A stretch of 44,428 nt of DNA from Isosphaera sp. (GTDB lineage Bacteria > Planctomycetota > Planctomycetia > Gemmatales > Gemmataceae), in assembly GCA_013822345.1 (NCBI GenBank), contig PNKH01000066.1, forward strand, positions 1 to 44,428, written 5' to 3'. Both the position numbers and the translations under genes were made by a program. Below, in pieces: positions 1-44,428 of the stretch (within the stretch, counting starts at the first letter, position 1; each line of letters opens with the position of its first letter). Under the pieces are notes generated by a model. That model saw only the letters and a program-made list of their open reading frames with translations, ran no database searches and was not told where the DNA came from.

Positions 1-23
1 ACCGGCGGCTCCATCGGGGTCAT
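1..23 (-). CDS. 5' end of an unidentified gene running off the window
   Basis: An ATG on the minus strand at 23-21 is preceded at a normal distance by GAGGAGG (complement of 32-38), a strong ribosome binding site. Only about seven codons (MTPMEPP) lie inside the window, so no product can be named. It starts 23 bases after the stop of the small membrane protein at 47-175, so the two are probably co-transcribed. Confidence 0.4.
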
Positions 24-46
24 CGCACGTCCTCCTCGTCGGGCGG

Positions 47-175
47 TCAGTTGCCGCCGCACCCGGGCATCAGGAACGCGATCAGCACGAACGGCAGCGG
101 CAGGCCGAGCAGCAGCGCCGCCAGGCCGTAACGGATCTTCCCGCCGCGCGTCGTCTCGGGTTCGTTCGGGGTCAT
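47..175 (-). CDS. small single-pass membrane protein, unknown function
   Basis: A 42-residue protein starting MTPNEPETTRGGK, followed by one hydrophobic stretch (about residues 18-37, rich in L, A, F, P) and ending in PGCGGN. This start is chosen over an upstream in-frame start at 301 because the upstream extension is proline/arginine-rich and looks non-coding, and because a GGAG lies about 10 bases before the ATG. One transmembrane helix with a short cytoplasmic N-terminus is likely. I recognise no family. The next minus-strand gene begins 23 bases after its stop, which supports a real small operon continuing out of the window. Confidence 0.5.
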   Translation of the reverse strand: MTPNEPETTRGGKIRYGLAALLLGLPLPFVLIAFLMPGCGGN

Positions 176-369
176 CTCGGGTCTCCGGCAGGTTCTCGGA
201 TCGGGCCGTCCTCGACGGTTGGGAGAGGGGAATGCAACCGGCGTGCCACCGTCCGGGACCCCTCCTCGATTGTGAAGAAACGTTGAAGATCGGCGGCGCA
301 CCCGTGTCGCCGGGCCGGGCGGGCGAATAACCCGTTGGGTACCTCCCCGGACCGCCCACCTGGTGCCGC

Positions 370-1749
370 ATGAACTTCTGGGACGCCGCCCTGTCTCTCC
401 CGACCGGGCCGCTCGTCTTCCTCGCCGTCGCCCTCGCCGTCGCCCTCGCCTTCGAGTTCATCAACGGGTTCCACGACACCGCCAACGCCGTCACCACCGT
501 CATCTACACCCGCACCCTCAAGCCCACCCCCGCCGTCCTCTACTCCGGCCTGCTGAACTTCCTCGGGGTACTCCTCGGCGGGACGATGATCGCGTTCAGC
601 ATCGTCAACCTGCTGCCGGTCGACCTGCTGATCGAGGGCACCTCCCGGGCCGCCCTGGTGATGGTCCTGTCGCTCCTCGTCGCCGGCGTCGTCTGGAACC
701 TCGGCACCTGGTACCTCGGGATGCCGGTGAGCAGCTCCCACACCCTGATCGGGTCGATCCTCGGGGTCGGGGTGGCGAACAGCCTGCTGTCCGGGGCCGG
801 GCTGTCCGGGGTGAACTGGGCGAAGGCCGGGGAGGTCGGGCTGGCCCTCCTCGTCTCCCCGCTCGTCGGGTTCGGCCTCGCCGCCCTCCTCCTCCTGCTG
901 CTCAAGTCGCTGGTCAAGGAGCCGCGGCTGTACCGGCCGCCGGTCGGGGACGACCGCCCGCCGGGGTGGATCCGCGGGGTGCTGGTCGCCACCTGCGGCG
1001 GGGTCAGCTTCGCCCACGGGTCGAACGACGGGCAGAAGGGGATGGGCCTCGTCCTGCTGGTGCTGATCGGGTTCCTCCCGTTCCACTACGCGGTGAACGT
1101 CAACCGCCCGGAACTGGCCGGGCAGGTGACGGCCGCGGTCGGCGGGATCGAGTCGGTGCTGGCGAAGGAGAAGGTCGAGCTGCCGCCGGCCGCGCGGGCC
1201 GACCTGGACGCGATCCGGGCCGCCCTGGCCGGGAAGGCGTCGTTCGCCGACGTGGAGGAGAAGAAGCGGTGGGAGGTGCGGCAGGCGATCTACCGGCTCC
1301 GGAAGGACGCGGCCGGGGTGCCGGTGTCGGCCGCCGCGAGGGACGAGTTGAAGCCGCACCTGCGGGTGCTCGGGGAGGCGATCGAGTTCGTCCCGCTGTG
1401 GGTGGTGGTGTGCACGGCGCTGGCGCTGGGGGTCGGGACGACGGTCGGGTACAAGCGGATCGTGGTGACGGTGGCGGAGAAGATCGGGAAGACGCACCTC
1501 ACCTACGCCCAGGGGGCGGCGGCCGAGACGGTGGCGGCCGGGACGATCCTGGTGGCGGCGGTGACCGGGCTGCCGGTGAGCACCACGCACGTGCTGTCGA
1601 GCGGGGTGGCCGGGACGATGGTGGCGAACGGGTCCGGGGTGCAGGGCGGGACGGTGCGGAAGATCCTCCTGGCGTGGGCGCTGACGCTGCCGGCGTGCGT
1701 GCTGCTGGCCGGCGGGCTGTTCGCGGTGGGGCGGCTGGTGGCCGGGTGA
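370..1749 (+). CDS. pit: inorganic phosphate transporter, PiT family
   Basis: A 459-residue polytopic inner-membrane protein that should carry phosphate (as neutral metal-phosphate or by cation symport). The PiT signatures are intact: FEFINGFHDTANA at residues 28-40, GMPVSSSHT at 117-125, FAHGSNDGQKGMG near 215-227, and LPVSTTH at 401-407. The two homologous membrane halves are separated by a hydrophilic, charged region (about residues 245-335), presumably cytoplasmic as in other PiT proteins. The ATG at 370 puts the first hydrophobic helix directly after a short N-terminus. No PhoU-like partner is adjacent. A 60-bp palindrome begins 9 bases after the stop. The family assignment is firm; the counter-ion is not visible. 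Confidence 0.93.
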   Translation: MNFWDAALSLPTGPLVFLAVALAVALAFEFINGFHDTANAVTTVIYTRTLKPTPAVLYSGLLNFLGVLLGGTMIAFSIVNLLPVDLLIEGTSRAALVMVLSLLVAGVVWNLGTWYLGMPVSSSHTLIGSILGVGVANSLLSGAGLSGVNWAKAGEVGLALLVSPLVGFGLAALLLLLLKSLVKEPRLYRPPVGDDRPPGWIRGVLVATCGGVSFAHGSNDGQKGMGLVLLVLIGFLPFHYAVNVNRPELAGQVTAAVGGIESVLAKEKVELPPAARADLDAIRAALAGKASFADVEEKKRWEVRQAIYRLRKDAAGVPVSAAARDELKPHLRVLGEAIEFVPLWVVVCTALALGVGTTVGYKRIVVTVAEKIGKTHLTYAQGAAAETVAAGTILVAAVTGLPVSTTHVLSSGVAGTMVANGSGVQGGTVRKILLAWALTLPACVLLAGGLFAVGRLVAG

Positions 1750-1757
1750 CCAACATC

Positions 1758-1817
1758 GTGGGGCAGGCATTCCTGCCTGCCGGTCTCGCGGGCGGCAGGC
1801 AGGAATGCCTGCCCCAC
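1758..1817. repeat. 60-bp palindromic element, 25-10-25 (family A, copy 1)
   Basis: A perfect inverted repeat: left arm 1758-1782, 10-base loop 1783-1792, right arm 1793-1817. The core is CAGGCATTCCTGCCTG, itself palindromic. It starts 9 bases after the stop of the phosphate transporter. There is no T-run, so it is not a standard intrinsic terminator, though the transcript would fold into a very stable hairpin. Related units lie at 2447, 13147 and 38401. Confidence 0.95.
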
Positions 1818-1842
1818 CCACGAGACCCGCCGCCCGGTCTGA

Positions 1843-1848
1843 TATAAT
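1843..1848 (+). promoter_or_regulatory. candidate -10 box upstream of def-fmt-rsmB
   Basis: An exact TATAAT lies 36 bases before the def start in otherwise AT-poor DNA. Transcription starting about seven bases later would leave a leader of roughly 28 bases. No convincing -35 hexamer is visible. It lies between the family A palindrome and def, as expected if the operon starts here. Confidence 0.5.
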
Positions 1849-1883
1849 CCACCGTTCCCGCCAGGCCCCGAGAGTCGCGCCCG

Positions 1884-2435
1884 ATGAAGATCGTGAAGTA
1901 CCCGCACCCGGCGCTCCGGACGCCGGTCAAGCCGGTGACCACCATCGACAAGGAGATCGTGCTGGCCGCCGGCCGGATGCTGGAGCTGATGTACGCCAGC
2001 GACGGTCTCGGCCTGGCCGCCCCGCAGGTCGCCCTGGACGCCCAACTCCTGGTCATGAACTTCGCCGGCGACCCGGCGGTCAAGGACCAGGAGTTCGTGG
2101 CGATCAACCCACAAATCCTGGAGGAGAAGGGGGCGGTGAGCGACCGGGAGGGGTGCCTGAGCTTCCCGGGGCTGTACCAGAACGTCCGCCGGTTCAAGAC
2201 GGTCAGGGTGCGGGCGTACGACCTGAAGGGGGAGCCTTACGAGTTGATCTGCCACGACCTCCCGGCCCGGGTGTGGCAGCACGAGATCGACCACCTGGCC
2301 GGGGTGCTGTTCATCGACAAGATGGGGTCGCTCGGCCGGTCCCGGAGCGAGAAGGACCTGGAGAAGTTCGTCGCCGACTTCGAGAAGGACAAGAAGAAGG
2401 GCCACCTCCCCCCGGGGCTGGAGCCGAAGCTGTGA
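1884..2435 (+). CDS. def: peptide deformylase
   Basis: A 183-residue metalloenzyme that removes the formyl group from the N-terminal methionine of new proteins. All three family motifs are present: GLGLAAPQ at 41-48, EGCLS at 89-93 (Cys is a metal ligand) and QHEIDH at 132-137 (two His ligands and the catalytic Glu). Length is normal for the family. The start MKIVKYPHP is the usual deformylase N-terminus. fmt follows about 70 bases downstream on the same strand, so the enzymes adding and removing the formyl group are co-encoded. The stop is followed after 11 bases by a diverged copy of the family A palindrome. Confidence 0.96.
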   Translation: MKIVKYPHPALRTPVKPVTTIDKEIVLAAGRMLELMYASDGLGLAAPQVALDAQLLVMNFAGDPAVKDQEFVAINPQILEEKGAVSDREGCLSFPGLYQNVRRFKTVRVRAYDLKGEPYELICHDLPARVWQHEIDHLAGVLFIDKMGSLGRSRSEKDLEKFVADFEKDKKKGHLPPGLEPKL

Positions 2436-2446
2436 CCCGGGGCCGG

Positions 2447-2495
2447 GTGGGGCCGGCATTCCTGCCTGCCCGGCAGACAAGAATGTCTGCCCCAC
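2447..2495. repeat. degenerate family A palindrome (copy 2)
   Basis: A 49-base inverted repeat with arms 2447-2470 and 2471-2495, no loop and about four mismatches between arms. It shares the GGCATTCCTGCCTGCC core with the unit at 1758 and lies between def and fmt, ending two bases before the fmt ribosome binding site. It looks like an older copy that has lost its loop. Confidence 0.85.
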
Positions 2496-2506
2496 CGGAG
2501 GGCCGC

Positions 2507-3553
2507 ATGCGACTCGTGATGATGGGTACCGGGACGTTCGCCGAGCCGACCTTCGAGGGGCTGCTCGCGGCGTTCGGCCCGGACGTGGTCGGGCTGGTGA
2601 CGCAGCCGGAGCGCGACGGCGGGAACCGCCGCGGCAGCACCCGCCAGACCGGCAAGGGGATGGCGACCATCGCCGCGACCGCCGGCGTCCCGGTCGTTCA
2701 GCCGGAGAGCATCAACACCCCGGACGGGCTGGAACAACTGCGAGCGCTGCGGCCGGACCTCCTCGTCGTCGCCGCGTACGGCCAGATCCTGTCGAAAGAC
2801 GTGCTGTCGGTCCCGACCCGCGGGACGATCAACGTCCACGCGTCGCTGTTGCCGAAGTACCGCGGGGCGGCGCCGGTGGCGTACGCGGTCCTCAACGGCG
2901 AGACGCGGACCGGCGTCACCATCATCAAGGTGACGCCGGGGCTGGACTCCGGCGACATGATCCTTCAGGGCGACATGCAGATTGCCGCCGACGACACGAC
3001 CGGCACGCTGGAGGCGAAGCTGGCGGCGCTCGGGGCGAAGTTGGCAGTGGAGGCGGTGCGGAAGTACCAGGCGGGCGGTCCGGTGGACGGCGTGAGGCAG
3101 GACCCGGCGCGGGTGACGAAGGCTCCGAAGATCAAGAAGGAGTTCGGGCTGATCGACTGGGCGAAGCCGGCGGAGTACGTCGAGCGGTTCGTGCGGGCGA
3201 TGCAGCCGTGGCCGACCGCGTACACGTTCCTGCACCGCCCCGGCAGGGAGCCGATGCGGGTGATCGTGAACCACGTGCGGGTGTGCGAACAGGGGGCGTG
3301 GCGGAAGAACGAGCCATTCGAGGGTCGGGCTCTGGGCCAGTTACTCATGCCGATGCCGGGTGGTGGTCACTCGCCTTGGCCGGTGGAGAGCCGGTTGATC
3401 GTGTCGGCGGGTTGGGTGGACGGCACCCGGCCGGGCGCCGTCGATGTTCTCGAACTCCAACCGGCCGGGAAGAAGCGGATGACCGCGGAGGAGTTCCTGC
3501 GCGGCCACCCGGTCACCGACGGCATGCGGTTCGGGCCGGAAGTGCTGTCATGA
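2507..3553 (+). CDS. fmt: methionyl-tRNA formyltransferase
   Basis: A 348-residue enzyme that formylates Met-tRNA(fMet) using 10-formyltetrahydrofolate, so that bacterial initiation can proceed. The N-terminal Rossmann-type domain carries the catalytic signature NVHASLLPKYRGAAP at 109-123; Asn109, His111 and Asp147 (in GLDSGD) match the Asn-His-Asp triad of the E. coli enzyme. The C-terminal tRNA-binding domain follows (from about residue 210). The ATG at 2507 is preceded by GGAGGG at 2497-2502; the frame is open further upstream, but that stretch covers the palindrome and out-of-frame def, so the longer form is unlikely. Its TGA overlaps the ATG of rsmB. Confidence 0.95.
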   Translation: MRLVMMGTGTFAEPTFEGLLAAFGPDVVGLVTQPERDGGNRRGSTRQTGKGMATIAATAGVPVVQPESINTPDGLEQLRALRPDLLVVAAYGQILSKDVLSVPTRGTINVHASLLPKYRGAAPVAYAVLNGETRTGVTIIKVTPGLDSGDMILQGDMQIAADDTTGTLEAKLAALGAKLAVEAVRKYQAGGPVDGVRQDPARVTKAPKIKKEFGLIDWAKPAEYVERFVRAMQPWPTAYTFLHRPGREPMRVIVNHVRVCEQGAWRKNEPFEGRALGQLLMPMPGGGHSPWPVESRLIVSAGWVDGTRPGAVDVLELQPAGKKRMTAEEFLRGHPVTDGMRFGPEVLS

Positions 3554-4893
3554 CGACCGCCCGGCGGGTCGCCGCCGACGTGCTCCACCGGTCCCGCGCC
3601 CGCGAGGCGTTCGCCGCCGAGCTGATCGACGCCGCGGCCGCCGCCCTGTCGCCGCTGGACCGCCGGTTCGTCATCCAGTTGGTCAACGGCGTCCTCCGCC
3701 GCAAGGCCACCCTCGACGCCCTCCTGAAGCCGTTCATCCAACTCCCGCCGCACGCGGTCCAGCCGCGGGTGTGGGACGTGCTCCACCTTGGGGCGTTCCA
3801 GCTCGCGCTGCTCACCCACGTCCCGAAGCACGCGGCCGTCAACGAGGCGGTCGAGTTGGCGGCCCGCGTCGGGGCGCCGAAGGCGAAGGGGTTCGTCAAC
3901 GGGGTACTCCGCCGCGTCGCCGAACTGGTGACCGACGACTTCACCGACGCCGCCGGCCCCGCCGCGGTGCCGTTCGAGGACGGCCGGTACCGCCGGCTCG
4001 CGAAGCCGGTGCTGCCCGACCCCGCCGCCCAACCCGACGCCTACCTGGCCGCCGCCTTCTCGTTCCCGAAATGGCTCGTCGACCGGTGGCTCGGCCGGCA
4101 CGACTTCGACGAGTGCGTCCGGCTCGGGTTCTGGTTCAACGCCCCGCCGCCGCTGTGGCTCCGGGTCAACAAGCTGCACGGCGACCGCGAGACGTACCGC
4201 CTCCGCCTCGCCGCCGCGCTGATCGACGCCGAGCCGGGCGAGCACCCGCAGTCGCTCCGCCTGGTCGAGAGTCACGCGGTGCGTGACCTACCCGGGTACG
4301 CGGACGGCGACTTCGCGGTGCAGGACCACGCGTCGATGCTGGTGGCGTCGGCGGCCGGGGTGCAGCCGGGGATGCGGGTGCTGGACCTGTGCAGCGCCCC
4401 CGGCGGGAAGACGACGCACCTCGCCGAGCTGATGGACAACCGCGGCCGGGTGACCGCCTGCGACCCCGACCCGAAGCGGCTCGAAACGGTGACAGCGCTG
4501 TGTCAGCGGCTCCGGATCAAGGGCGTCGAGACGGTCGTGCTGAGGGAGAACGACGAGCCGCCGGCCGGCCCGTTCGACGCCGCGGTGGTGGACGTGCCGT
4601 GCAGCAACACCGGGGTGCTGGGTCGGCGGCCGGAGGTGCGGTGGCGGCTGCGGCCGGGCGAGTTCGAGCACCTGGTCCGGCTGCAGACGCGGCTCCTGAT
4701 CCAGGCGGGGGAGCGGGTGAAGCCGGGCGGGGCGGTGGTGTACTCGACGTGCAGCACCGAGCCGGACGAGAATGGCGGGGTGGTGCGGGCGGTGCTCCGC
4801 GGGATGCGGTCGCTGAAGCTGGAGGCGGAGCACCACGCGGTCCCCGGGCGGCCGTCCGACGGCGGGTACTGGGCGCGGCTGCGGAAGGGCTGA
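3550..4893 (+). CDS. rsmB: 16S rRNA (cytosine-C5) methyltransferase RsmB/Sun
   Basis: A 447-residue protein in two parts. The N-terminal NusB-like RNA-binding domain (about 1-140; note VNEAVELAARVGAPKAKGFVNG) is followed by a SAM-dependent methyltransferase domain. Visible motifs: LDLCSAPGGKTT at 278-289 (SAM binding), DVPCSNTGVLGRRPEVRW from 348 (Cys351, release cysteine) and YSTCST at 398-403 (Cys401, nucleophile). It methylates C5 of a 16S rRNA cytosine (C967 in E. coli). The ATG overlaps the fmt TGA by four bases, indicating translational coupling. A fmt-rsmB pairing is common in bacteria. A 70-aa segment around residues 120-160 (VTDDFTDAAGPAAV...) looks like a lineage-specific insertion. 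Confidence 0.93.
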   Translation: MTTARRVAADVLHRSRAREAFAAELIDAAAAALSPLDRRFVIQLVNGVLRRKATLDALLKPFIQLPPHAVQPRVWDVLHLGAFQLALLTHVPKHAAVNEAVELAARVGAPKAKGFVNGVLRRVAELVTDDFTDAAGPAAVPFEDGRYRRLAKPVLPDPAAQPDAYLAAAFSFPKWLVDRWLGRHDFDECVRLGFWFNAPPPLWLRVNKLHGDRETYRLRLAAALIDAEPGEHPQSLRLVESHAVRDLPGYADGDFAVQDHASMLVASAAGVQPGMRVLDLCSAPGGKTTHLAELMDNRGRVTACDPDPKRLETVTALCQRLRIKGVETVVLRENDEPPAGPFDAAVVDVPCSNTGVLGRRPEVRWRLRPGEFEHLVRLQTRLLIQAGERVKPGGAVVYSTCSTEPDENGGVVRAVLRGMRSLKLEAEHHAVPGRPSDGGYWARLRKG

Positions 4894-4967
4894 CGTTCCG
4901 GGGCGGCCGTCGGGTCGGTAACATAACCGTTCCCCGATCGGCCCCGTCTCATAACGGACCCCCGACC

Positions 4968-6434
4968 ATGCCGCAGAAGGTGTACATCGAGACCGTCGGC
5001 TGCCAGATGAACGTCCTCGACAGCGAACTCGTCGTCGGGGCCCTCCGCCGGCACGGCTACGCCCTCACCGACACCCCGGCCGACGCCGACGTCCTGCTGT
5101 TCAACACCTGCTCCGTCCGCGAGCACGCCGAGGACAAGACGTACTCCGCCCTCGGCCGGGTGCGGCACGTCAAGCGGCGCAACCCGGACGCGGTCATCGG
5201 CGTGCTCGGGTGCATGGCCCAGAAGGACCAGGACGCGGTCCGCCGGCGCGCCCCGTTCGTCGACCTGGTCGTCGGCACCGGGCAACTCGCGGAGGTGCCG
5301 GCGCTCGTTGATAAGGTGCGCGCGACCCGCGAGCCGCAGCTGGCGGTGAGCCTCGGCCGGGCGGACGCCGGCCGGCACGAGGTCGAGGCGAGCTTCGTCA
5401 GCTACGACCCGGCCCGCGACCCGTCGATGCGGCCGACCCCGTTCCAGGCGTACGTCCGGATCCAGATCGGGTGCGACAAGTTCTGCACCTACTGCGTCGT
5501 CCCGTCCACCCGCGGCCCGGAGCAGAGCCGGCCGCCGGAGCACATCTGGGCGGAGGTCCGGCAACTCGTCGACCAGGGATGCAAGGAGGTGACGCTGCTC
5601 GGCCAGACGGTGAACAGCTACGCCTACCAGCGCGGCGAGAGCCGCACGCGGCTCTCCGACCTGATCGCCGGGATGCACGATACCCCCGGCCTCGAACGGG
5701 TCAAGTTCGTCACCAACTACCCGAAGGACATGACCGACGACCTGCTCGACGCGGTGCGGGAGCTGCCGAAGGTGGTGAAGTACCTGCACGTCCCGGTGCA
5801 GTCCGGGTGCGACGAGGTGCTGCGGCGGATGAAGCGGAACTACACCGCCGCGTACTACGTCGAGATGCTCGCCCGGTGCCGGGAGCGGGTGCCGGGGGTG
5901 GCGGTCACGTCGGACTTCATCGTCGGGTTCTGCGGCGAGACGGAGGAGAGCTACCGGAAGACGGCAGACCTGGTGCGGGCGGCGCGGTTCAAGAACAGCT
6001 TCATCTTCAAGTACAGCGAGCGGCCGGGGACGAAGGCGGCCGGCCGGTACCCGGACGACGTGCCGGACGAGGTGAAGAAGCGACGGAACAACGACCTGTT
6101 GGCGATCCAGACGGAGAACAGCCGACTCGACCACCGGGCGCAGGTGGGTTCGACGGTCGAGGTGCTGGTGGAGGGTCCGAGCCGGCACGGGGAGCGGGTC
6201 GCCGGCCCGGTCCGGCAACTCACCGGCCGGACCATGACCGACCACATCGTCGTCTTCGACGGCTCCGACCGCCTGATCGGGCAGACCGTGCGCGTAGCGG
6301 TGACCGACGCCAGCCCGTTCACCCTGTACGGCGACGTGGAGCCGGCGAGCCGGGAGCGTGAGCGACCGGAGGACGCAACTCCGGTCGCTCACGCTCCGGG
6401 TTCGCCCGGACGCTTCCCGCTGCCCCTGGCGTGA
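4968..6434 (+). CDS. miaB: tRNA-2-methylthio-N6-dimethylallyladenosine synthase MiaB
   Basis: A radical-SAM methylthiotransferase that adds a methylthio group to isopentenylated A37 of tRNAs. It carries the auxiliary-cluster cysteines C12 (VGCQMN), C48 (NTCSVREHAEDK) and C82 (GCMAQ), the radical-SAM triad C169-x3-C173-x2-C176 (GCDKFCTYC) and a C-terminal TRAM domain. NTCSVREHAEDK and the MPQKVYIETVGCQMN start distinguish MiaB from RimO/MtaB. The 488-residue length exceeds the usual 440-475: from about residue 459 the sequence (PASRERERPEDATPVAHAP...) is encoded by an inverted repeat at 6344-6406 that has replaced the original end of the gene. Catalysis should be unaffected since the extension follows the TRAM domain. 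Confidence 0.95.
   Translation: MPQKVYIETVGCQMNVLDSELVVGALRRHGYALTDTPADADVLLFNTCSVREHAEDKTYSALGRVRHVKRRNPDAVIGVLGCMAQKDQDAVRRRAPFVDLVVGTGQLAEVPALVDKVRATREPQLAVSLGRADAGRHEVEASFVSYDPARDPSMRPTPFQAYVRIQIGCDKFCTYCVVPSTRGPEQSRPPEHIWAEVRQLVDQGCKEVTLLGQTVNSYAYQRGESRTRLSDLIAGMHDTPGLERVKFVTNYPKDMTDDLLDAVRELPKVVKYLHVPVQSGCDEVLRRMKRNYTAAYYVEMLARCRERVPGVAVTSDFIVGFCGETEESYRKTADLVRAARFKNSFIFKYSERPGTKAAGRYPDDVPDEVKKRRNNDLLAIQTENSRLDHRAQVGSTVEVLVEGPSRHGERVAGPVRQLTGRTMTDHIVVFDGSDRLIGQTVRVAVTDASPFTLYGDVEPASRERERPEDATPVAHAPGSPGRFPLPLA
6344..6406. repeat. family B palindrome (copy 1), read into miaB
   Basis: Inverted repeat with 28-base arms 6344-6371 and 6379-6406 (two mismatches) and a 7-base loop. The core GGGAGCGTGAGCGACCGGAG is shared with the 64-base palindrome at 26930-26993 and partly with 19303-19360. 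It lies in frame at the 3' end of miaB, which stops 28 bases beyond the right arm. Confidence 0.93.
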
Positions 6435-6518
6435 CCGCGGGATTATTCTGAATCTCGGGTGCCGTCCGGCGAAGTACCGTCGGACCGACAACCTCTCCCG
6501 CGTTCCCGGGGGCCGGCC

Positions 6519-8210
6519 GTGTTCGTCTTCGTCAGGTGCGTCGCGGCGGCGGTGGCGGAGGTCGGGGTGCGCGGCCTGGTCGGGCTGGTGCCCGGCGGGG
6601 AGTACGCGTGCAAGGTGGCGGACGCCGCCTGGAGGAAGTACCGCGAGCGGCAGCGGGACGACGGGTTGCGGGACGATGTCCGGCGGATGGCGGAGGCGGC
6701 GTTCGACGAGGCGAAGTGGGCCGGGGCCGAGGCGGCCCGGGAGGAGGCGGCCCGCCACAGCTTGCCGGACGCCGACGCCCAGAACCTGGAACTGTTCCTG
6801 ACGCAGATCCCGGCGGCGGTGCGGGCGTCGCTGAAGCGGCCGGACGACCCGACCGGGCGGAGCGTGCCGGCGGCGTTCGCGCTACGGTCGGCGGACGACG
6901 TGCTGCGGCTGCTGCCGCCGCGGCTGCCGCGGTTCCGGCCCGGGGACGCGCTGCCCGGCGGCCCGGGGTGGGTGCTGGAGGAGCAGATCGGGGCCGGCGG
7001 GTTCGGGGAGGTGTGGCTGGCCCGGTACGGCGACGCCGGGCGGTCGAACATCGTCGGGGCGGTGAAGTTCTGCCACGGGCTGGAAGTCCGCGACCTGCGG
7101 CACGAGTTGGACGTGGTGACGCGGGTGATGGCCGCCGGCCGTCACCCCGGGGTGGTGCCGGTGCTGGCCCAGCACCTGGACGGCGACGCCCCGTGGGTGA
7201 TGTACGAGTACGTGCCCGACGGCGACCTCGCGGACCGCATCCGGGAGTGGGCCGCGTTGCCCGCCGGCGAGCGGGTGCCGCGGGTGGTGGCCGCCCTGAA
7301 GGTGCTGGCGGAGGACGTCGGCCGGTGGCACCGGCTCAGCCCGGCCGTCGTCCACCGCGACCTGAAACCGAGTAACGTCCTGTTCGACGCACCGGCCGGC
7401 CGGTTCCGGGTGACGGACTTCGGGATCGGCGGGGTGTCGGCGCGGGAAGCCCTGCGGGCCGAGACGACCGGACAGTCCAGCCGCGGCGGCCGACTGCTGT
7501 CTTACCTGCGCGGGTCGCACACCCCGCTGTATTCGTCGCCGCAGCAGCGGGACGGCTCTGACCCGGACCCGCGGGACGACGTCCACGCCCTCGGGGTGAT
7601 CGCCTACCAGATGCTGACGGGCCACCTGGCCCAGGGGTGCGGCACCGACTTCGAGGACGACCTGACGGAGTCCGGGGCGGACGGCGAGTTGATCCGGGTG
7701 CTGAAGCGCTGCACCGCCCAGAGGCCGGACCGCCGCCCCGCCGACGCCGCAGAACTGGCGGCCGAGTTGGCCCGACTGGGACCGGCGGTGGCCCCGACCG
7801 GCCCGGCGGCCGCGCCGCCGCAGACCCACGCCCGCCGACGAGAGGCGGAGGCCCATCACGCCCTCGGCCTGAAGTACTACCTCGGGGACGGGGTGACCCA
7901 GGACTGTGCGGAGGCCATGCGGTGGTTCCGCGAGGCCGCCGACCTGGGGCACGCCGACGCCCAGTACCGCCTCGGGTGGGGGTACTGCCTCGGACTGGGA
8001 GTGTCGCGGGACTACGCGGAGGCGGTGCGGTGGTGCCGGAGGGCGGCCGACCAGAACCACGTCGGCGCGCAGGCCCAACTCGGGGTGCTGTACGCGGACG
8101 GGCTGGGTGTCACCAAGAACCTCGTGACCGCGGGCGAGTGGTTCCGCCGGGCGGCGGCCCAGGGCGACGAGACCGCGAAGAACGAGCTGAGGAAGTTGGG
8201 GGCGGGGTGA
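6519..8210 (+). CDS. Hanks-type serine/threonine protein kinase with C-terminal Sel1 repeats
   Basis: A 563-residue kinase, counted from a GTG at 6519 (another in-frame GTG at 6459 would add 20 residues). Residues 1-150 are a helical, arginine/alanine-rich region. The kinase domain follows: glycine loop IGAGGFGEVW from 157, ATP-binding Lys183 (AVKFCH), catalytic HRDLKPSN at 279-286 and DFG at 300-302, all intact, so it should be active. From about 447 to the end are three Sel1-like repeats (ALGLKYYLGDGVTQD, RLGWGYCLGLGVSRD, QLGVLYADGLGVTKN), a protein-binding solenoid. No transmembrane helix is visible, so it is probably cytoplasmic. The substrate is unknown. Confidence 0.88.
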   Translation: MFVFVRCVAAAVAEVGVRGLVGLVPGGEYACKVADAAWRKYRERQRDDGLRDDVRRMAEAAFDEAKWAGAEAAREEAARHSLPDADAQNLELFLTQIPAAVRASLKRPDDPTGRSVPAAFALRSADDVLRLLPPRLPRFRPGDALPGGPGWVLEEQIGAGGFGEVWLARYGDAGRSNIVGAVKFCHGLEVRDLRHELDVVTRVMAAGRHPGVVPVLAQHLDGDAPWVMYEYVPDGDLADRIREWAALPAGERVPRVVAALKVLAEDVGRWHRLSPAVVHRDLKPSNVLFDAPAGRFRVTDFGIGGVSAREALRAETTGQSSRGGRLLSYLRGSHTPLYSSPQQRDGSDPDPRDDVHALGVIAYQMLTGHLAQGCGTDFEDDLTESGADGELIRVLKRCTAQRPDRRPADAAELAAELARLGPAVAPTGPAAAPPQTHARRREAEAHHALGLKYYLGDGVTQDCAEAMRWFREAADLGHADAQYRLGWGYCLGLGVSRDYAEAVRWCRRAADQNHVGAQAQLGVLYADGLGVTKNLVTAGEWFRRAAAQGDETAKNELRKLGAG

Positions 8211-8230
8211 GGTGAGGTTCGGCGTCTGCT

Positions 8231-8416
8231 CTTCACCCCGAAGGGGTGGGACAGGGTAGCCCGGGGCACCGCCCCGGGTTCCCGTCGGCGCACACCCCGC
8301 AGCCTGAAGGGCTGCGACACGCCACCTTGTCCCAGCCCTTCAGGCTGGAAACACAACACCACGCCGGACCCGGGGCGGTGCCCCGGGCTACCCTGTCCCA
8401 CCCCTTCGGAGTGAAG
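8231..8416. repeat. nested inverted repeat, about 186 bp (family C)
   Basis: The outer arms 8231-8279 and 8368-8416 are 49 bases each with one mismatch (ends CTTCAC / GTGAAG; inside, CCCGGGGCACCGCCCCGGG). An inner pair, AGCCTGAAGGGCT at 8301-8313 and AGCCCTTCAGGCT at 8334-8346, is perfect. The whole 245-base gap between the kinase gene and the next small gene is filled by this element. Arms begin 20 bases after the kinase stop. Confidence 0.93.
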
Positions 8417-8455
8417 ACCGGATCGGATCCCGAGTGCCCGCCCCCGGGGTTACGG

Positions 8456-8755
8456 ATGGCCACGCACTACGGGCAGGTGAAGGCGGCGTGGGAGTCCGGC
8501 ACCCCCGGGGCGCTCGACCGCGAGGCCGAGGGCCTGGCCCGCCGCGGGGTCGCCGAGGCCGACATCTACGCGGCACTGGAAGAGTTGTTGCTGACCGTCC
8601 GCGCCGCCGGTGCGGACGACGAGACCGAGGAGCGGATCAACGGCGTGATGGACCGCCTCACCGGCTGGTGCCACCCGTCCGGCCACATCCGGACGACGAG
8701 AGGTCCCGTCCCCGACGACCCCGCGGCGGCCGGTGACCTGCGGCAGCAGGAATGA
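8456..8755 (+). CDS. small acidic protein, unknown; paralogue of the next gene
   Basis: A 99-residue, largely helical protein with no signal peptide or membrane segment. Its middle and C-terminal part (GVMDRLTGWCHPSGHI) matches the next gene (DTLDALTGMCHPDSRY), including a conserved LTG-x-CHP motif whose Cys and His could bind metal. Both proteins share the order of an acidic helix, a central I-Y-x-x-L segment and this motif, so they are tandem duplicates. The ATG at 8456 lies just downstream of the family C repeat; the frame is open through the repeat, but that part encodes repeat-derived sequence. Function unknown. Confidence 0.6.
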   Translation: MATHYGQVKAAWESGTPGALDREAEGLARRGVAEADIYAALEELLLTVRAAGADDETEERINGVMDRLTGWCHPSGHIRTTRGPVPDDPAAAGDLRQQE

Positions 8756-8756
8756 C

Positions 8757-8766
8757 GGGAGGTGAT
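8757..8766 (+). promoter_or_regulatory. strong ribosome binding site fixing a GTG start
   Basis: GGGAGGTGAT is a nearly complete match to the anti-Shine-Dalgarno sequence, six bases (from GGAGG) before the GTG at 8769. It makes the GTG start of the second small paralogue convincing. Confidence 0.75.
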
Positions 8767-8768
8767 CC

Positions 8769-9053
8769 GTGCTCACACTCGACGCCGTCCGGGCCGCCCT
8801 CCTCGCCGACCAGCCGTGGGCGCGGATCGACGAACTGGTCCTCGGCGAACTCGCGGCCGGGCGGAAGACGCGCCAGATCTACGACGACCTGATCGGCATG
8901 GCGGACGAGATCGACGCCACGCCCGGGCTGTCCGAAGACGGGGTCGACGCCCTCGGTGACACCCTCGACGCCCTGACCGGGATGTGCCACCCGGATAGCC
9001 GGTACCAGGACCCGCCGGCCGCCACCCTCCCGGCCGACCGCTCGGCCACCTGA
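8769..9053 (+). CDS. small protein, unknown; tandem paralogue of the preceding gene
   Basis: A 94-residue protein starting with GTG behind an excellent ribosome binding site, 13 bases after the previous stop, so the two are an operon. It shares the LTG-x-CHP motif (LDALTGMCHPDSRY, about residues 66-79) and the same helical layout with its neighbour, but the rest has diverged. The C-terminus (PPAATLPADRSAT) is probably disordered. No family is recognised. The position after a kinase with Sel1 repeats could suggest a role as partner or substrate, but nothing in the sequence proves it. Confidence 0.62.
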   Translation: MLTLDAVRAALLADQPWARIDELVLGELAAGRKTRQIYDDLIGMADEIDATPGLSEDGVDALGDTLDALTGMCHPDSRYQDPPAATLPADRSAT

Positions 9054-9106
9054 CCCGTGCGACCAAGGTTCCGGGTCGTCGCACCGGACCGGCCGGCCGT
9101 CTGCGC

Positions 9107-9285
9107 GGCGCCCCTCACCCGCCGGCGAGGCGCCGGCGACCTCTCCCCAGCGGGGAGAGGTGGGGGTGGTGCGGCCCCTCCGAACGCACCCGACCCGGAC
9201 CGCTGCCGAGGAGACCGGAGGGCCCCACCTCTCCCCGCTGGGGAGAGGTCGGCCCGGCGCCTCGCCGGGCCGGGTGAGGGGCGCC
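9107..9285. repeat. 179-bp inverted repeat (family D, copy 1)
   Basis: The outer arms read GGCGCCCCTCACCC at 9107 and GGGTGAGGGGCGCC ending at 9285. The inner arms contain CCTCTCCCC-AGCGGGGAGAGG and its complement, with a variable centre (about 9165-9220). A second copy of almost the same length and arm sequence is at 35725-35904. Between 9054 and 9428 nothing else is seen. Confidence 0.93.
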
Positions 9286-9428
9286 ACCTGCGGCGAAGTC
9301 CGGGCGCGTGGCCGACTCCGTCGGGCACGCCCCCGCTTGACTTCCGCCCGCCGTCGCGCAGTGTACGGATAGCCACCTCACGCCGCGGTCCGCGGCCACG
9401 TCCCGTCTTTCCCGCCCCCGGTGCCGCC

Positions 9429-9989
9429 GTGTTCACCCCCACCCCCGAGCAGGAGGCCGTCCTCGCCCGCGCCGCCGACCTCCGGGCCGCCGGGTCGAGC
9501 TGGGGGAGTGTCGCCGACGAACTCGACCTCGGCGAGGACGACCTCAAGCGCCTCGCCGCCGACAGCGGCCAGCTCTTCCACCGGCTGTCCGCCCGCGCCG
9601 ACCGGGCGGTCATCCGCGACGCCCTCCGCGAGGCCGTCTTCACCCTCCGCCGCAACCTCCGCGGCGGCACCCCCGCCGACGCCCGCCGCAGCGCCGAGTG
9701 CCTCGCCCGCATCGGCATGACCTTCTACCGCCACCGCACCCGGGCCGCCGCCGCCGCCAAGGCCGCCGCCGACCCCCGCCTGGCCGGGATCAAGGACAGC
9801 GACATCGAGGTGCTGAAGATCGTCGGGGCGATGACCGACGAGGAGGTCGCCGCCATGTCCGTCCGCGGCCTGCGGCAGTACGTCGACGACCGGTTGCCCG
9901 GCGGCCCGGGCGGCGGGCCGGACGCCGGCGGCAACCCGGTCCCGCGCGACCCCCGCCCGCCCGCCGACCCGGCCGGCGGGGCGGCCCCG
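9429..9989 (+). CDS. helix-turn-helix-like protein, unknown; 3' end unresolved
   Basis: From a GTG at 9429 the frame encodes a convincing protein for about 165 residues: a helical N-terminus resembling a homeodomain-like helix-turn-helix (AAGSSWGSVADELDLGEDDLKRLAAD), then an alanine/arginine-rich helix, then IEVLKIVGAMTDEEVAAMSVRGLRQYVDDR, then a Gly/Pro-rich tail. The layout recalls phage terminase small-subunit-like or plasmid HTH proteins, but this is only a resemblance. The frame does not stop before 12479, long after it has entered genes on the opposite strand, and no stop is seen in any plus frame in the Gly/Pro tail. I give the end where the convergent gene begins; the true end is unknown. 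Confidence 0.45.
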
Positions 9990-11348
9990 TCAGTCGGCGG
10001 GCCGGCCCCCGACCCCCTCGACGCTCCCGGCCAGGCCGGTCATGGTGGCGTCGAAGGCGGCGGCCCCCGGGGTGCCGGCGAAGGCCCGCTCCTCCCGCCA
10101 CACGGACAGGGCCATCCGCACCAGCAGGTCCGCGAACAGCACCGTCAGGAACAGCGACCGCCCGGCCAGCTCGATCCAGATCGCGTGCAGGTCCAGGTTC
10201 CACGGCCGCAGCAGCGAGTCCCGGTCGCTGAACCCCAGGATCGTCACCTCCCCGAACCGGCCGGTGAACAGGTAGACCACCACCAGCAGGATCCCGGCCG
10301 CGTTCGCCCACGCCGCCAGCCGCCGGGTCGCCGCCAGCTGCCGCACCTCCCGCGGGTCGGTCAGCGGCCGGGTCAGGAGCCGGAACCGGAGCAGGTACAG
10401 CAGCGGGCCGCCGACCCACAGCACCAGCCCGGCCATCAGCACCACGTTCCCGACGAACCGGTACAGGAACACGAACGTCGCCAGGGTGAGCAGGACGAAC
10501 AGCGGGACGCTCGCCACCAGGCCCCACCCCGGGACCAGCGACTGCGGCAGGAACGCCTTCACCCGGACGCACCCTCGGGTCGCCGCCGGCAGCAGGGAGA
10601 ACACCGTCGGGGTCAGCGTCAGGTAGTACCCGACCGCGGAGAAGAACCGCAGCATCATCTGGGTCGGGGCGTCGGCCTTGTCGTTCAGCACCAGGTTGCT
10701 CGGGACGAACGCGACCGCGACCGGGACGCCGACCGCGACCGCCGCCCCGAGCGCCACCCGCCGGGCCGACTCCCGCAGCCGGTCGTAGGCCAGGGCGGCG
10801 AGGACCGCGGCGGCCGGCAGGGCGAACAGGGCCAGCGCCTGGACGTAGTCCAGCAGGACGCCGAAGGAGTTCCGGTAGTCGGCCTCGCCCCCCTTGGCGA
10901 ACTCGTCGGCCAGCCCGAGCACCGCGGACAGCCCGGTCGGCACCGCCGCCACCCACAGCACCGCCCGCCGCCACGCGGCGTAGGTGCGGGCGGTCGGGTC
11001 GGTCACCCCGGCGGCGGTCAGCCGCTCTTCCTCGGCCGGCAGCAGCCGGACGGCCGCCGGGCTCGGGGTGAAGGCGCGGCGGGCGAACTCGGCGGCGGTG
11101 GCGGCGAACTCGGCCCACGGGCTGGGGGCGTCGTCGAGCGGCAGCGGCTCGGGCCCGGGCTTCGGGACCGGGGGCGGGCCGACGAACAGCCCGGGGACGG
11201 TCCGGGCCTTCACCCAGTCGGCCGTCCCCTCCTGCCAGACCAGGTCGGTCGGGGCGAGCTGCCCGGCCGCGGCCGCCGCCTTGAGGGCGTCGAACGACAG
11301 CGGCCCGGTCTGGGCCCCGTTCCGGGCGTAGTACCACATCCGGTCCAT
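9990..11348 (-). CDS. GYF_2 (DUF4339) domain membrane protein
   Basis: A 452-residue protein. Residues 1-55 (MWYYARNGAQTGPLSFDALK...LVWQEGTADWVKA) are a typical GYF_2 domain, a short fold seen at the N-terminus of many bacterial membrane proteins, thought to bind proline-rich ligands. A proline-rich linker follows (PPPVPKPGPEPLP), then a membrane domain with about seven to eight hydrophobic segments (from about 130 to 425). The C-terminal part is otherwise unclassified. A second in-frame ATG three codons in (MWYY) is an alternative start. It is downstream of the polysaccharide export gene on the same strand, separated by a repeat. Confidence 0.8.
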   Translation of the reverse strand: MDRMWYYARNGAQTGPLSFDALKAAAAAGQLAPTDLVWQEGTADWVKARTVPGLFVGPPPVPKPGPEPLPLDDAPSPWAEFAATAAEFARRAFTPSPAAVRLLPAEEERLTAAGVTDPTARTYAAWRRAVLWVAAVPTGLSAVLGLADEFAKGGEADYRNSFGVLLDYVQALALFALPAAAVLAALAYDRLRESARRVALGAAVAVGVPVAVAFVPSNLVLNDKADAPTQMMLRFFSAVGYYLTLTPTVFSLLPAATRGCVRVKAFLPQSLVPGWGLVASVPLFVLLTLATFVFLYRFVGNVVLMAGLVLWVGGPLLYLLRFRLLTRPLTDPREVRQLAATRRLAAWANAAGILLVVVYLFTGRFGEVTILGFSDRDSLLRPWNLDLHAIWIELAGRSLFLTVLFADLLVRMALSVWREERAFAGTPGAAAFDATMTGLAGSVEGVGGRPAD

Positions 11349-11373
11349 GTCGGCGCCTCACGGGGTGCCGGGC

Positions 11374-11468
11374 GTAGGGTGTGTCGAGGGTCGCGCTTCG
11401 CGACCCGACGACGCACCGGGCGGCGGGTGGTGCGTCGTCGGTCCGAAGCGGACCTCGACGCACCCTAC
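11374..11468. repeat. inverted repeat overlapping a stop codon (family E)
   Basis: Outer arms GTAGGGTGTGTCGAGG (11374-11389) and CCTCGACGCACCCTAC (11453-11468) pair with one mismatch. The inner arms CGACGACGCACC (11406-11417) and GGTGCGTCGTCG (11429-11440) are perfect. The TAG stop of the minus-strand polysaccharide export gene (11465-11467) lies inside the right arm, so the element begins exactly at the gene's end. The half-site CGACGCACCCTACGGG recurs alone at 28898-28913. Confidence 0.88.
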
Positions 11469-12208
11469 GGGCGGCGGGTCAGGGCGCGGGGCCACCAGTC
11501 GTCCGGGAGCAGCCCGGCGAGCCGGCGGTACGCCGGGCCGAGCCAGTCGGGCAGCAGCCGGGCGAACGACGACCGCGAGGTCTCCCCGACGTACACCTCG
11601 TCCCCCGGCCGGAGCGGGACGCTCGTCCTCGGGTCGGCGTCGAGCAGCACCGCCGGCACGTCCACCCGGAACACCTCCGGCCGGGTCCCCGCGGCGACGT
11701 TCGGGCGGACGACGTACACCTCGCTCAGCTTCGACCCGGGCGGCAGCCCGCCGACCCGCTTCAAGAAGTCGATGACCGGCTCCGGCCCCTGGTACGGCAC
11801 CACCCGCCCGCGGCCGCGGATCGGGCCGTGCAGGTACACCCGGGAACTCCGGGCGGCGGCCAGGCGGACCTCGACCCGGTCGGGCGGCACCCCGGCGACG
11901 GCGGCCAGGTCGGCCCGCACCTCGTCGAGCGTCCGCCCCTCCGCCCGCACCGCCCCGGGCTCGGTCAGCGGGAGCCGGCCGTCCAGGTCGACGGCGGCGT
12001 ACGCGTCCCACTCCGGGTGGTCGGCGAACGCGACGTCGAGGACATCGGGGCACCCGACCCGGTACGCGGCGGCCGGGGCCGGGGCGTCGGCCGCGGCCCG
12101 CGGGTCGGGCGGCGGCGGGCACGTCTGCTTGAGGAACTTGACGTCCGCGCACCCGGCCAGGAGCAGGGCGAGCGGCGCGACCCGGCGGGCGGCGGTGCGG
12201 TACTCCAC
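11465..12208 (-). CDS. polysaccharide export (Wza/OPX-type) lipoprotein
   Basis: A 247-residue protein with a lipoprotein signal (lipobox LLAGC, Cys at about 20), so it should be anchored in the outer membrane or its planctomycete equivalent. A polysaccharide export domain (YRVGCPDVLDVAF...DLDGRLPLTEPGAVRAEGRTL) is followed by an SLBB-like segment (SRVYLHGPIRGRGRVVPYQG...DFLKRVGGL...VYVVRP) and a conserved end (RPGDEVYVGET). It is shorter than Wza, with a single SLBB unit. No Wzc kinase or glycosyltransferases are adjacent; a GYF membrane protein lies downstream and glnE 33 bases upstream. The family call is good; the exported polymer is unknown. Confidence 0.85.
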   Translation of the reverse strand: MEYRTAARRVAPLALLLAGCADVKFLKQTCPPPPDPRAAADAPAPAAAYRVGCPDVLDVAFADHPEWDAYAAVDLDGRLPLTEPGAVRAEGRTLDEVRADLAAVAGVPPDRVEVRLAAARSSRVYLHGPIRGRGRVVPYQGPEPVIDFLKRVGGLPPGSKLSEVYVVRPNVAAGTRPEVFRVDVPAVLLDADPRTSVPLRPGDEVYVGETSRSSFARLLPDWLGPAYRRLAGLLPDDWWPRALTRRP

Positions 12209-12241
12209 GCATCCGGAATCGTCCGCACGACCCGCACGGCT

Positions 12242-15200
12242 TCACGAATTCCGCTCCCGGTCGGTGACCGCGTCGTACCGGCTGCGGATGTCGGCGGTCA
12301 CCCGCCGCAGCTCGGCCAGGAACCGGCCGGGGGTGTCGAACCCGAGCCGGCGGGCCAGCTTCGCCAGGTCGTCCGGCCCGTCCGGCACCTCCGTCAGCGG
12401 CCGGTCGGTGACCACCCGCAGCCGGGCCTCGACCGAGCGGAGGAAGGTGTACCCGTCGCGCAGCCCGGCCGCGTCGTAGGCCGGGAGCAGGCCGGCCGCC
12501 CCCGCGGCGTCGAGGGCGTCCCACACGTTCGGCCGGAGGACCTCCGGGTGGTCGCAGCCGTACTTGAGCTGCAGCACCTGGACCGCGAACTCCACGTCGA
12601 CGAGCCCGCCGGGGCCGCGCTTCAGGTTCCGCGGCGTCGTCCCGGCTTCGAGCTTCTGCCGCATCCCACGGACCTCGTCCACCAGCTCCGGGCGCCACGG
12701 CGCCCCGAGCATCGCCTCGCGGACCGCGTCTCGCACTTCGGCGGCGAACCCCGCCTCGCCGCGGACCACCCGCGCCCGGGTCAGCGCCTGCCGCTCCCAC
12801 AACTGGCACCCCGGCCCGGCGAAGTACCGGCGGAACTCGGCCAGCGGCAGCACCAGGCTGCCGGACTTGCCGGTCGGGCGGAGCCGCATGTCGACCGCGT
12901 ACAGCCGGCCCATCGGCCCCATCCGGCTGGCGGTGCGGATGACCCGCTGGGCGAGGTCGGTGAAGAACTGGGCGTTCGGCTCCCCGGCGTCGGTGACGCC
13001 TTCGGCCTCGTACACGAGGAGCAGGTCGAGGTCGCTGTGGTAGCTGATCTCGCGCCCGCCGAGCTTACCGAGTCCGAGCAGCGCGTAGCGGCAAGGCCGG
13101 GTGCTGAGTACCGGGTACCCGGAGGCGGTTCCGAGAGCCGTCCCTTGGGAGGGCGAGGCTCCTGCCGAGCCGTCCGCCTCCGGCTCGGCAGGAGCCTCGC
13201 CCTCCCTGACACCCGGCATTCGGAACCGCGGGTCGGTGTCTCCCCCCCGCACCCCCGGGACGCCCCACTTCTCGCGCACCTCCGGCTCGACCAACTCGGC
13301 CACCTGGTTCAGCAGGGTGTCGGCCACGTCCGACAGGGCGGCCGTCGTCTCCCGCACCCCGACCTTGCCGAGCAGGTCGCCGACCCCGATGCGCAGGAAC
13401 TCCTTGTCCTGGAAGCTGTGCAGGATCGGGTCCGGGTCGCTCGCCCCGCGGCACAGCTCGGCCAACTCGGCCCGCAGCTCGTCGGCCGCCCGCGGCTGGT
13501 TCAGCACCAGGCTGTCGAGCAGCTCGTCGGCCATCCCGGGGTTGTTGGTCAGGATGCCGGACAGGAACGGGCTGCCGGCGCACAGCTCGACGTACAGCTT
13601 CAGGGTCGGCGGGTTCTGGCTGAACAGCTCCCACAGCACCGCCTTCGCCCCGAGCGACGCCGACACCCGCTCCAGTTGGGTCAGGGCCTCGTCCGGGTCG
13701 GGGGTGTCGGCGACCGCCCGCAACAGCTGCGGGGCGATGCTCGCCAGGAAGTGCCGGCACCGCCGGGCGGACAGGAACGGGACCGACTCGCGGGCCAGCC
13801 CCGACAGGTTCAGGAACGCCTTCGGCACGTCCCGGAACGGGTACCGGCCGAGCACCGCCCGGACGGCCGCGTCGTCCGGGTCGGGGTCGAGGATCAGGTC
13901 GGCCTCCGGCTCCCCGCCCGCGCCGGCGTCGGCGAACGTCTGGTGGAGCAGGTGGTTCAGGATGGTCCGGTCCTGGTCCGTCTTGTCGTGCAGGTCCTTC
14001 AGGAACCGGTCGAGCGGGTCGACGAGCAGGTCCCGGGTGTCGAGCGGCGGCGGGGCCGACTCGTCCAGCGGCGACCGCCGTTGGGGGGACAGTGCGGACG
14101 GGGGAGGGGGTTGCTTCTCCTCATTCTGCGCTACGAGTTCCGCGCCCCGCGCGCCCTCGGTGTACCCCATCCGCAGGGCGAGCTTCCGCAGCTCGTCCGG
14201 CGACCCGGGGAGGCGGTGGGTCTGGAGGTCGAACAGGAGCTGCAGCCGGTGCTCGGTCTTGCGGAGGAAGCGGTACGCGTCGGCCAGGATGTACGTCTCG
14301 TCCGGGGTCAGGCAGCCGGCGATCTCCAGCGCCTCCAGCGCCAGCAGGGTGTTCCGCTGGCGGACCGCCGGCAGGTCCCCGCCGTTGAGCAGCTGCAGGA
14401 ACTGGACCGCGTACTCGATGTCGCGGATCCCGCCGCGGCCGGTCTTCACGTCCTGCGGATACCCGGCTCCGGCCTCCCGCCCGGCGGCCGCCCGCTGCTC
14501 CATCTGCCGCTTCAGCGCCTTCACCTCGTTGATCTCGGCGAAGCTGAAGTACTTCCGGTACACGAACGGCTCGACCGCGGCCAGGAAGTCGCGGGCCAGG
14601 CCGGCGTCCCCGCCGACGTGCCGGAGCTTGATCAGCGCCTGCCGCTCCCACGTCCGGCCCATCGTGTCGTAGTAGCTCAGGGTGGCGGCGGCGGTCCGGG
14701 CGAGCGGGCCGCGGTGCCCCTCCGGGCGGAGCCGCAGGTCGACCCGGTACGCGAACCCGCGGTCGGTGTGGCTCGACAGCAGCCGCACCACCTCGGACAC
14801 CACCCGGCCGAAGAACTCGGCGTTCGGCACCCCGGCCCGCCGCCCGGTGGTCTCGCCGTCCCGGTCGTACACGAACATCAGGTCGATGTCGCTGGAGTAG
14901 TTCAGCTCGTCCCCGCCGAGCTTCCCGAACGCCAGAGCCGCGACCTTCGCCGTGGGGGTGCCGAACCGGGCGGCGACCGTCCTGAGCGCGTGCTGGAGGG
15001 CCACCTCGATCGACGCGTCGGCGACCCGGGCGAGTTCCCGCGTGACCTCCTCCAGCGGCCGGTCGCGGACCACGTCGTTCACCCCGACCCGCAGGGTGTG
15101 GCGGTTGCGGAACCGGCGGAACGCCCGGAGCACCGCCGGGTCGTCCGGGCACGACCGCACCTCCTCCGCCAGCTCGTTCGTCAGCTCGGCCGTCGACGGC

Positions 15201-15544
15201 GGGCGGCGCGGGGCGGCCCGGACCGACTCCAGGAACTCGGGGTAGGTGGCGAGGGTGTCGGCGAAGAACTGCGAGGTGGCGAGGAGGTGGAGGACGGCGT
15301 CCAGCCCGCGGGCGCGCGACTCGAGCAGTTGCGGCAGTTGGGCGCGGGCGGCCGGCTGGGCGAGGAGGCGTTCGAGGTTGTTCAGGGCCATGTCCGGGTC
15401 GGCCGTCCGCGGCAGGAGGCGGGCGGCGGCCGGGGCCAGGTCGGCGAGCCCGGCCGGGCCGAGGTGGGCGGCCAGGGCGTCGAGGTTGCGGCGGCCGCGG
15501 GCCGGGTCGCGGACGGCCTTCAGGACGGACTCGTCGGCGGACAT
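12242..15544 (-). CDS. glnE: glutamine synthetase adenylyltransferase / deadenylylase GlnE
   Basis: A 1100-residue bifunctional enzyme that adenylylates glutamine synthetase when nitrogen is plentiful and reverses this on nitrogen limitation. Both nucleotidyltransferase domains are intact: FGKLGGDELNYSSDIDL in the N-terminal half and LGKLGGREISYHSDLDL in the C-terminal half. The ATG at 15544 (MSADESVLKAV) is preferred; the frame runs further upstream, but only through repeat DNA. Two features add to the usual length of about 950: a low-complexity segment after the first half (PPPPSALSPQRRSPLDE) and an in-frame palindrome at 13147-13206 encoding EAPAEPEADGSAGASPS (residues about 780-800), just before the second catalytic domain. 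Confidence 0.94.
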   Translation of the reverse strand: MSADESVLKAVRDPARGRRNLDALAAHLGPAGLADLAPAAARLLPRTADPDMALNNLERLLAQPAARAQLPQLLESRARGLDAVLHLLATSQFFADTLATYPEFLESVRAAPRRPPSTAELTNELAEEVRSCPDDPAVLRAFRRFRNRHTLRVGVNDVVRDRPLEEVTRELARVADASIEVALQHALRTVAARFGTPTAKVAALAFGKLGGDELNYSSDIDLMFVYDRDGETTGRRAGVPNAEFFGRVVSEVVRLLSSHTDRGFAYRVDLRLRPEGHRGPLARTAAATLSYYDTMGRTWERQALIKLRHVGGDAGLARDFLAAVEPFVYRKYFSFAEINEVKALKRQMEQRAAAGREAGAGYPQDVKTGRGGIRDIEYAVQFLQLLNGGDLPAVRQRNTLLALEALEIAGCLTPDETYILADAYRFLRKTEHRLQLLFDLQTHRLPGSPDELRKLALRMGYTEGARGAELVAQNEEKQPPPPSALSPQRRSPLDESAPPPLDTRDLLVDPLDRFLKDLHDKTDQDRTILNHLLHQTFADAGAGGEPEADLILDPDPDDAAVRAVLGRYPFRDVPKAFLNLSGLARESVPFLSARRCRHFLASIAPQLLRAVADTPDPDEALTQLERVSASLGAKAVLWELFSQNPPTLKLYVELCAGSPFLSGILTNNPGMADELLDSLVLNQPRAADELRAELAELCRGASDPDPILHSFQDKEFLRIGVGDLLGKVGVRETTAALSDVADTLLNQVAELVEPEVREKWGVPGVRGGDTDPRFRMPGVREGEAPAEPEADGSAGASPSQGTALGTASGYPVLSTRPCRYALLGLGKLGGREISYHSDLDLLLVYEAEGVTDAGEPNAQFFTDLAQRVIRTASRMGPMGRLYAVDMRLRPTGKSGSLVLPLAEFRRYFAGPGCQLWERQALTRARVVRGEAGFAAEVRDAVREAMLGAPWRPELVDEVRGMRQKLEAGTTPRNLKRGPGGLVDVEFAVQVLQLKYGCDHPEVLRPNVWDALDAAGAAGLLPAYDAAGLRDGYTFLRSVEARLRVVTDRPLTEVPDGPDDLAKLARRLGFDTPGRFLAELRRVTADIRSRYDAVTDRERNS
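13147..13206. repeat. 60-bp palindromic element inside glnE (family A, copy 3)
   Basis: A perfect inverted repeat: arms 13147-13171 and 13182-13206 (25 bases each) with a 10-base loop. It has exactly the geometry of the units at 1758 and 38401 and a related core (GGCGAGGCTCCTGCC). Being 60 bases, a multiple of three, it keeps the glnE frame and adds about 20 residues. Confidence 0.95.
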
Positions 15545-15590
15545 GGGGGCATGATACCACGAGCGGGTCGCCGGGGTCGGCCGTGGACGC

Positions 15591-15769
15591 CGCCAGGGGT
15601 TGCGCTGCGCTCCACCCCCGGCTACACTCGGTCGCCGCTCCGCGGCTGAAAGCCGGTGTAGCCCCGGAGGGGCGGCCGACGGTAGCCGGGGGTGGAGCGA
15701 CGGCCCGGCACGGGCCGGAGCGCAACCCCTGGCGGGCGCCGACGGAGAACCAGAGCGCAACCCCCGGCG
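15591..15769. repeat. inverted repeat with extra direct copy (family F)
   Basis: Outer arms 15591-15606 (CGCCAGGGGTTGCGCT) and 15719-15734 are perfect, as are inner arms 15608-15625 and 15682-15699 (CGCTCCACCCCCGGCTAC and complement). A further near-copy of the right outer arm lies at 15754-15769. The element fills most of the 316-base divergent gap between glnE and the MBOAT gene, where promoters for both must also lie. Confidence 0.9.
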
Positions 15770-15860
15770 GGCGACGACCGCCGGCGCGCGCCGGGCTTGA
15801 CCCCGCCGCCCGCCCCGCGGTAGGCTCGCCCACCCCCGGTCACCACGGACGGACCCGGTG

Positions 15861-17396
15861 ATGCCGCTGACCCTGTTCGCGGAGGTGGCGGACGCCGCCA
15901 AGGCGGCCTACGACTCCGCCCCGGCGTACTTCCGCTGGCTCCACGACGCCCTCCCGACGCCGTTCTTCCACACCCGGGCGTTCGTCACCTTCCTCGCCCT
16001 CGTCTTCGTCCTGTACTGGTCGATCCCGCGCCGCTATCAACTCGCCCGCGTCTGGCTCCTCGTCGTCGCCAGCTTCCACTTCTACGCCGCGTGGAGCTTC
16101 GAGCTCGCGTTCCTGGTCACCGCCACCACCACCGCCGACTACCTGTTCGGCCGGGCGATCGGCGGGCTGACGCGCGACCGGTGGCGGCGGCTGGTCTTGT
16201 TCGCCAGCGTCGGCATGAACCTCGCCGTCCTGTGCTACTTCAAGTACCGCGGGTTCTTCCTGAACGAACTCTACGACGCCCTCGCCGGCCTCGGGTACGA
16301 CCCGGGGTACGCGAAACTCGACCCGCTCGCCGTGTTCGTCCCGTTCGGGATCAGCTTCTACACGTTCGAGGCGATCAGCTACGCGGTCGACGTGTACCGG
16401 CGGAAGACCCCGGCCGAGACGAGCCTGCCGCGGTTCCTCCTGTTCGTCCTGTTCTTCCCGCACCTGGTCGCCGGGCCGATCGTCCGGGCCGGCGACTTCC
16501 TCCCGCAGACCCGCCGGCCGAAGCGGTGGAACTGGGTGCGGGCGCAGGTCGGGGTGCAGCTGTTCCTCGTCGGGCTGTTCAAGAAGGCGGCGGTCGCCGA
16601 CCGGCTCGCCCTGTTCTCCGACCCGGTGTTCGAGAACCCCGCGGCGCACGGCACCGGGGCGTGCTGGCTCGCGGTGGTCGCCTACGCCGTGCGCATCTAC
16701 TGCGACTTCTCCGGCTACTCGGACATGGCGGTCGGCACCGCCCACCTGCTCGGCTACCGCCTCGCCCGCAACTTCGACCTCCCGTACCTCGCGGCGAACG
16801 TGTCCGAGTTCTGGCGGCGGTGGCACATCTCGCTCTCGACCTGGCTGCGCGACTACGTGTTCATCCCGCTCGGCGGGAGCCGCGGCGGGCGGGCGGCGAC
16901 GTGCCGCAACCTGCTGATCGTGATGGCCGTCGGCGGGCTGTGGCACGGGGCCGCGTGGGGGTACGTCCTGTGGGGCCTGGCCCACGGCCTGTTGCTCGTC
17001 GCCCACCGCCTGTTCCGCGACTGGTGCGAACCCCGGCCGGCGCTGACGGCGGCGCTCGGGACGTGGGCCGGGACGGCCGGGCGGGTGGCGGTCACGTTCC
17101 TGTGCGTCACCCTGTGCTGGGTGCTGTTCCAGCCGGACGTGGGGAAGGCGATGGAGCTGTACGGGCGGCTGTTCACGTACCACCGCGGGCTGGTGCCGCC
17201 GGTCAGCAACAAGAGCCTGTGGGTGCTGGCGGGGGTGGTGGTGTGCGGGGAGTGGCTGGCCCGGTCGCGGGTGTGGGAGCGGGCGTCGGGGCGGGTGCCG
17301 GCCCCGGTCGTCGGGCTCGGGTACGCGACCTGCCTGCTCGCCGCGCTGGTCCTCGCCCCCGAGGCGGCGCCGGCGTTCATCTACTTCCAGTTCTGA
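15861..17396 (+). CDS. MBOAT-family O-acyltransferase (AlgI-like)
   Basis: A 511-residue polytopic membrane protein of the membrane-bound O-acyltransferase family, like AlgI/DltB-type enzymes that pass acyl (often acetyl) groups across the membrane to surface polymers. Key marks are FEAISYAVDVYRR, the WRRWHISLSTWLRDYVFIPLGG region with His322, and GGLWHGAAWGYVLWG with the essential His362. A GTG directly before the ATG would add one residue; ATG is chosen. The usual partner of AlgI, an AlgJ/AlgX-like SGNH acetyltransferase, is not adjacent. A Wza-like exporter 3.6 kb upstream hints at surface polysaccharide modification, which is inference. Confidence 0.9.
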   Translation: MPLTLFAEVADAAKAAYDSAPAYFRWLHDALPTPFFHTRAFVTFLALVFVLYWSIPRRYQLARVWLLVVASFHFYAAWSFELAFLVTATTTADYLFGRAIGGLTRDRWRRLVLFASVGMNLAVLCYFKYRGFFLNELYDALAGLGYDPGYAKLDPLAVFVPFGISFYTFEAISYAVDVYRRKTPAETSLPRFLLFVLFFPHLVAGPIVRAGDFLPQTRRPKRWNWVRAQVGVQLFLVGLFKKAAVADRLALFSDPVFENPAAHGTGACWLAVVAYAVRIYCDFSGYSDMAVGTAHLLGYRLARNFDLPYLAANVSEFWRRWHISLSTWLRDYVFIPLGGSRGGRAATCRNLLIVMAVGGLWHGAAWGYVLWGLAHGLLLVAHRLFRDWCEPRPALTAALGTWAGTAGRVAVTFLCVTLCWVLFQPDVGKAMELYGRLFTYHRGLVPPVSNKSLWVLAGVVVCGEWLARSRVWERASGRVPAPVVGLGYATCLLAALVLAPEAAPAFIYFQF

Positions 17397-17505
17397 ACCT
17401 GGACCGCGGCCGTCCCGGCCGCATGTCAACCGCCCGGTCGGCTCCGGAGTTTCACCAGAGCGTCACGGGTCGGGTAGCGGCGGCCGGGACGGCCGCGGTC
17501 CAGGT
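17397..17505. repeat. 26-bp inverted repeat between convergent genes (family G)
   Basis: Perfect arms 17397-17422 and 17480-17505 (outer ends ACCTGGACCGCGGCC / GGCCGCGGTCCAGGT) around a 57-base spacer. The left arm starts at the base after the MBOAT stop and the right arm ends on the last base of the convergent MFS/spermidine-synthase stop, so the element exactly fills the space between the two genes. A role as a bidirectional terminator or transcript end-stabiliser is plausible; no T-run is present. Confidence 0.93.
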
Positions 17506-19976
17506 CACTCCTTCGGCGGGTCGGGCTTCGGCACCGGCAGCCGGTTCTCCTGGTACCGGTACCGGAACACGTCGGCCATCAGGTTGTCGACCGGGGCGAA
17601 CTGGTCGGTCAGGACGATCTCGGGGCCGGCGTCGAGGTACGGCCGGAGCCGCTCCGGCGGGACCAGGGCCGTCCGGAACGGGACCTCCCGGTCGCCGGCC
17701 GCCGCGGCCAACAGGTGCGCCGCCCCGCCGGGGGCGGCCGCGGACGCCGCCCACCCCGCCGCGGCCGCGTCCCGGGGGTCCGGGGCCGGCGGCCGGACCT
17801 GGCCCCGGACCGCCGCGTACAGCGCCCCGCGGTCGAACGGCTTCTCCGACGCGCAGATCACCAGCACCTGCCGCCGGCTCAGGTCGAGGGACCCGGGGGT
17901 GAGGACCACCACGTGGTCGGCCGGGTACGTCCGCCGCAGGGTGTGGACGGCCGCCTTCCACAGCTTCCCGTACCCGACCGCGTCGATCACCGTCAGCAGG
18001 TACACCCCGCCCGGCTTCAGCGCCGCCTGGACCGCGTCGTTGTACTCCTTGGTCATCAGGTGGGCCGGGACGGACAGGTCGTTGACCGCGTCCTGGATCA
18101 CCAGGTCGTACGTCCCCGGGGCGGCCCGCTCGGCGACGAACTGCCGGCCGTCCATGTGGGTGACGGTCATCCCGTCCGGGATCACCAGCCCGAGGTGGTC
18201 CTGGGCCACCCGGGTCACCCCGGGGTCGATCTCGACCACGTCCATCCGGGTCTCGGGGAGGATGGTCATGGCGTACCGGGGGAAGGTGTACCCGCCCCCG
18301 CCGATGACCAGCACCCGCGGGTTCGGGGTGGTCGCCCGGGCGGCCCGGAGGAACTCGACCTGGACGTGCTCGTGGGTGTAGTGCAGGTGCAGCGGGTCGG
18401 CCGGGTCGACCACCGAGTGCAGCAGGTGGTCGAGGTACAGCTTCCGCCGCCCGGACGGGACGTACACCTCCCGCCCCTCCGGGTCGAACACCCGGTTCCC
18501 GGCCGCGTCCCGGTCCGGCACCCAGTCGGGGGTGACCCGGATCGTGTAGTAGTTCGTCTCCACCCGGGCGATCAGCTCCGCGTCCCGCCCGGACCGGGCG
18601 GTCAGGATGAACCCGCCGACCACCCCGCCGAGGACGACGCTGAACAGGTACAGCATCGGCCCCTCGGCCCACACCCGGGAGGCGAGCAGCCCGGTCAGCG
18701 TGAGGAGCAGGGCGACCCCGAGCAGGGTCCGCTCCCACCCGGCGGCGGACAGCAGGACGTACCCGGCGGCGAACGTCCCGGCGATCGCCCCGGCGGTGCT
18801 CCAGGCGTACACCCGCCCGGCCACCCCGCCGGCCCGGGCCACGTCCGGGACGGCCAGCCGGATCACCTGCGGGGACACCATCCCGAGCACGAACATCGGG
18901 AGGAAGAACAGGCTGAACGTCCACGCCAGGACCTCGACCACCGGGTCGAGGCCCTCGAACACCTCCGTCTGGGTGACCACCGCCAGGGCGACGAGCACCA
19001 GCACCGTCCCGCCGCCGCCGACGACCAGGGTGCCGGCCAACACCGCCCGCGGGTTCACCCGGTCCGCGAGCCGGTTCACCCGGTCCGCCCACAGCCCCCC
19101 GGTCAGGTTCCCGAGGGCCGTCCCGGCGAGCATCACCCCGATGATCCCGGTCCAGGTGAACAGCGACACCCCGAGGTGCTGGGCCAGCACCCGGGACGCG
19201 GTGATCTCCAGCGTCATCCCGCCGAAGCTGGCCAGGAACACCACCAGGTAGGCGAGCCGGATGTCGGCGAACGCGTGCGGGTTCTGATCGGCGGCCGGGG
19301 CGTCGGCGACCGGAGTCGGGGATGCTCCGGTCGCTGACGCTCCCGGCTCGCCGGCGACCGGCGCGTCGCGGAGGACCACCAGGCTGACGACGGCCAGGGC
19401 GGCGAGCGCCCCGGCGGCCGCGTACACCAGGGTGTTGATGGTGTAGTTCGGGATCAGGACGAACCCGGTCAGGTAGTTCCCGAGCAGGCACCCGAGGGTG
19501 CTGAGGGCGAACACCAGCCCGGCGACCCGCCCGGTCTTGCCGACGTCCGGCAGCCCGAGCCGGATGGCGAGCGGGGTGAGGAGGCTGAGGACCAGGCCGG
19601 CCGGCAGGCACAGGACCAGGGCGAGGAGCGGGATCCGCGGCCCGAGCGGGACCGACTTGTACGCCCCGGTGGCCGCGAGCAGGGTCGGGAACGCCACCAT
19701 CCACAGGGCCGCGACCGCCCCGGCCAGCAGTAGGGCGGCGACCGTCCGCGGCGTCGGGTAGCGGTCGGCGAGCCGGCCGCCGAGGGCGTTCCCGAGCGCG
19801 ATCCCGGTGAGGAACACGCCGATCACCGAGGTCCACGTCTCCAGGCTCGACCCGACGAACGGGGCGAGGAGCCGGCCGGCGACGAGCTGGAGGACGAGGA
19901 GGGCGGCGTTGGCCAGGAAGACGACCAGCCCGACCCCGGCCAGGCGGGCGAGCGGGAGCGGGGCGGACGGACCCAT
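17505..19976 (-). CDS. MFS-like membrane protein fused to a spermidine-synthase-like domain
   Basis: An 823-residue protein. Two homologous membrane units come first: FLANAALLVLQLVAGRLLAP...GIALGNALGGRLADR (from about 15) and FLASFGGMTLEITASRVLAQ...GTALGNLTGGLWADR (from about 235), showing an internal duplication. The C-terminal soluble domain (from about 520) resembles spermidine synthase: VLVIGGGGYTFPRY, MDVVEIDPGVTRVAQ, MTVTHMDGRQFV, YDLVIQDAVNDLSVP. Whether it makes polyamines is unknown; such fusions are widespread and uncharacterised. The ATG at 19976 is chosen over one at 20051. The linker between membrane halves (GEPGASATGASPTPVAD, about 206-225) is encoded by a truncated family B palindrome. 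Confidence 0.87.
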   Translation of the reverse strand: MGPSAPLPLARLAGVGLVVFLANAALLVLQLVAGRLLAPFVGSSLETWTSVIGVFLTGIALGNALGGRLADRYPTPRTVAALLLAGAVAALWMVAFPTLLAATGAYKSVPLGPRIPLLALVLCLPAGLVLSLLTPLAIRLGLPDVGKTGRVAGLVFALSTLGCLLGNYLTGFVLIPNYTINTLVYAAAGALAALAVVSLVVLRDAPVAGEPGASATGASPTPVADAPAADQNPHAFADIRLAYLVVFLASFGGMTLEITASRVLAQHLGVSLFTWTGIIGVMLAGTALGNLTGGLWADRVNRLADRVNPRAVLAGTLVVGGGGTVLVLVALAVVTQTEVFEGLDPVVEVLAWTFSLFFLPMFVLGMVSPQVIRLAVPDVARAGGVAGRVYAWSTAGAIAGTFAAGYVLLSAAGWERTLLGVALLLTLTGLLASRVWAEGPMLYLFSVVLGGVVGGFILTARSGRDAELIARVETNYYTIRVTPDWVPDRDAAGNRVFDPEGREVYVPSGRRKLYLDHLLHSVVDPADPLHLHYTHEHVQVEFLRAARATTPNPRVLVIGGGGYTFPRYAMTILPETRMDVVEIDPGVTRVAQDHLGLVIPDGMTVTHMDGRQFVAERAAPGTYDLVIQDAVNDLSVPAHLMTKEYNDAVQAALKPGGVYLLTVIDAVGYGKLWKAAVHTLRRTYPADHVVVLTPGSLDLSRRQVLVICASEKPFDRGALYAAVRGQVRPPAPDPRDAAAAGWAASAAAPGGAAHLLAAAAGDREVPFRTALVPPERLRPYLDAGPEIVLTDQFAPVDNLMADVFRYRYQENRLPVPKPDPPKE
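19303..19360. repeat. truncated family B palindrome inside the fusion gene (copy 2)
   Basis: GCGACCGGAG and CTCCGGTCGC face each other across about 9 bases, followed on the right by GACGCTCCCGGCTCGCC, the outer part of the family B arm. The left outer arm is missing. It is in frame inside the MFS/spermidine-synthase gene. Confidence 0.75.
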
Positions 19977-20069
19977 GCGGCGGCTCGGGCGTGCGGGTGG
20001 CGCGGGCGGCGATTGACCCCCAGCGTATCCTCCGACCCGCCCGGCGGCCATCGGGTTCCGCCCGGGCGG

Positions 20070-20075
20070 TAGAAT
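20070..20075 (+). promoter_or_regulatory. candidate -10 box for the Hsp70-like gene
   Basis: TAGAAT (within GGTAGAAT) lies 32 bases before the ATG at 20108 in a 131-base divergent gap. The same GTAGAAT word recurs before other genes in this window (21949, 32682, 38516). Confidence 0.4.
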
Positions 20076-20107
20076 TGGGAGAACCGTTGGGCCCCGGAGT
20101 CCGCCTC

Positions 20108-21952
20108 ATGGCATCCCGCTTCGTCGTCGGCATCGACCTCGGCACCACCAACTCGGCGCTCGCGTTCGTCGACACCGGGGCCGGGAAGGACCCGCGGGTC
20201 ACCCCGTTCGCGGTCCCGCAGGTCGTCTCCCAGGGGGCGGTCGAGGACCGCCCGCTGCTGCCGTCGTTCCTGTACCTCCCCGGGGACGGCGAGCAGCCGG
20301 CGGGGGCGCTCAAGCTGCCGTGGGACGCGAAGCGGGACTTCGCGGTCGGCGAGTTCGCCCGGGTGTTCGGGTCGCAGGTGCCGACCCGGCTCGTCGCCTC
20401 CGCGAAGTCGTGGCTGAGCCACCCCGGGGCGGACCGGAAGGCGGCGATCCTGCCGCACAAGGCGCCGGAAAGCGGGCGGAAGGTGTCGCCGGTCGAGGCG
20501 GGGGTGCGGTACCTGAAGCACCTGGCGGAGGCGTGGAACTTCGCGGTCGCGAAGGACGTGGCGGCGAACCGTCTGGAGGCGCAGGACATCGTCCTGACCG
20601 TCCCGGCGTCGTTCGACGCGGCCGCCCGGGAGCTAACGGTCGAGGCGGCGCGGGCGGCCGGGTTCGAGCACCTGACGCTGCTGGAGGAGCCGCAGGCGGC
20701 GTTCTACGCGTGGCTCGACCGGTGCGGGGAGAACTGGCGGCAGCAGGTCGGGGTCGGCGACCTGGTGCTGGTCGCGGACGTCGGCGGGGGGACGACGGAC
20801 TTCACGCTGATCGAGGTCGGCGAGGAGGGGGGGAACCTGTCGCTGACGCGGCTGGCGGTCGGCGACCACCTCTTGCTCGGCGGCGACAACATGGACCTGA
20901 CACTGGCGTACCATGTGGCCCAGGCGCTGGCGAAGGCGGGGACGAAGCTCGACGCCACGCAGATGACGCAGCTCACTTACGCCTGCCGGACCGCGAAGGA
21001 GCAGCTGCTCGCCGACCCGGCGCTGGCGTCGGCCCCGGTGACGGTGCTCGGCAAGGGGCGGTCGCTGGTCGGCGGGACGATCAAGTACGACCTGCCGCGG
21101 GCGGAGGTGGAGCGGGTGCTGGTGGACGGGTTCTTCCCGGACGTGGCGCGGGACGCGGAGCCGGGCCGGGCGGCGTCGGCGGGGTTACAGGAGTTGGGGC
21201 TGCCGTACGTGGCGGACGCCGGGATCACGCGGCACCTCGCCCAGTTCCTGCACCGGCAGTCGGAGGCGTTGGCCGGCCGGGAGGCGCCGGCCGGGAAGAA
21301 GAAGAAGCCGGCCGGGGCCGCGGCGCTGCCGTCGGCGGTGCTGTTCAACGGCGGGGTGTTCAAGGCGGACGTCCTACGGACGCGGCTGCTGAACGTGCTG
21401 GGGTCGTGGGCGAAGGGTGCGAAGGCGGACCCGGCGCGGGAGCTGTCGGGGGCGGACCTCGACCTGGCGGTGGCGCGGGGGGCGGCGTACTACGGGCTGG
21501 TGCGTCGTGGGAAGGGGGTGCGGATCCGGGGCGGGACGGCCCGGGCGTACTACATCGGGGTGGCGACGAACATGCCGGCGGTGCCGGGGTTCGCCCCGCC
21601 GGTGAAGGCGCTGTGCGTGGCCCCGTTCGGGATGGAGGAGGGGACGGAGGCGGACATCCCGGGGTACGAGGTGGGGCTGCGGACGGGGGCGGAGGCGGAG
21701 TTCCGGTTCCTGGGCTCGACGGTCCGGCGGGACGACGCGGCCGGGACGGTGGTGGAGGACTGGGAGGGCCAGGCGGACGAGCTTGCGCCGGTGCGGACGA
21801 CGCTGGAGGCGAAGGGCGGGGGCGCGGGGGCGGTGGTGCCGGTGCACCTGCACAGCAAGGTGACGGCGGTCGGGCAGCTGGAGCTGTGGCTGCTGTCGCG
21901 GGACGGGAAGCAGCGGTGGAAGCTGGAGTTCAACGTCCGGGAGGGTCGGTAG
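20108..21952 (+). CDS. Hsp70/DnaK-like chaperone, non-canonical
   Basis: A 614-residue member of the actin/Hsp70 ATPase superfamily. ATPase motifs: VGIDLGTTNSALAFV at about 7-21 (phosphate 1), DVGGGTTDFTLIEV near 221 (phosphate 2), and LFNGGVFKADVLRTRL near 415 in the adenosine position. It differs from true DnaK in its spacing, a lysine-rich insertion (GKKKKPAG) and a short beta-rich C-terminus (VPVHLHSKVTAVGQLELWL) without a classic lid. No dnaJ or grpE is near, so it is probably a specialised chaperone rather than housekeeping DnaK. The next gene follows after 27 bases and may be co-transcribed. Confidence 0.85.
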   Translation: MASRFVVGIDLGTTNSALAFVDTGAGKDPRVTPFAVPQVVSQGAVEDRPLLPSFLYLPGDGEQPAGALKLPWDAKRDFAVGEFARVFGSQVPTRLVASAKSWLSHPGADRKAAILPHKAPESGRKVSPVEAGVRYLKHLAEAWNFAVAKDVAANRLEAQDIVLTVPASFDAAARELTVEAARAAGFEHLTLLEEPQAAFYAWLDRCGENWRQQVGVGDLVLVADVGGGTTDFTLIEVGEEGGNLSLTRLAVGDHLLLGGDNMDLTLAYHVAQALAKAGTKLDATQMTQLTYACRTAKEQLLADPALASAPVTVLGKGRSLVGGTIKYDLPRAEVERVLVDGFFPDVARDAEPGRAASAGLQELGLPYVADAGITRHLAQFLHRQSEALAGREAPAGKKKKPAGAAALPSAVLFNGGVFKADVLRTRLLNVLGSWAKGAKADPARELSGADLDLAVARGAAYYGLVRRGKGVRIRGGTARAYYIGVATNMPAVPGFAPPVKALCVAPFGMEEGTEADIPGYEVGLRTGAEAEFRFLGSTVRRDDAAGTVVEDWEGQADELAPVRTTLEAKGGGAGAVVPVHLHSKVTAVGQLELWLLSRDGKQRWKLEFNVREGR

Positions 21953-21979
21953 AATGGCGGCACCGCGGGAGGGCTGACG

Positions 21980-22510
21980 ATGGGCGTGCTGGCCGAGTAC
22001 CTGAGGACCGAGGCGAGCCAGATCCGGGCCGAGCTGACTCGCCGTCAGGAGTCGTTGAGCGAGTGGCGTGGGGCGATCTCGAAGCTGTTCGACCAGTTGG
22101 CGGCGTGGGTTCGGGAGGCGGACGGCGGGCTGAACCTCCTGGACATCTACCCGTATGCGGCGACGGAGCCGATCAGCGAGCCGCGCCTGGGCCGCTACGA
22201 TGCGGACGTCTTGTGGATCGGGTTCGGCGGGGCGGAGGCCGGCCGCCGTATGGCGATGGTCGTCCCGAAGGCCCGGTACGTCGCGGCCGTCATCCAACCC
22301 CCCGGCAAGGAACCCCGGCGGGCCGACGGGATCGTTCAGATCACGGACGGTTCGGTCTCGGAGTACTACCTGTTCCGGTGGAAGACCGAGGCCGGGGACG
22401 AGTGGTTCATCCGGAGCGATCGCGCCTGGAACGCGAATCCGGCCGACATCACCGTCGAACCGCTGGACCGGGACCGGTTCGAGGCGGCACTGCTCCAGGT
22501 CCTGCAATGA
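21980..22510 (+). CDS. unknown protein, first gene of a four-gene cassette
   Basis: A 176-residue soluble protein: a helical, charged N-terminus (MGVLAEYLRTEASQIRAELTRRQESLSEW...LFDQLAAWVREADGG) followed by a probable beta-rich domain (ADVLWIGFGGAEAGRRMAMVVPKARYVAAVIQPPG...YYLFRWKTEAGDEWFI). GGGAGGG precedes the ATG. A TAGAAT word that includes the Hsp70 gene's stop lies 25 bases upstream and could serve as its own promoter. Its TGA overlaps an ATG at 22507 that begins the HEPN-like reading frame. No family is recognised; the fixed arrangement with a HEPN-like gene suggests a shared function. Confidence 0.75.
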   Translation: MGVLAEYLRTEASQIRAELTRRQESLSEWRGAISKLFDQLAAWVREADGGLNLLDIYPYAATEPISEPRLGRYDADVLWIGFGGAEAGRRMAMVVPKARYVAAVIQPPGKEPRRADGIVQITDGSVSEYYLFRWKTEAGDEWFIRSDRAWNANPADITVEPLDRDRFEAALLQVLQ

Positions 22511-22605
22511 CGCCGGTCGAGCAGTTGGACCGCGGCTGGGCGTGGTACTAGGACGCCCGCAACAGCCTGCGCCGGCTGCGGCGACTCGCCGACAAGTACT
22601 GGGAC
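22507..22605 (+). other. 5' part of the HEPN-like gene, interrupted by an in-frame TAG
   Basis: An ATG at 22507 overlaps the previous stop in the ATGA manner and opens the same frame as the HEPN-like gene. After 14 codons (MTPVEQLDRGWAWY) there is TAG at 22549-22551, and the frame then continues with convincing protein sequence (DARNSLRRLRRLADKYWDVLPW). A single G-to-T change (GAG to TAG) explains it. Either the gene is inactivated, or translation restarts at the GTG at 22606, or the base is wrong in the assembly. Confidence 0.7.
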
Positions 22606-23073
22606 GTGTTGCCGTGGGAGGGCGGCGACCCGCCGATGGAGCGGGACAACTTGGTCGGGAAGTTGGAAGGCGGGCGCGCATCGGCCGAGGCGACGAACGC
22701 CGAGTCCCGACTGGACGAGCTGGCCGTGGTCGAACTCTTCTCGATCTTCGAGGGCGCGGTCCGCGAGTTGGTCGCCGAGCAGGTCCGGTCGGAGGCCGCG
22801 GGGCTGACGCACCCCGTGCTGAAGGCCGCCGCCCGTGGCGCGATCGACGCGGCGGAACGGCGGTCGTTCGCCGACATCCTGAAGTCGTACTCCCAGGGCG
22901 GGCACGCCGACCTCGCCGAAGAGGTCCGGCAAGTCCGGCGGTACCGGAACTGGCTCTCGCACGGGCGCCGCGGGGCGGATCTCGGCAAGATCGAGCCGGC
23001 GACGGCGTACCGCCGACTCCGGAAGTTCCTCGAGCTGGTATCCCCTCCGCCGCCCGAGACCGCCACACCATGA
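22606..23073 (+). CDS. HEPN-like protein (intact part after an amber codon)
   Basis: From a GTG at 22606 there are 155 residues of an all-helical protein; 33 further codons upstream are in frame but contain a TAG. Helix RLDELAVVELFSIFEGAVRELVAEQV and the C-terminal motif VRRYRNWLSHGRR, an R-x4-H signature, are typical of HEPN domains, many of which are RNases or RNA-binding toxins/effectors. The motif Arg and His are both present, so activity is possible if the protein is made. It overlaps the ATP-grasp gene by four bases. Without its N-terminal helices the domain may be unstable. HEPN membership is inferred from motif and helix pattern. Confidence 0.65.
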   Translation: MLPWEGGDPPMERDNLVGKLEGGRASAEATNAESRLDELAVVELFSIFEGAVRELVAEQVRSEAAGLTHPVLKAAARGAIDAAERRSFADILKSYSQGGHADLAEEVRQVRRYRNWLSHGRRGADLGKIEPATAYRRLRKFLELVSPPPPETATP

Positions 23074-23912
23074 CCCGCCCGGTGTGGCTGATCGAATCCG
23101 GCGTGTACGGCCCGGAGGTCGAGCCGCTCGCGGCCGAGGTCCGCCGGCAGGGGATGGATTGCCGATCGGTCACCTACCGTGAGATCGTCAAGGGGCCGGC
23201 CCCGCTCCCGCCCGGGGCGTGCGCGATCGTCTACGGCACCTACCCGACCGTCCGGCACGCGACGCTCCGGTGCGGCTGGCACCCCGGCGGGTGGTGCTCG
23301 CCCGAAAACCTCGACTGCGCCGCGTACTACCCGCACTTCGCCCCGTTCCTCCTGAACCGCCGGCACGAGATCCTCACCGGCGTCGCCGCGATCCGGGACC
23401 GGGAACGGCTGTTCCGCGAGTTCGGCTGTGGCGGCCGCGTCTTCGCCCGGCCGACCAGCACCCACAAGCTGTTCGTCGGCCGGCTGATCGCGGAGGGCAA
23501 CTGGGAAACGGCCCTTGCCCCGACGCGGTACGACCCCGACAGCCGCGTCGTGATCGCCGAGCCGCAAGACCTCGGCCGCGAGTGGCGCCTGGTGGTCGCC
23601 GGCGACGAGGTGGTGTCCGGCAGCCGGTACGCGGAGGCCGGGGTGCGGTCGGTGGCCCCGGGGTGTCCGGACGAGATACTCGGGTTCGCCCGTGAGATGT
23701 TGGCGGCCGTCGCTTGGCGACCGGACGACCTGTTCCTGCTCGACGTGTGCGAGTCGGCCGCCGGGTTGCGGCTGGTCGAGTTGAACGGCTTCAGTTGCTC
23801 GTGGCTGTACGCCTGCGACTTCGCCCGGGTGGTCGAAGTCGCGTCGCGCCTGGCGTCCGGCGGACGAGCACGGGTAGACTCGGACGGCACCCGCGCGGAG
23901 GACGACCGATGA
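23070..23912 (+). CDS. ATP-grasp domain protein, R2K type
   Basis: A 280-residue protein resembling the R2K clade of ATP-grasp enzymes, which ligate an acid to an amine using ATP. Features: an N-terminal pre-ATP-grasp domain (VWLIESGVYGPEVEPLAAEVRR), a central region with FARPTSTHKLFVG, the strand REWRLVVAGDEVVSGSRYAEAG, and the Mg/ATP-binding end DVCES...LRLVELNGFSCSWLYACD. The substrate is unknown; R2K proteins are discussed as peptide or nucleotide modifiers in conflict and stress systems. The ATG overlaps the HEPN-like stop (ATGA), and the downstream small gene overlaps its own stop the same way, so the four genes are translationally coupled. Confidence 0.78.
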   Translation: MTRPVWLIESGVYGPEVEPLAAEVRRQGMDCRSVTYREIVKGPAPLPPGACAIVYGTYPTVRHATLRCGWHPGGWCSPENLDCAAYYPHFAPFLLNRRHEILTGVAAIRDRERLFREFGCGGRVFARPTSTHKLFVGRLIAEGNWETALAPTRYDPDSRVVIAEPQDLGREWRLVVAGDEVVSGSRYAEAGVRSVAPGCPDEILGFAREMLAAVAWRPDDLFLLDVCESAAGLRLVELNGFSCSWLYACDFARVVEVASRLASGGRARVDSDGTRAEDDR

Positions 23913-24229
23913 CCGACCCGCGACCGCGAGTCCTCGAACCCGGGGACTTCGACCTCCAGAACTTCAAGGCCCCGGTCTTCGAGGGCCAGACGGCCGAAGA
24001 CTGCCGGGCCATGCCGGTGCCGGAGAAGATGCAGCGGATCGGGGTCGCGTGGCAGCAGGTGCGCGACGCCCACCGGTCGTGGTTCGTCGGGCGGAACCCC
24101 GACGCCACCCCGGTCGAGGTGTGGGGCGATTGGCTTCGGGTCACCGGTTGTAGTGTGATCCTGGCGAAGGCGATGCGGGACGCGGCGGATCGGGACGCCG
24201 ATCCGCCGTTCGTCGTGGGGTCGGCCTGA
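23909..24229 (+). CDS. small protein of unknown function, last gene of the cassette
   Basis: A 106-residue soluble protein with no recognisable family. It begins with an acidic segment (VLEPGDFDLQNFKAPVFEGQTAEDCRAMPVPEKMQRIGVAW) and ends in a helix (GDWLRVTGCSVILAKAMRDAADRDADPP). The ATG overlaps the ATP-grasp stop by four bases. A small protein coupled to an ATP-grasp ligase could be its substrate or its partner, but this is speculation. The opposite-strand gene ends five bases after its stop, leaving no space for a separate terminator. Confidence 0.65.
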   Translation: MTDPRPRVLEPGDFDLQNFKAPVFEGQTAEDCRAMPVPEKMQRIGVAWQQVRDAHRSWFVGRNPDATPVEVWGDWLRVTGCSVILAKAMRDAADRDADPPFVVGSA

Positions 24230-24234
24230 ACCGC

Positions 24235-25068
24235 TCACGCCGCCTTCGCCGCCGCGACCCCGGGTTCGCCCTTCGGAACCACCGGCACCGGCCGGCCGGC
24301 CGGCCGGGCCAGGCGGTCGGCCACCCGGAACGGGTTCAGCACCTCCAGCACCCGCACGTCGGCCGCCATCCCCGGGAACCGACCACCGACCTCACCCGCC
24401 GCCCGGAACGCCGGCGGGCCGAGCAACACCACCCGCTCGCCCCCGACCCGCGGCACCGCCGCCAACGGCATCTCCGGCCACAACCAGTGGTCGCACCCGC
24501 CGAACCCGGTCGGCAACTCGCCGTCCGGCCCGAGCGCCGCCGGGGTGTACATCTGGAACCGAGCCGCCGGGTCGCCGGTCGCTGCGGCCATCAGGGCGTG
24601 GAACCGCCCGACCTCCGCGACCCCGCGCACCGCCAGCCGGAACCCGGTCCGCGCCGCCGGGCGGAGCACCACGAACACCTCGTCGTCGGGGACCGCGAGC
24701 ACGGCGGCGAGGTCGGCCGCGGCCGGGCAGGTCGGGGCCAGCGCCGCGGCCGCGGCCGCCAACCCCGGCACCGCCCGCGCGACGTGCCGCACCTCCACCG
24801 ACGCGCACAGCATGGGCATCTCCGCGGCGACGCGGCCCGCCAACTCGGCGTGCGGGTCGGCGGCCGGCGGCCGGGCGGCTTTCAGGGCGGCCTGGCGGCG
24901 CGGGTCGAAGAAGAAGACCGGCGGTTCCTTCCACCGCGGCCGCGGCCGGCGGGCGGCGGACGCGAGGTCGGCGGCGAGGCGGGTGAGGCGCGGGACGGCG
25001 GCGTACCCGGCGTCGGGGGTGGGGGTCGGGCGGGTCGGGGCGGCGCAGTCGGCCAGCCGGGCGGTCAT
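24235..25068 (-). CDS. hypothetical protein, alanine/proline-rich
   Basis: A 277-residue protein with a GGAGG about ten bases before its ATG. The N-terminal third is Arg/Pro/Ala-rich (ARRPRPRWKEPPVFFFDPRR). The rest looks like a folded mixed alpha/beta domain (DEVFVVLRPAARTGFRLAVRGVAEVGRFHALM, GGCDHWLWPEMPLAAVPRVGGERVVLLGPPAF). No signal peptide or membrane segment. I recognise no family. It is convergent with the preceding cassette and about 55 bases downstream of the RelE-like pair on the same strand. Confidence 0.65.
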   Translation of the reverse strand: MTARLADCAAPTRPTPTPDAGYAAVPRLTRLAADLASAARRPRPRWKEPPVFFFDPRRQAALKAARPPAADPHAELAGRVAAEMPMLCASVEVRHVARAVPGLAAAAAALAPTCPAAADLAAVLAVPDDEVFVVLRPAARTGFRLAVRGVAEVGRFHALMAAATGDPAARFQMYTPAALGPDGELPTGFGGCDHWLWPEMPLAAVPRVGGERVVLLGPPAFRAAGEVGGRFPGMAADVRVLEVLNPFRVADRLARPAGRPVPVVPKGEPGVAAAKAA

Positions 25069-25122
25069 CGGGCGCGTCCTCCGTGACGGGCACCGGATTA
25101 GACCCCGACCCGGCGGGCCGGT

Positions 25123-25434
25123 TCAACCCGAACCCGGGCGGCGGCGGACCCCGAGCAGGCGGAACCGGCCGACGTTCACCTCCCGCCGCCCGGCGTGGAC
25201 CGCGAACACCACCCCGAGCGGGCCGATGATCGCGACCCGGAGTTCGCCGAACACCGGCAGCCGATACCGGGACTCCCCGAGTTCGTCGGCGTACCACGTC
25301 AGCCCGCGGTCGAGGGCCCGGGCGGCCGCCAATGCCTCGGCCCGCCGCCCCTGGCGGCCGGCGAGGGCCACCGCCTCTTCCAGCTGGGCCAGCACCGCCG
25401 CGGCGGCCGACACCCGGAACGGGACGACGGCCAT
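25123..25434 (-). CDS. RelE/ParE-like small protein, possible toxin
   Basis: A 103-residue basic protein. The part ALDRGLTWYADELGESRYRLPVFGELRVAIIGPLGVVFAVHAGRREVNVGRFRLLG has the helix-helix-then-strands order of RelE/ParE toxins, with the closing basic strand (VGRFRLLGVRRR). Catalytic residues cannot be assigned with certainty. Its ATG overlaps the stop of the upstream gene (TGATG), the classic arrangement of a toxin-antitoxin operon with the partner first. The partner (151 aa) is longer than usual antitoxins and I do not recognise it. A plain structural role is also possible. Confidence 0.6.
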   Translation of the reverse strand: MAVVPFRVSAAAAVLAQLEEAVALAGRQGRRAEALAAARALDRGLTWYADELGESRYRLPVFGELRVAIIGPLGVVFAVHAGRREVNVGRFRLLGVRRRPGSG

Positions 25435-25889
25435 CAGCGCCCCCCGTCGTGTTCCCGCTCCAGCCGGGCGAGGATCTCGCTGATCGTCTCCGACGACCCG
25501 GGCTGGTCGGCGAGCTCGGCGAAATACTCGTCGGTGAACGGCGCGTCGTCCGGGAACGCGGCGTCGTGCAGCTTGAAGAACTCCGCGGCGAGCCGCTGCC
25601 GCTCGGCGGCCAGGCCCGGCACGTCGGCGGACGCCGGCGGGTGCGGCGGTAGCGGTTCGCCCTGGGTCACCGCCCGCAGCACCGCCCACACCTCGTCCAG
25701 CGACATCTCCGGCGGGGTCGCCCGCAGCTCCCGCTCGACGTCCGCCGCCAGCACCCCGTCGGTGCCGTCGGCCTCGTCGAGCAGCCCGCGGCACCAGTGG
25801 CGGAGTTTCGCGCATTGCGCCCGCAGCAGCAACCGCTCCCGCGCCGGGTCGAGCCCGGCGGCGGCCGTCTCGGGGGTGTCGTGTGCCAT
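25434..25889 (-). CDS. unknown protein coupled to the RelE-like gene
   Basis: A 151-residue acidic, largely helical protein behind a strong purine-rich binding site (GAGGAGGAG before the ATG). Segments include LDPARERLLLRAQCAKLRHWCRGLLDEADG, a linker (PLPPHPPASADVPG) and FFKLHDAAFPDDAPFTDEYFAELADQPG...SEILARLERE. The stop overlaps the next start by two bases. It could be the antitoxin of the pair, given its acidity and position, but no ribbon-helix-helix or HTH DNA-binding motif is evident. Confidence 0.62.
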   Translation of the reverse strand: MAHDTPETAAAGLDPARERLLLRAQCAKLRHWCRGLLDEADGTDGVLAADVERELRATPPEMSLDEVWAVLRAVTQGEPLPPHPPASADVPGLAAERQRLAAEFFKLHDAAFPDDAPFTDEYFAELADQPGSSETISEILARLEREHDGGR

Positions 25890-25930
25890 ACCGCTCCTCC
25901 TCGTTCCCCCATCCTACCCCACGTCACCCG

Positions 25931-26884
25931 TCACTCCAACCGGAAGCCATCCTTGCCGACCGTCAGCTTCGTCTTCCCCTTCAGCCGGTCGTACACCGCC
26001 TCCATCCCCTTCACGTCGTCGAACCACCCGACCGCGTACGCCGCCCCGAAGCTCTCGCCGGCCTTCACCGGCCGGCGGTGCAGCTCCTCGATGAACGACA
26101 CGTACCCGCGCTGGTGGCACCACGCCTCGCACACCGCCGCCGGGTCGAGCGTCATCCCGGCCAGCCACGGCCCCGGCTTCCCGTCCACCTTCACCTGGTA
26201 CGCCCGGATCATCCGCTCCGGCGGCTTCGCCCCGCGCCGGTACAGGAACTTGGCGTCCGGGCCGAAGTCGTCCTTGAATTCCGCCGCCGGGACGTAGGGC
26301 TTGTCGAGGTAGCTGAGGTAGACCTGCTCGAACGTGTCGCCGGCCTTGTGCTTGATGTGCCCCGGCATGTCGATGCGGTAGAACAGGTCGTCGACCGCGT
26401 TCACGCTGGTGATCTTCTCCGCCGACAGGAAGTACCGCAGCCCGGGCTGGAAGACGAGCGTCTGCTCCCACGTCGAGCCGGCCTTGTACCCCTTCCCCGG
26501 GTCGGTGAACGTGAACCGGACGGTGACCGCGACGAACCCCTTCCCGCGGACGATCTCGGGCTTCAGCTCCTTCGCCTTCGTGCAGACCTGCGGCCCCTCG
26601 ACGTAGTGCTTCGGCAGGTCGCCGTGCAGCTTCGGGTCGCGGAGGTAGCCGTCGTCGCGCCACCCCGGGGCGAGCAGGAAGTCCATGACGTGCAGGCCGA
26701 AGCCGAGGTCGCGGGCCTTCGTCCTCTTGTCCACCAGGCCGCCGGCGGCGGTGCCGCTGACGTACCCCTTCGTCTTGATCCGGGCGACCAGGGCGTCGGT
26801 CTCGACCTCGACGAAGTCGTCCCCGGTCCGGACCTCGGGGTCGGCGGCCGGGGACAGCAGGGCGAGCGCGAGGACGGCGTTCAC
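25931..26884 (-). CDS. secreted protein, probable beta-sandwich fold, unknown
   Basis: A 317-residue protein from a GTG at 26884, giving a short signal peptide (VNAVLALALLSPAAD). A longer frame from 26995 is rejected because its extra 37 codons come from the family B palindrome. The mature part begins VRTGDDFVEVETDALVARIKTKGYVSG and has many alternating strands (EIVRGKGFVAVTVRFTFTDPGKG, WEQTLVFQPGLRYFLSAEKI, DLFYRIDMPGHIKHK), resembling galactose-mutarotase-like or lyase-associated beta sandwiches. No catalytic residues can be assigned. Planctomycetes export many such proteins for polysaccharide breakdown; that role is only inferred. Confidence 0.68.
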   Translation of the reverse strand: MNAVLALALLSPAADPEVRTGDDFVEVETDALVARIKTKGYVSGTAAGGLVDKRTKARDLGFGLHVMDFLLAPGWRDDGYLRDPKLHGDLPKHYVEGPQVCTKAKELKPEIVRGKGFVAVTVRFTFTDPGKGYKAGSTWEQTLVFQPGLRYFLSAEKITSVNAVDDLFYRIDMPGHIKHKAGDTFEQVYLSYLDKPYVPAAEFKDDFGPDAKFLYRRGAKPPERMIRAYQVKVDGKPGPWLAGMTLDPAAVCEAWCHQRGYVSFIEELHRRPVKAGESFGAAYAVGWFDDVKGMEAVYDRLKGKTKLTVGKDGFRLE

Positions 26885-26929
26885 GGTGGTACTCCGGGGG
26901 AGGTGATGTGCCCCGGATTGTACCCGACC

Positions 26930-26993
26930 GGCGAGCCGGGAGCGTGAGCGACCGGAGGAACGTTCCTCCGGTCGCTCACGCTCCCGGCTCGCC
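26930..26993. repeat. 64-bp perfect loop-free palindrome (family B, copy 3)
   Basis: Arms 26930-26961 and 26962-26993 (32 bases each) are exact complements with no loop; the centre is GGAGGAACGTTCCTCC. The outer part matches the arms at 6344-6406. It starts nine bases after the stop of the HEAT-repeat gene (minus strand, stop at 27002) and upstream of the secreted protein gene. Confidence 0.95.
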
Positions 26994-27001
26994 AACTCGA
27001 C

Positions 27002-28030
27002 TCACGGGGCCGTCGCCGGGCGGACGTTCGGGTCGACGCGGCCCGGCGGGTTCCGGTGGAAGTACCCGGCGACCCGGCGGACGGTCCCGTCCGGGTCGGC
27101 CCCGGCCACCTCGCCGACCCACGCCGGGGCGTTCAGCCGGCGCTCGACGGTCACCTCGACCGCCACCCGCGCCGCGGCCGCCCGGACCGCCGGCTCCGGG
27201 TCCCGGCTCAGCCGCTCCAACCACGGCTCCGGGTCGGCCACGTCCCGCCCGTACCGCAGGTCGAGCAAAAGGTCGAGCCGCTCCAGCGGGTCCGGGTCGG
27301 CGAGCCGCCGACCGAGGTCGATGTCGGCCGCCGACCGGTCCCGGCCGACCAGCACGTCCCGGCACACTTGGCGGACCCCGGCGTCCGGGTCGTGCAGGTA
27401 CCGGAACAGGTCCTCGTCGGCGACCAGCTGCTCCTCCCCGGACGCCGCGACCGCGAACAGGGCCGCCCGCCGCACCTCCGCCTCCGGGGCGGCCAGCAGC
27501 GGCAGCACCTCCGGCCGCATCCGCACGTCCGGGTGGATGGCCACCCGGGCGGTCAGCACCCGGACCGCCGGGTCCGCCGTCCGCAGCCCGGCCGCGACCG
27601 CCGCCCGGCACCGGTCGGCGTGCGCCGCCCCGGTCTTGGTGAGCACCAGCGGCAGGAGTTCGAGCACCGCCCGCCGCCCGCCGTCGTCGCACCCGTCGAA
27701 CGCGTCGAGCAGCCGGCCGGCGACGGCGTCCGCCCGCGGGTCGCCGTCGGGTATTCCGGTCAGCACCCGCCCGACCGCCGCTGCCGCGGCCGCCCGGGTC
27801 GGCTCGTCGCCGCCGCGGACGAACCCGACCAGGCGGTCCAGGCCGGGGTCGCCGAGGGCGGCGAGGCGGTCGGCGGCGGCCGCCCGGTCGGCGTCGGTGG
27901 CGGCCGACCGGAGGCTACGGGCGGCGAACCCGGCCTTCAGCTCGGCGGCGTTCGTCCACGCCCAGGCCCCCGCGGCCGCCCCGACCGCCAGGACGCCCAG
28001 CCCGACCCGGAGCACCCACTTCCGCGCCAT
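27002..28030 (-). CDS. HEAT-repeat protein with N-terminal membrane anchor
   Basis: A 342-residue protein. An N-terminal helix (MARKWVLRVGLGVLAVGAAAGAWAW) is an uncleaved signal or anchor. The rest is a repeat solenoid with HEAT/PBS-like units: ALGDPGLDRLVGFVRGGDEPTRAAAAAAVGRVL, LLAAPEAEVRRAALFAVAASGE, YLHDPDAGVRQVCRDVLVGRD, RLSRDPEPAVRAAAARVAVEV. Such solenoids bind proteins; no enzymatic site is visible. The ATG at 28030 has GGAGGGG upstream; an earlier in-frame start at 28114 would add Cys/Pro-rich sequence without coding character. It is divergent from the secreted gene at 28174. Confidence 0.8.
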   Translation of the reverse strand: MARKWVLRVGLGVLAVGAAAGAWAWTNAAELKAGFAARSLRSAATDADRAAAADRLAALGDPGLDRLVGFVRGGDEPTRAAAAAAVGRVLTGIPDGDPRADAVAGRLLDAFDGCDDGGRRAVLELLPLVLTKTGAAHADRCRAAVAAGLRTADPAVRVLTARVAIHPDVRMRPEVLPLLAAPEAEVRRAALFAVAASGEEQLVADEDLFRYLHDPDAGVRQVCRDVLVGRDRSAADIDLGRRLADPDPLERLDLLLDLRYGRDVADPEPWLERLSRDPEPAVRAAAARVAVEVTVERRLNAPAWVGEVAGADPDGTVRRVAGYFHRNPPGRVDPNVRPATAP

Positions 28031-28173
28031 GACCCCGCCCCTCCGTGCGAACGTACAGCGGGGGAGGCTAACCCGGGCGGCGCGGGCGGGGCAAGGGCAA
28101 CCGGAATCGCTCATGCCGGCGGGGCCGGCGGTTCGATCAGGACGGGGCGGTCCTCACGGGCGAGGGAACCATC

Positions 28174-28890
28174 ATGAGCCGGGCGAGCCGGGCACTCGGG
28201 GTGCTCTTGGGTGGTGCGGTCGGGGCGGCGGGGGCGCACGCGGGCCCGCCCGCCCCGGCGATGCCGGCGCCCGCGGCGGTCGCCCCGGCGGCCAGGCCGA
28301 CCCTCGCCGACTCGGTCCGGCCGGAGTTCCGGGACGCGGTGACGGCGGTGGTGCGGCAGCCGACGATCACCACCCGGGCGGCCGGGGAGCCGGTGGTGTG
28401 CACGGTGGCGGTGTACGAGTGGCTGTTCGACCACCCGGACCGGGTGGCGCTGGCGTGGCAGCGGCTGAAGGTGCCGGCGATCACCATCACCGACCTGGGC
28501 GGCGGGCGGTTCGCGTGGACGGACGAGAACGGGAGCGAGGTGGTGTGGCAGACGGTCGGGACGTTCCCGGACGGGCGGGTGTGGTACGCGACCGGGAAGG
28601 TGAAGGCCGGGCGGCTGGCGCCGGCGATCCCGGTGCAGGGGGTGATCGTGGTGAGTCACCCGCGGAAGGCGGAGAAGGACGGGGTGGCGGTGTTCGCCCC
28701 GAGCGCCCAGGCGTACCTGCACAGCGACAGCCGGGCGGCGAACCTGGCCCTGCGGGCGCTCGGGCCGCAGGCCCCGAAGCTGGCCGAGGACGCGGCCGGG
28801 CAGCTGCTGGACTTCTTCGGCGGGATGGCGAACCACGTGCAACAGAACCCGAAGGACGCCGACGCCCTCCTCGGCCCGCCGCGGAAGTGA
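28174..28890 (+). CDS. secreted protein of unknown function
   Basis: A 238-residue protein with a signal peptide (MSRASRALGVLLGGAVGAAGAHA, cleavage after AHA likely) and an alanine/proline-rich linker. The folded part (LADSVRPEFRDAVTAVVRQPTITTRAAGEPVVCTVAVYEWLFDHPDRVALAWQRL...) contains GGGRFAWTDENGSEVVWQTVGTF and a C-terminal helix (AEDAAGQLLDFFGGMANHVQQ). No known family. GAGGG precedes the start. Export across the cytoplasmic membrane is the only firm inference. Confidence 0.72.
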   Translation: MSRASRALGVLLGGAVGAAGAHAGPPAPAMPAPAAVAPAARPTLADSVRPEFRDAVTAVVRQPTITTRAAGEPVVCTVAVYEWLFDHPDRVALAWQRLKVPAITITDLGGGRFAWTDENGSEVVWQTVGTFPDGRVWYATGKVKAGRLAPAIPVQGVIVVSHPRKAEKDGVAVFAPSAQAYLHSDSRAANLALRALGPQAPKLAEDAAGQLLDFFGGMANHVQQNPKDADALLGPPRK

Positions 28891-28897
28891 CGGTCCC

Positions 28898-28913
28898 GAC
28901 GCACCCTACGGGT
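28898..28913. repeat. isolated half-site of family E
   Basis: CGACGCACCCTACGGG repeats exactly the right end of the inverted repeat at 11374-11468. It lies in the 29-base gap between two convergent genes, eight bases after the stop of the secreted protein gene. Confidence 0.6.
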
Positions 28914-28919
28914 CGGCCG

Positions 28920-29480
28920 TCAGTCGCCGTGGATCTTCCGCAGTCGGGGCGACAGCCGCAGGATCCACTGCACCCGCTCGAACTCGTCGAGCCAGTCCTG
29001 CACCGCCCGCACCTGGACCGGGTCGTCCGCCTTCACCAGCCCGGTCGCGCACCCCTCCCCGGTCAGCCGTTCGACCAGCTCCCGGTACTTGGCCAGGGTC
29101 CGCTCGCCGTACCGGGCGACCTCATGCCCGTCCTCGGAGAAGAACACCGCGACCGGGACGCGGTTCCCGCCGTTGATCTTCAGCTCGGCCTGCACGTCGG
29201 CGTGCTCGTCCCGGTCGAGGTACCGGGTGACGACCACCGGGGCGGCCTCGGCGAACCGCTCGAACGCCGGGCACTGCGACGCGCAGTCCCCGCACCACGC
29301 CCCGGCCAGGACGAGGACGTTCGTCCGGCGGGTGAACTTGCCGAGGAGCTGCCGCTGGGCGTCGGTGAGGCGGGTCTGGTCGGCGGCCCGCTGCCACTTC
29401 GCCCGGTCGGCGTCGGACCCGTACCTCGCCAGGAACTCGGCCAGCGGCAGCCCGGCCGAAAACTTCTCGAACAGGTTCAT
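28920..29480 (-). CDS. thioredoxin-fold protein
   Basis: A 186-residue cytoplasmic protein. After an N-terminal helical part (MNLFEKFSAGLPLAEFLARYGSDADRAKWQ) comes a thioredoxin-like domain: strand NVLVLAGAWCGDCASQCP with the active-site motif WCGDC (Cys63, Cys66), strand VVVTRYLDRDEHADVQ, and the cis-proline segment NRVPVAVFFSEDG. A C-terminal helical extension follows. The ATG at 29480 is chosen for its binding site (GGAGGCGATCC); an upstream in-frame start would add glycine/proline-rich sequence. No signal peptide, so it is likely a cytoplasmic disulphide reductase. The exact partner is not identifiable. Confidence 0.8.
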   Translation of the reverse strand: MNLFEKFSAGLPLAEFLARYGSDADRAKWQRAADQTRLTDAQRQLLGKFTRRTNVLVLAGAWCGDCASQCPAFERFAEAAPVVVTRYLDRDEHADVQAELKINGGNRVPVAVFFSEDGHEVARYGERTLAKYRELVERLTGEGCATGLVKADDPVQVRAVQDWLDEFERVQWILRLSPRLRKIHGD

Positions 29481-29549
29481 GGGATCGCCTCCGCGCGGCC
29501 GCCACAACCCGGCACCACGTCCCGGCGTTGTTGGGCGTTCCGGATTTGG

Positions 29550-29557
29550 TATAGAAT
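29550..29557 (+). promoter_or_regulatory. candidate -10 box of the unknown/HEPN pair
   Basis: TATAGAAT lies 71 bases before the ATG at 29628, and four bases before a pair of direct repeats. It is one of the few AT-rich words in this divergent gap. A convincing -35 is not identified (TTGTTGGGC at 29529-29537 is near the right distance). Confidence 0.45.
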
Positions 29558-29560
29558 CCG

Positions 29561-29582
29561 GTGTGTACACCGTGTCTACACC
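29561..29582 (+). promoter_or_regulatory. tandem 11-bp direct repeat, candidate operator
   Basis: GTGTGTACACC (29561-29571) is directly followed by GTGTCTACACC (29572-29582), differing in one base; each unit is close to palindromic (GTGT-ACAC). The spacing of 11 bases is one helical turn, so a dimeric repressor could bind both units on one DNA face. It lies just after the candidate -10, a usual place for autoregulation of small operons. Confidence 0.5.
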
Positions 29583-29627
29583 TCGCCCGGGCCCCGACCC
29601 GCTACCCACCCGACCGGAGGTCTGACG

Positions 29628-30101
29628 ATGGCCGACGCCAGCGCCACCCGGCGGAGGTACGCCCGGCTGCACTTCACCGACGGCGAGGTGATCGTCACCC
29701 CGAAGGACCGGTACATCTTCCTGATCAGCGCGACTCGTGCGGCCGAGGCGTGCCGGGAAGCGGTGCGGGTGGACCAGCGGGTCCGGCAGTTCGAGTCGGA
29801 GTTACTGGTCCCGCTCCATTCCTGGTGCAAGGCCCGGGCCGGTAAGATCCGGGCGTGCTACCTCCCCCTGCCGGTCGGACACCTCCAGGTGTTCGCGGTC
29901 ACCAACAGCCCGGCGTACGACTTCGCACTCGGGGAGGAGATGGCGGCTCTGGAGCGGGAGTTGGCCCGGGCCGGCTGGCGGGTCGGGGTGTCGCAACTCC
30001 CCGCCACCGACCCGGCCACCCAGGAAACCTTCTTCAGCCCCGAAGGGGCGCTGGAGGTGTATGCCGACCGCGGACCAGCACCGGCGGAAGGCGGAGAGTA
30101 A
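29628..30101 (+). CDS. unknown small protein, first gene of a HEPN-containing pair
   Basis: A 157-residue soluble protein behind a good binding site (GGAGG) and a candidate operator. It starts basic (MADASATRRRYARLHFTDGEVIVTPKDRYIFLISATRAAEACREAV), then RVRQFESELLVPLHSWCKARAGKIRACYLPLPVGHLQVFAVTNSPAYDFALGEEMAALERELARAG, an alpha/beta arrangement without a known family. The following HEPN gene starts inside its last 41 bases. In other bacteria, HEPN genes of this size are often coupled to nucleotidyltransferase (MNT) antitoxins; this protein has no MNT motif, so it would be a different partner. Confidence 0.68.
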   Translation: MADASATRRRYARLHFTDGEVIVTPKDRYIFLISATRAAEACREAVRVDQRVRQFESELLVPLHSWCKARAGKIRACYLPLPVGHLQVFAVTNSPAYDFALGEEMAALERELARAGWRVGVSQLPATDPATQETFFSPEGALEVYADRGPAPAEGGE

Positions 30102-30435
30102 CCGCCGGTTCCTCGACACCATCTCCCGCGACGACTTCCCGGACTGGGTGGTCGTCGCGGCGTTCTACACCGCCGTCCACCTTGTGGAGCGCCTCCGGGC
30201 GTCCGCCGGCCACGGGCACAGCACCGGGCAAGAGGACCGGCTGGCCCACGTCCGGGAGTTCCACCCGGATGTCCACACCGCGTACCACCAGCTCCAGAAC
30301 GCCGCCTGGCTCGCCCGGTACCAGTCCCGGGCGGACTTCTTCGACCAGTTCCAACCGGAACAGGTGACCTCCCTCCTCGTCGGCCGGTACCTCGCCCAAC
30401 TCGAAGGGTACGTCGCCGACCGGCTCGACCGCTGA
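30061..30435 (+). CDS. small HEPN-domain protein
   Basis: A 124-residue helical protein of the HEPN superfamily: ESNRRFLDTISRDDFPDWVVVAAFYTAVHLVERLRASAGHGHS, then REFHPDVHTAYHQLQNAAWLARYQSRADFF. The AFYTAVHLVER helix followed by a Gly/His turn and the LQNAAWLARY helix is the usual layout of small HEPN proteins linked to toxin-antitoxin or defence loci. Its ATG is preceded by GGAGGTGT inside the previous gene, and the two frames overlap by 41 bases, so expression is coupled. A canonical R-x4-6-H dyad is not clearly present; nuclease activity is uncertain. A convergent gene ends six bases downstream. Confidence 0.68.
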   Translation: MPTADQHRRKAESNRRFLDTISRDDFPDWVVVAAFYTAVHLVERLRASAGHGHSTGQEDRLAHVREFHPDVHTAYHQLQNAAWLARYQSRADFFDQFQPEQVTSLLVGRYLAQLEGYVADRLDR

Positions 30436-30441
30436 CCGCGG

Positions 30442-32532
30442 TTACTTCTTGTCCTTCTTCGGCTCCTCCTTCTTCGCCTCGGCCTTCTTCGGCTCGGTCA
30501 CCTCGATCACGACCGGCGGCGGGGTCACCGCGTAGTCCTTCCCGCCGACCTTCGTCGTCGCCCGGAACACCAGCGGGACCGGGCCGGCGGCGGCCGCCGG
30601 AGCCACCGCCACCGCCGCCTCCCCCTTCGTCTGCCCCTTCGCGATCGGCTTCGGGGTCGCCGTCACGTTCGCCGGCAATGACAGCGCCGCGACGACGATG
30701 TCCCCGTCCGCCGCCTTCTCCCGGGTCGCCTCGAACACCACCTTCCCCGCCTTCCCCTTCTCGACCGAGGCCGGGTCGGCCGTCAGCGTCAGCGCGAACG
30801 CCGGCGCCTCCACCACCGCCGCCGCGCACCCGGTCAGCAGCTCCGCCGGCGGGTTCGGCATCCCCCCGAGCGCCGCCTTCACCGGGTCGAGCAGTGTCCC
30901 GAACCGCACCACCTCCTTCCCGTCCGCCCCGGGGATCGTCGCCTTCACCCGGTACGGGTACGCCCCCGGCTTCGTCCCCTCCTTCGCCAGCAGCGGCACG
31001 AACGTGAACGCCTGCCCGGCCGGGAGCGTCGCCTTTCCCCCCAGGGCGTCCCCGCCGGCGATGCTCAACTCCACCGGCCCGGCGTACCCGTTCAGCCGGG
31101 TCACCGTCGCCAGCACCGCCGTCCCGCCGCCGGCCGGCGCCTCGCACCGGTCGAGGGCCAGCGCCACCGCCACGTCCGGCCCGGCCGGGGTCACCGCCAG
31201 GTGGTACACCTCGTTCGGCCCGGACAGGTAGTTCAGGTGCTCGCAGGCGACCGTGTACACCCCGTCCGCGGCCGGGGTGAACTCGGCCCGCGCGGCCGGC
31301 TGCTTCGGGTCGCTCCGGGCCACCTCCGCCCCCTTCGGGTCGAGCACCCGGACGAGTACCTCGGCCGGCGAGTTCAGCTCGAACGTGGTCGCCGCGGCCG
31401 CGTACTTCAACCCCTTCTTGCAGGCCACCGCGAAGCAGTCCACGTCCCCGGCCTTCTCGAACCGCCCCGACACCCCGCCCGGCACCGGCAGCGGATTCGC
31501 CGCCTTCGCGTCGTTGTTCGGCTCATGCTCCGCCGCCTCCGGCCAGTCGCTCAGCCGCACCGGCACCGGCCACCCGGCGACGCCCGCGGCCCGCTTCGGG
31601 GCGACGTACACCGCCGCCACCCCGGGGTCGGCCGGGGCCTTCACGTCCACCGGCGGGAGGTCGGCGGCGCCCGGCCCGGCGAACCCGATCTTCGCCGCCT
31701 GGCCGCGCTGGGCCGCCACCGGGAACGCGGTCGTCGCCCCGGGGAACTCGCCGACCCGCAGCCGGTAGAAGAAGTCCGCCCCGCCGCGGTACGTCGTGTC
31801 GCGCACCTCGACCAGGAACTCGCCGCCGTCCTTGAACGTGTGCGTCAGCCGGCAGTCGGCCTGCAGCCCGGGGGTGTCGTCGGCGTACAGGTCGATCAGC
31901 TCGCGCTTCGTCTTCGCGTCGTGCAGCACCACGATCGGGTCGAGCGGCGAGCCGATCCGCCGGGCCAGCACCTCGAACGTCAGCGTCTGCCCGGCGGCCG
32001 CCTTCACCTTGAAGAAGTCGCTCGCCTCGGCGTCCGCCCGCCCGGTCACGACCGCCGGCAGCGGCACCGGCTGGGCCGCGTCCTTCGTCCGGTTCGCGTC
32101 GGTCTCGGCGACCACCGGCAGGGTGTCGACGACGAACGGGCGGAAGTTCGAGACGCCGTTCCTGGTGGCGACCCGGACGGCGTGCAGCCCCGGCGGGCAG
32201 TCGGCCGGCAGCTCGACCTTCACCCGCAGCTTCGCCGCGTCGGTGCCGTTCTTGTTGTCGGTCGGGATCGTCGCCTTCCCCGGGCAGCTCAGGAACACGG
32301 CGACGGGGTCGGCGAGGTTGGTGCCGGTGAGGGCGAGCTCGACCGCCTCGCCCGGCTTCGCCCCGAGGTTGGCCGGGGAGGTGAGGGTCGGGGCCTGCGG
32401 GGCCGGGAGGATGGCCGGCTGCTTCGGCTGGCTGCGGGCCTGGCGGACGTCGGCGGACAGGAAGACGACCGCGGACAGGCCGGCGGCGAACCCGGCGAGC
32501 GCGGCCACCCGGGACGGACGGCGGCGGGACAT
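30442..32532 (-). CDS. secreted pre-peptidase C-terminal (PPC) type protein
   Basis: A 696-residue exported protein. The signal peptide (MSRRRPSRVAALAGFAAGLSAVVFLSADVRQARS) is followed by an IPT/TIG-like domain (PTLTSPANLGAKPGEAVELALTGTNL), two PPC-type beta domains (ASDFFKVKAAAGQTLTFEVLARRIGSPLDPIVVL... and EHEPNNDAKAANPLPVPGGVSGRFEKAGDVDCFAVACK), further Ig-like strands, and a lysine-rich tail (KKAEAKKEEPKKDKK). The EPNN-x-F/A pattern and D-x-D-x-F segment are typical of planctomycete PPC proteins. No protease domain is present. Likely an envelope protein that binds a ligand or partner. Confidence 0.82.
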   Translation of the reverse strand: MSRRRPSRVAALAGFAAGLSAVVFLSADVRQARSQPKQPAILPAPQAPTLTSPANLGAKPGEAVELALTGTNLADPVAVFLSCPGKATIPTDNKNGTDAAKLRVKVELPADCPPGLHAVRVATRNGVSNFRPFVVDTLPVVAETDANRTKDAAQPVPLPAVVTGRADAEASDFFKVKAAAGQTLTFEVLARRIGSPLDPIVVLHDAKTKRELIDLYADDTPGLQADCRLTHTFKDGGEFLVEVRDTTYRGGADFFYRLRVGEFPGATTAFPVAAQRGQAAKIGFAGPGAADLPPVDVKAPADPGVAAVYVAPKRAAGVAGWPVPVRLSDWPEAAEHEPNNDAKAANPLPVPGGVSGRFEKAGDVDCFAVACKKGLKYAAAATTFELNSPAEVLVRVLDPKGAEVARSDPKQPAARAEFTPAADGVYTVACEHLNYLSGPNEVYHLAVTPAGPDVAVALALDRCEAPAGGGTAVLATVTRLNGYAGPVELSIAGGDALGGKATLPAGQAFTFVPLLAKEGTKPGAYPYRVKATIPGADGKEVVRFGTLLDPVKAALGGMPNPPAELLTGCAAAVVEAPAFALTLTADPASVEKGKAGKVVFEATREKAADGDIVVAALSLPANVTATPKPIAKGQTKGEAAVAVAPAAAAGPVPLVFRATTKVGGKDYAVTPPPVVIEVTEPKKAEAKKEEPKKDKK

Positions 32533-32614
32533 GCGGGACCTCGGGAGGGGGCGGCGGGGCGGGATGCGACCGATGATACCCGACCGCCCGGCGCGCGGCG
32601 AGGGGGTGGCCGGT

Positions 32615-32675
32615 CGAACCGCGCCCGTCAGGGAGCGGGTGAGGTGGTCACCCGCTCCCTGACGGGCGCGGTTCG
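32615..32675. repeat. 61-bp inverted repeat in a divergent promoter region (family H)
   Basis: Perfect 28-base arms 32615-32642 and 32648-32675 around a 5-base loop (GGTGG); outer ends CGAACCGCGCCCGTC / GACGGGCGCGGTTCG. Unlike most palindromes here, it lies between two divergent starts, ending seven bases before the -10-like word of the TPR gene. Confidence 0.95.
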
Positions 32676-32682
32676 CCCGGAG

Positions 32683-32688
32683 TAGAAT
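32683..32688 (+). promoter_or_regulatory. candidate -10 box giving a near-leaderless TPR mRNA
   Basis: TAGAAT ends six bases before the ATG at 32695. Transcription starting at the usual distance from a -10 would begin at about the A of the ATG, so the mRNA could be leaderless. No clear Shine-Dalgarno is visible at the normal distance (the closest is GGAG 11-14 bases upstream). Confidence 0.4.
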
Positions 32689-32694
32689 CCCCGC

Positions 32695-34239
32695 ATGTCG
32701 CACCCGCCGCCGGACCCGGCCGCCCTGTTCCGCCGCGGGCAGGCGTACGTCCGCCGCGGGGAGTACGACCGGGCGGCCGAGGCGTTCGGGGCGGCCGCCG
32801 AGATCGACCCGCTCGACCCCGACTTGGTCTTCCACCGCGGGAACGCCCACGCCGCCGCCGGCCGGTACGCCGACGCCGTCGCCGACTACACCCGGGCGAT
32901 CGAGCTGCGGCCGGAGTTCGCCGCCGCGTACCACAACCGGGCCACCGCCCGCGCCGACGCCGGCGACCTCGACGCCGCCGTCCCGGACTTCACCCGGGCG
33001 ATCGAGCTCGCCCCCGACGACCCGGACCCGCTCAACGGCCGGGCCGCGGTCCACAGCCGGCGGCGGGACTACGCCGCCGCCTACGCCGACTTCGAGGCCG
33101 CGCTGAGGCTCGCGCCGGACACCTTCCGGACGTACTTCAACCGGGCGAACGCCCTGTCCGCCCAGGAGCGGCACGAGGAGGCCGCGGCCGACTACACCGC
33201 CGCCCTGCGGCTCAACCCCCGCCACGCCCGGGCGTACACCTACCGCGCCCTGTCGCTCGAAGCCCTCGGCCGGGCCGACGAGGCGCTCGCCGACCTGACC
33301 ACCGCCCTCCGACTCCAGCCGGACGCCGGCGACGCGTTCTGGCACCGCGCCCGGCTGTGGGCCGAGCGGGGCGACCACGAGCGGGCCGTCGCCGACTTCA
33401 CCTGGGTGCTCCGGTTCGACCCGCGGCACGTCGCGGCGCTCAACCTGCGCGGGGTGAGCTACGCCGACCTCGGCCGGCACGACAAGGCCGTCGCCGACTT
33501 CACCGCCGCCGTCCGGCTCGACCCGGCGGACGCCGCCCCGGTGTTCAACCGCGGGCTGTCGCACGTCCGGACCAAGGACTTCGCGGCCGCCGCCGCCGAC
33601 TTCGCCGAGGCCATCCGGCTCGCCCCCGACGACCCGGCCGGGTACGTCCAGCGCGGGTACGCGTACCACGAACTCGGCGAGGCGGACCGGGCGGTCGCGG
33701 ACTCCACCGAGGCGATCCGGCTGCGGCCGGAGGGCGGGCGGGCGTACTTCGCCCGGGCCCTGGCCCACCGGCGGGCGGGCGACCTGGCGGCGGCGCTGGC
33801 GGACGCGACCGCGGCGGTCGAGCGGACCCCGAAGTCGGACGCGGCCCTGAGCCTGCGGGCGTCGGTCCACTACCGGCTCGGGGACTACCGGGCGGCGCTC
33901 GCCGATTACGAGGCGGCGCACGAGTTGGACCAGGACGACGCGGCGACGCTCAACCACCTGGCGTGGCTGTGGGCGACGTGCCCGGTCGACGAGGTGCGGG
34001 ACGCCGCGGCGGCGCTGCGGGCGGCGACCCGGGCGTGCGAGCTGACCGACTACCAGGTGGCCGGGTACGTCGACACACTGGCGGCGGCGTACGCCGAGGC
34101 CGGGCGGTTCGAGGACGCCGCCCGGTGGCAGGAAAAGGCGGTCGGGCTGGCGCCGCCGGACGCCCGGGCGGGGTACGAGGGGCGATTGGAGATGTACCGG
34201 GCGGGGAGGCCGTTCCGGGACGAAGAGCGGCCTGGTTAG
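32695..34239 (+). CDS. TPR-repeat protein, 12 regular plus 2 degenerate units
   Basis: A 514-residue cytoplasmic protein made almost only of 34-residue tetratricopeptide repeats. Twelve units follow in strict register from about residue 5 to 412 (for example ALFRRGQAYVRRGEYDRAAEAF, VFHRGNAHAAAGRYADAVADY, AALNLRGVSYADLGRHDKAVADF), and two less regular units follow (LNHLAWLWATCP..., YVDTLAAAYAEAGRFEDA). Such superhelices bind peptides or proteins. No signal peptide, membrane helix or enzymatic domain is present. The stop lies inside a 44-base palindrome. Confidence 0.9.
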   Translation: MSHPPPDPAALFRRGQAYVRRGEYDRAAEAFGAAAEIDPLDPDLVFHRGNAHAAAGRYADAVADYTRAIELRPEFAAAYHNRATARADAGDLDAAVPDFTRAIELAPDDPDPLNGRAAVHSRRRDYAAAYADFEAALRLAPDTFRTYFNRANALSAQERHEEAAADYTAALRLNPRHARAYTYRALSLEALGRADEALADLTTALRLQPDAGDAFWHRARLWAERGDHERAVADFTWVLRFDPRHVAALNLRGVSYADLGRHDKAVADFTAAVRLDPADAAPVFNRGLSHVRTKDFAAAAADFAEAIRLAPDDPAGYVQRGYAYHELGEADRAVADSTEAIRLRPEGGRAYFARALAHRRAGDLAAALADATAAVERTPKSDAALSLRASVHYRLGDYRAALADYEAAHELDQDDAATLNHLAWLWATCPVDEVRDAAAALRAATRACELTDYQVAGYVDTLAAAYAEAGRFEDAARWQEKAVGLAPPDARAGYEGRLEMYRAGRPFRDEERPG

Positions 34240-34277
34240 CGACGCGTCGCAGACGCGTCTGCGACGCGTCGCTAACC
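34234..34277. repeat. 44-bp perfect loop-free palindrome overlapping a stop codon
   Basis: Two 22-base arms (34234-34255, 34256-34277) are exact complements with no loop. The outer ends are GGTTAGCGACGCG / CGCGTCGCTAACC, and ACGCGT recurs within. The TAG of the TPR gene (34237-34239) is inside the left arm, and the convergent oxidoreductase gene ends 12 bases beyond. It occupies essentially the whole space between the two convergent genes. Confidence 0.95.
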
Positions 34278-34288
34278 GGGTTGTCGCG

Positions 34289-35599
34289 TCAGCCGGCGGC
34301 CGGCGGGAGCCGCCACGACCCGGGGGTCGGGGCCGGGGCGACCGCGATCTTCGAGTCCATCGCCAGGTTCTTCGGCATCAGGTCCTCGTTCGCCTTCAGG
34401 GCGTCGTCCCACTTCAGCTTCTTGCAGGCGAACGACGCGTTCCGCCCGAGGACGGCGGTGAACGTCGAGTCGGTCACCGCCCGCAGCTCGTTCAGCGGCT
34501 TCCCGGCCCGGATGCTGTTCAAGAGGTCGATGTGCTCCTGGACGTAGGCCCGGACGTCGTCCTCCCCGCCCGGCTGGCCGCCGACCGTCCACGCCCCGTC
34601 CCGCAGGCTGGCCCGGCCCTTCGTCCCGACCACCGCCTCGGAGATGTCGTTGTCCCCGGGGATGTGCCGGCAGTACGAGTACAGCTTCACCCCGTTCTTG
34701 TACTCGTACTCGACCGCGTAGTGGTCCCAGATGTTCCCGGCCACCGCCGGCTCCCCGGCCGGCCGGTTCGCCCGCCCGCCCATCCCGACGGCACTGACCG
34801 GGCGGTCGTTCATCACCCAGTTGATCACGTCCAGGTTGTGGACGTGCTGCTCCACGATGTGGTCCCCGCAGACCCACAGGAAGTGGTACCAGTTGTTCAT
34901 CTGGTACGCGGCGTCCGACATCCCCGGCTCCCGGTCCCGGAACCAGATCCCCTGGCCGTTCCACGAGCACCGGGCCGAGACGACGTCCCCGATCGCCCCG
35001 GCGTGGATCTTCCCGACCGCCTCCAGGTACCCCTTCTGGTGCCGCCGCTGGGTCCCGGCGACGATCGCGATGTTCCGCTTCTTCGACTCCTCCTCCAGGG
35101 CGTACACCTTCCGCGCCCCGGCCGCGTCGACCGCCACCGGCTTCTCGCAGAAGACGTGCTTCCCGGCCTTCACCGCCGCCTCGAGGTGGGTCGGGCGGAA
35201 CCCGGGCGGGGTGGCCAGGATCACCAGGTCGACCCCGGCGTTCAGCACCTTCTGGTACGCGTCGAGGCCGTCGAACGTCGTCTCCGGGGTGACCTTGATC
35301 TGGGCCCGGTACGGGAAGTACTTGCTCTTCGGGTTCTCCGACTTGAACGCCTTGACCGCGCCCTCGGCCTGGTGCTTGAACACGTCCCCGACGGCCACGA
35401 CATCGACCTTCGGGTTCTTCCCGTTGATCTTCCCCTCGGCGACCAGGATGTCCTCGACGGCCCCCTTGCCGCGGCCGCCGCACCCGATCAGCCCGACCTT
35501 GATCGTCTCGTTCCCGGCGGCGAACAGGCCCGCCCCGGAGGTGGCCACCACCGCCCCGGCGGCGGCGCTGGTCTTCAGGAAGGTACGACGACTCGACAT
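34289..35599 (-). CDS. Tat-exported Gfo/Idh/MocA-family oxidoreductase
   Basis: A 436-residue protein with a twin-arginine signal (SSRRTFLKTSAAAGAVVATSG), so it is probably exported folded with its NAD(P) cofactor. A Rossmann domain follows (IKVGLIGCGGRGKGAV from about residue 38), with VDLVILATPPGFRPTH and the EKPVAVD motif (catalytic Lys in the family), then the C-terminal beta-sheet domain (WYHFLWVCGDHIVEQHVHNLDVINWVM, containing the conserved GDH/H residues). Substrate unknown; these enzymes act on sugars or inositols. The ATG at 35599 is required for the Tat motif at the N-terminus; an upstream frame extends only into repeat DNA. Confidence 0.9.
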   Translation of the reverse strand: MSSRRTFLKTSAAAGAVVATSGAGLFAAGNETIKVGLIGCGGRGKGAVEDILVAEGKINGKNPKVDVVAVGDVFKHQAEGAVKAFKSENPKSKYFPYRAQIKVTPETTFDGLDAYQKVLNAGVDLVILATPPGFRPTHLEAAVKAGKHVFCEKPVAVDAAGARKVYALEEESKKRNIAIVAGTQRRHQKGYLEAVGKIHAGAIGDVVSARCSWNGQGIWFRDREPGMSDAAYQMNNWYHFLWVCGDHIVEQHVHNLDVINWVMNDRPVSAVGMGGRANRPAGEPAVAGNIWDHYAVEYEYKNGVKLYSYCRHIPGDNDISEAVVGTKGRASLRDGAWTVGGQPGGEDDVRAYVQEHIDLLNSIRAGKPLNELRAVTDSTFTAVLGRNASFACKKLKWDDALKANEDLMPKNLAMDSKIAVAPAPTPGSWRLPPAAG

Positions 35600-35724
35600 G
35601 AAACGTCCTCGGTCGGAAAGGGTGACCCGGCGCGAGACCGGGTCGGGGATGGTACGCGGTACGACGGGGGCGACGCGGGCTCGGGGCCGCCGGGCGGGGT
35701 CGGCCCCCGGGATTCTCCGCAGGT

Positions 35725-35904
35725 GGCGCCCCTCACCCGCCGGCGAAGCGCCGGCGACCTCTCCCCGGCGGGGAGAGGTGGGGGCCACCGGTCTTCTCAC
35801 AAGCTCTCCGGCTCGGTGGCCTGTCGAAGGGCCGCACGGCCCCACCTCTCCCCGCCGGGGAGAGGTCGGCTCCGGCGCTTCGCCGGAGCCGGGTGAGGGG
35901 CGCC
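35725..35904. repeat. 180-bp inverted repeat (family D, copy 2)
   Basis: Starts GGCGCCCCTCACCCGCC at 35725 and ends GGTGAGGGGCGCC at 35904, with inner arms containing CCTCTCCCCGGCGGGGAGAGG and a variable centre. Arm sequence, order and length match the copy at 9107-9285. It fills most of the 344 bases between two minus-strand genes; nothing else is seen there. Confidence 0.95.
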
Positions 35905-35943
35905 ACGCAGCCTTAAACCCCGGGCCGGCTCACCCCGGCCGCC

Positions 35944-37071
35944 TCACTCGCTCTTCTTCACCACCTTCGGCTTCAGCCCGGCGAGGTCCGGCTGCTCGTC
36001 CTCGGCCAGCACCACCCGGAACCCGATCACGTCCATCCGGGTGTGCCACCAGATGCTCCGCGGCTCCTGCGGGTCGTGCTTCTGCCAGTCCTCCCCCTTC
36101 GGGTCCGACCGGGACACCCGCCGGCTGGCGCTGCGGAGCTTCTCCGCCTTGTCCGCCCACGACCCGCCGCGGACCACGTGCGACCACTTCTCGGCCGTCG
36201 GCACGTCCACCGGGCGGAGGTTCAGCGGGTTCTTCGCCCGCCGGTCGTACGCCTTCTCGTCGTACTGGTCCAGGCACCACTCCCAGACGTTCCCGTACAG
36301 GTCGTGGATCCCGAACGGGTTCGCCTTCTTCGTCCCGACCTTGTGGGTGCAGCCCTTCACCAGCTCCGGGAAGTTCTCCTCGTCGCGCGAGTTGTCCTTG
36401 AACCACGCGTACTCCCCGAGCTTCTCCGGGTCGTCACCGAAGAAGTACGCCTGGTCGCCCTTACCGGCCCGGGCCGCGTACTCCCACTCCGCCTCGGTCG
36501 GCAGCCGGTACTTCCGCCCGGTCTTCGTCCGCAGCCACTCGCAGTACATCATGGCCGCGTGGTGGGTCATGCTCAGGGCCGGGTGGCCGTCCCGGCCGTG
36601 GTCGTACGTCTCGTCCAGGAACGTGTTGGTCGGGCGGGTGACGGCGTCCGGGCCGAGCTTCTTGGCCGCCGTCGCGTCCGCCTTCAGGAAGTTCTCGTCG
36701 TACCAGAACACGTCCCAGTCGTTCCACGTCACCTCGAACTTCTGCATCCAGAACGCCCCGACCTTGGCCTTGTACTGCGGCCCTTCGTTCGGCTGCCGGC
36801 CGGCCTCGGCCTCCGGGCTGCCGACCGTCACCTCCCCGCCGGGGATGTAGACCATCTCGAACTTCCCGGCCATGTCCTCCCGGCGGGTCTTCGGCGGCTT
36901 CGCCTGGGCGTCCACGGTCACCGTCTTGAACCCGTCCACCTTCTGGACGAAGTTCTTCCCCGGCTCCGGCATCCCGGGGCCGGCCGGCTTCGGGTCCGCG
37001 GCCGTGAGGCCGGCGGCCACCGCCGGGAGGGCGGCGAACAGGAGCAGGGCGGTGGTGCGGCGGCGGGGCAT
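35944..37071 (-). CDS. secreted formylglycine-generating-enzyme-like (SUMF1) protein
   Basis: A 375-residue protein with a signal peptide (MPRRRTTALLLFAALPAVAAGLTAAD). The FGE-sulfatase domain covers most of the rest: FEMVYIPGGEVTVGSPEAEAG, KFEVTWNDWDVFW, RLPTEAEWEYAARAG, FGIHDLYGNVWEWCLDQYD, VVRGGSWADKAEKLRSASR and GFRVVLAE. In true enzymes this fold converts a sulfatase cysteine to formylglycine; the pair of active-site cysteines is not clear here, and many planctomycete members are secreted and of unknown role. No sulfatase is adjacent. It diverges from apbE across 57 bases. Confidence 0.88.
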   Translation of the reverse strand: MPRRRTTALLLFAALPAVAAGLTAADPKPAGPGMPEPGKNFVQKVDGFKTVTVDAQAKPPKTRREDMAGKFEMVYIPGGEVTVGSPEAEAGRQPNEGPQYKAKVGAFWMQKFEVTWNDWDVFWYDENFLKADATAAKKLGPDAVTRPTNTFLDETYDHGRDGHPALSMTHHAAMMYCEWLRTKTGRKYRLPTEAEWEYAARAGKGDQAYFFGDDPEKLGEYAWFKDNSRDEENFPELVKGCTHKVGTKKANPFGIHDLYGNVWEWCLDQYDEKAYDRRAKNPLNLRPVDVPTAEKWSHVVRGGSWADKAEKLRSASRRVSRSDPKGEDWQKHDPQEPRSIWWHTRMDVIGFRVVLAEDEQPDLAGLKPKVVKKSE

Positions 37072-37128
37072 GTCTGCTAGATTCTCCTACGGCGGGGGCG
37101 GTGTCAACAACCGGGGCGGGGATTGGCC

Positions 37129-38148
37129 ATGTTCGGCCTGGTCGTGCTGGCGGGCGGGTTCGGGCATTGTACGCCACTCCCCGGCGAGCGGCCGGACCCG
37201 GACCGCCACGAGTTCGAGTCGAAGCACATGGGGACGTCGTTCCGGGTCGTGCTGTACGCCGACGCGGACACGGCGAAGAAGGCGGCGGCGGCCGCGTTCG
37301 CCCGGGTCGCCGACCTCGACGGGATGATGAGCGACTACAAGCAGACCAGCGAGCTGATGCAACTCTGCAAGCGGTTCGCGACCGAGGTCGGGGAGCCGGT
37401 GGCGGCGAGCGACGACCTGTTCGCCGTCCTGTCGCGGGCGGAAGAAATGTCGAAGAAGTCGGACGGGGCGTTTGATGTGACGGTGGGTCCGGTGGTACAA
37501 CTGTGGCGGCACGCCCGGCGGACGCAGGAGCTGCCCGACCCGAAGGAGTTCGCCGCCGCCCGGGCGAAGGTCGGGTGGGAGAAGGTGAAGCTCGACCCGG
37601 CGAAGAAGACGGTCCGGCTGACCACCCCGGGGATGCAGCTCGACCTCGGCGGGATCGCCAAGGGGTACGCCGCCGACCAGGTGCTGAAGCTGCTCCGGGA
37701 GAAGTTCGGGATCAAGTCGGCGCTGGTGGCGGCGGCCGGGGACATCACCTGCGGCGACCCGCCCCCCGGGAAGGCCGCGTGGGTCGTGGACATCGCCCCG
37801 ATCGCCAAGGGCCAGAAGCCGCGGACGTTGCACCTGGCGAACGCCTCCGTCTCGACGTCTGGAGATCTGGAGCAGTTCGTGGTTATCAATGGGGTGCGGT
37901 ACTCGCACGTCCTCGACCCGAAGACCGGCCTGGGGCTGACCGGCCGGCGGAGCGTGACCGTGATCGCGGCGGACGGGACCACCGCCGACAGCATGACCAA
38001 GGCGGTGAGCGTGCTGCCGCCGGAGAAGGCGTTCCGGCTGGTCGAGGACACGCCCGGGGCCGCCGCCTACGTGGTGGTGTTGGACAAGGACGGGAAGCCG
38101 GTGGCGACCGCGTCGAAGCGGTTCGGGCAGTTCGCGGCGAGGGAGTGA
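37129..38148 (+). CDS. apbE: FAD:protein FMN transferase (ApbE family)
   Basis: A 339-residue protein that attaches FMN to Ser/Thr of target flavoproteins (as in NQR/RNF complexes) using FAD and Mg2+. Family signatures: HMGTSFRVVLYA, DLGGIAKGYAADQVL, AAGDITCG, VSTSGDLEQF, YSHVLDPKTG and TTADSMTKAVSVL. The short hydrophobic N-terminus (MFGLVVLAGGFGHCTPL) ends in a cysteine, so it may be an exported lipoprotein as many ApbE proteins are, though the lipobox is poor. An in-frame TTG two codons earlier is possible. No target operon is adjacent. A small gene follows after 54 bases. Confidence 0.9.
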   Translation: MFGLVVLAGGFGHCTPLPGERPDPDRHEFESKHMGTSFRVVLYADADTAKKAAAAAFARVADLDGMMSDYKQTSELMQLCKRFATEVGEPVAASDDLFAVLSRAEEMSKKSDGAFDVTVGPVVQLWRHARRTQELPDPKEFAAARAKVGWEKVKLDPAKKTVRLTTPGMQLDLGGIAKGYAADQVLKLLREKFGIKSALVAAAGDITCGDPPPGKAAWVVDIAPIAKGQKPRTLHLANASVSTSGDLEQFVVINGVRYSHVLDPKTGLGLTGRRSVTVIAADGTTADSMTKAVSVLPPEKAFRLVEDTPGAAAYVVVLDKDGKPVATASKRFGQFAARE

Positions 38149-38202
38149 CCGACAAGCCCGCGGCGCGAGCAAGGGCTTCGTCCTTCCCCCAGGAGGTGTC
38201 CC

Positions 38203-38394
38203 GTGGACGAGCTGATCAAGACGGTGAGCGAGAAGGCCGGGATCAACCCGGACCAGGCGAAGAGCGCGGTGAACAGCGTGATGGAGTTCATCAAGACGAA
38301 GGTGCCGGGGATCGGCGAGCAGATCACCGCCGCCCTGGCCGGCGGCGGGGGCGGGGGCGTGGTCGACGCCGTCCGCAAGAAGATCGGGATCTGA
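38203..38394 (+). CDS. 63-residue helical protein, unknown
   Basis: Starts with GTG six bases after AGGAGGTG (38191-38198), a near-perfect binding site, so it is probably well expressed. The protein is two to three amphipathic helices (MDELIKTVSEKAGINPDQAKSAVNSVMEFIKTK, then IGEQITAAL), a glycine run (GGGGGG) and a short basic helix (VVDAVRKKIGI). The first part resembles short DUF2267/DUF2780-like helical bundles. Function unknown. A family A palindrome begins seven bases after the stop. Confidence 0.72.
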   Translation: MDELIKTVSEKAGINPDQAKSAVNSVMEFIKTKVPGIGEQITAALAGGGGGGVVDAVRKKIGI

Positions 38395-38400
38395 CCGACC

Positions 38401-38460
38401 GGTGGGCGAGGCACTCCTGCCTCGCCCCGCAAAGAGCGAGGCAGGAGTGCCTCGCCCACC
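38401..38460. repeat. 60-bp palindromic element (family A, copy 4)
   Basis: Perfect arms 38401-38425 and 38436-38460 around a 10-base loop (CCCGCAAAGA), with the core GAGGCACTCCTGCCTCG. The geometry equals that of the units at 1758 and 13147, with different arm bases. It begins seven bases after the stop of the small helical protein. Confidence 0.95.
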
Positions 38461-38492
38461 GGCGCAAGTCCCCGGCCGCCGGCCATCTCCCC

Positions 38493-38522
38493 TTGGTGGG
38501 CGGCCGGCGGCCGGGGTAGAAT
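38493..38522 (+). promoter_or_regulatory. candidate promoter of prkA
   Basis: TTGGTG (38493-38498) and TAGAAT (38517-38522) are 18 bases apart, the best -35/-10 pair seen in the window. It would give a leader of about 165 bases before prkA. Confidence 0.45.
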
Positions 38523-38531
38523 GGGCGCACT

Positions 38532-38560
38532 GCGGACCCCCGTGGGGTCCGCCGTCCTTT
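38532..38560 (+). terminator. hairpin followed by a short T-run in the prkA leader
   Basis: GCGGACCCC (38532-38540) pairs with GGGGTCCGC (38544-38552) across a 3-base loop and is followed by CGTCCTTTT. It could end the preceding transcript or attenuate the prkA leader, since it lies just after the candidate prkA start site. Confidence 0.35.
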
Positions 38561-38693
38561 TCCGGTACTTGAACCCGCCGGGGCGACACGCTAGTCTGGT
38601 GCGGCCCGTCCGCCGCCCCCTTCCCCGCGTCGCCCGGCGGCCGCCCGGCCAGGCGCTCCCCACCGCGCCGCCCCCCGGAGGACACAACCACCC

Positions 38694-40742
<2,049 letters not shown>

Positions 40743-40789
40743 CCCGGAGGGGGTGGTAACCGAACAGAACCGCCGGGGGCGAGACGGGT

Positions 40790-40878
40790 GGGGGCCTGAC
40801 CGACCTGAAGGTATGAACCTGGTCAGGTCCGGAAGGAAGCAGCCATAAGTATTGGAGGGTGCGGCTCAGGGCACCCCC
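40790..40878 (+). ncRNA. ffs: small signal recognition particle RNA (4.5S)
   Basis: GGTCAGGTCCGGAAGGAAGC followed by AGCC at 40821-40844 is the conserved apical part of bacterial SRP RNA, with the GGAA tetraloop and asymmetric internal loop that bind Ffh. The ends pair: GGGGG-CCTGA at 40790-40799 with TCAGG-GCA-CCCCC at 40866-40878. The size, about 90 bases, fits the small bacterial form without Alu domain. A hairpin terminator follows. Ends could extend one or two bases. Confidence 0.93.
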
Positions 40879-40909
40879 ATCCGTCCCGCCTCCGGCGGCG
40901 AGCCAACCC

Positions 40910-40948
40910 GAAGGCCCACCCGACACCCGGGTGGGCCTTCCGCGTTTC
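40910..40948 (+). terminator. intrinsic terminator of the SRP RNA
   Basis: GAAGGCCCACCCG (40910-40922) and CGGGTGGGCCTTC (40928-40940) form a perfect 13-bp stem with a 5-base loop, followed by CGCGTTT. It lies 31 bases after the SRP RNA and before the convergent gene's stop at 40976, so it may serve that side too. Confidence 0.75.
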
Positions 40949-40975
40949 CGGGGGGCGTCGCGGCCGCCTGTGTGC

Positions 40976-42657
40976 TCAACCCGCTTCACCCTCGACGAAC
41001 GTGTGATCGACGCGGGCCAGCACGCGGCACTCGACGGTGCGGCCGCGGACGCGCCCGGGCGTGAACCGTAGCTGCCGCAACAGTGGCGGGTATGTGTCCC
41101 AGTCACCGCCGGAATAGACTCCGCTGCCGTTCGCCGTCGCGCCCAGTACTTCACCTGTCTCACCGACCGTCAGAAAGTAGGCGATGCCGTCGTTGAACGT
41201 GCTGCAATCCTCGTACTCGGACGCGGTCCTGTTCGTCAGGTACCGCTCGTGAACGCCGCGCAGGAAGTCCGGCACGGGTAGTCGCCCTTGGACTTCGTAG
41301 AGGTTGAGAACGCGCGGGTACTCGTCCACCTGGACGTGGTCCCAGGCCGTGTAGAGTTTCTCGTCCGCTTCGACGCGGAGCACGACCGCCGGGACGGGCC
41401 GGTCGAACTTCGGGAACGTTCTGGATTCGACCGTTCGCCCGCCGACGATTCTCGCGACGGAGCGGACGCGGCCGTTGTCCCAGTACAGGGTCGATTCTCC
41501 TTCCTGCACACCGTTCGCGTAGAGCGAAACGCTCCACAGCACCCCGTCGTGGTACGTCGTCGTCTTGCCGTGCGGAACCCCGCCCCCTTCAACTCCCGGT
41601 CGTGCTGCCAGCTGTGCTCGAAGAAAACGGAGTACGCCCAGTCGATGCCGCGCCCGTCGTCGTGGAAGACTCCCGCCCCGTCCTTCACGACCTGCGTCCG
41701 GTCCGCCGCCCACGCGTTGCGGACGACCAGCTTCTCGACGGGGCGGAACTCGGCTTGGAGCCGCGGCGACCCGTCGTCGAAGAACTTGAGCCACGGGCCG
41801 CTCTTCCTGCCTCCGACCGTGTGGAGTTCCTCGGCCAAGTTCCCGTTCTCGTGGTACAGCCGGACGGGCTCGGCGGCGTGACCGTCCTTGTCCCTGACGT
41901 AGCGCTTCTGCAGCCCTCCGCCGGGGTGGTACCATTCGATGACGGTGTGCGGGCCACGCTTAAACTCCTTCCGCTTGAGTTGTCCGTCGGGCCAGAAGTC
42001 GCTGGTGATCTTTCCCGCTCGGTAAAACACCACCTTCCGGACTGTGCCGTCGTCGAAGAACTCGCGGTAGGCGCCGCTGGGCTTTCCGTTCTTCACTTCG
42101 AGGTACTCACCCACCAACCCGTTGGGCTGCAGGATCTCAACTCCTCCGGTGAACCGCACGTCAATGGGGTTGCCGGCCTCGTCGGTCGCCAGCTCTCCGA
42201 TGTGCGACCTGATCCACCTCTCCAGGGCCCGGTTGCCGCGGAGCAGGAGGTTCGTGAAGGCCCGGTCAAGCTTCTCGAACTCCTTGATGCTGCCGAACAG
42301 TCCGTCCCAGGGACTGTCCACGCGAAACGCCGACTGGTGCCGCCGGTAGATCGCGGCCGCGTCCCGCAACAGGGCGCCGGCCTTGGGCACGTCGATCGAG
42401 TCCAGCAGTCGGGCCAGTTCTTCCACGCCGGCGTCGCCGCGGTGGTTGTAGAAGAACTGGGCGAATCCCCCGTTGGGCACGTCCGCCGACAGCCTGGCCC
42501 AGGCGAGTAGGGCTCGGTGGTCCGCTGTCACCGTTCTGTCGGGAGAATGTTGGCCGTGCCGGGCTACGGCTTGGGCGAGCGCGCAAACCAACTCGCCTTC
42601 GCGGAGGCGGTAGAACTCGACGCGGCTCAGCGGCGGCAGTCGTGCGTCACGGGTCAT
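40976..42657 (-). pseudogene. DMP19/MORN-repeat/TonB-like protein, split by a frameshift
   Basis: Read from 42657, the first frame encodes a DMP19-like domain (LLAWARLSADVPNGGFAQFFYNH) and then MORN_2 units (NGLVGEYLEVKNGKPSGAYREFF, YHENGNLAEELHTVGGRKSGPW, RSWQ region). At the run of C at 41578-41581 the sense jumps to a second frame (VPHGKTTTYHDGVLWSVSLYANGVQEGESTLYWDNG) that continues to 40976 with a TonB-C-like end (TVGETGEVLGATANGSG...LRQLRFTPGRVRGRTVECRVL). Restoring one G rejoins KGAG-VPHGK. The ATG overlaps the DUF1501 stop. Base composition is visibly less GC-rich than neighbours. Function unknown; MORN_2 proteins often bind or neutralise partners. Confidence 0.8.
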
Positions 42658-43481
42658 TGTCGTTCCGTGTGTCGGTGTCGTCTTTCTGGTGACCGGAACG
42701 CCAGCTCGTAACTCTGCATCCGGGCCGCGAGGTCATCGCGGCCGGGGCGGTCGGCCGCGTGGGCACCGTTCAGCTCCGCGAGCAGGTCGAGGTTGGCCCG
42801 CTGGTGGTCGCGGGATTCGCCGTAGGCGGGAGAAAGGTCGAGGACCGGCGCCCCCTTGGCCCGCAGCGGGGTGCCCTGGAAGTCAGCCGGGAGGAACCCG
42901 TTCCCCCAGTTCGCGGCCCCGCCCTGCGGGTAGCTCGCCTCCGGGAGCACCACGAACCCCGGCAGGTTCTGATTCTCAGTCCCGAGCCCGTAGGTGACCC
43001 ACGATCCGACCGCCGGGTCGCCACCGAACCGGCTGCCGGTGTTCATCTGGTACATGGCCGTCGGGTGGTTGACCGAGTCCACCTGACACCCGCGGTAGAA
43101 GCACAGGTCGTCGGCCACCCCGGCGAGATGCACCCAGTTCGCCGCCATGTCCGCCCCGCACGTCACGGCTTTACGGAACTTGAACGGGCTGGCGACGTAG
43201 TACCGCTTCCCGCTCGCCATGGCCGACTGCGTCTTGTCGGCGCGGGTGAACTCCTTCAGATGGAGGTCGGCGAGCTTCGGCTTCGGGTCGAACGTGTCGA
43301 TGTGGCTCGGCCCGCCCTCCATCATCAGGAAGATGCACGCCCTCGCCTTGGCCGGGGCGTGCGGCTTCCTCGGGCCGAGCGGGCCGGCCGGCCGCTTCTC
43401 GTCGGCGGCCAGCAGGGCGGAGAACGCCACGCTCCCGAGCGAGGTCCCCAGGCCGTACAGCGCTTCACGGCGTGTCAGCAT
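42654..43481 (-). CDS. DUF1501 protein, C-terminally truncated
   Basis: A 275-residue protein. The start MLTRREALYGLGTSLGSVAFSALLAADE contains a Tat-like RRE signal, and ACIFLMMEGGPSHIDTFDPKP is the DUF1501 hallmark (sulfatase-like fold). ANWVHLAGVADDLCFYRGCQVDSVNHPTAMYQMNTGS follows as usual. Full members run to about 450-480 residues; here the sequence ends after LAARMQSYELAFRSPE, followed by an unrelated RRHRHTERQ and the next gene. The C-terminal half, with the remaining active-site-like residues, is missing. It starts nine bases after the DUF1553 gene's stop, as in the standard planctomycete pair. Probably non-functional. Confidence 0.85.
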   Translation of the reverse strand: MLTRREALYGLGTSLGSVAFSALLAADEKRPAGPLGPRKPHAPAKARACIFLMMEGGPSHIDTFDPKPKLADLHLKEFTRADKTQSAMASGKRYYVASPFKFRKAVTCGADMAANWVHLAGVADDLCFYRGCQVDSVNHPTAMYQMNTGSRFGGDPAVGSWVTYGLGTENQNLPGFVVLPEASYPQGGAANWGNGFLPADFQGTPLRAKGAPVLDLSPAYGESRDHQRANLDLLAELNGAHAADRPGRDDLAARMQSYELAFRSPERRHRHTERQ

Positions 43482-43490
43482 GACGGTTCC

Positions 43491-44428
43491 TCAGTCGAGG
43501 TAAGAGAACTCGTTGCCGTTAAACAGAACCAGGCACACTTCCATCAGCCCGCGGACCTCCGCCGTCGCGTCCGCCGGGTGCAGGTCCGGGACGAAGTCGG
43601 CCGCGGCCGGGAGGTGTTCGGTGAAGGTGTACGCCTCCCCGGTGTTCTCCTCGACCACGTTCCGAGTCACACTCGTCGGCCGCCGCGGCTTCGCGACCGC
43701 CCGGCCCGTGTGCCTCTCCGTCATGGCCCGCCAGTGGGCCAGGCAGGCGTCGGCCTCGGTCTTCGAGGGGGTGCGGCCGAGGGCGTGCCGGAACGCCAAC
43801 GCCACGGCCTCGTCTGGCGTCTTTGCCTCTTTCAGCAACCGGGCGGCGAACACCACCGCCCGTGCACGGGTGGCCTCCCCGTTGAACAGGGCGAACGCCT
43901 GCGGGGCGACGTGGACACCTCGCGGGCCTCGCACGACAGGTCCGGGCCGGGGGCGTTAAACACCTCCAACAGCGGGTCGCGGACGCCACGGAGCTTGAGC
44001 GCGTACAGGGTCCGCCGGTGCCGCTGCTCGGGTAGCGAGGACGGCTCCCAGGCCGGAGCGAACGTGCCCATCACCTGTCGCGGCTGGAACGCCACGTCCG
44101 GGTGGATCTCCGGCCGCACCGGGATGCCGCCGACGGCCCGGTTCAGTTCCCCGGACGCGGCGAGCATGGCGTCCCGCAACTCCTCGGCCGCCAGCCGCCG
44201 GGGCTTGAACACGGCGTAGCTCGTCCCCGCCGGGTCCTTCGCCGCGACCGCCTTCGGGTCCGGGTGGCGGGACGACCGTCGGTAGACATCGGACAGGAGG
44301 ATCAGCCGCTGGAGCTTTTTGACCGACCACCCGTTCGTCACGAACTCGGCGGCCAGCCAGTCGAGCAGTTCGGGGTGCGTCGGCTTCTTGCCGGTCGCCC
44401 CGAAGTTGTTCGGGTTGCCGGCCAGCGG
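43491..44428 (-). pseudogene. DUF1553 (planctomycete cytochrome-associated) protein, partial and frameshifted
   Basis: The gene enters from beyond the right edge and encodes the C-terminal part of a DUF1553 protein: ATGKKPTHPELLDWLAAEFV, TNGWSVKKLQRLILLSDVYRRSS, PRRLAAEELRDAMLAASGELN, RRTLYALKLRGVRDPLLEVFNAPGPDLSCEAREVST. At about 43910 the frame is lost and resumes one base off with VAPQAFALFNGEATRARAVVFAARLL...LMEVCLVLFNGNEFSYLD. Family members read straight through (DLSCERR-STV-PQ-ALFN), so one base is missing. The N-terminal DUF1549 part lies outside the window. Its product is usually exported; role unknown. Confidence 0.85.

Follow-up and report, generated by a model that had tools for sequence, protein, structure and literature searches.

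A conserved gene pair of Planctomycetota encoding a HEPN-fold protein and a predicted MNT-fold partner without the signature motifs of type VII toxin-antitoxin systems

Introduction

HEPN/MNT has been described as the most abundant predicted toxin-antitoxin system of prokaryotes, and polyadenylylation is regarded as necessary for neutralisation within it (PMC7641770; this and all other sources are cited from excerpts). In type VII systems, the MNT antitoxin uses a GSX10DXD motif to AMPylate the tyrosine of the RX4HXY motif (PMC7641770, PMC11586414). A motif-mutated MNT of S. oneidensis still bound HepT and neutralised it less, and binding was judged not sufficient (PMC7641770).

Two further systems bear on the locus described here. 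HEPN-T proteins of the AF0298 type keep the arginine and have lost the histidine of Rx4-6H; they carry another strongly conserved histidine between helices 2 and 3, which could form an alternative active site (PMC3710099). MafI2, an immunity protein of the Neisseria maf islands, inhibits an RNase by binding, blocking its substrate site (PMC9970974).

Among the titles and abstracts searched, in which subscription journals are little covered, no pair like the present one (P1-P2) was found described; the exact phrases 'inactive MNT' and 'pseudo-nucleotidyltransferase' were not found in connection with HEPN.

Results

The window, which is the whole stretch of DNA analysed (44,428 nucleotides of Isosphaera sp., contig PNKH01000066.1), is part of a 7.5-Mb genome in 226 contigs, whose relatives in a collection of named genomes are Planctomycetota such as Gemmataceae and Fimbriiglobus. 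The original prediction described two small genes coupled by a 41-base overlap, and the reading frames confirm this, both on the + strand. The features of the locus are:

29550..29555, + strand: TATAGA, -10-like, a promoter candidate only (from the sequence; no site in the promoter scan)
29561..29582, + strand: two 11-base units, GTGTGTACACC and GTGTCTACACC, private to the window copy and with no supported function (pattern search)
29616..29621, + strand: GGAGGT, likely ribosome-binding site of P1 (by eye)
29628..30101, + strand: P1, 157 aa, predicted MNT-fold (alpha-beta-beta-alpha-beta) partner without GSX10DXD (open reading frame and translation, AlphaFold2, PDB matches, motif count, relatives)
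29781..30074, + strand: MNT-like core of P1, residues 52-149, spanned by the structural matches (structure alignment of the model)
30053..30058, + strand: GGAGGT, putative ribosome-binding site of P2, inside P1 (sequence)
30061..30101, + strand: overlap of P1 and P2, 41 bases (open reading frame coordinates)
30061..30435, + strand: P2, 124 aa, HEPN-fold protein, AF0298-like (open reading frame and translation, AlphaFold2, VIA alignment to 2hsb)
30229..30231, + strand: P2 codon 57, CAA (Gln), in a column that is His in 33/35 relatives (alignment)
30316..30321, + strand: P2 codons 86-87, Arg-Tyr, identical in 35/35 (alignment)
30427..30443, + strand: weak terminator-like hairpin after P2 (scan; 1 found, 0.6 expected in shuffles)

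Upstream of P1, in divergent orientation, is a thioredoxin-like gene (PF14595, E 9.6e-25), and the gene downstream of P2 is on the opposite strand. The overlap recurs in 20 of the 26 genome loci compared, the start codon being the one closest to where the profile match begins, and measures 41 bases in five of these 20. Together with the partner-first gene order, this overlap suits coupled translation of a restrained toxin.

Relatives of P1 occur in 32 distinct Planctomycetota genomes, the window's own included. A single-protein query detected them in 9 of the 95 genomes searched within the family. The profile searches scored only the best candidates of the first look (10 to 38 per genome), and their tallies are lower bounds: at least 15 of 102 genomes of the order, 22 of 297 of the class and 11 of 392 of the phylum sample, these samples overlapping. 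In all 32 genomes, a P2-like gene or its remains stands directly behind P1 on the same strand. The original prediction was to be abandoned if the two genes were not conserved as neighbours; they are neighbours throughout. Some copies are broken: P1 in one genome (G065), and P2 by an in-frame stop (G095), by a frame change (G017, G416) or by absence of its N-terminal part (G662).

P2-like genes were found in at least 17 of the 392 genomes of the phylum sample, 11 of them with P1. The other six matches are weak (E 1e-17 to 4e-4). Five of these (G231, G246, G393, G446, G475) have an upstream gene that by eye shows a strand-strand-helix-strand pattern and that the P1 profile misses in every case; the sixth (G162) is a fragment. 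Against 30 canonical MNT loci, the P1 and P2 profiles found nothing. Mirror-tree comparison of P1 and P2 gives r 0.684, a value reached in none of 2000 permutations, and the nearest partner is the same for 14 of 24 pairs, a signal that could be explained by common descent alone. The pair is a real, conserved module.

Two loci carry additional features. Genome G008 has a second P1 copy (L011:161-520, G008:C462), truncated and without P2, beside a transposase-like frame; both P1 copies of this genome follow a similar oxidoreductase-like gene (both by eye). In G006, a 302-aa protein with no Pfam family directly follows the pair (L010:2260-3168) and contains a stretch reminiscent, by eye, of restriction-type nucleases.

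The downstream protein had been called HEPN, and its predicted structure bears this out in both Foldseek and VIA, without support from Pfam, NCBIfam or PADLOC models. The AlphaFold2 model of P2 (pLDDT 96.2, pTM 0.90) is a helical bundle. Its top structural match in VIA is AF0298 (2hsb; Z 15.9, 117 residues, 2.3 A), followed by sacsin HEPN (13.8), ST0689 (12.8) and HepT proteins (about 10.8), with unrelated bundles from 7.3; the Foldseek E-values are weak, the best being 0.035. P2 has no match above cut-off in Pfam, NCBIfam, PADLOC or PHROGs, nor have 13 of its relatives in Pfam, and PF05168 matches neither P2 nor 12 other members of its set (A4). A sequence search of the PDB returned nothing for P2, and profile comparison with canonical HepT leaves the link unsupported (p 0.16).

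An alignment of 35 P2 proteins shows the most conserved residues; it excludes a fragment, copies that are broken, the duplicate in L100 and the seven loci found last. Trp29, Tyr36, Arg86 and Tyr87 are identical in all 35; Asn14 and Phe35 are found in 34, the His of column 57 and Ser82 in 33, Arg60 in 31, His7 in 30 and His40 in 29. RX4HXY is absent from all 35, while RxxxxHxY is present in 12 of 12 aligned canonical HEPN partners. R-x4-6-H starting from Arg86, which was equated with the motif arginine by position and not by residue alignment, occurs in one of 35, L074, as R-x4-H without the Tyr.

These features fit the description of the AF0298 type: in the P2 family the arginine is kept, the histidine of Rx4-6H is lost, and the His of column 57, which marks the start of helix 3 in the model, is a candidate for the one described between helices 2 and 3, being present in 33 of 35 and replaced by Gln in the window copy. 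By helix order, one end of the up-down bundle should hold residues 7, 40, 57, 60, 86 and 87. Arg86 and His57 are thus candidates for an alternative active site of the family. Differences from AF0298 are the failure of PF05168 to match P2, the partner without an MNT motif, and the lack of the alternative histidine in the window copy, which itself has Gln57 and Ala82. As Gln57 takes the place of a candidate catalytic His that almost every relative has, the window copy may be weakened as a toxin.

The missing canonical histidine, together with the missing alternative one in the window copy, also bears on whether P2 is a nuclease at all. The pair could be a non-toxic regulatory or RNA-binding heterodimer containing a HEPN protein without nuclease activity, like domesticated HEPN/MNT pairs. 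A 2013 survey proposes that motif-less HEPN domains are probably RNA-binding only (PMC3710099). However, Arg86, Tyr36, Trp29 and Tyr87 are invariant, and the patchy, transferred distribution and the broken copies better suit a dispensable mobile module. We consider a non-toxic heterodimer rather unlikely.

For the upstream protein, the original prediction of 'not an MNT antitoxin' stands at the level of sequence families and motif, and probably gives way at the level of fold. P1 has no match above cut-off in Pfam, NCBIfam, PADLOC or PHROGs, nor have 14 relatives in Pfam; against the PDB by sequence, it has one chance-level match (E 0.69). The AlphaFold2 model (pLDDT 86.9, pTM 0.66) consists of a long helix (residues 25-69) followed by strand, strand, helix and strand. 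In Foldseek against the PDB, ranks 1-7 are all MNT proteins (about five entries from HEPN/MNT toxin-antitoxin systems and about two HI0073), with a best E of 0.01 at prob 1.00 and no match at E <= 0.001. VIA-align places 8xeh_E first (Z 9.1, 94 residues, 3.6 A, model range 52-149), then 8xeo_B (8.9), MafI2 (8hhj, 8.3), 1ylq (8.2), 1no5 (8.0) and the rest from 7.8 down. Unrelated three-strand folds come near the MNT scores, with MafI2 at 8.3, the zinc-transporter CzrB at 7.2 and ribosomal S3 at about 7. Since a best Z of 7-8 is typical in VIA even without a true match, the margin of the P1-MNT match is small. From the model, the fold of P1 is probably MNT, and the supposed 'new partner type' looks less like a new type than like a motif-less version of a known one.

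Sequence profiles give a similarly faint signal. Aligned by hhalign with 23 canonical MNTs, P1 is in register, with probabilities of 1.2% (A3, 14 P1 proteins) and 3.5% (A6, 28 P1 proteins). The P1-MNT profile score is 19.9, whereas 40 column-shuffles gave no more than 15.0 and a reversed profile 12.1.

MafI2 offers another origin for P1: an independent small alpha-beta inhibitor of the same topology that was never an MNT. It ranks third in VIA, tied with the MNTs within 1, it is likewise a small alpha-beta protein, and it inhibits an RNase by binding. Its toxin, however, has an RNase A fold, not HEPN, and the toxin gene comes first, whereas both the partner and the gene order of P1 are those of HEPN/MNT, and the profile score exceeds the shuffles. 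An independent inhibitor is unlikely, and descent of P1 from an MNT is the reading followed below.

The GSX10DXD motif, sought as GS-x8-14-D-h-[DE], is present in 23 of 23 canonical MNTs and in none of 28 P1 relatives, a set that includes three Chloroflexota proteins picked by eye. A looser expression, G[SGA]-x7-15-D-x-[DE], composed before the stricter one, occurs in 6 of the 28, in positions other than that of the MNT site. No residue is invariant in the 28 aligned P1 proteins; hence there is no invariant acidic residue. This argues against a hidden type VII system in which P1 would still transfer a nucleotide with relocated residues. The MNT-like predicted fold of P1 and the invariant Tyr87 of P2 are compatible with such transfer, but the donor motif is absent from all 28 P1 and the acceptor motif from all 35 P2 proteins, making it very improbable.

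The pair resembles HepT/MntA in having two small co-oriented genes, a probable MNT-fold partner upstream and a HEPN-fold protein downstream, overlapping reading frames and a mobile distribution. The two-gene order of type VII, with the MNT-like gene upstream of HEPN, is found in 32 of 32 genomes, the operon being putative, and P2 has the HEPN fold in its predicted structure. It differs from HepT/MntA in that P1 lacks GSX10DXD, P2 lacks RX4HXY and neither protein has a Pfam match to MNT or HEPN. Since these two motifs define type VII and both were sought and found missing, the pair, judged by sequence, is not a type VII member. The best reading is a variant of HEPN/MNT, the novelty of which is limited by the weak P1-MNT sequence link.

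More distant relatives extend the comparison. In three Chloroflexota loci (L094-L096), the partners are P1-like by eye and are missed by the A3 profile; their profile-profile p values are 0.054 to P1, 0.056 to MNT, 0.0036 to the A7 group and 0.35 to a HEPN control. Matches of A6 on these loci are circular because the three proteins are among its 28 rows. L098, which is outside A6, gives 0.02 with A3, and no P1 was found by profile at L097. The A7 group comprises the partners of distant HEPN genes in L055, L058 and L059 and aligns both with P1 (p 0.0021) and with MNT (p 0.0023); its shuffle control against A6 was set aside, as 1 of 40 shuffles scored 126.3 against a real score of 23.7. In L055 (648-1911), three genes form a row: a DUF6941 gene (PF22091, E 4.2e-18), a small strand-strand-helix-strand protein (A7) and, third, the distant HEPN. 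The first gene of the row is similar by eye in L058 and L059.

The toxin-antitoxin-like layout originally predicted holds for the pair and its conserved neighbourhood, and lacks support for the operator. Two 11-bp units do follow directly after a -10-like box, as described. However, a promoter scan of 29400-30700 found no sigma-70-like site, and the repeat unit, sought in 29 loci and the window's own genome, is not conserved: at <=1 mismatch it is absent from all 31 other 250-base stretches upstream of relatives, an outcome that the original prediction had named as refuting it. Nor are repeats of this kind clearly commoner in the window than in randomised sequence. Exact matches to GTGTNTACACC in the window are these two units alone, and the 22-mer occurs once in the whole genome at <=3 mismatches, plus its own reverse reading. 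Tandem 11-mers with <=1 mismatch number 1 in the window and 0-5 (mean 2.0) in 20 first-order Markov sequences. Tandem units of 9-13 with a 5-bp inverted repeat give 6 rows in the window, three of them one place, and 0-12 (mean 4.8) in 30 randomised sequences. The repeat unit at <=1 mismatch, a pattern picked after it had been seen, has 3 window matches against a mean of 1.03, and 11 of 100 shuffles reach 3. Together, the upstream regions and randomised controls leave a conserved operator unsupported.

P1 has no match to a DNA-binding family in Pfam or NCBIfam, nor have its relatives in Pfam. Operators change quickly, and one MNT antitoxin in which no DNA-binding domain is recognised has been reported to bind its own promoter, which has two dissimilar palindromes (PMC4621449). 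For these reasons, the pair may still be autoregulated.

The pair appears to be transferable. When 24 pairs were concatenated and placed in a tree, the window's genus, with five rows, did not form one clade (p-AU 2.4e-63); the same holds for the three closest rows of that genus (4.7e-5) and for the two rows of another genus, g6 (p-AU 4e-4). Among these rows one sits on a long branch, and ancient duplication and loss instead of transfer is a possible alternative.

Three viral contigs carry the P1-P2 pair. In L099, it lies between genes for a portal (phrog_145, E 7.2e-18) and a head scaffolding protein (1.1e-11); in L101, it lies upstream of genes for a portal (9.7e-84) and a head maturation protease (1.3e-61). 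The pair in L100 is the one found in genome G011; three of the four neighbours examined in L100 have no PHROG match, and the fourth matches an Ig-domain family. In L099 (2765-7160) and L101 (4547-8754), two uncultivated phage contigs, the pair thus appears as cargo within the block of head genes, where a toxin-antitoxin-like module is unusual. A plasmid collection contained no match for P1, P2 or a Chloroflexota P2, and a named-phage collection none for P2 or a viral-contig P2.

The position beside portal genes in two viral contigs would also suit a sensor-effector pair rather than an addiction module, in which P1 keeps P2 off and releases it on a phage component or metabolite, giving abortive infection or superinfection exclusion. 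Prophage HEPN proteins are known to act in this manner, as with Tha in S. aureus (PMC11087260). Weighing against it, no trigger was found, PADLOC gave no defence-family match, and no defence island is evident by eye around the pair. Genomic neighbourhoods inspected by eye share no theme, except that in G017 and G019 a response-regulator-like gene precedes the pair. A sensor-effector role is unlikely.

Discussion

Taken in aggregate, these data suggest a toxin-antitoxin-like pair that descends from HEPN/MNT and no longer has its chemistry: a HEPN toxin of the RNase type would be restrained by the binding of a non-catalytic MNT-fold partner. Our confidence in this explanation is evenly balanced. 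P2, a HEPN fold of the AF0298 kind, would most likely act as a toxin that cuts RNA or at least binds it. P1, made first from the upstream overlapping gene, would most likely restrain it by binding and not by AMPylation, since a switch to neutralisation by binding is the simplest reading of the absence of both donor and acceptor motifs. Compared with the S. oneidensis pair, P1 and P2 would have to bind each other more tightly or at other places, and the long helix near the N-terminus of P1 could provide for this. Being transferred between genomes and carried by phages, the module would probably serve the maintenance of, or exclusion by, mobile elements.

The direct basis for this proposal is the strict pairing and order, the overlap, the predicted folds, the absence of both signature motifs, the transfer between genera and the presence in phage capsid regions; from these we infer RNase activity, toxicity, neutralisation by binding and any anti-phage role. 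Several observations weigh against this explanation: the weak P1-MNT sequence link, the lack of a Foldseek match at E <= 0.001, the near scores of unrelated folds, the P2-HepT p of 0.16, the insufficiency of binding in S. oneidensis, Gln57 in the window copy and the lack of an evident defence island.

In its broader form, the proposal describes a widespread, unnamed HEPN branch whose antitoxin turned from enzyme to binder, with both motifs lost, in Planctomycetota and, on looser evidence, Chloroflexota, and carried in phage capsid blocks. This wider claim is tentative, and we place it a little short of even. If true, the enzymatic step of HEPN/MNT can be dropped or replaced, as an MNT-like partner and a HEPN protein would persist together after both motifs were lost. 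These pairs open a direct test of whether binding alone suffices. A family that is unnamed in the libraries searched would thereby gain a function, and the proposal would explain why phages retain it beside their capsid genes.
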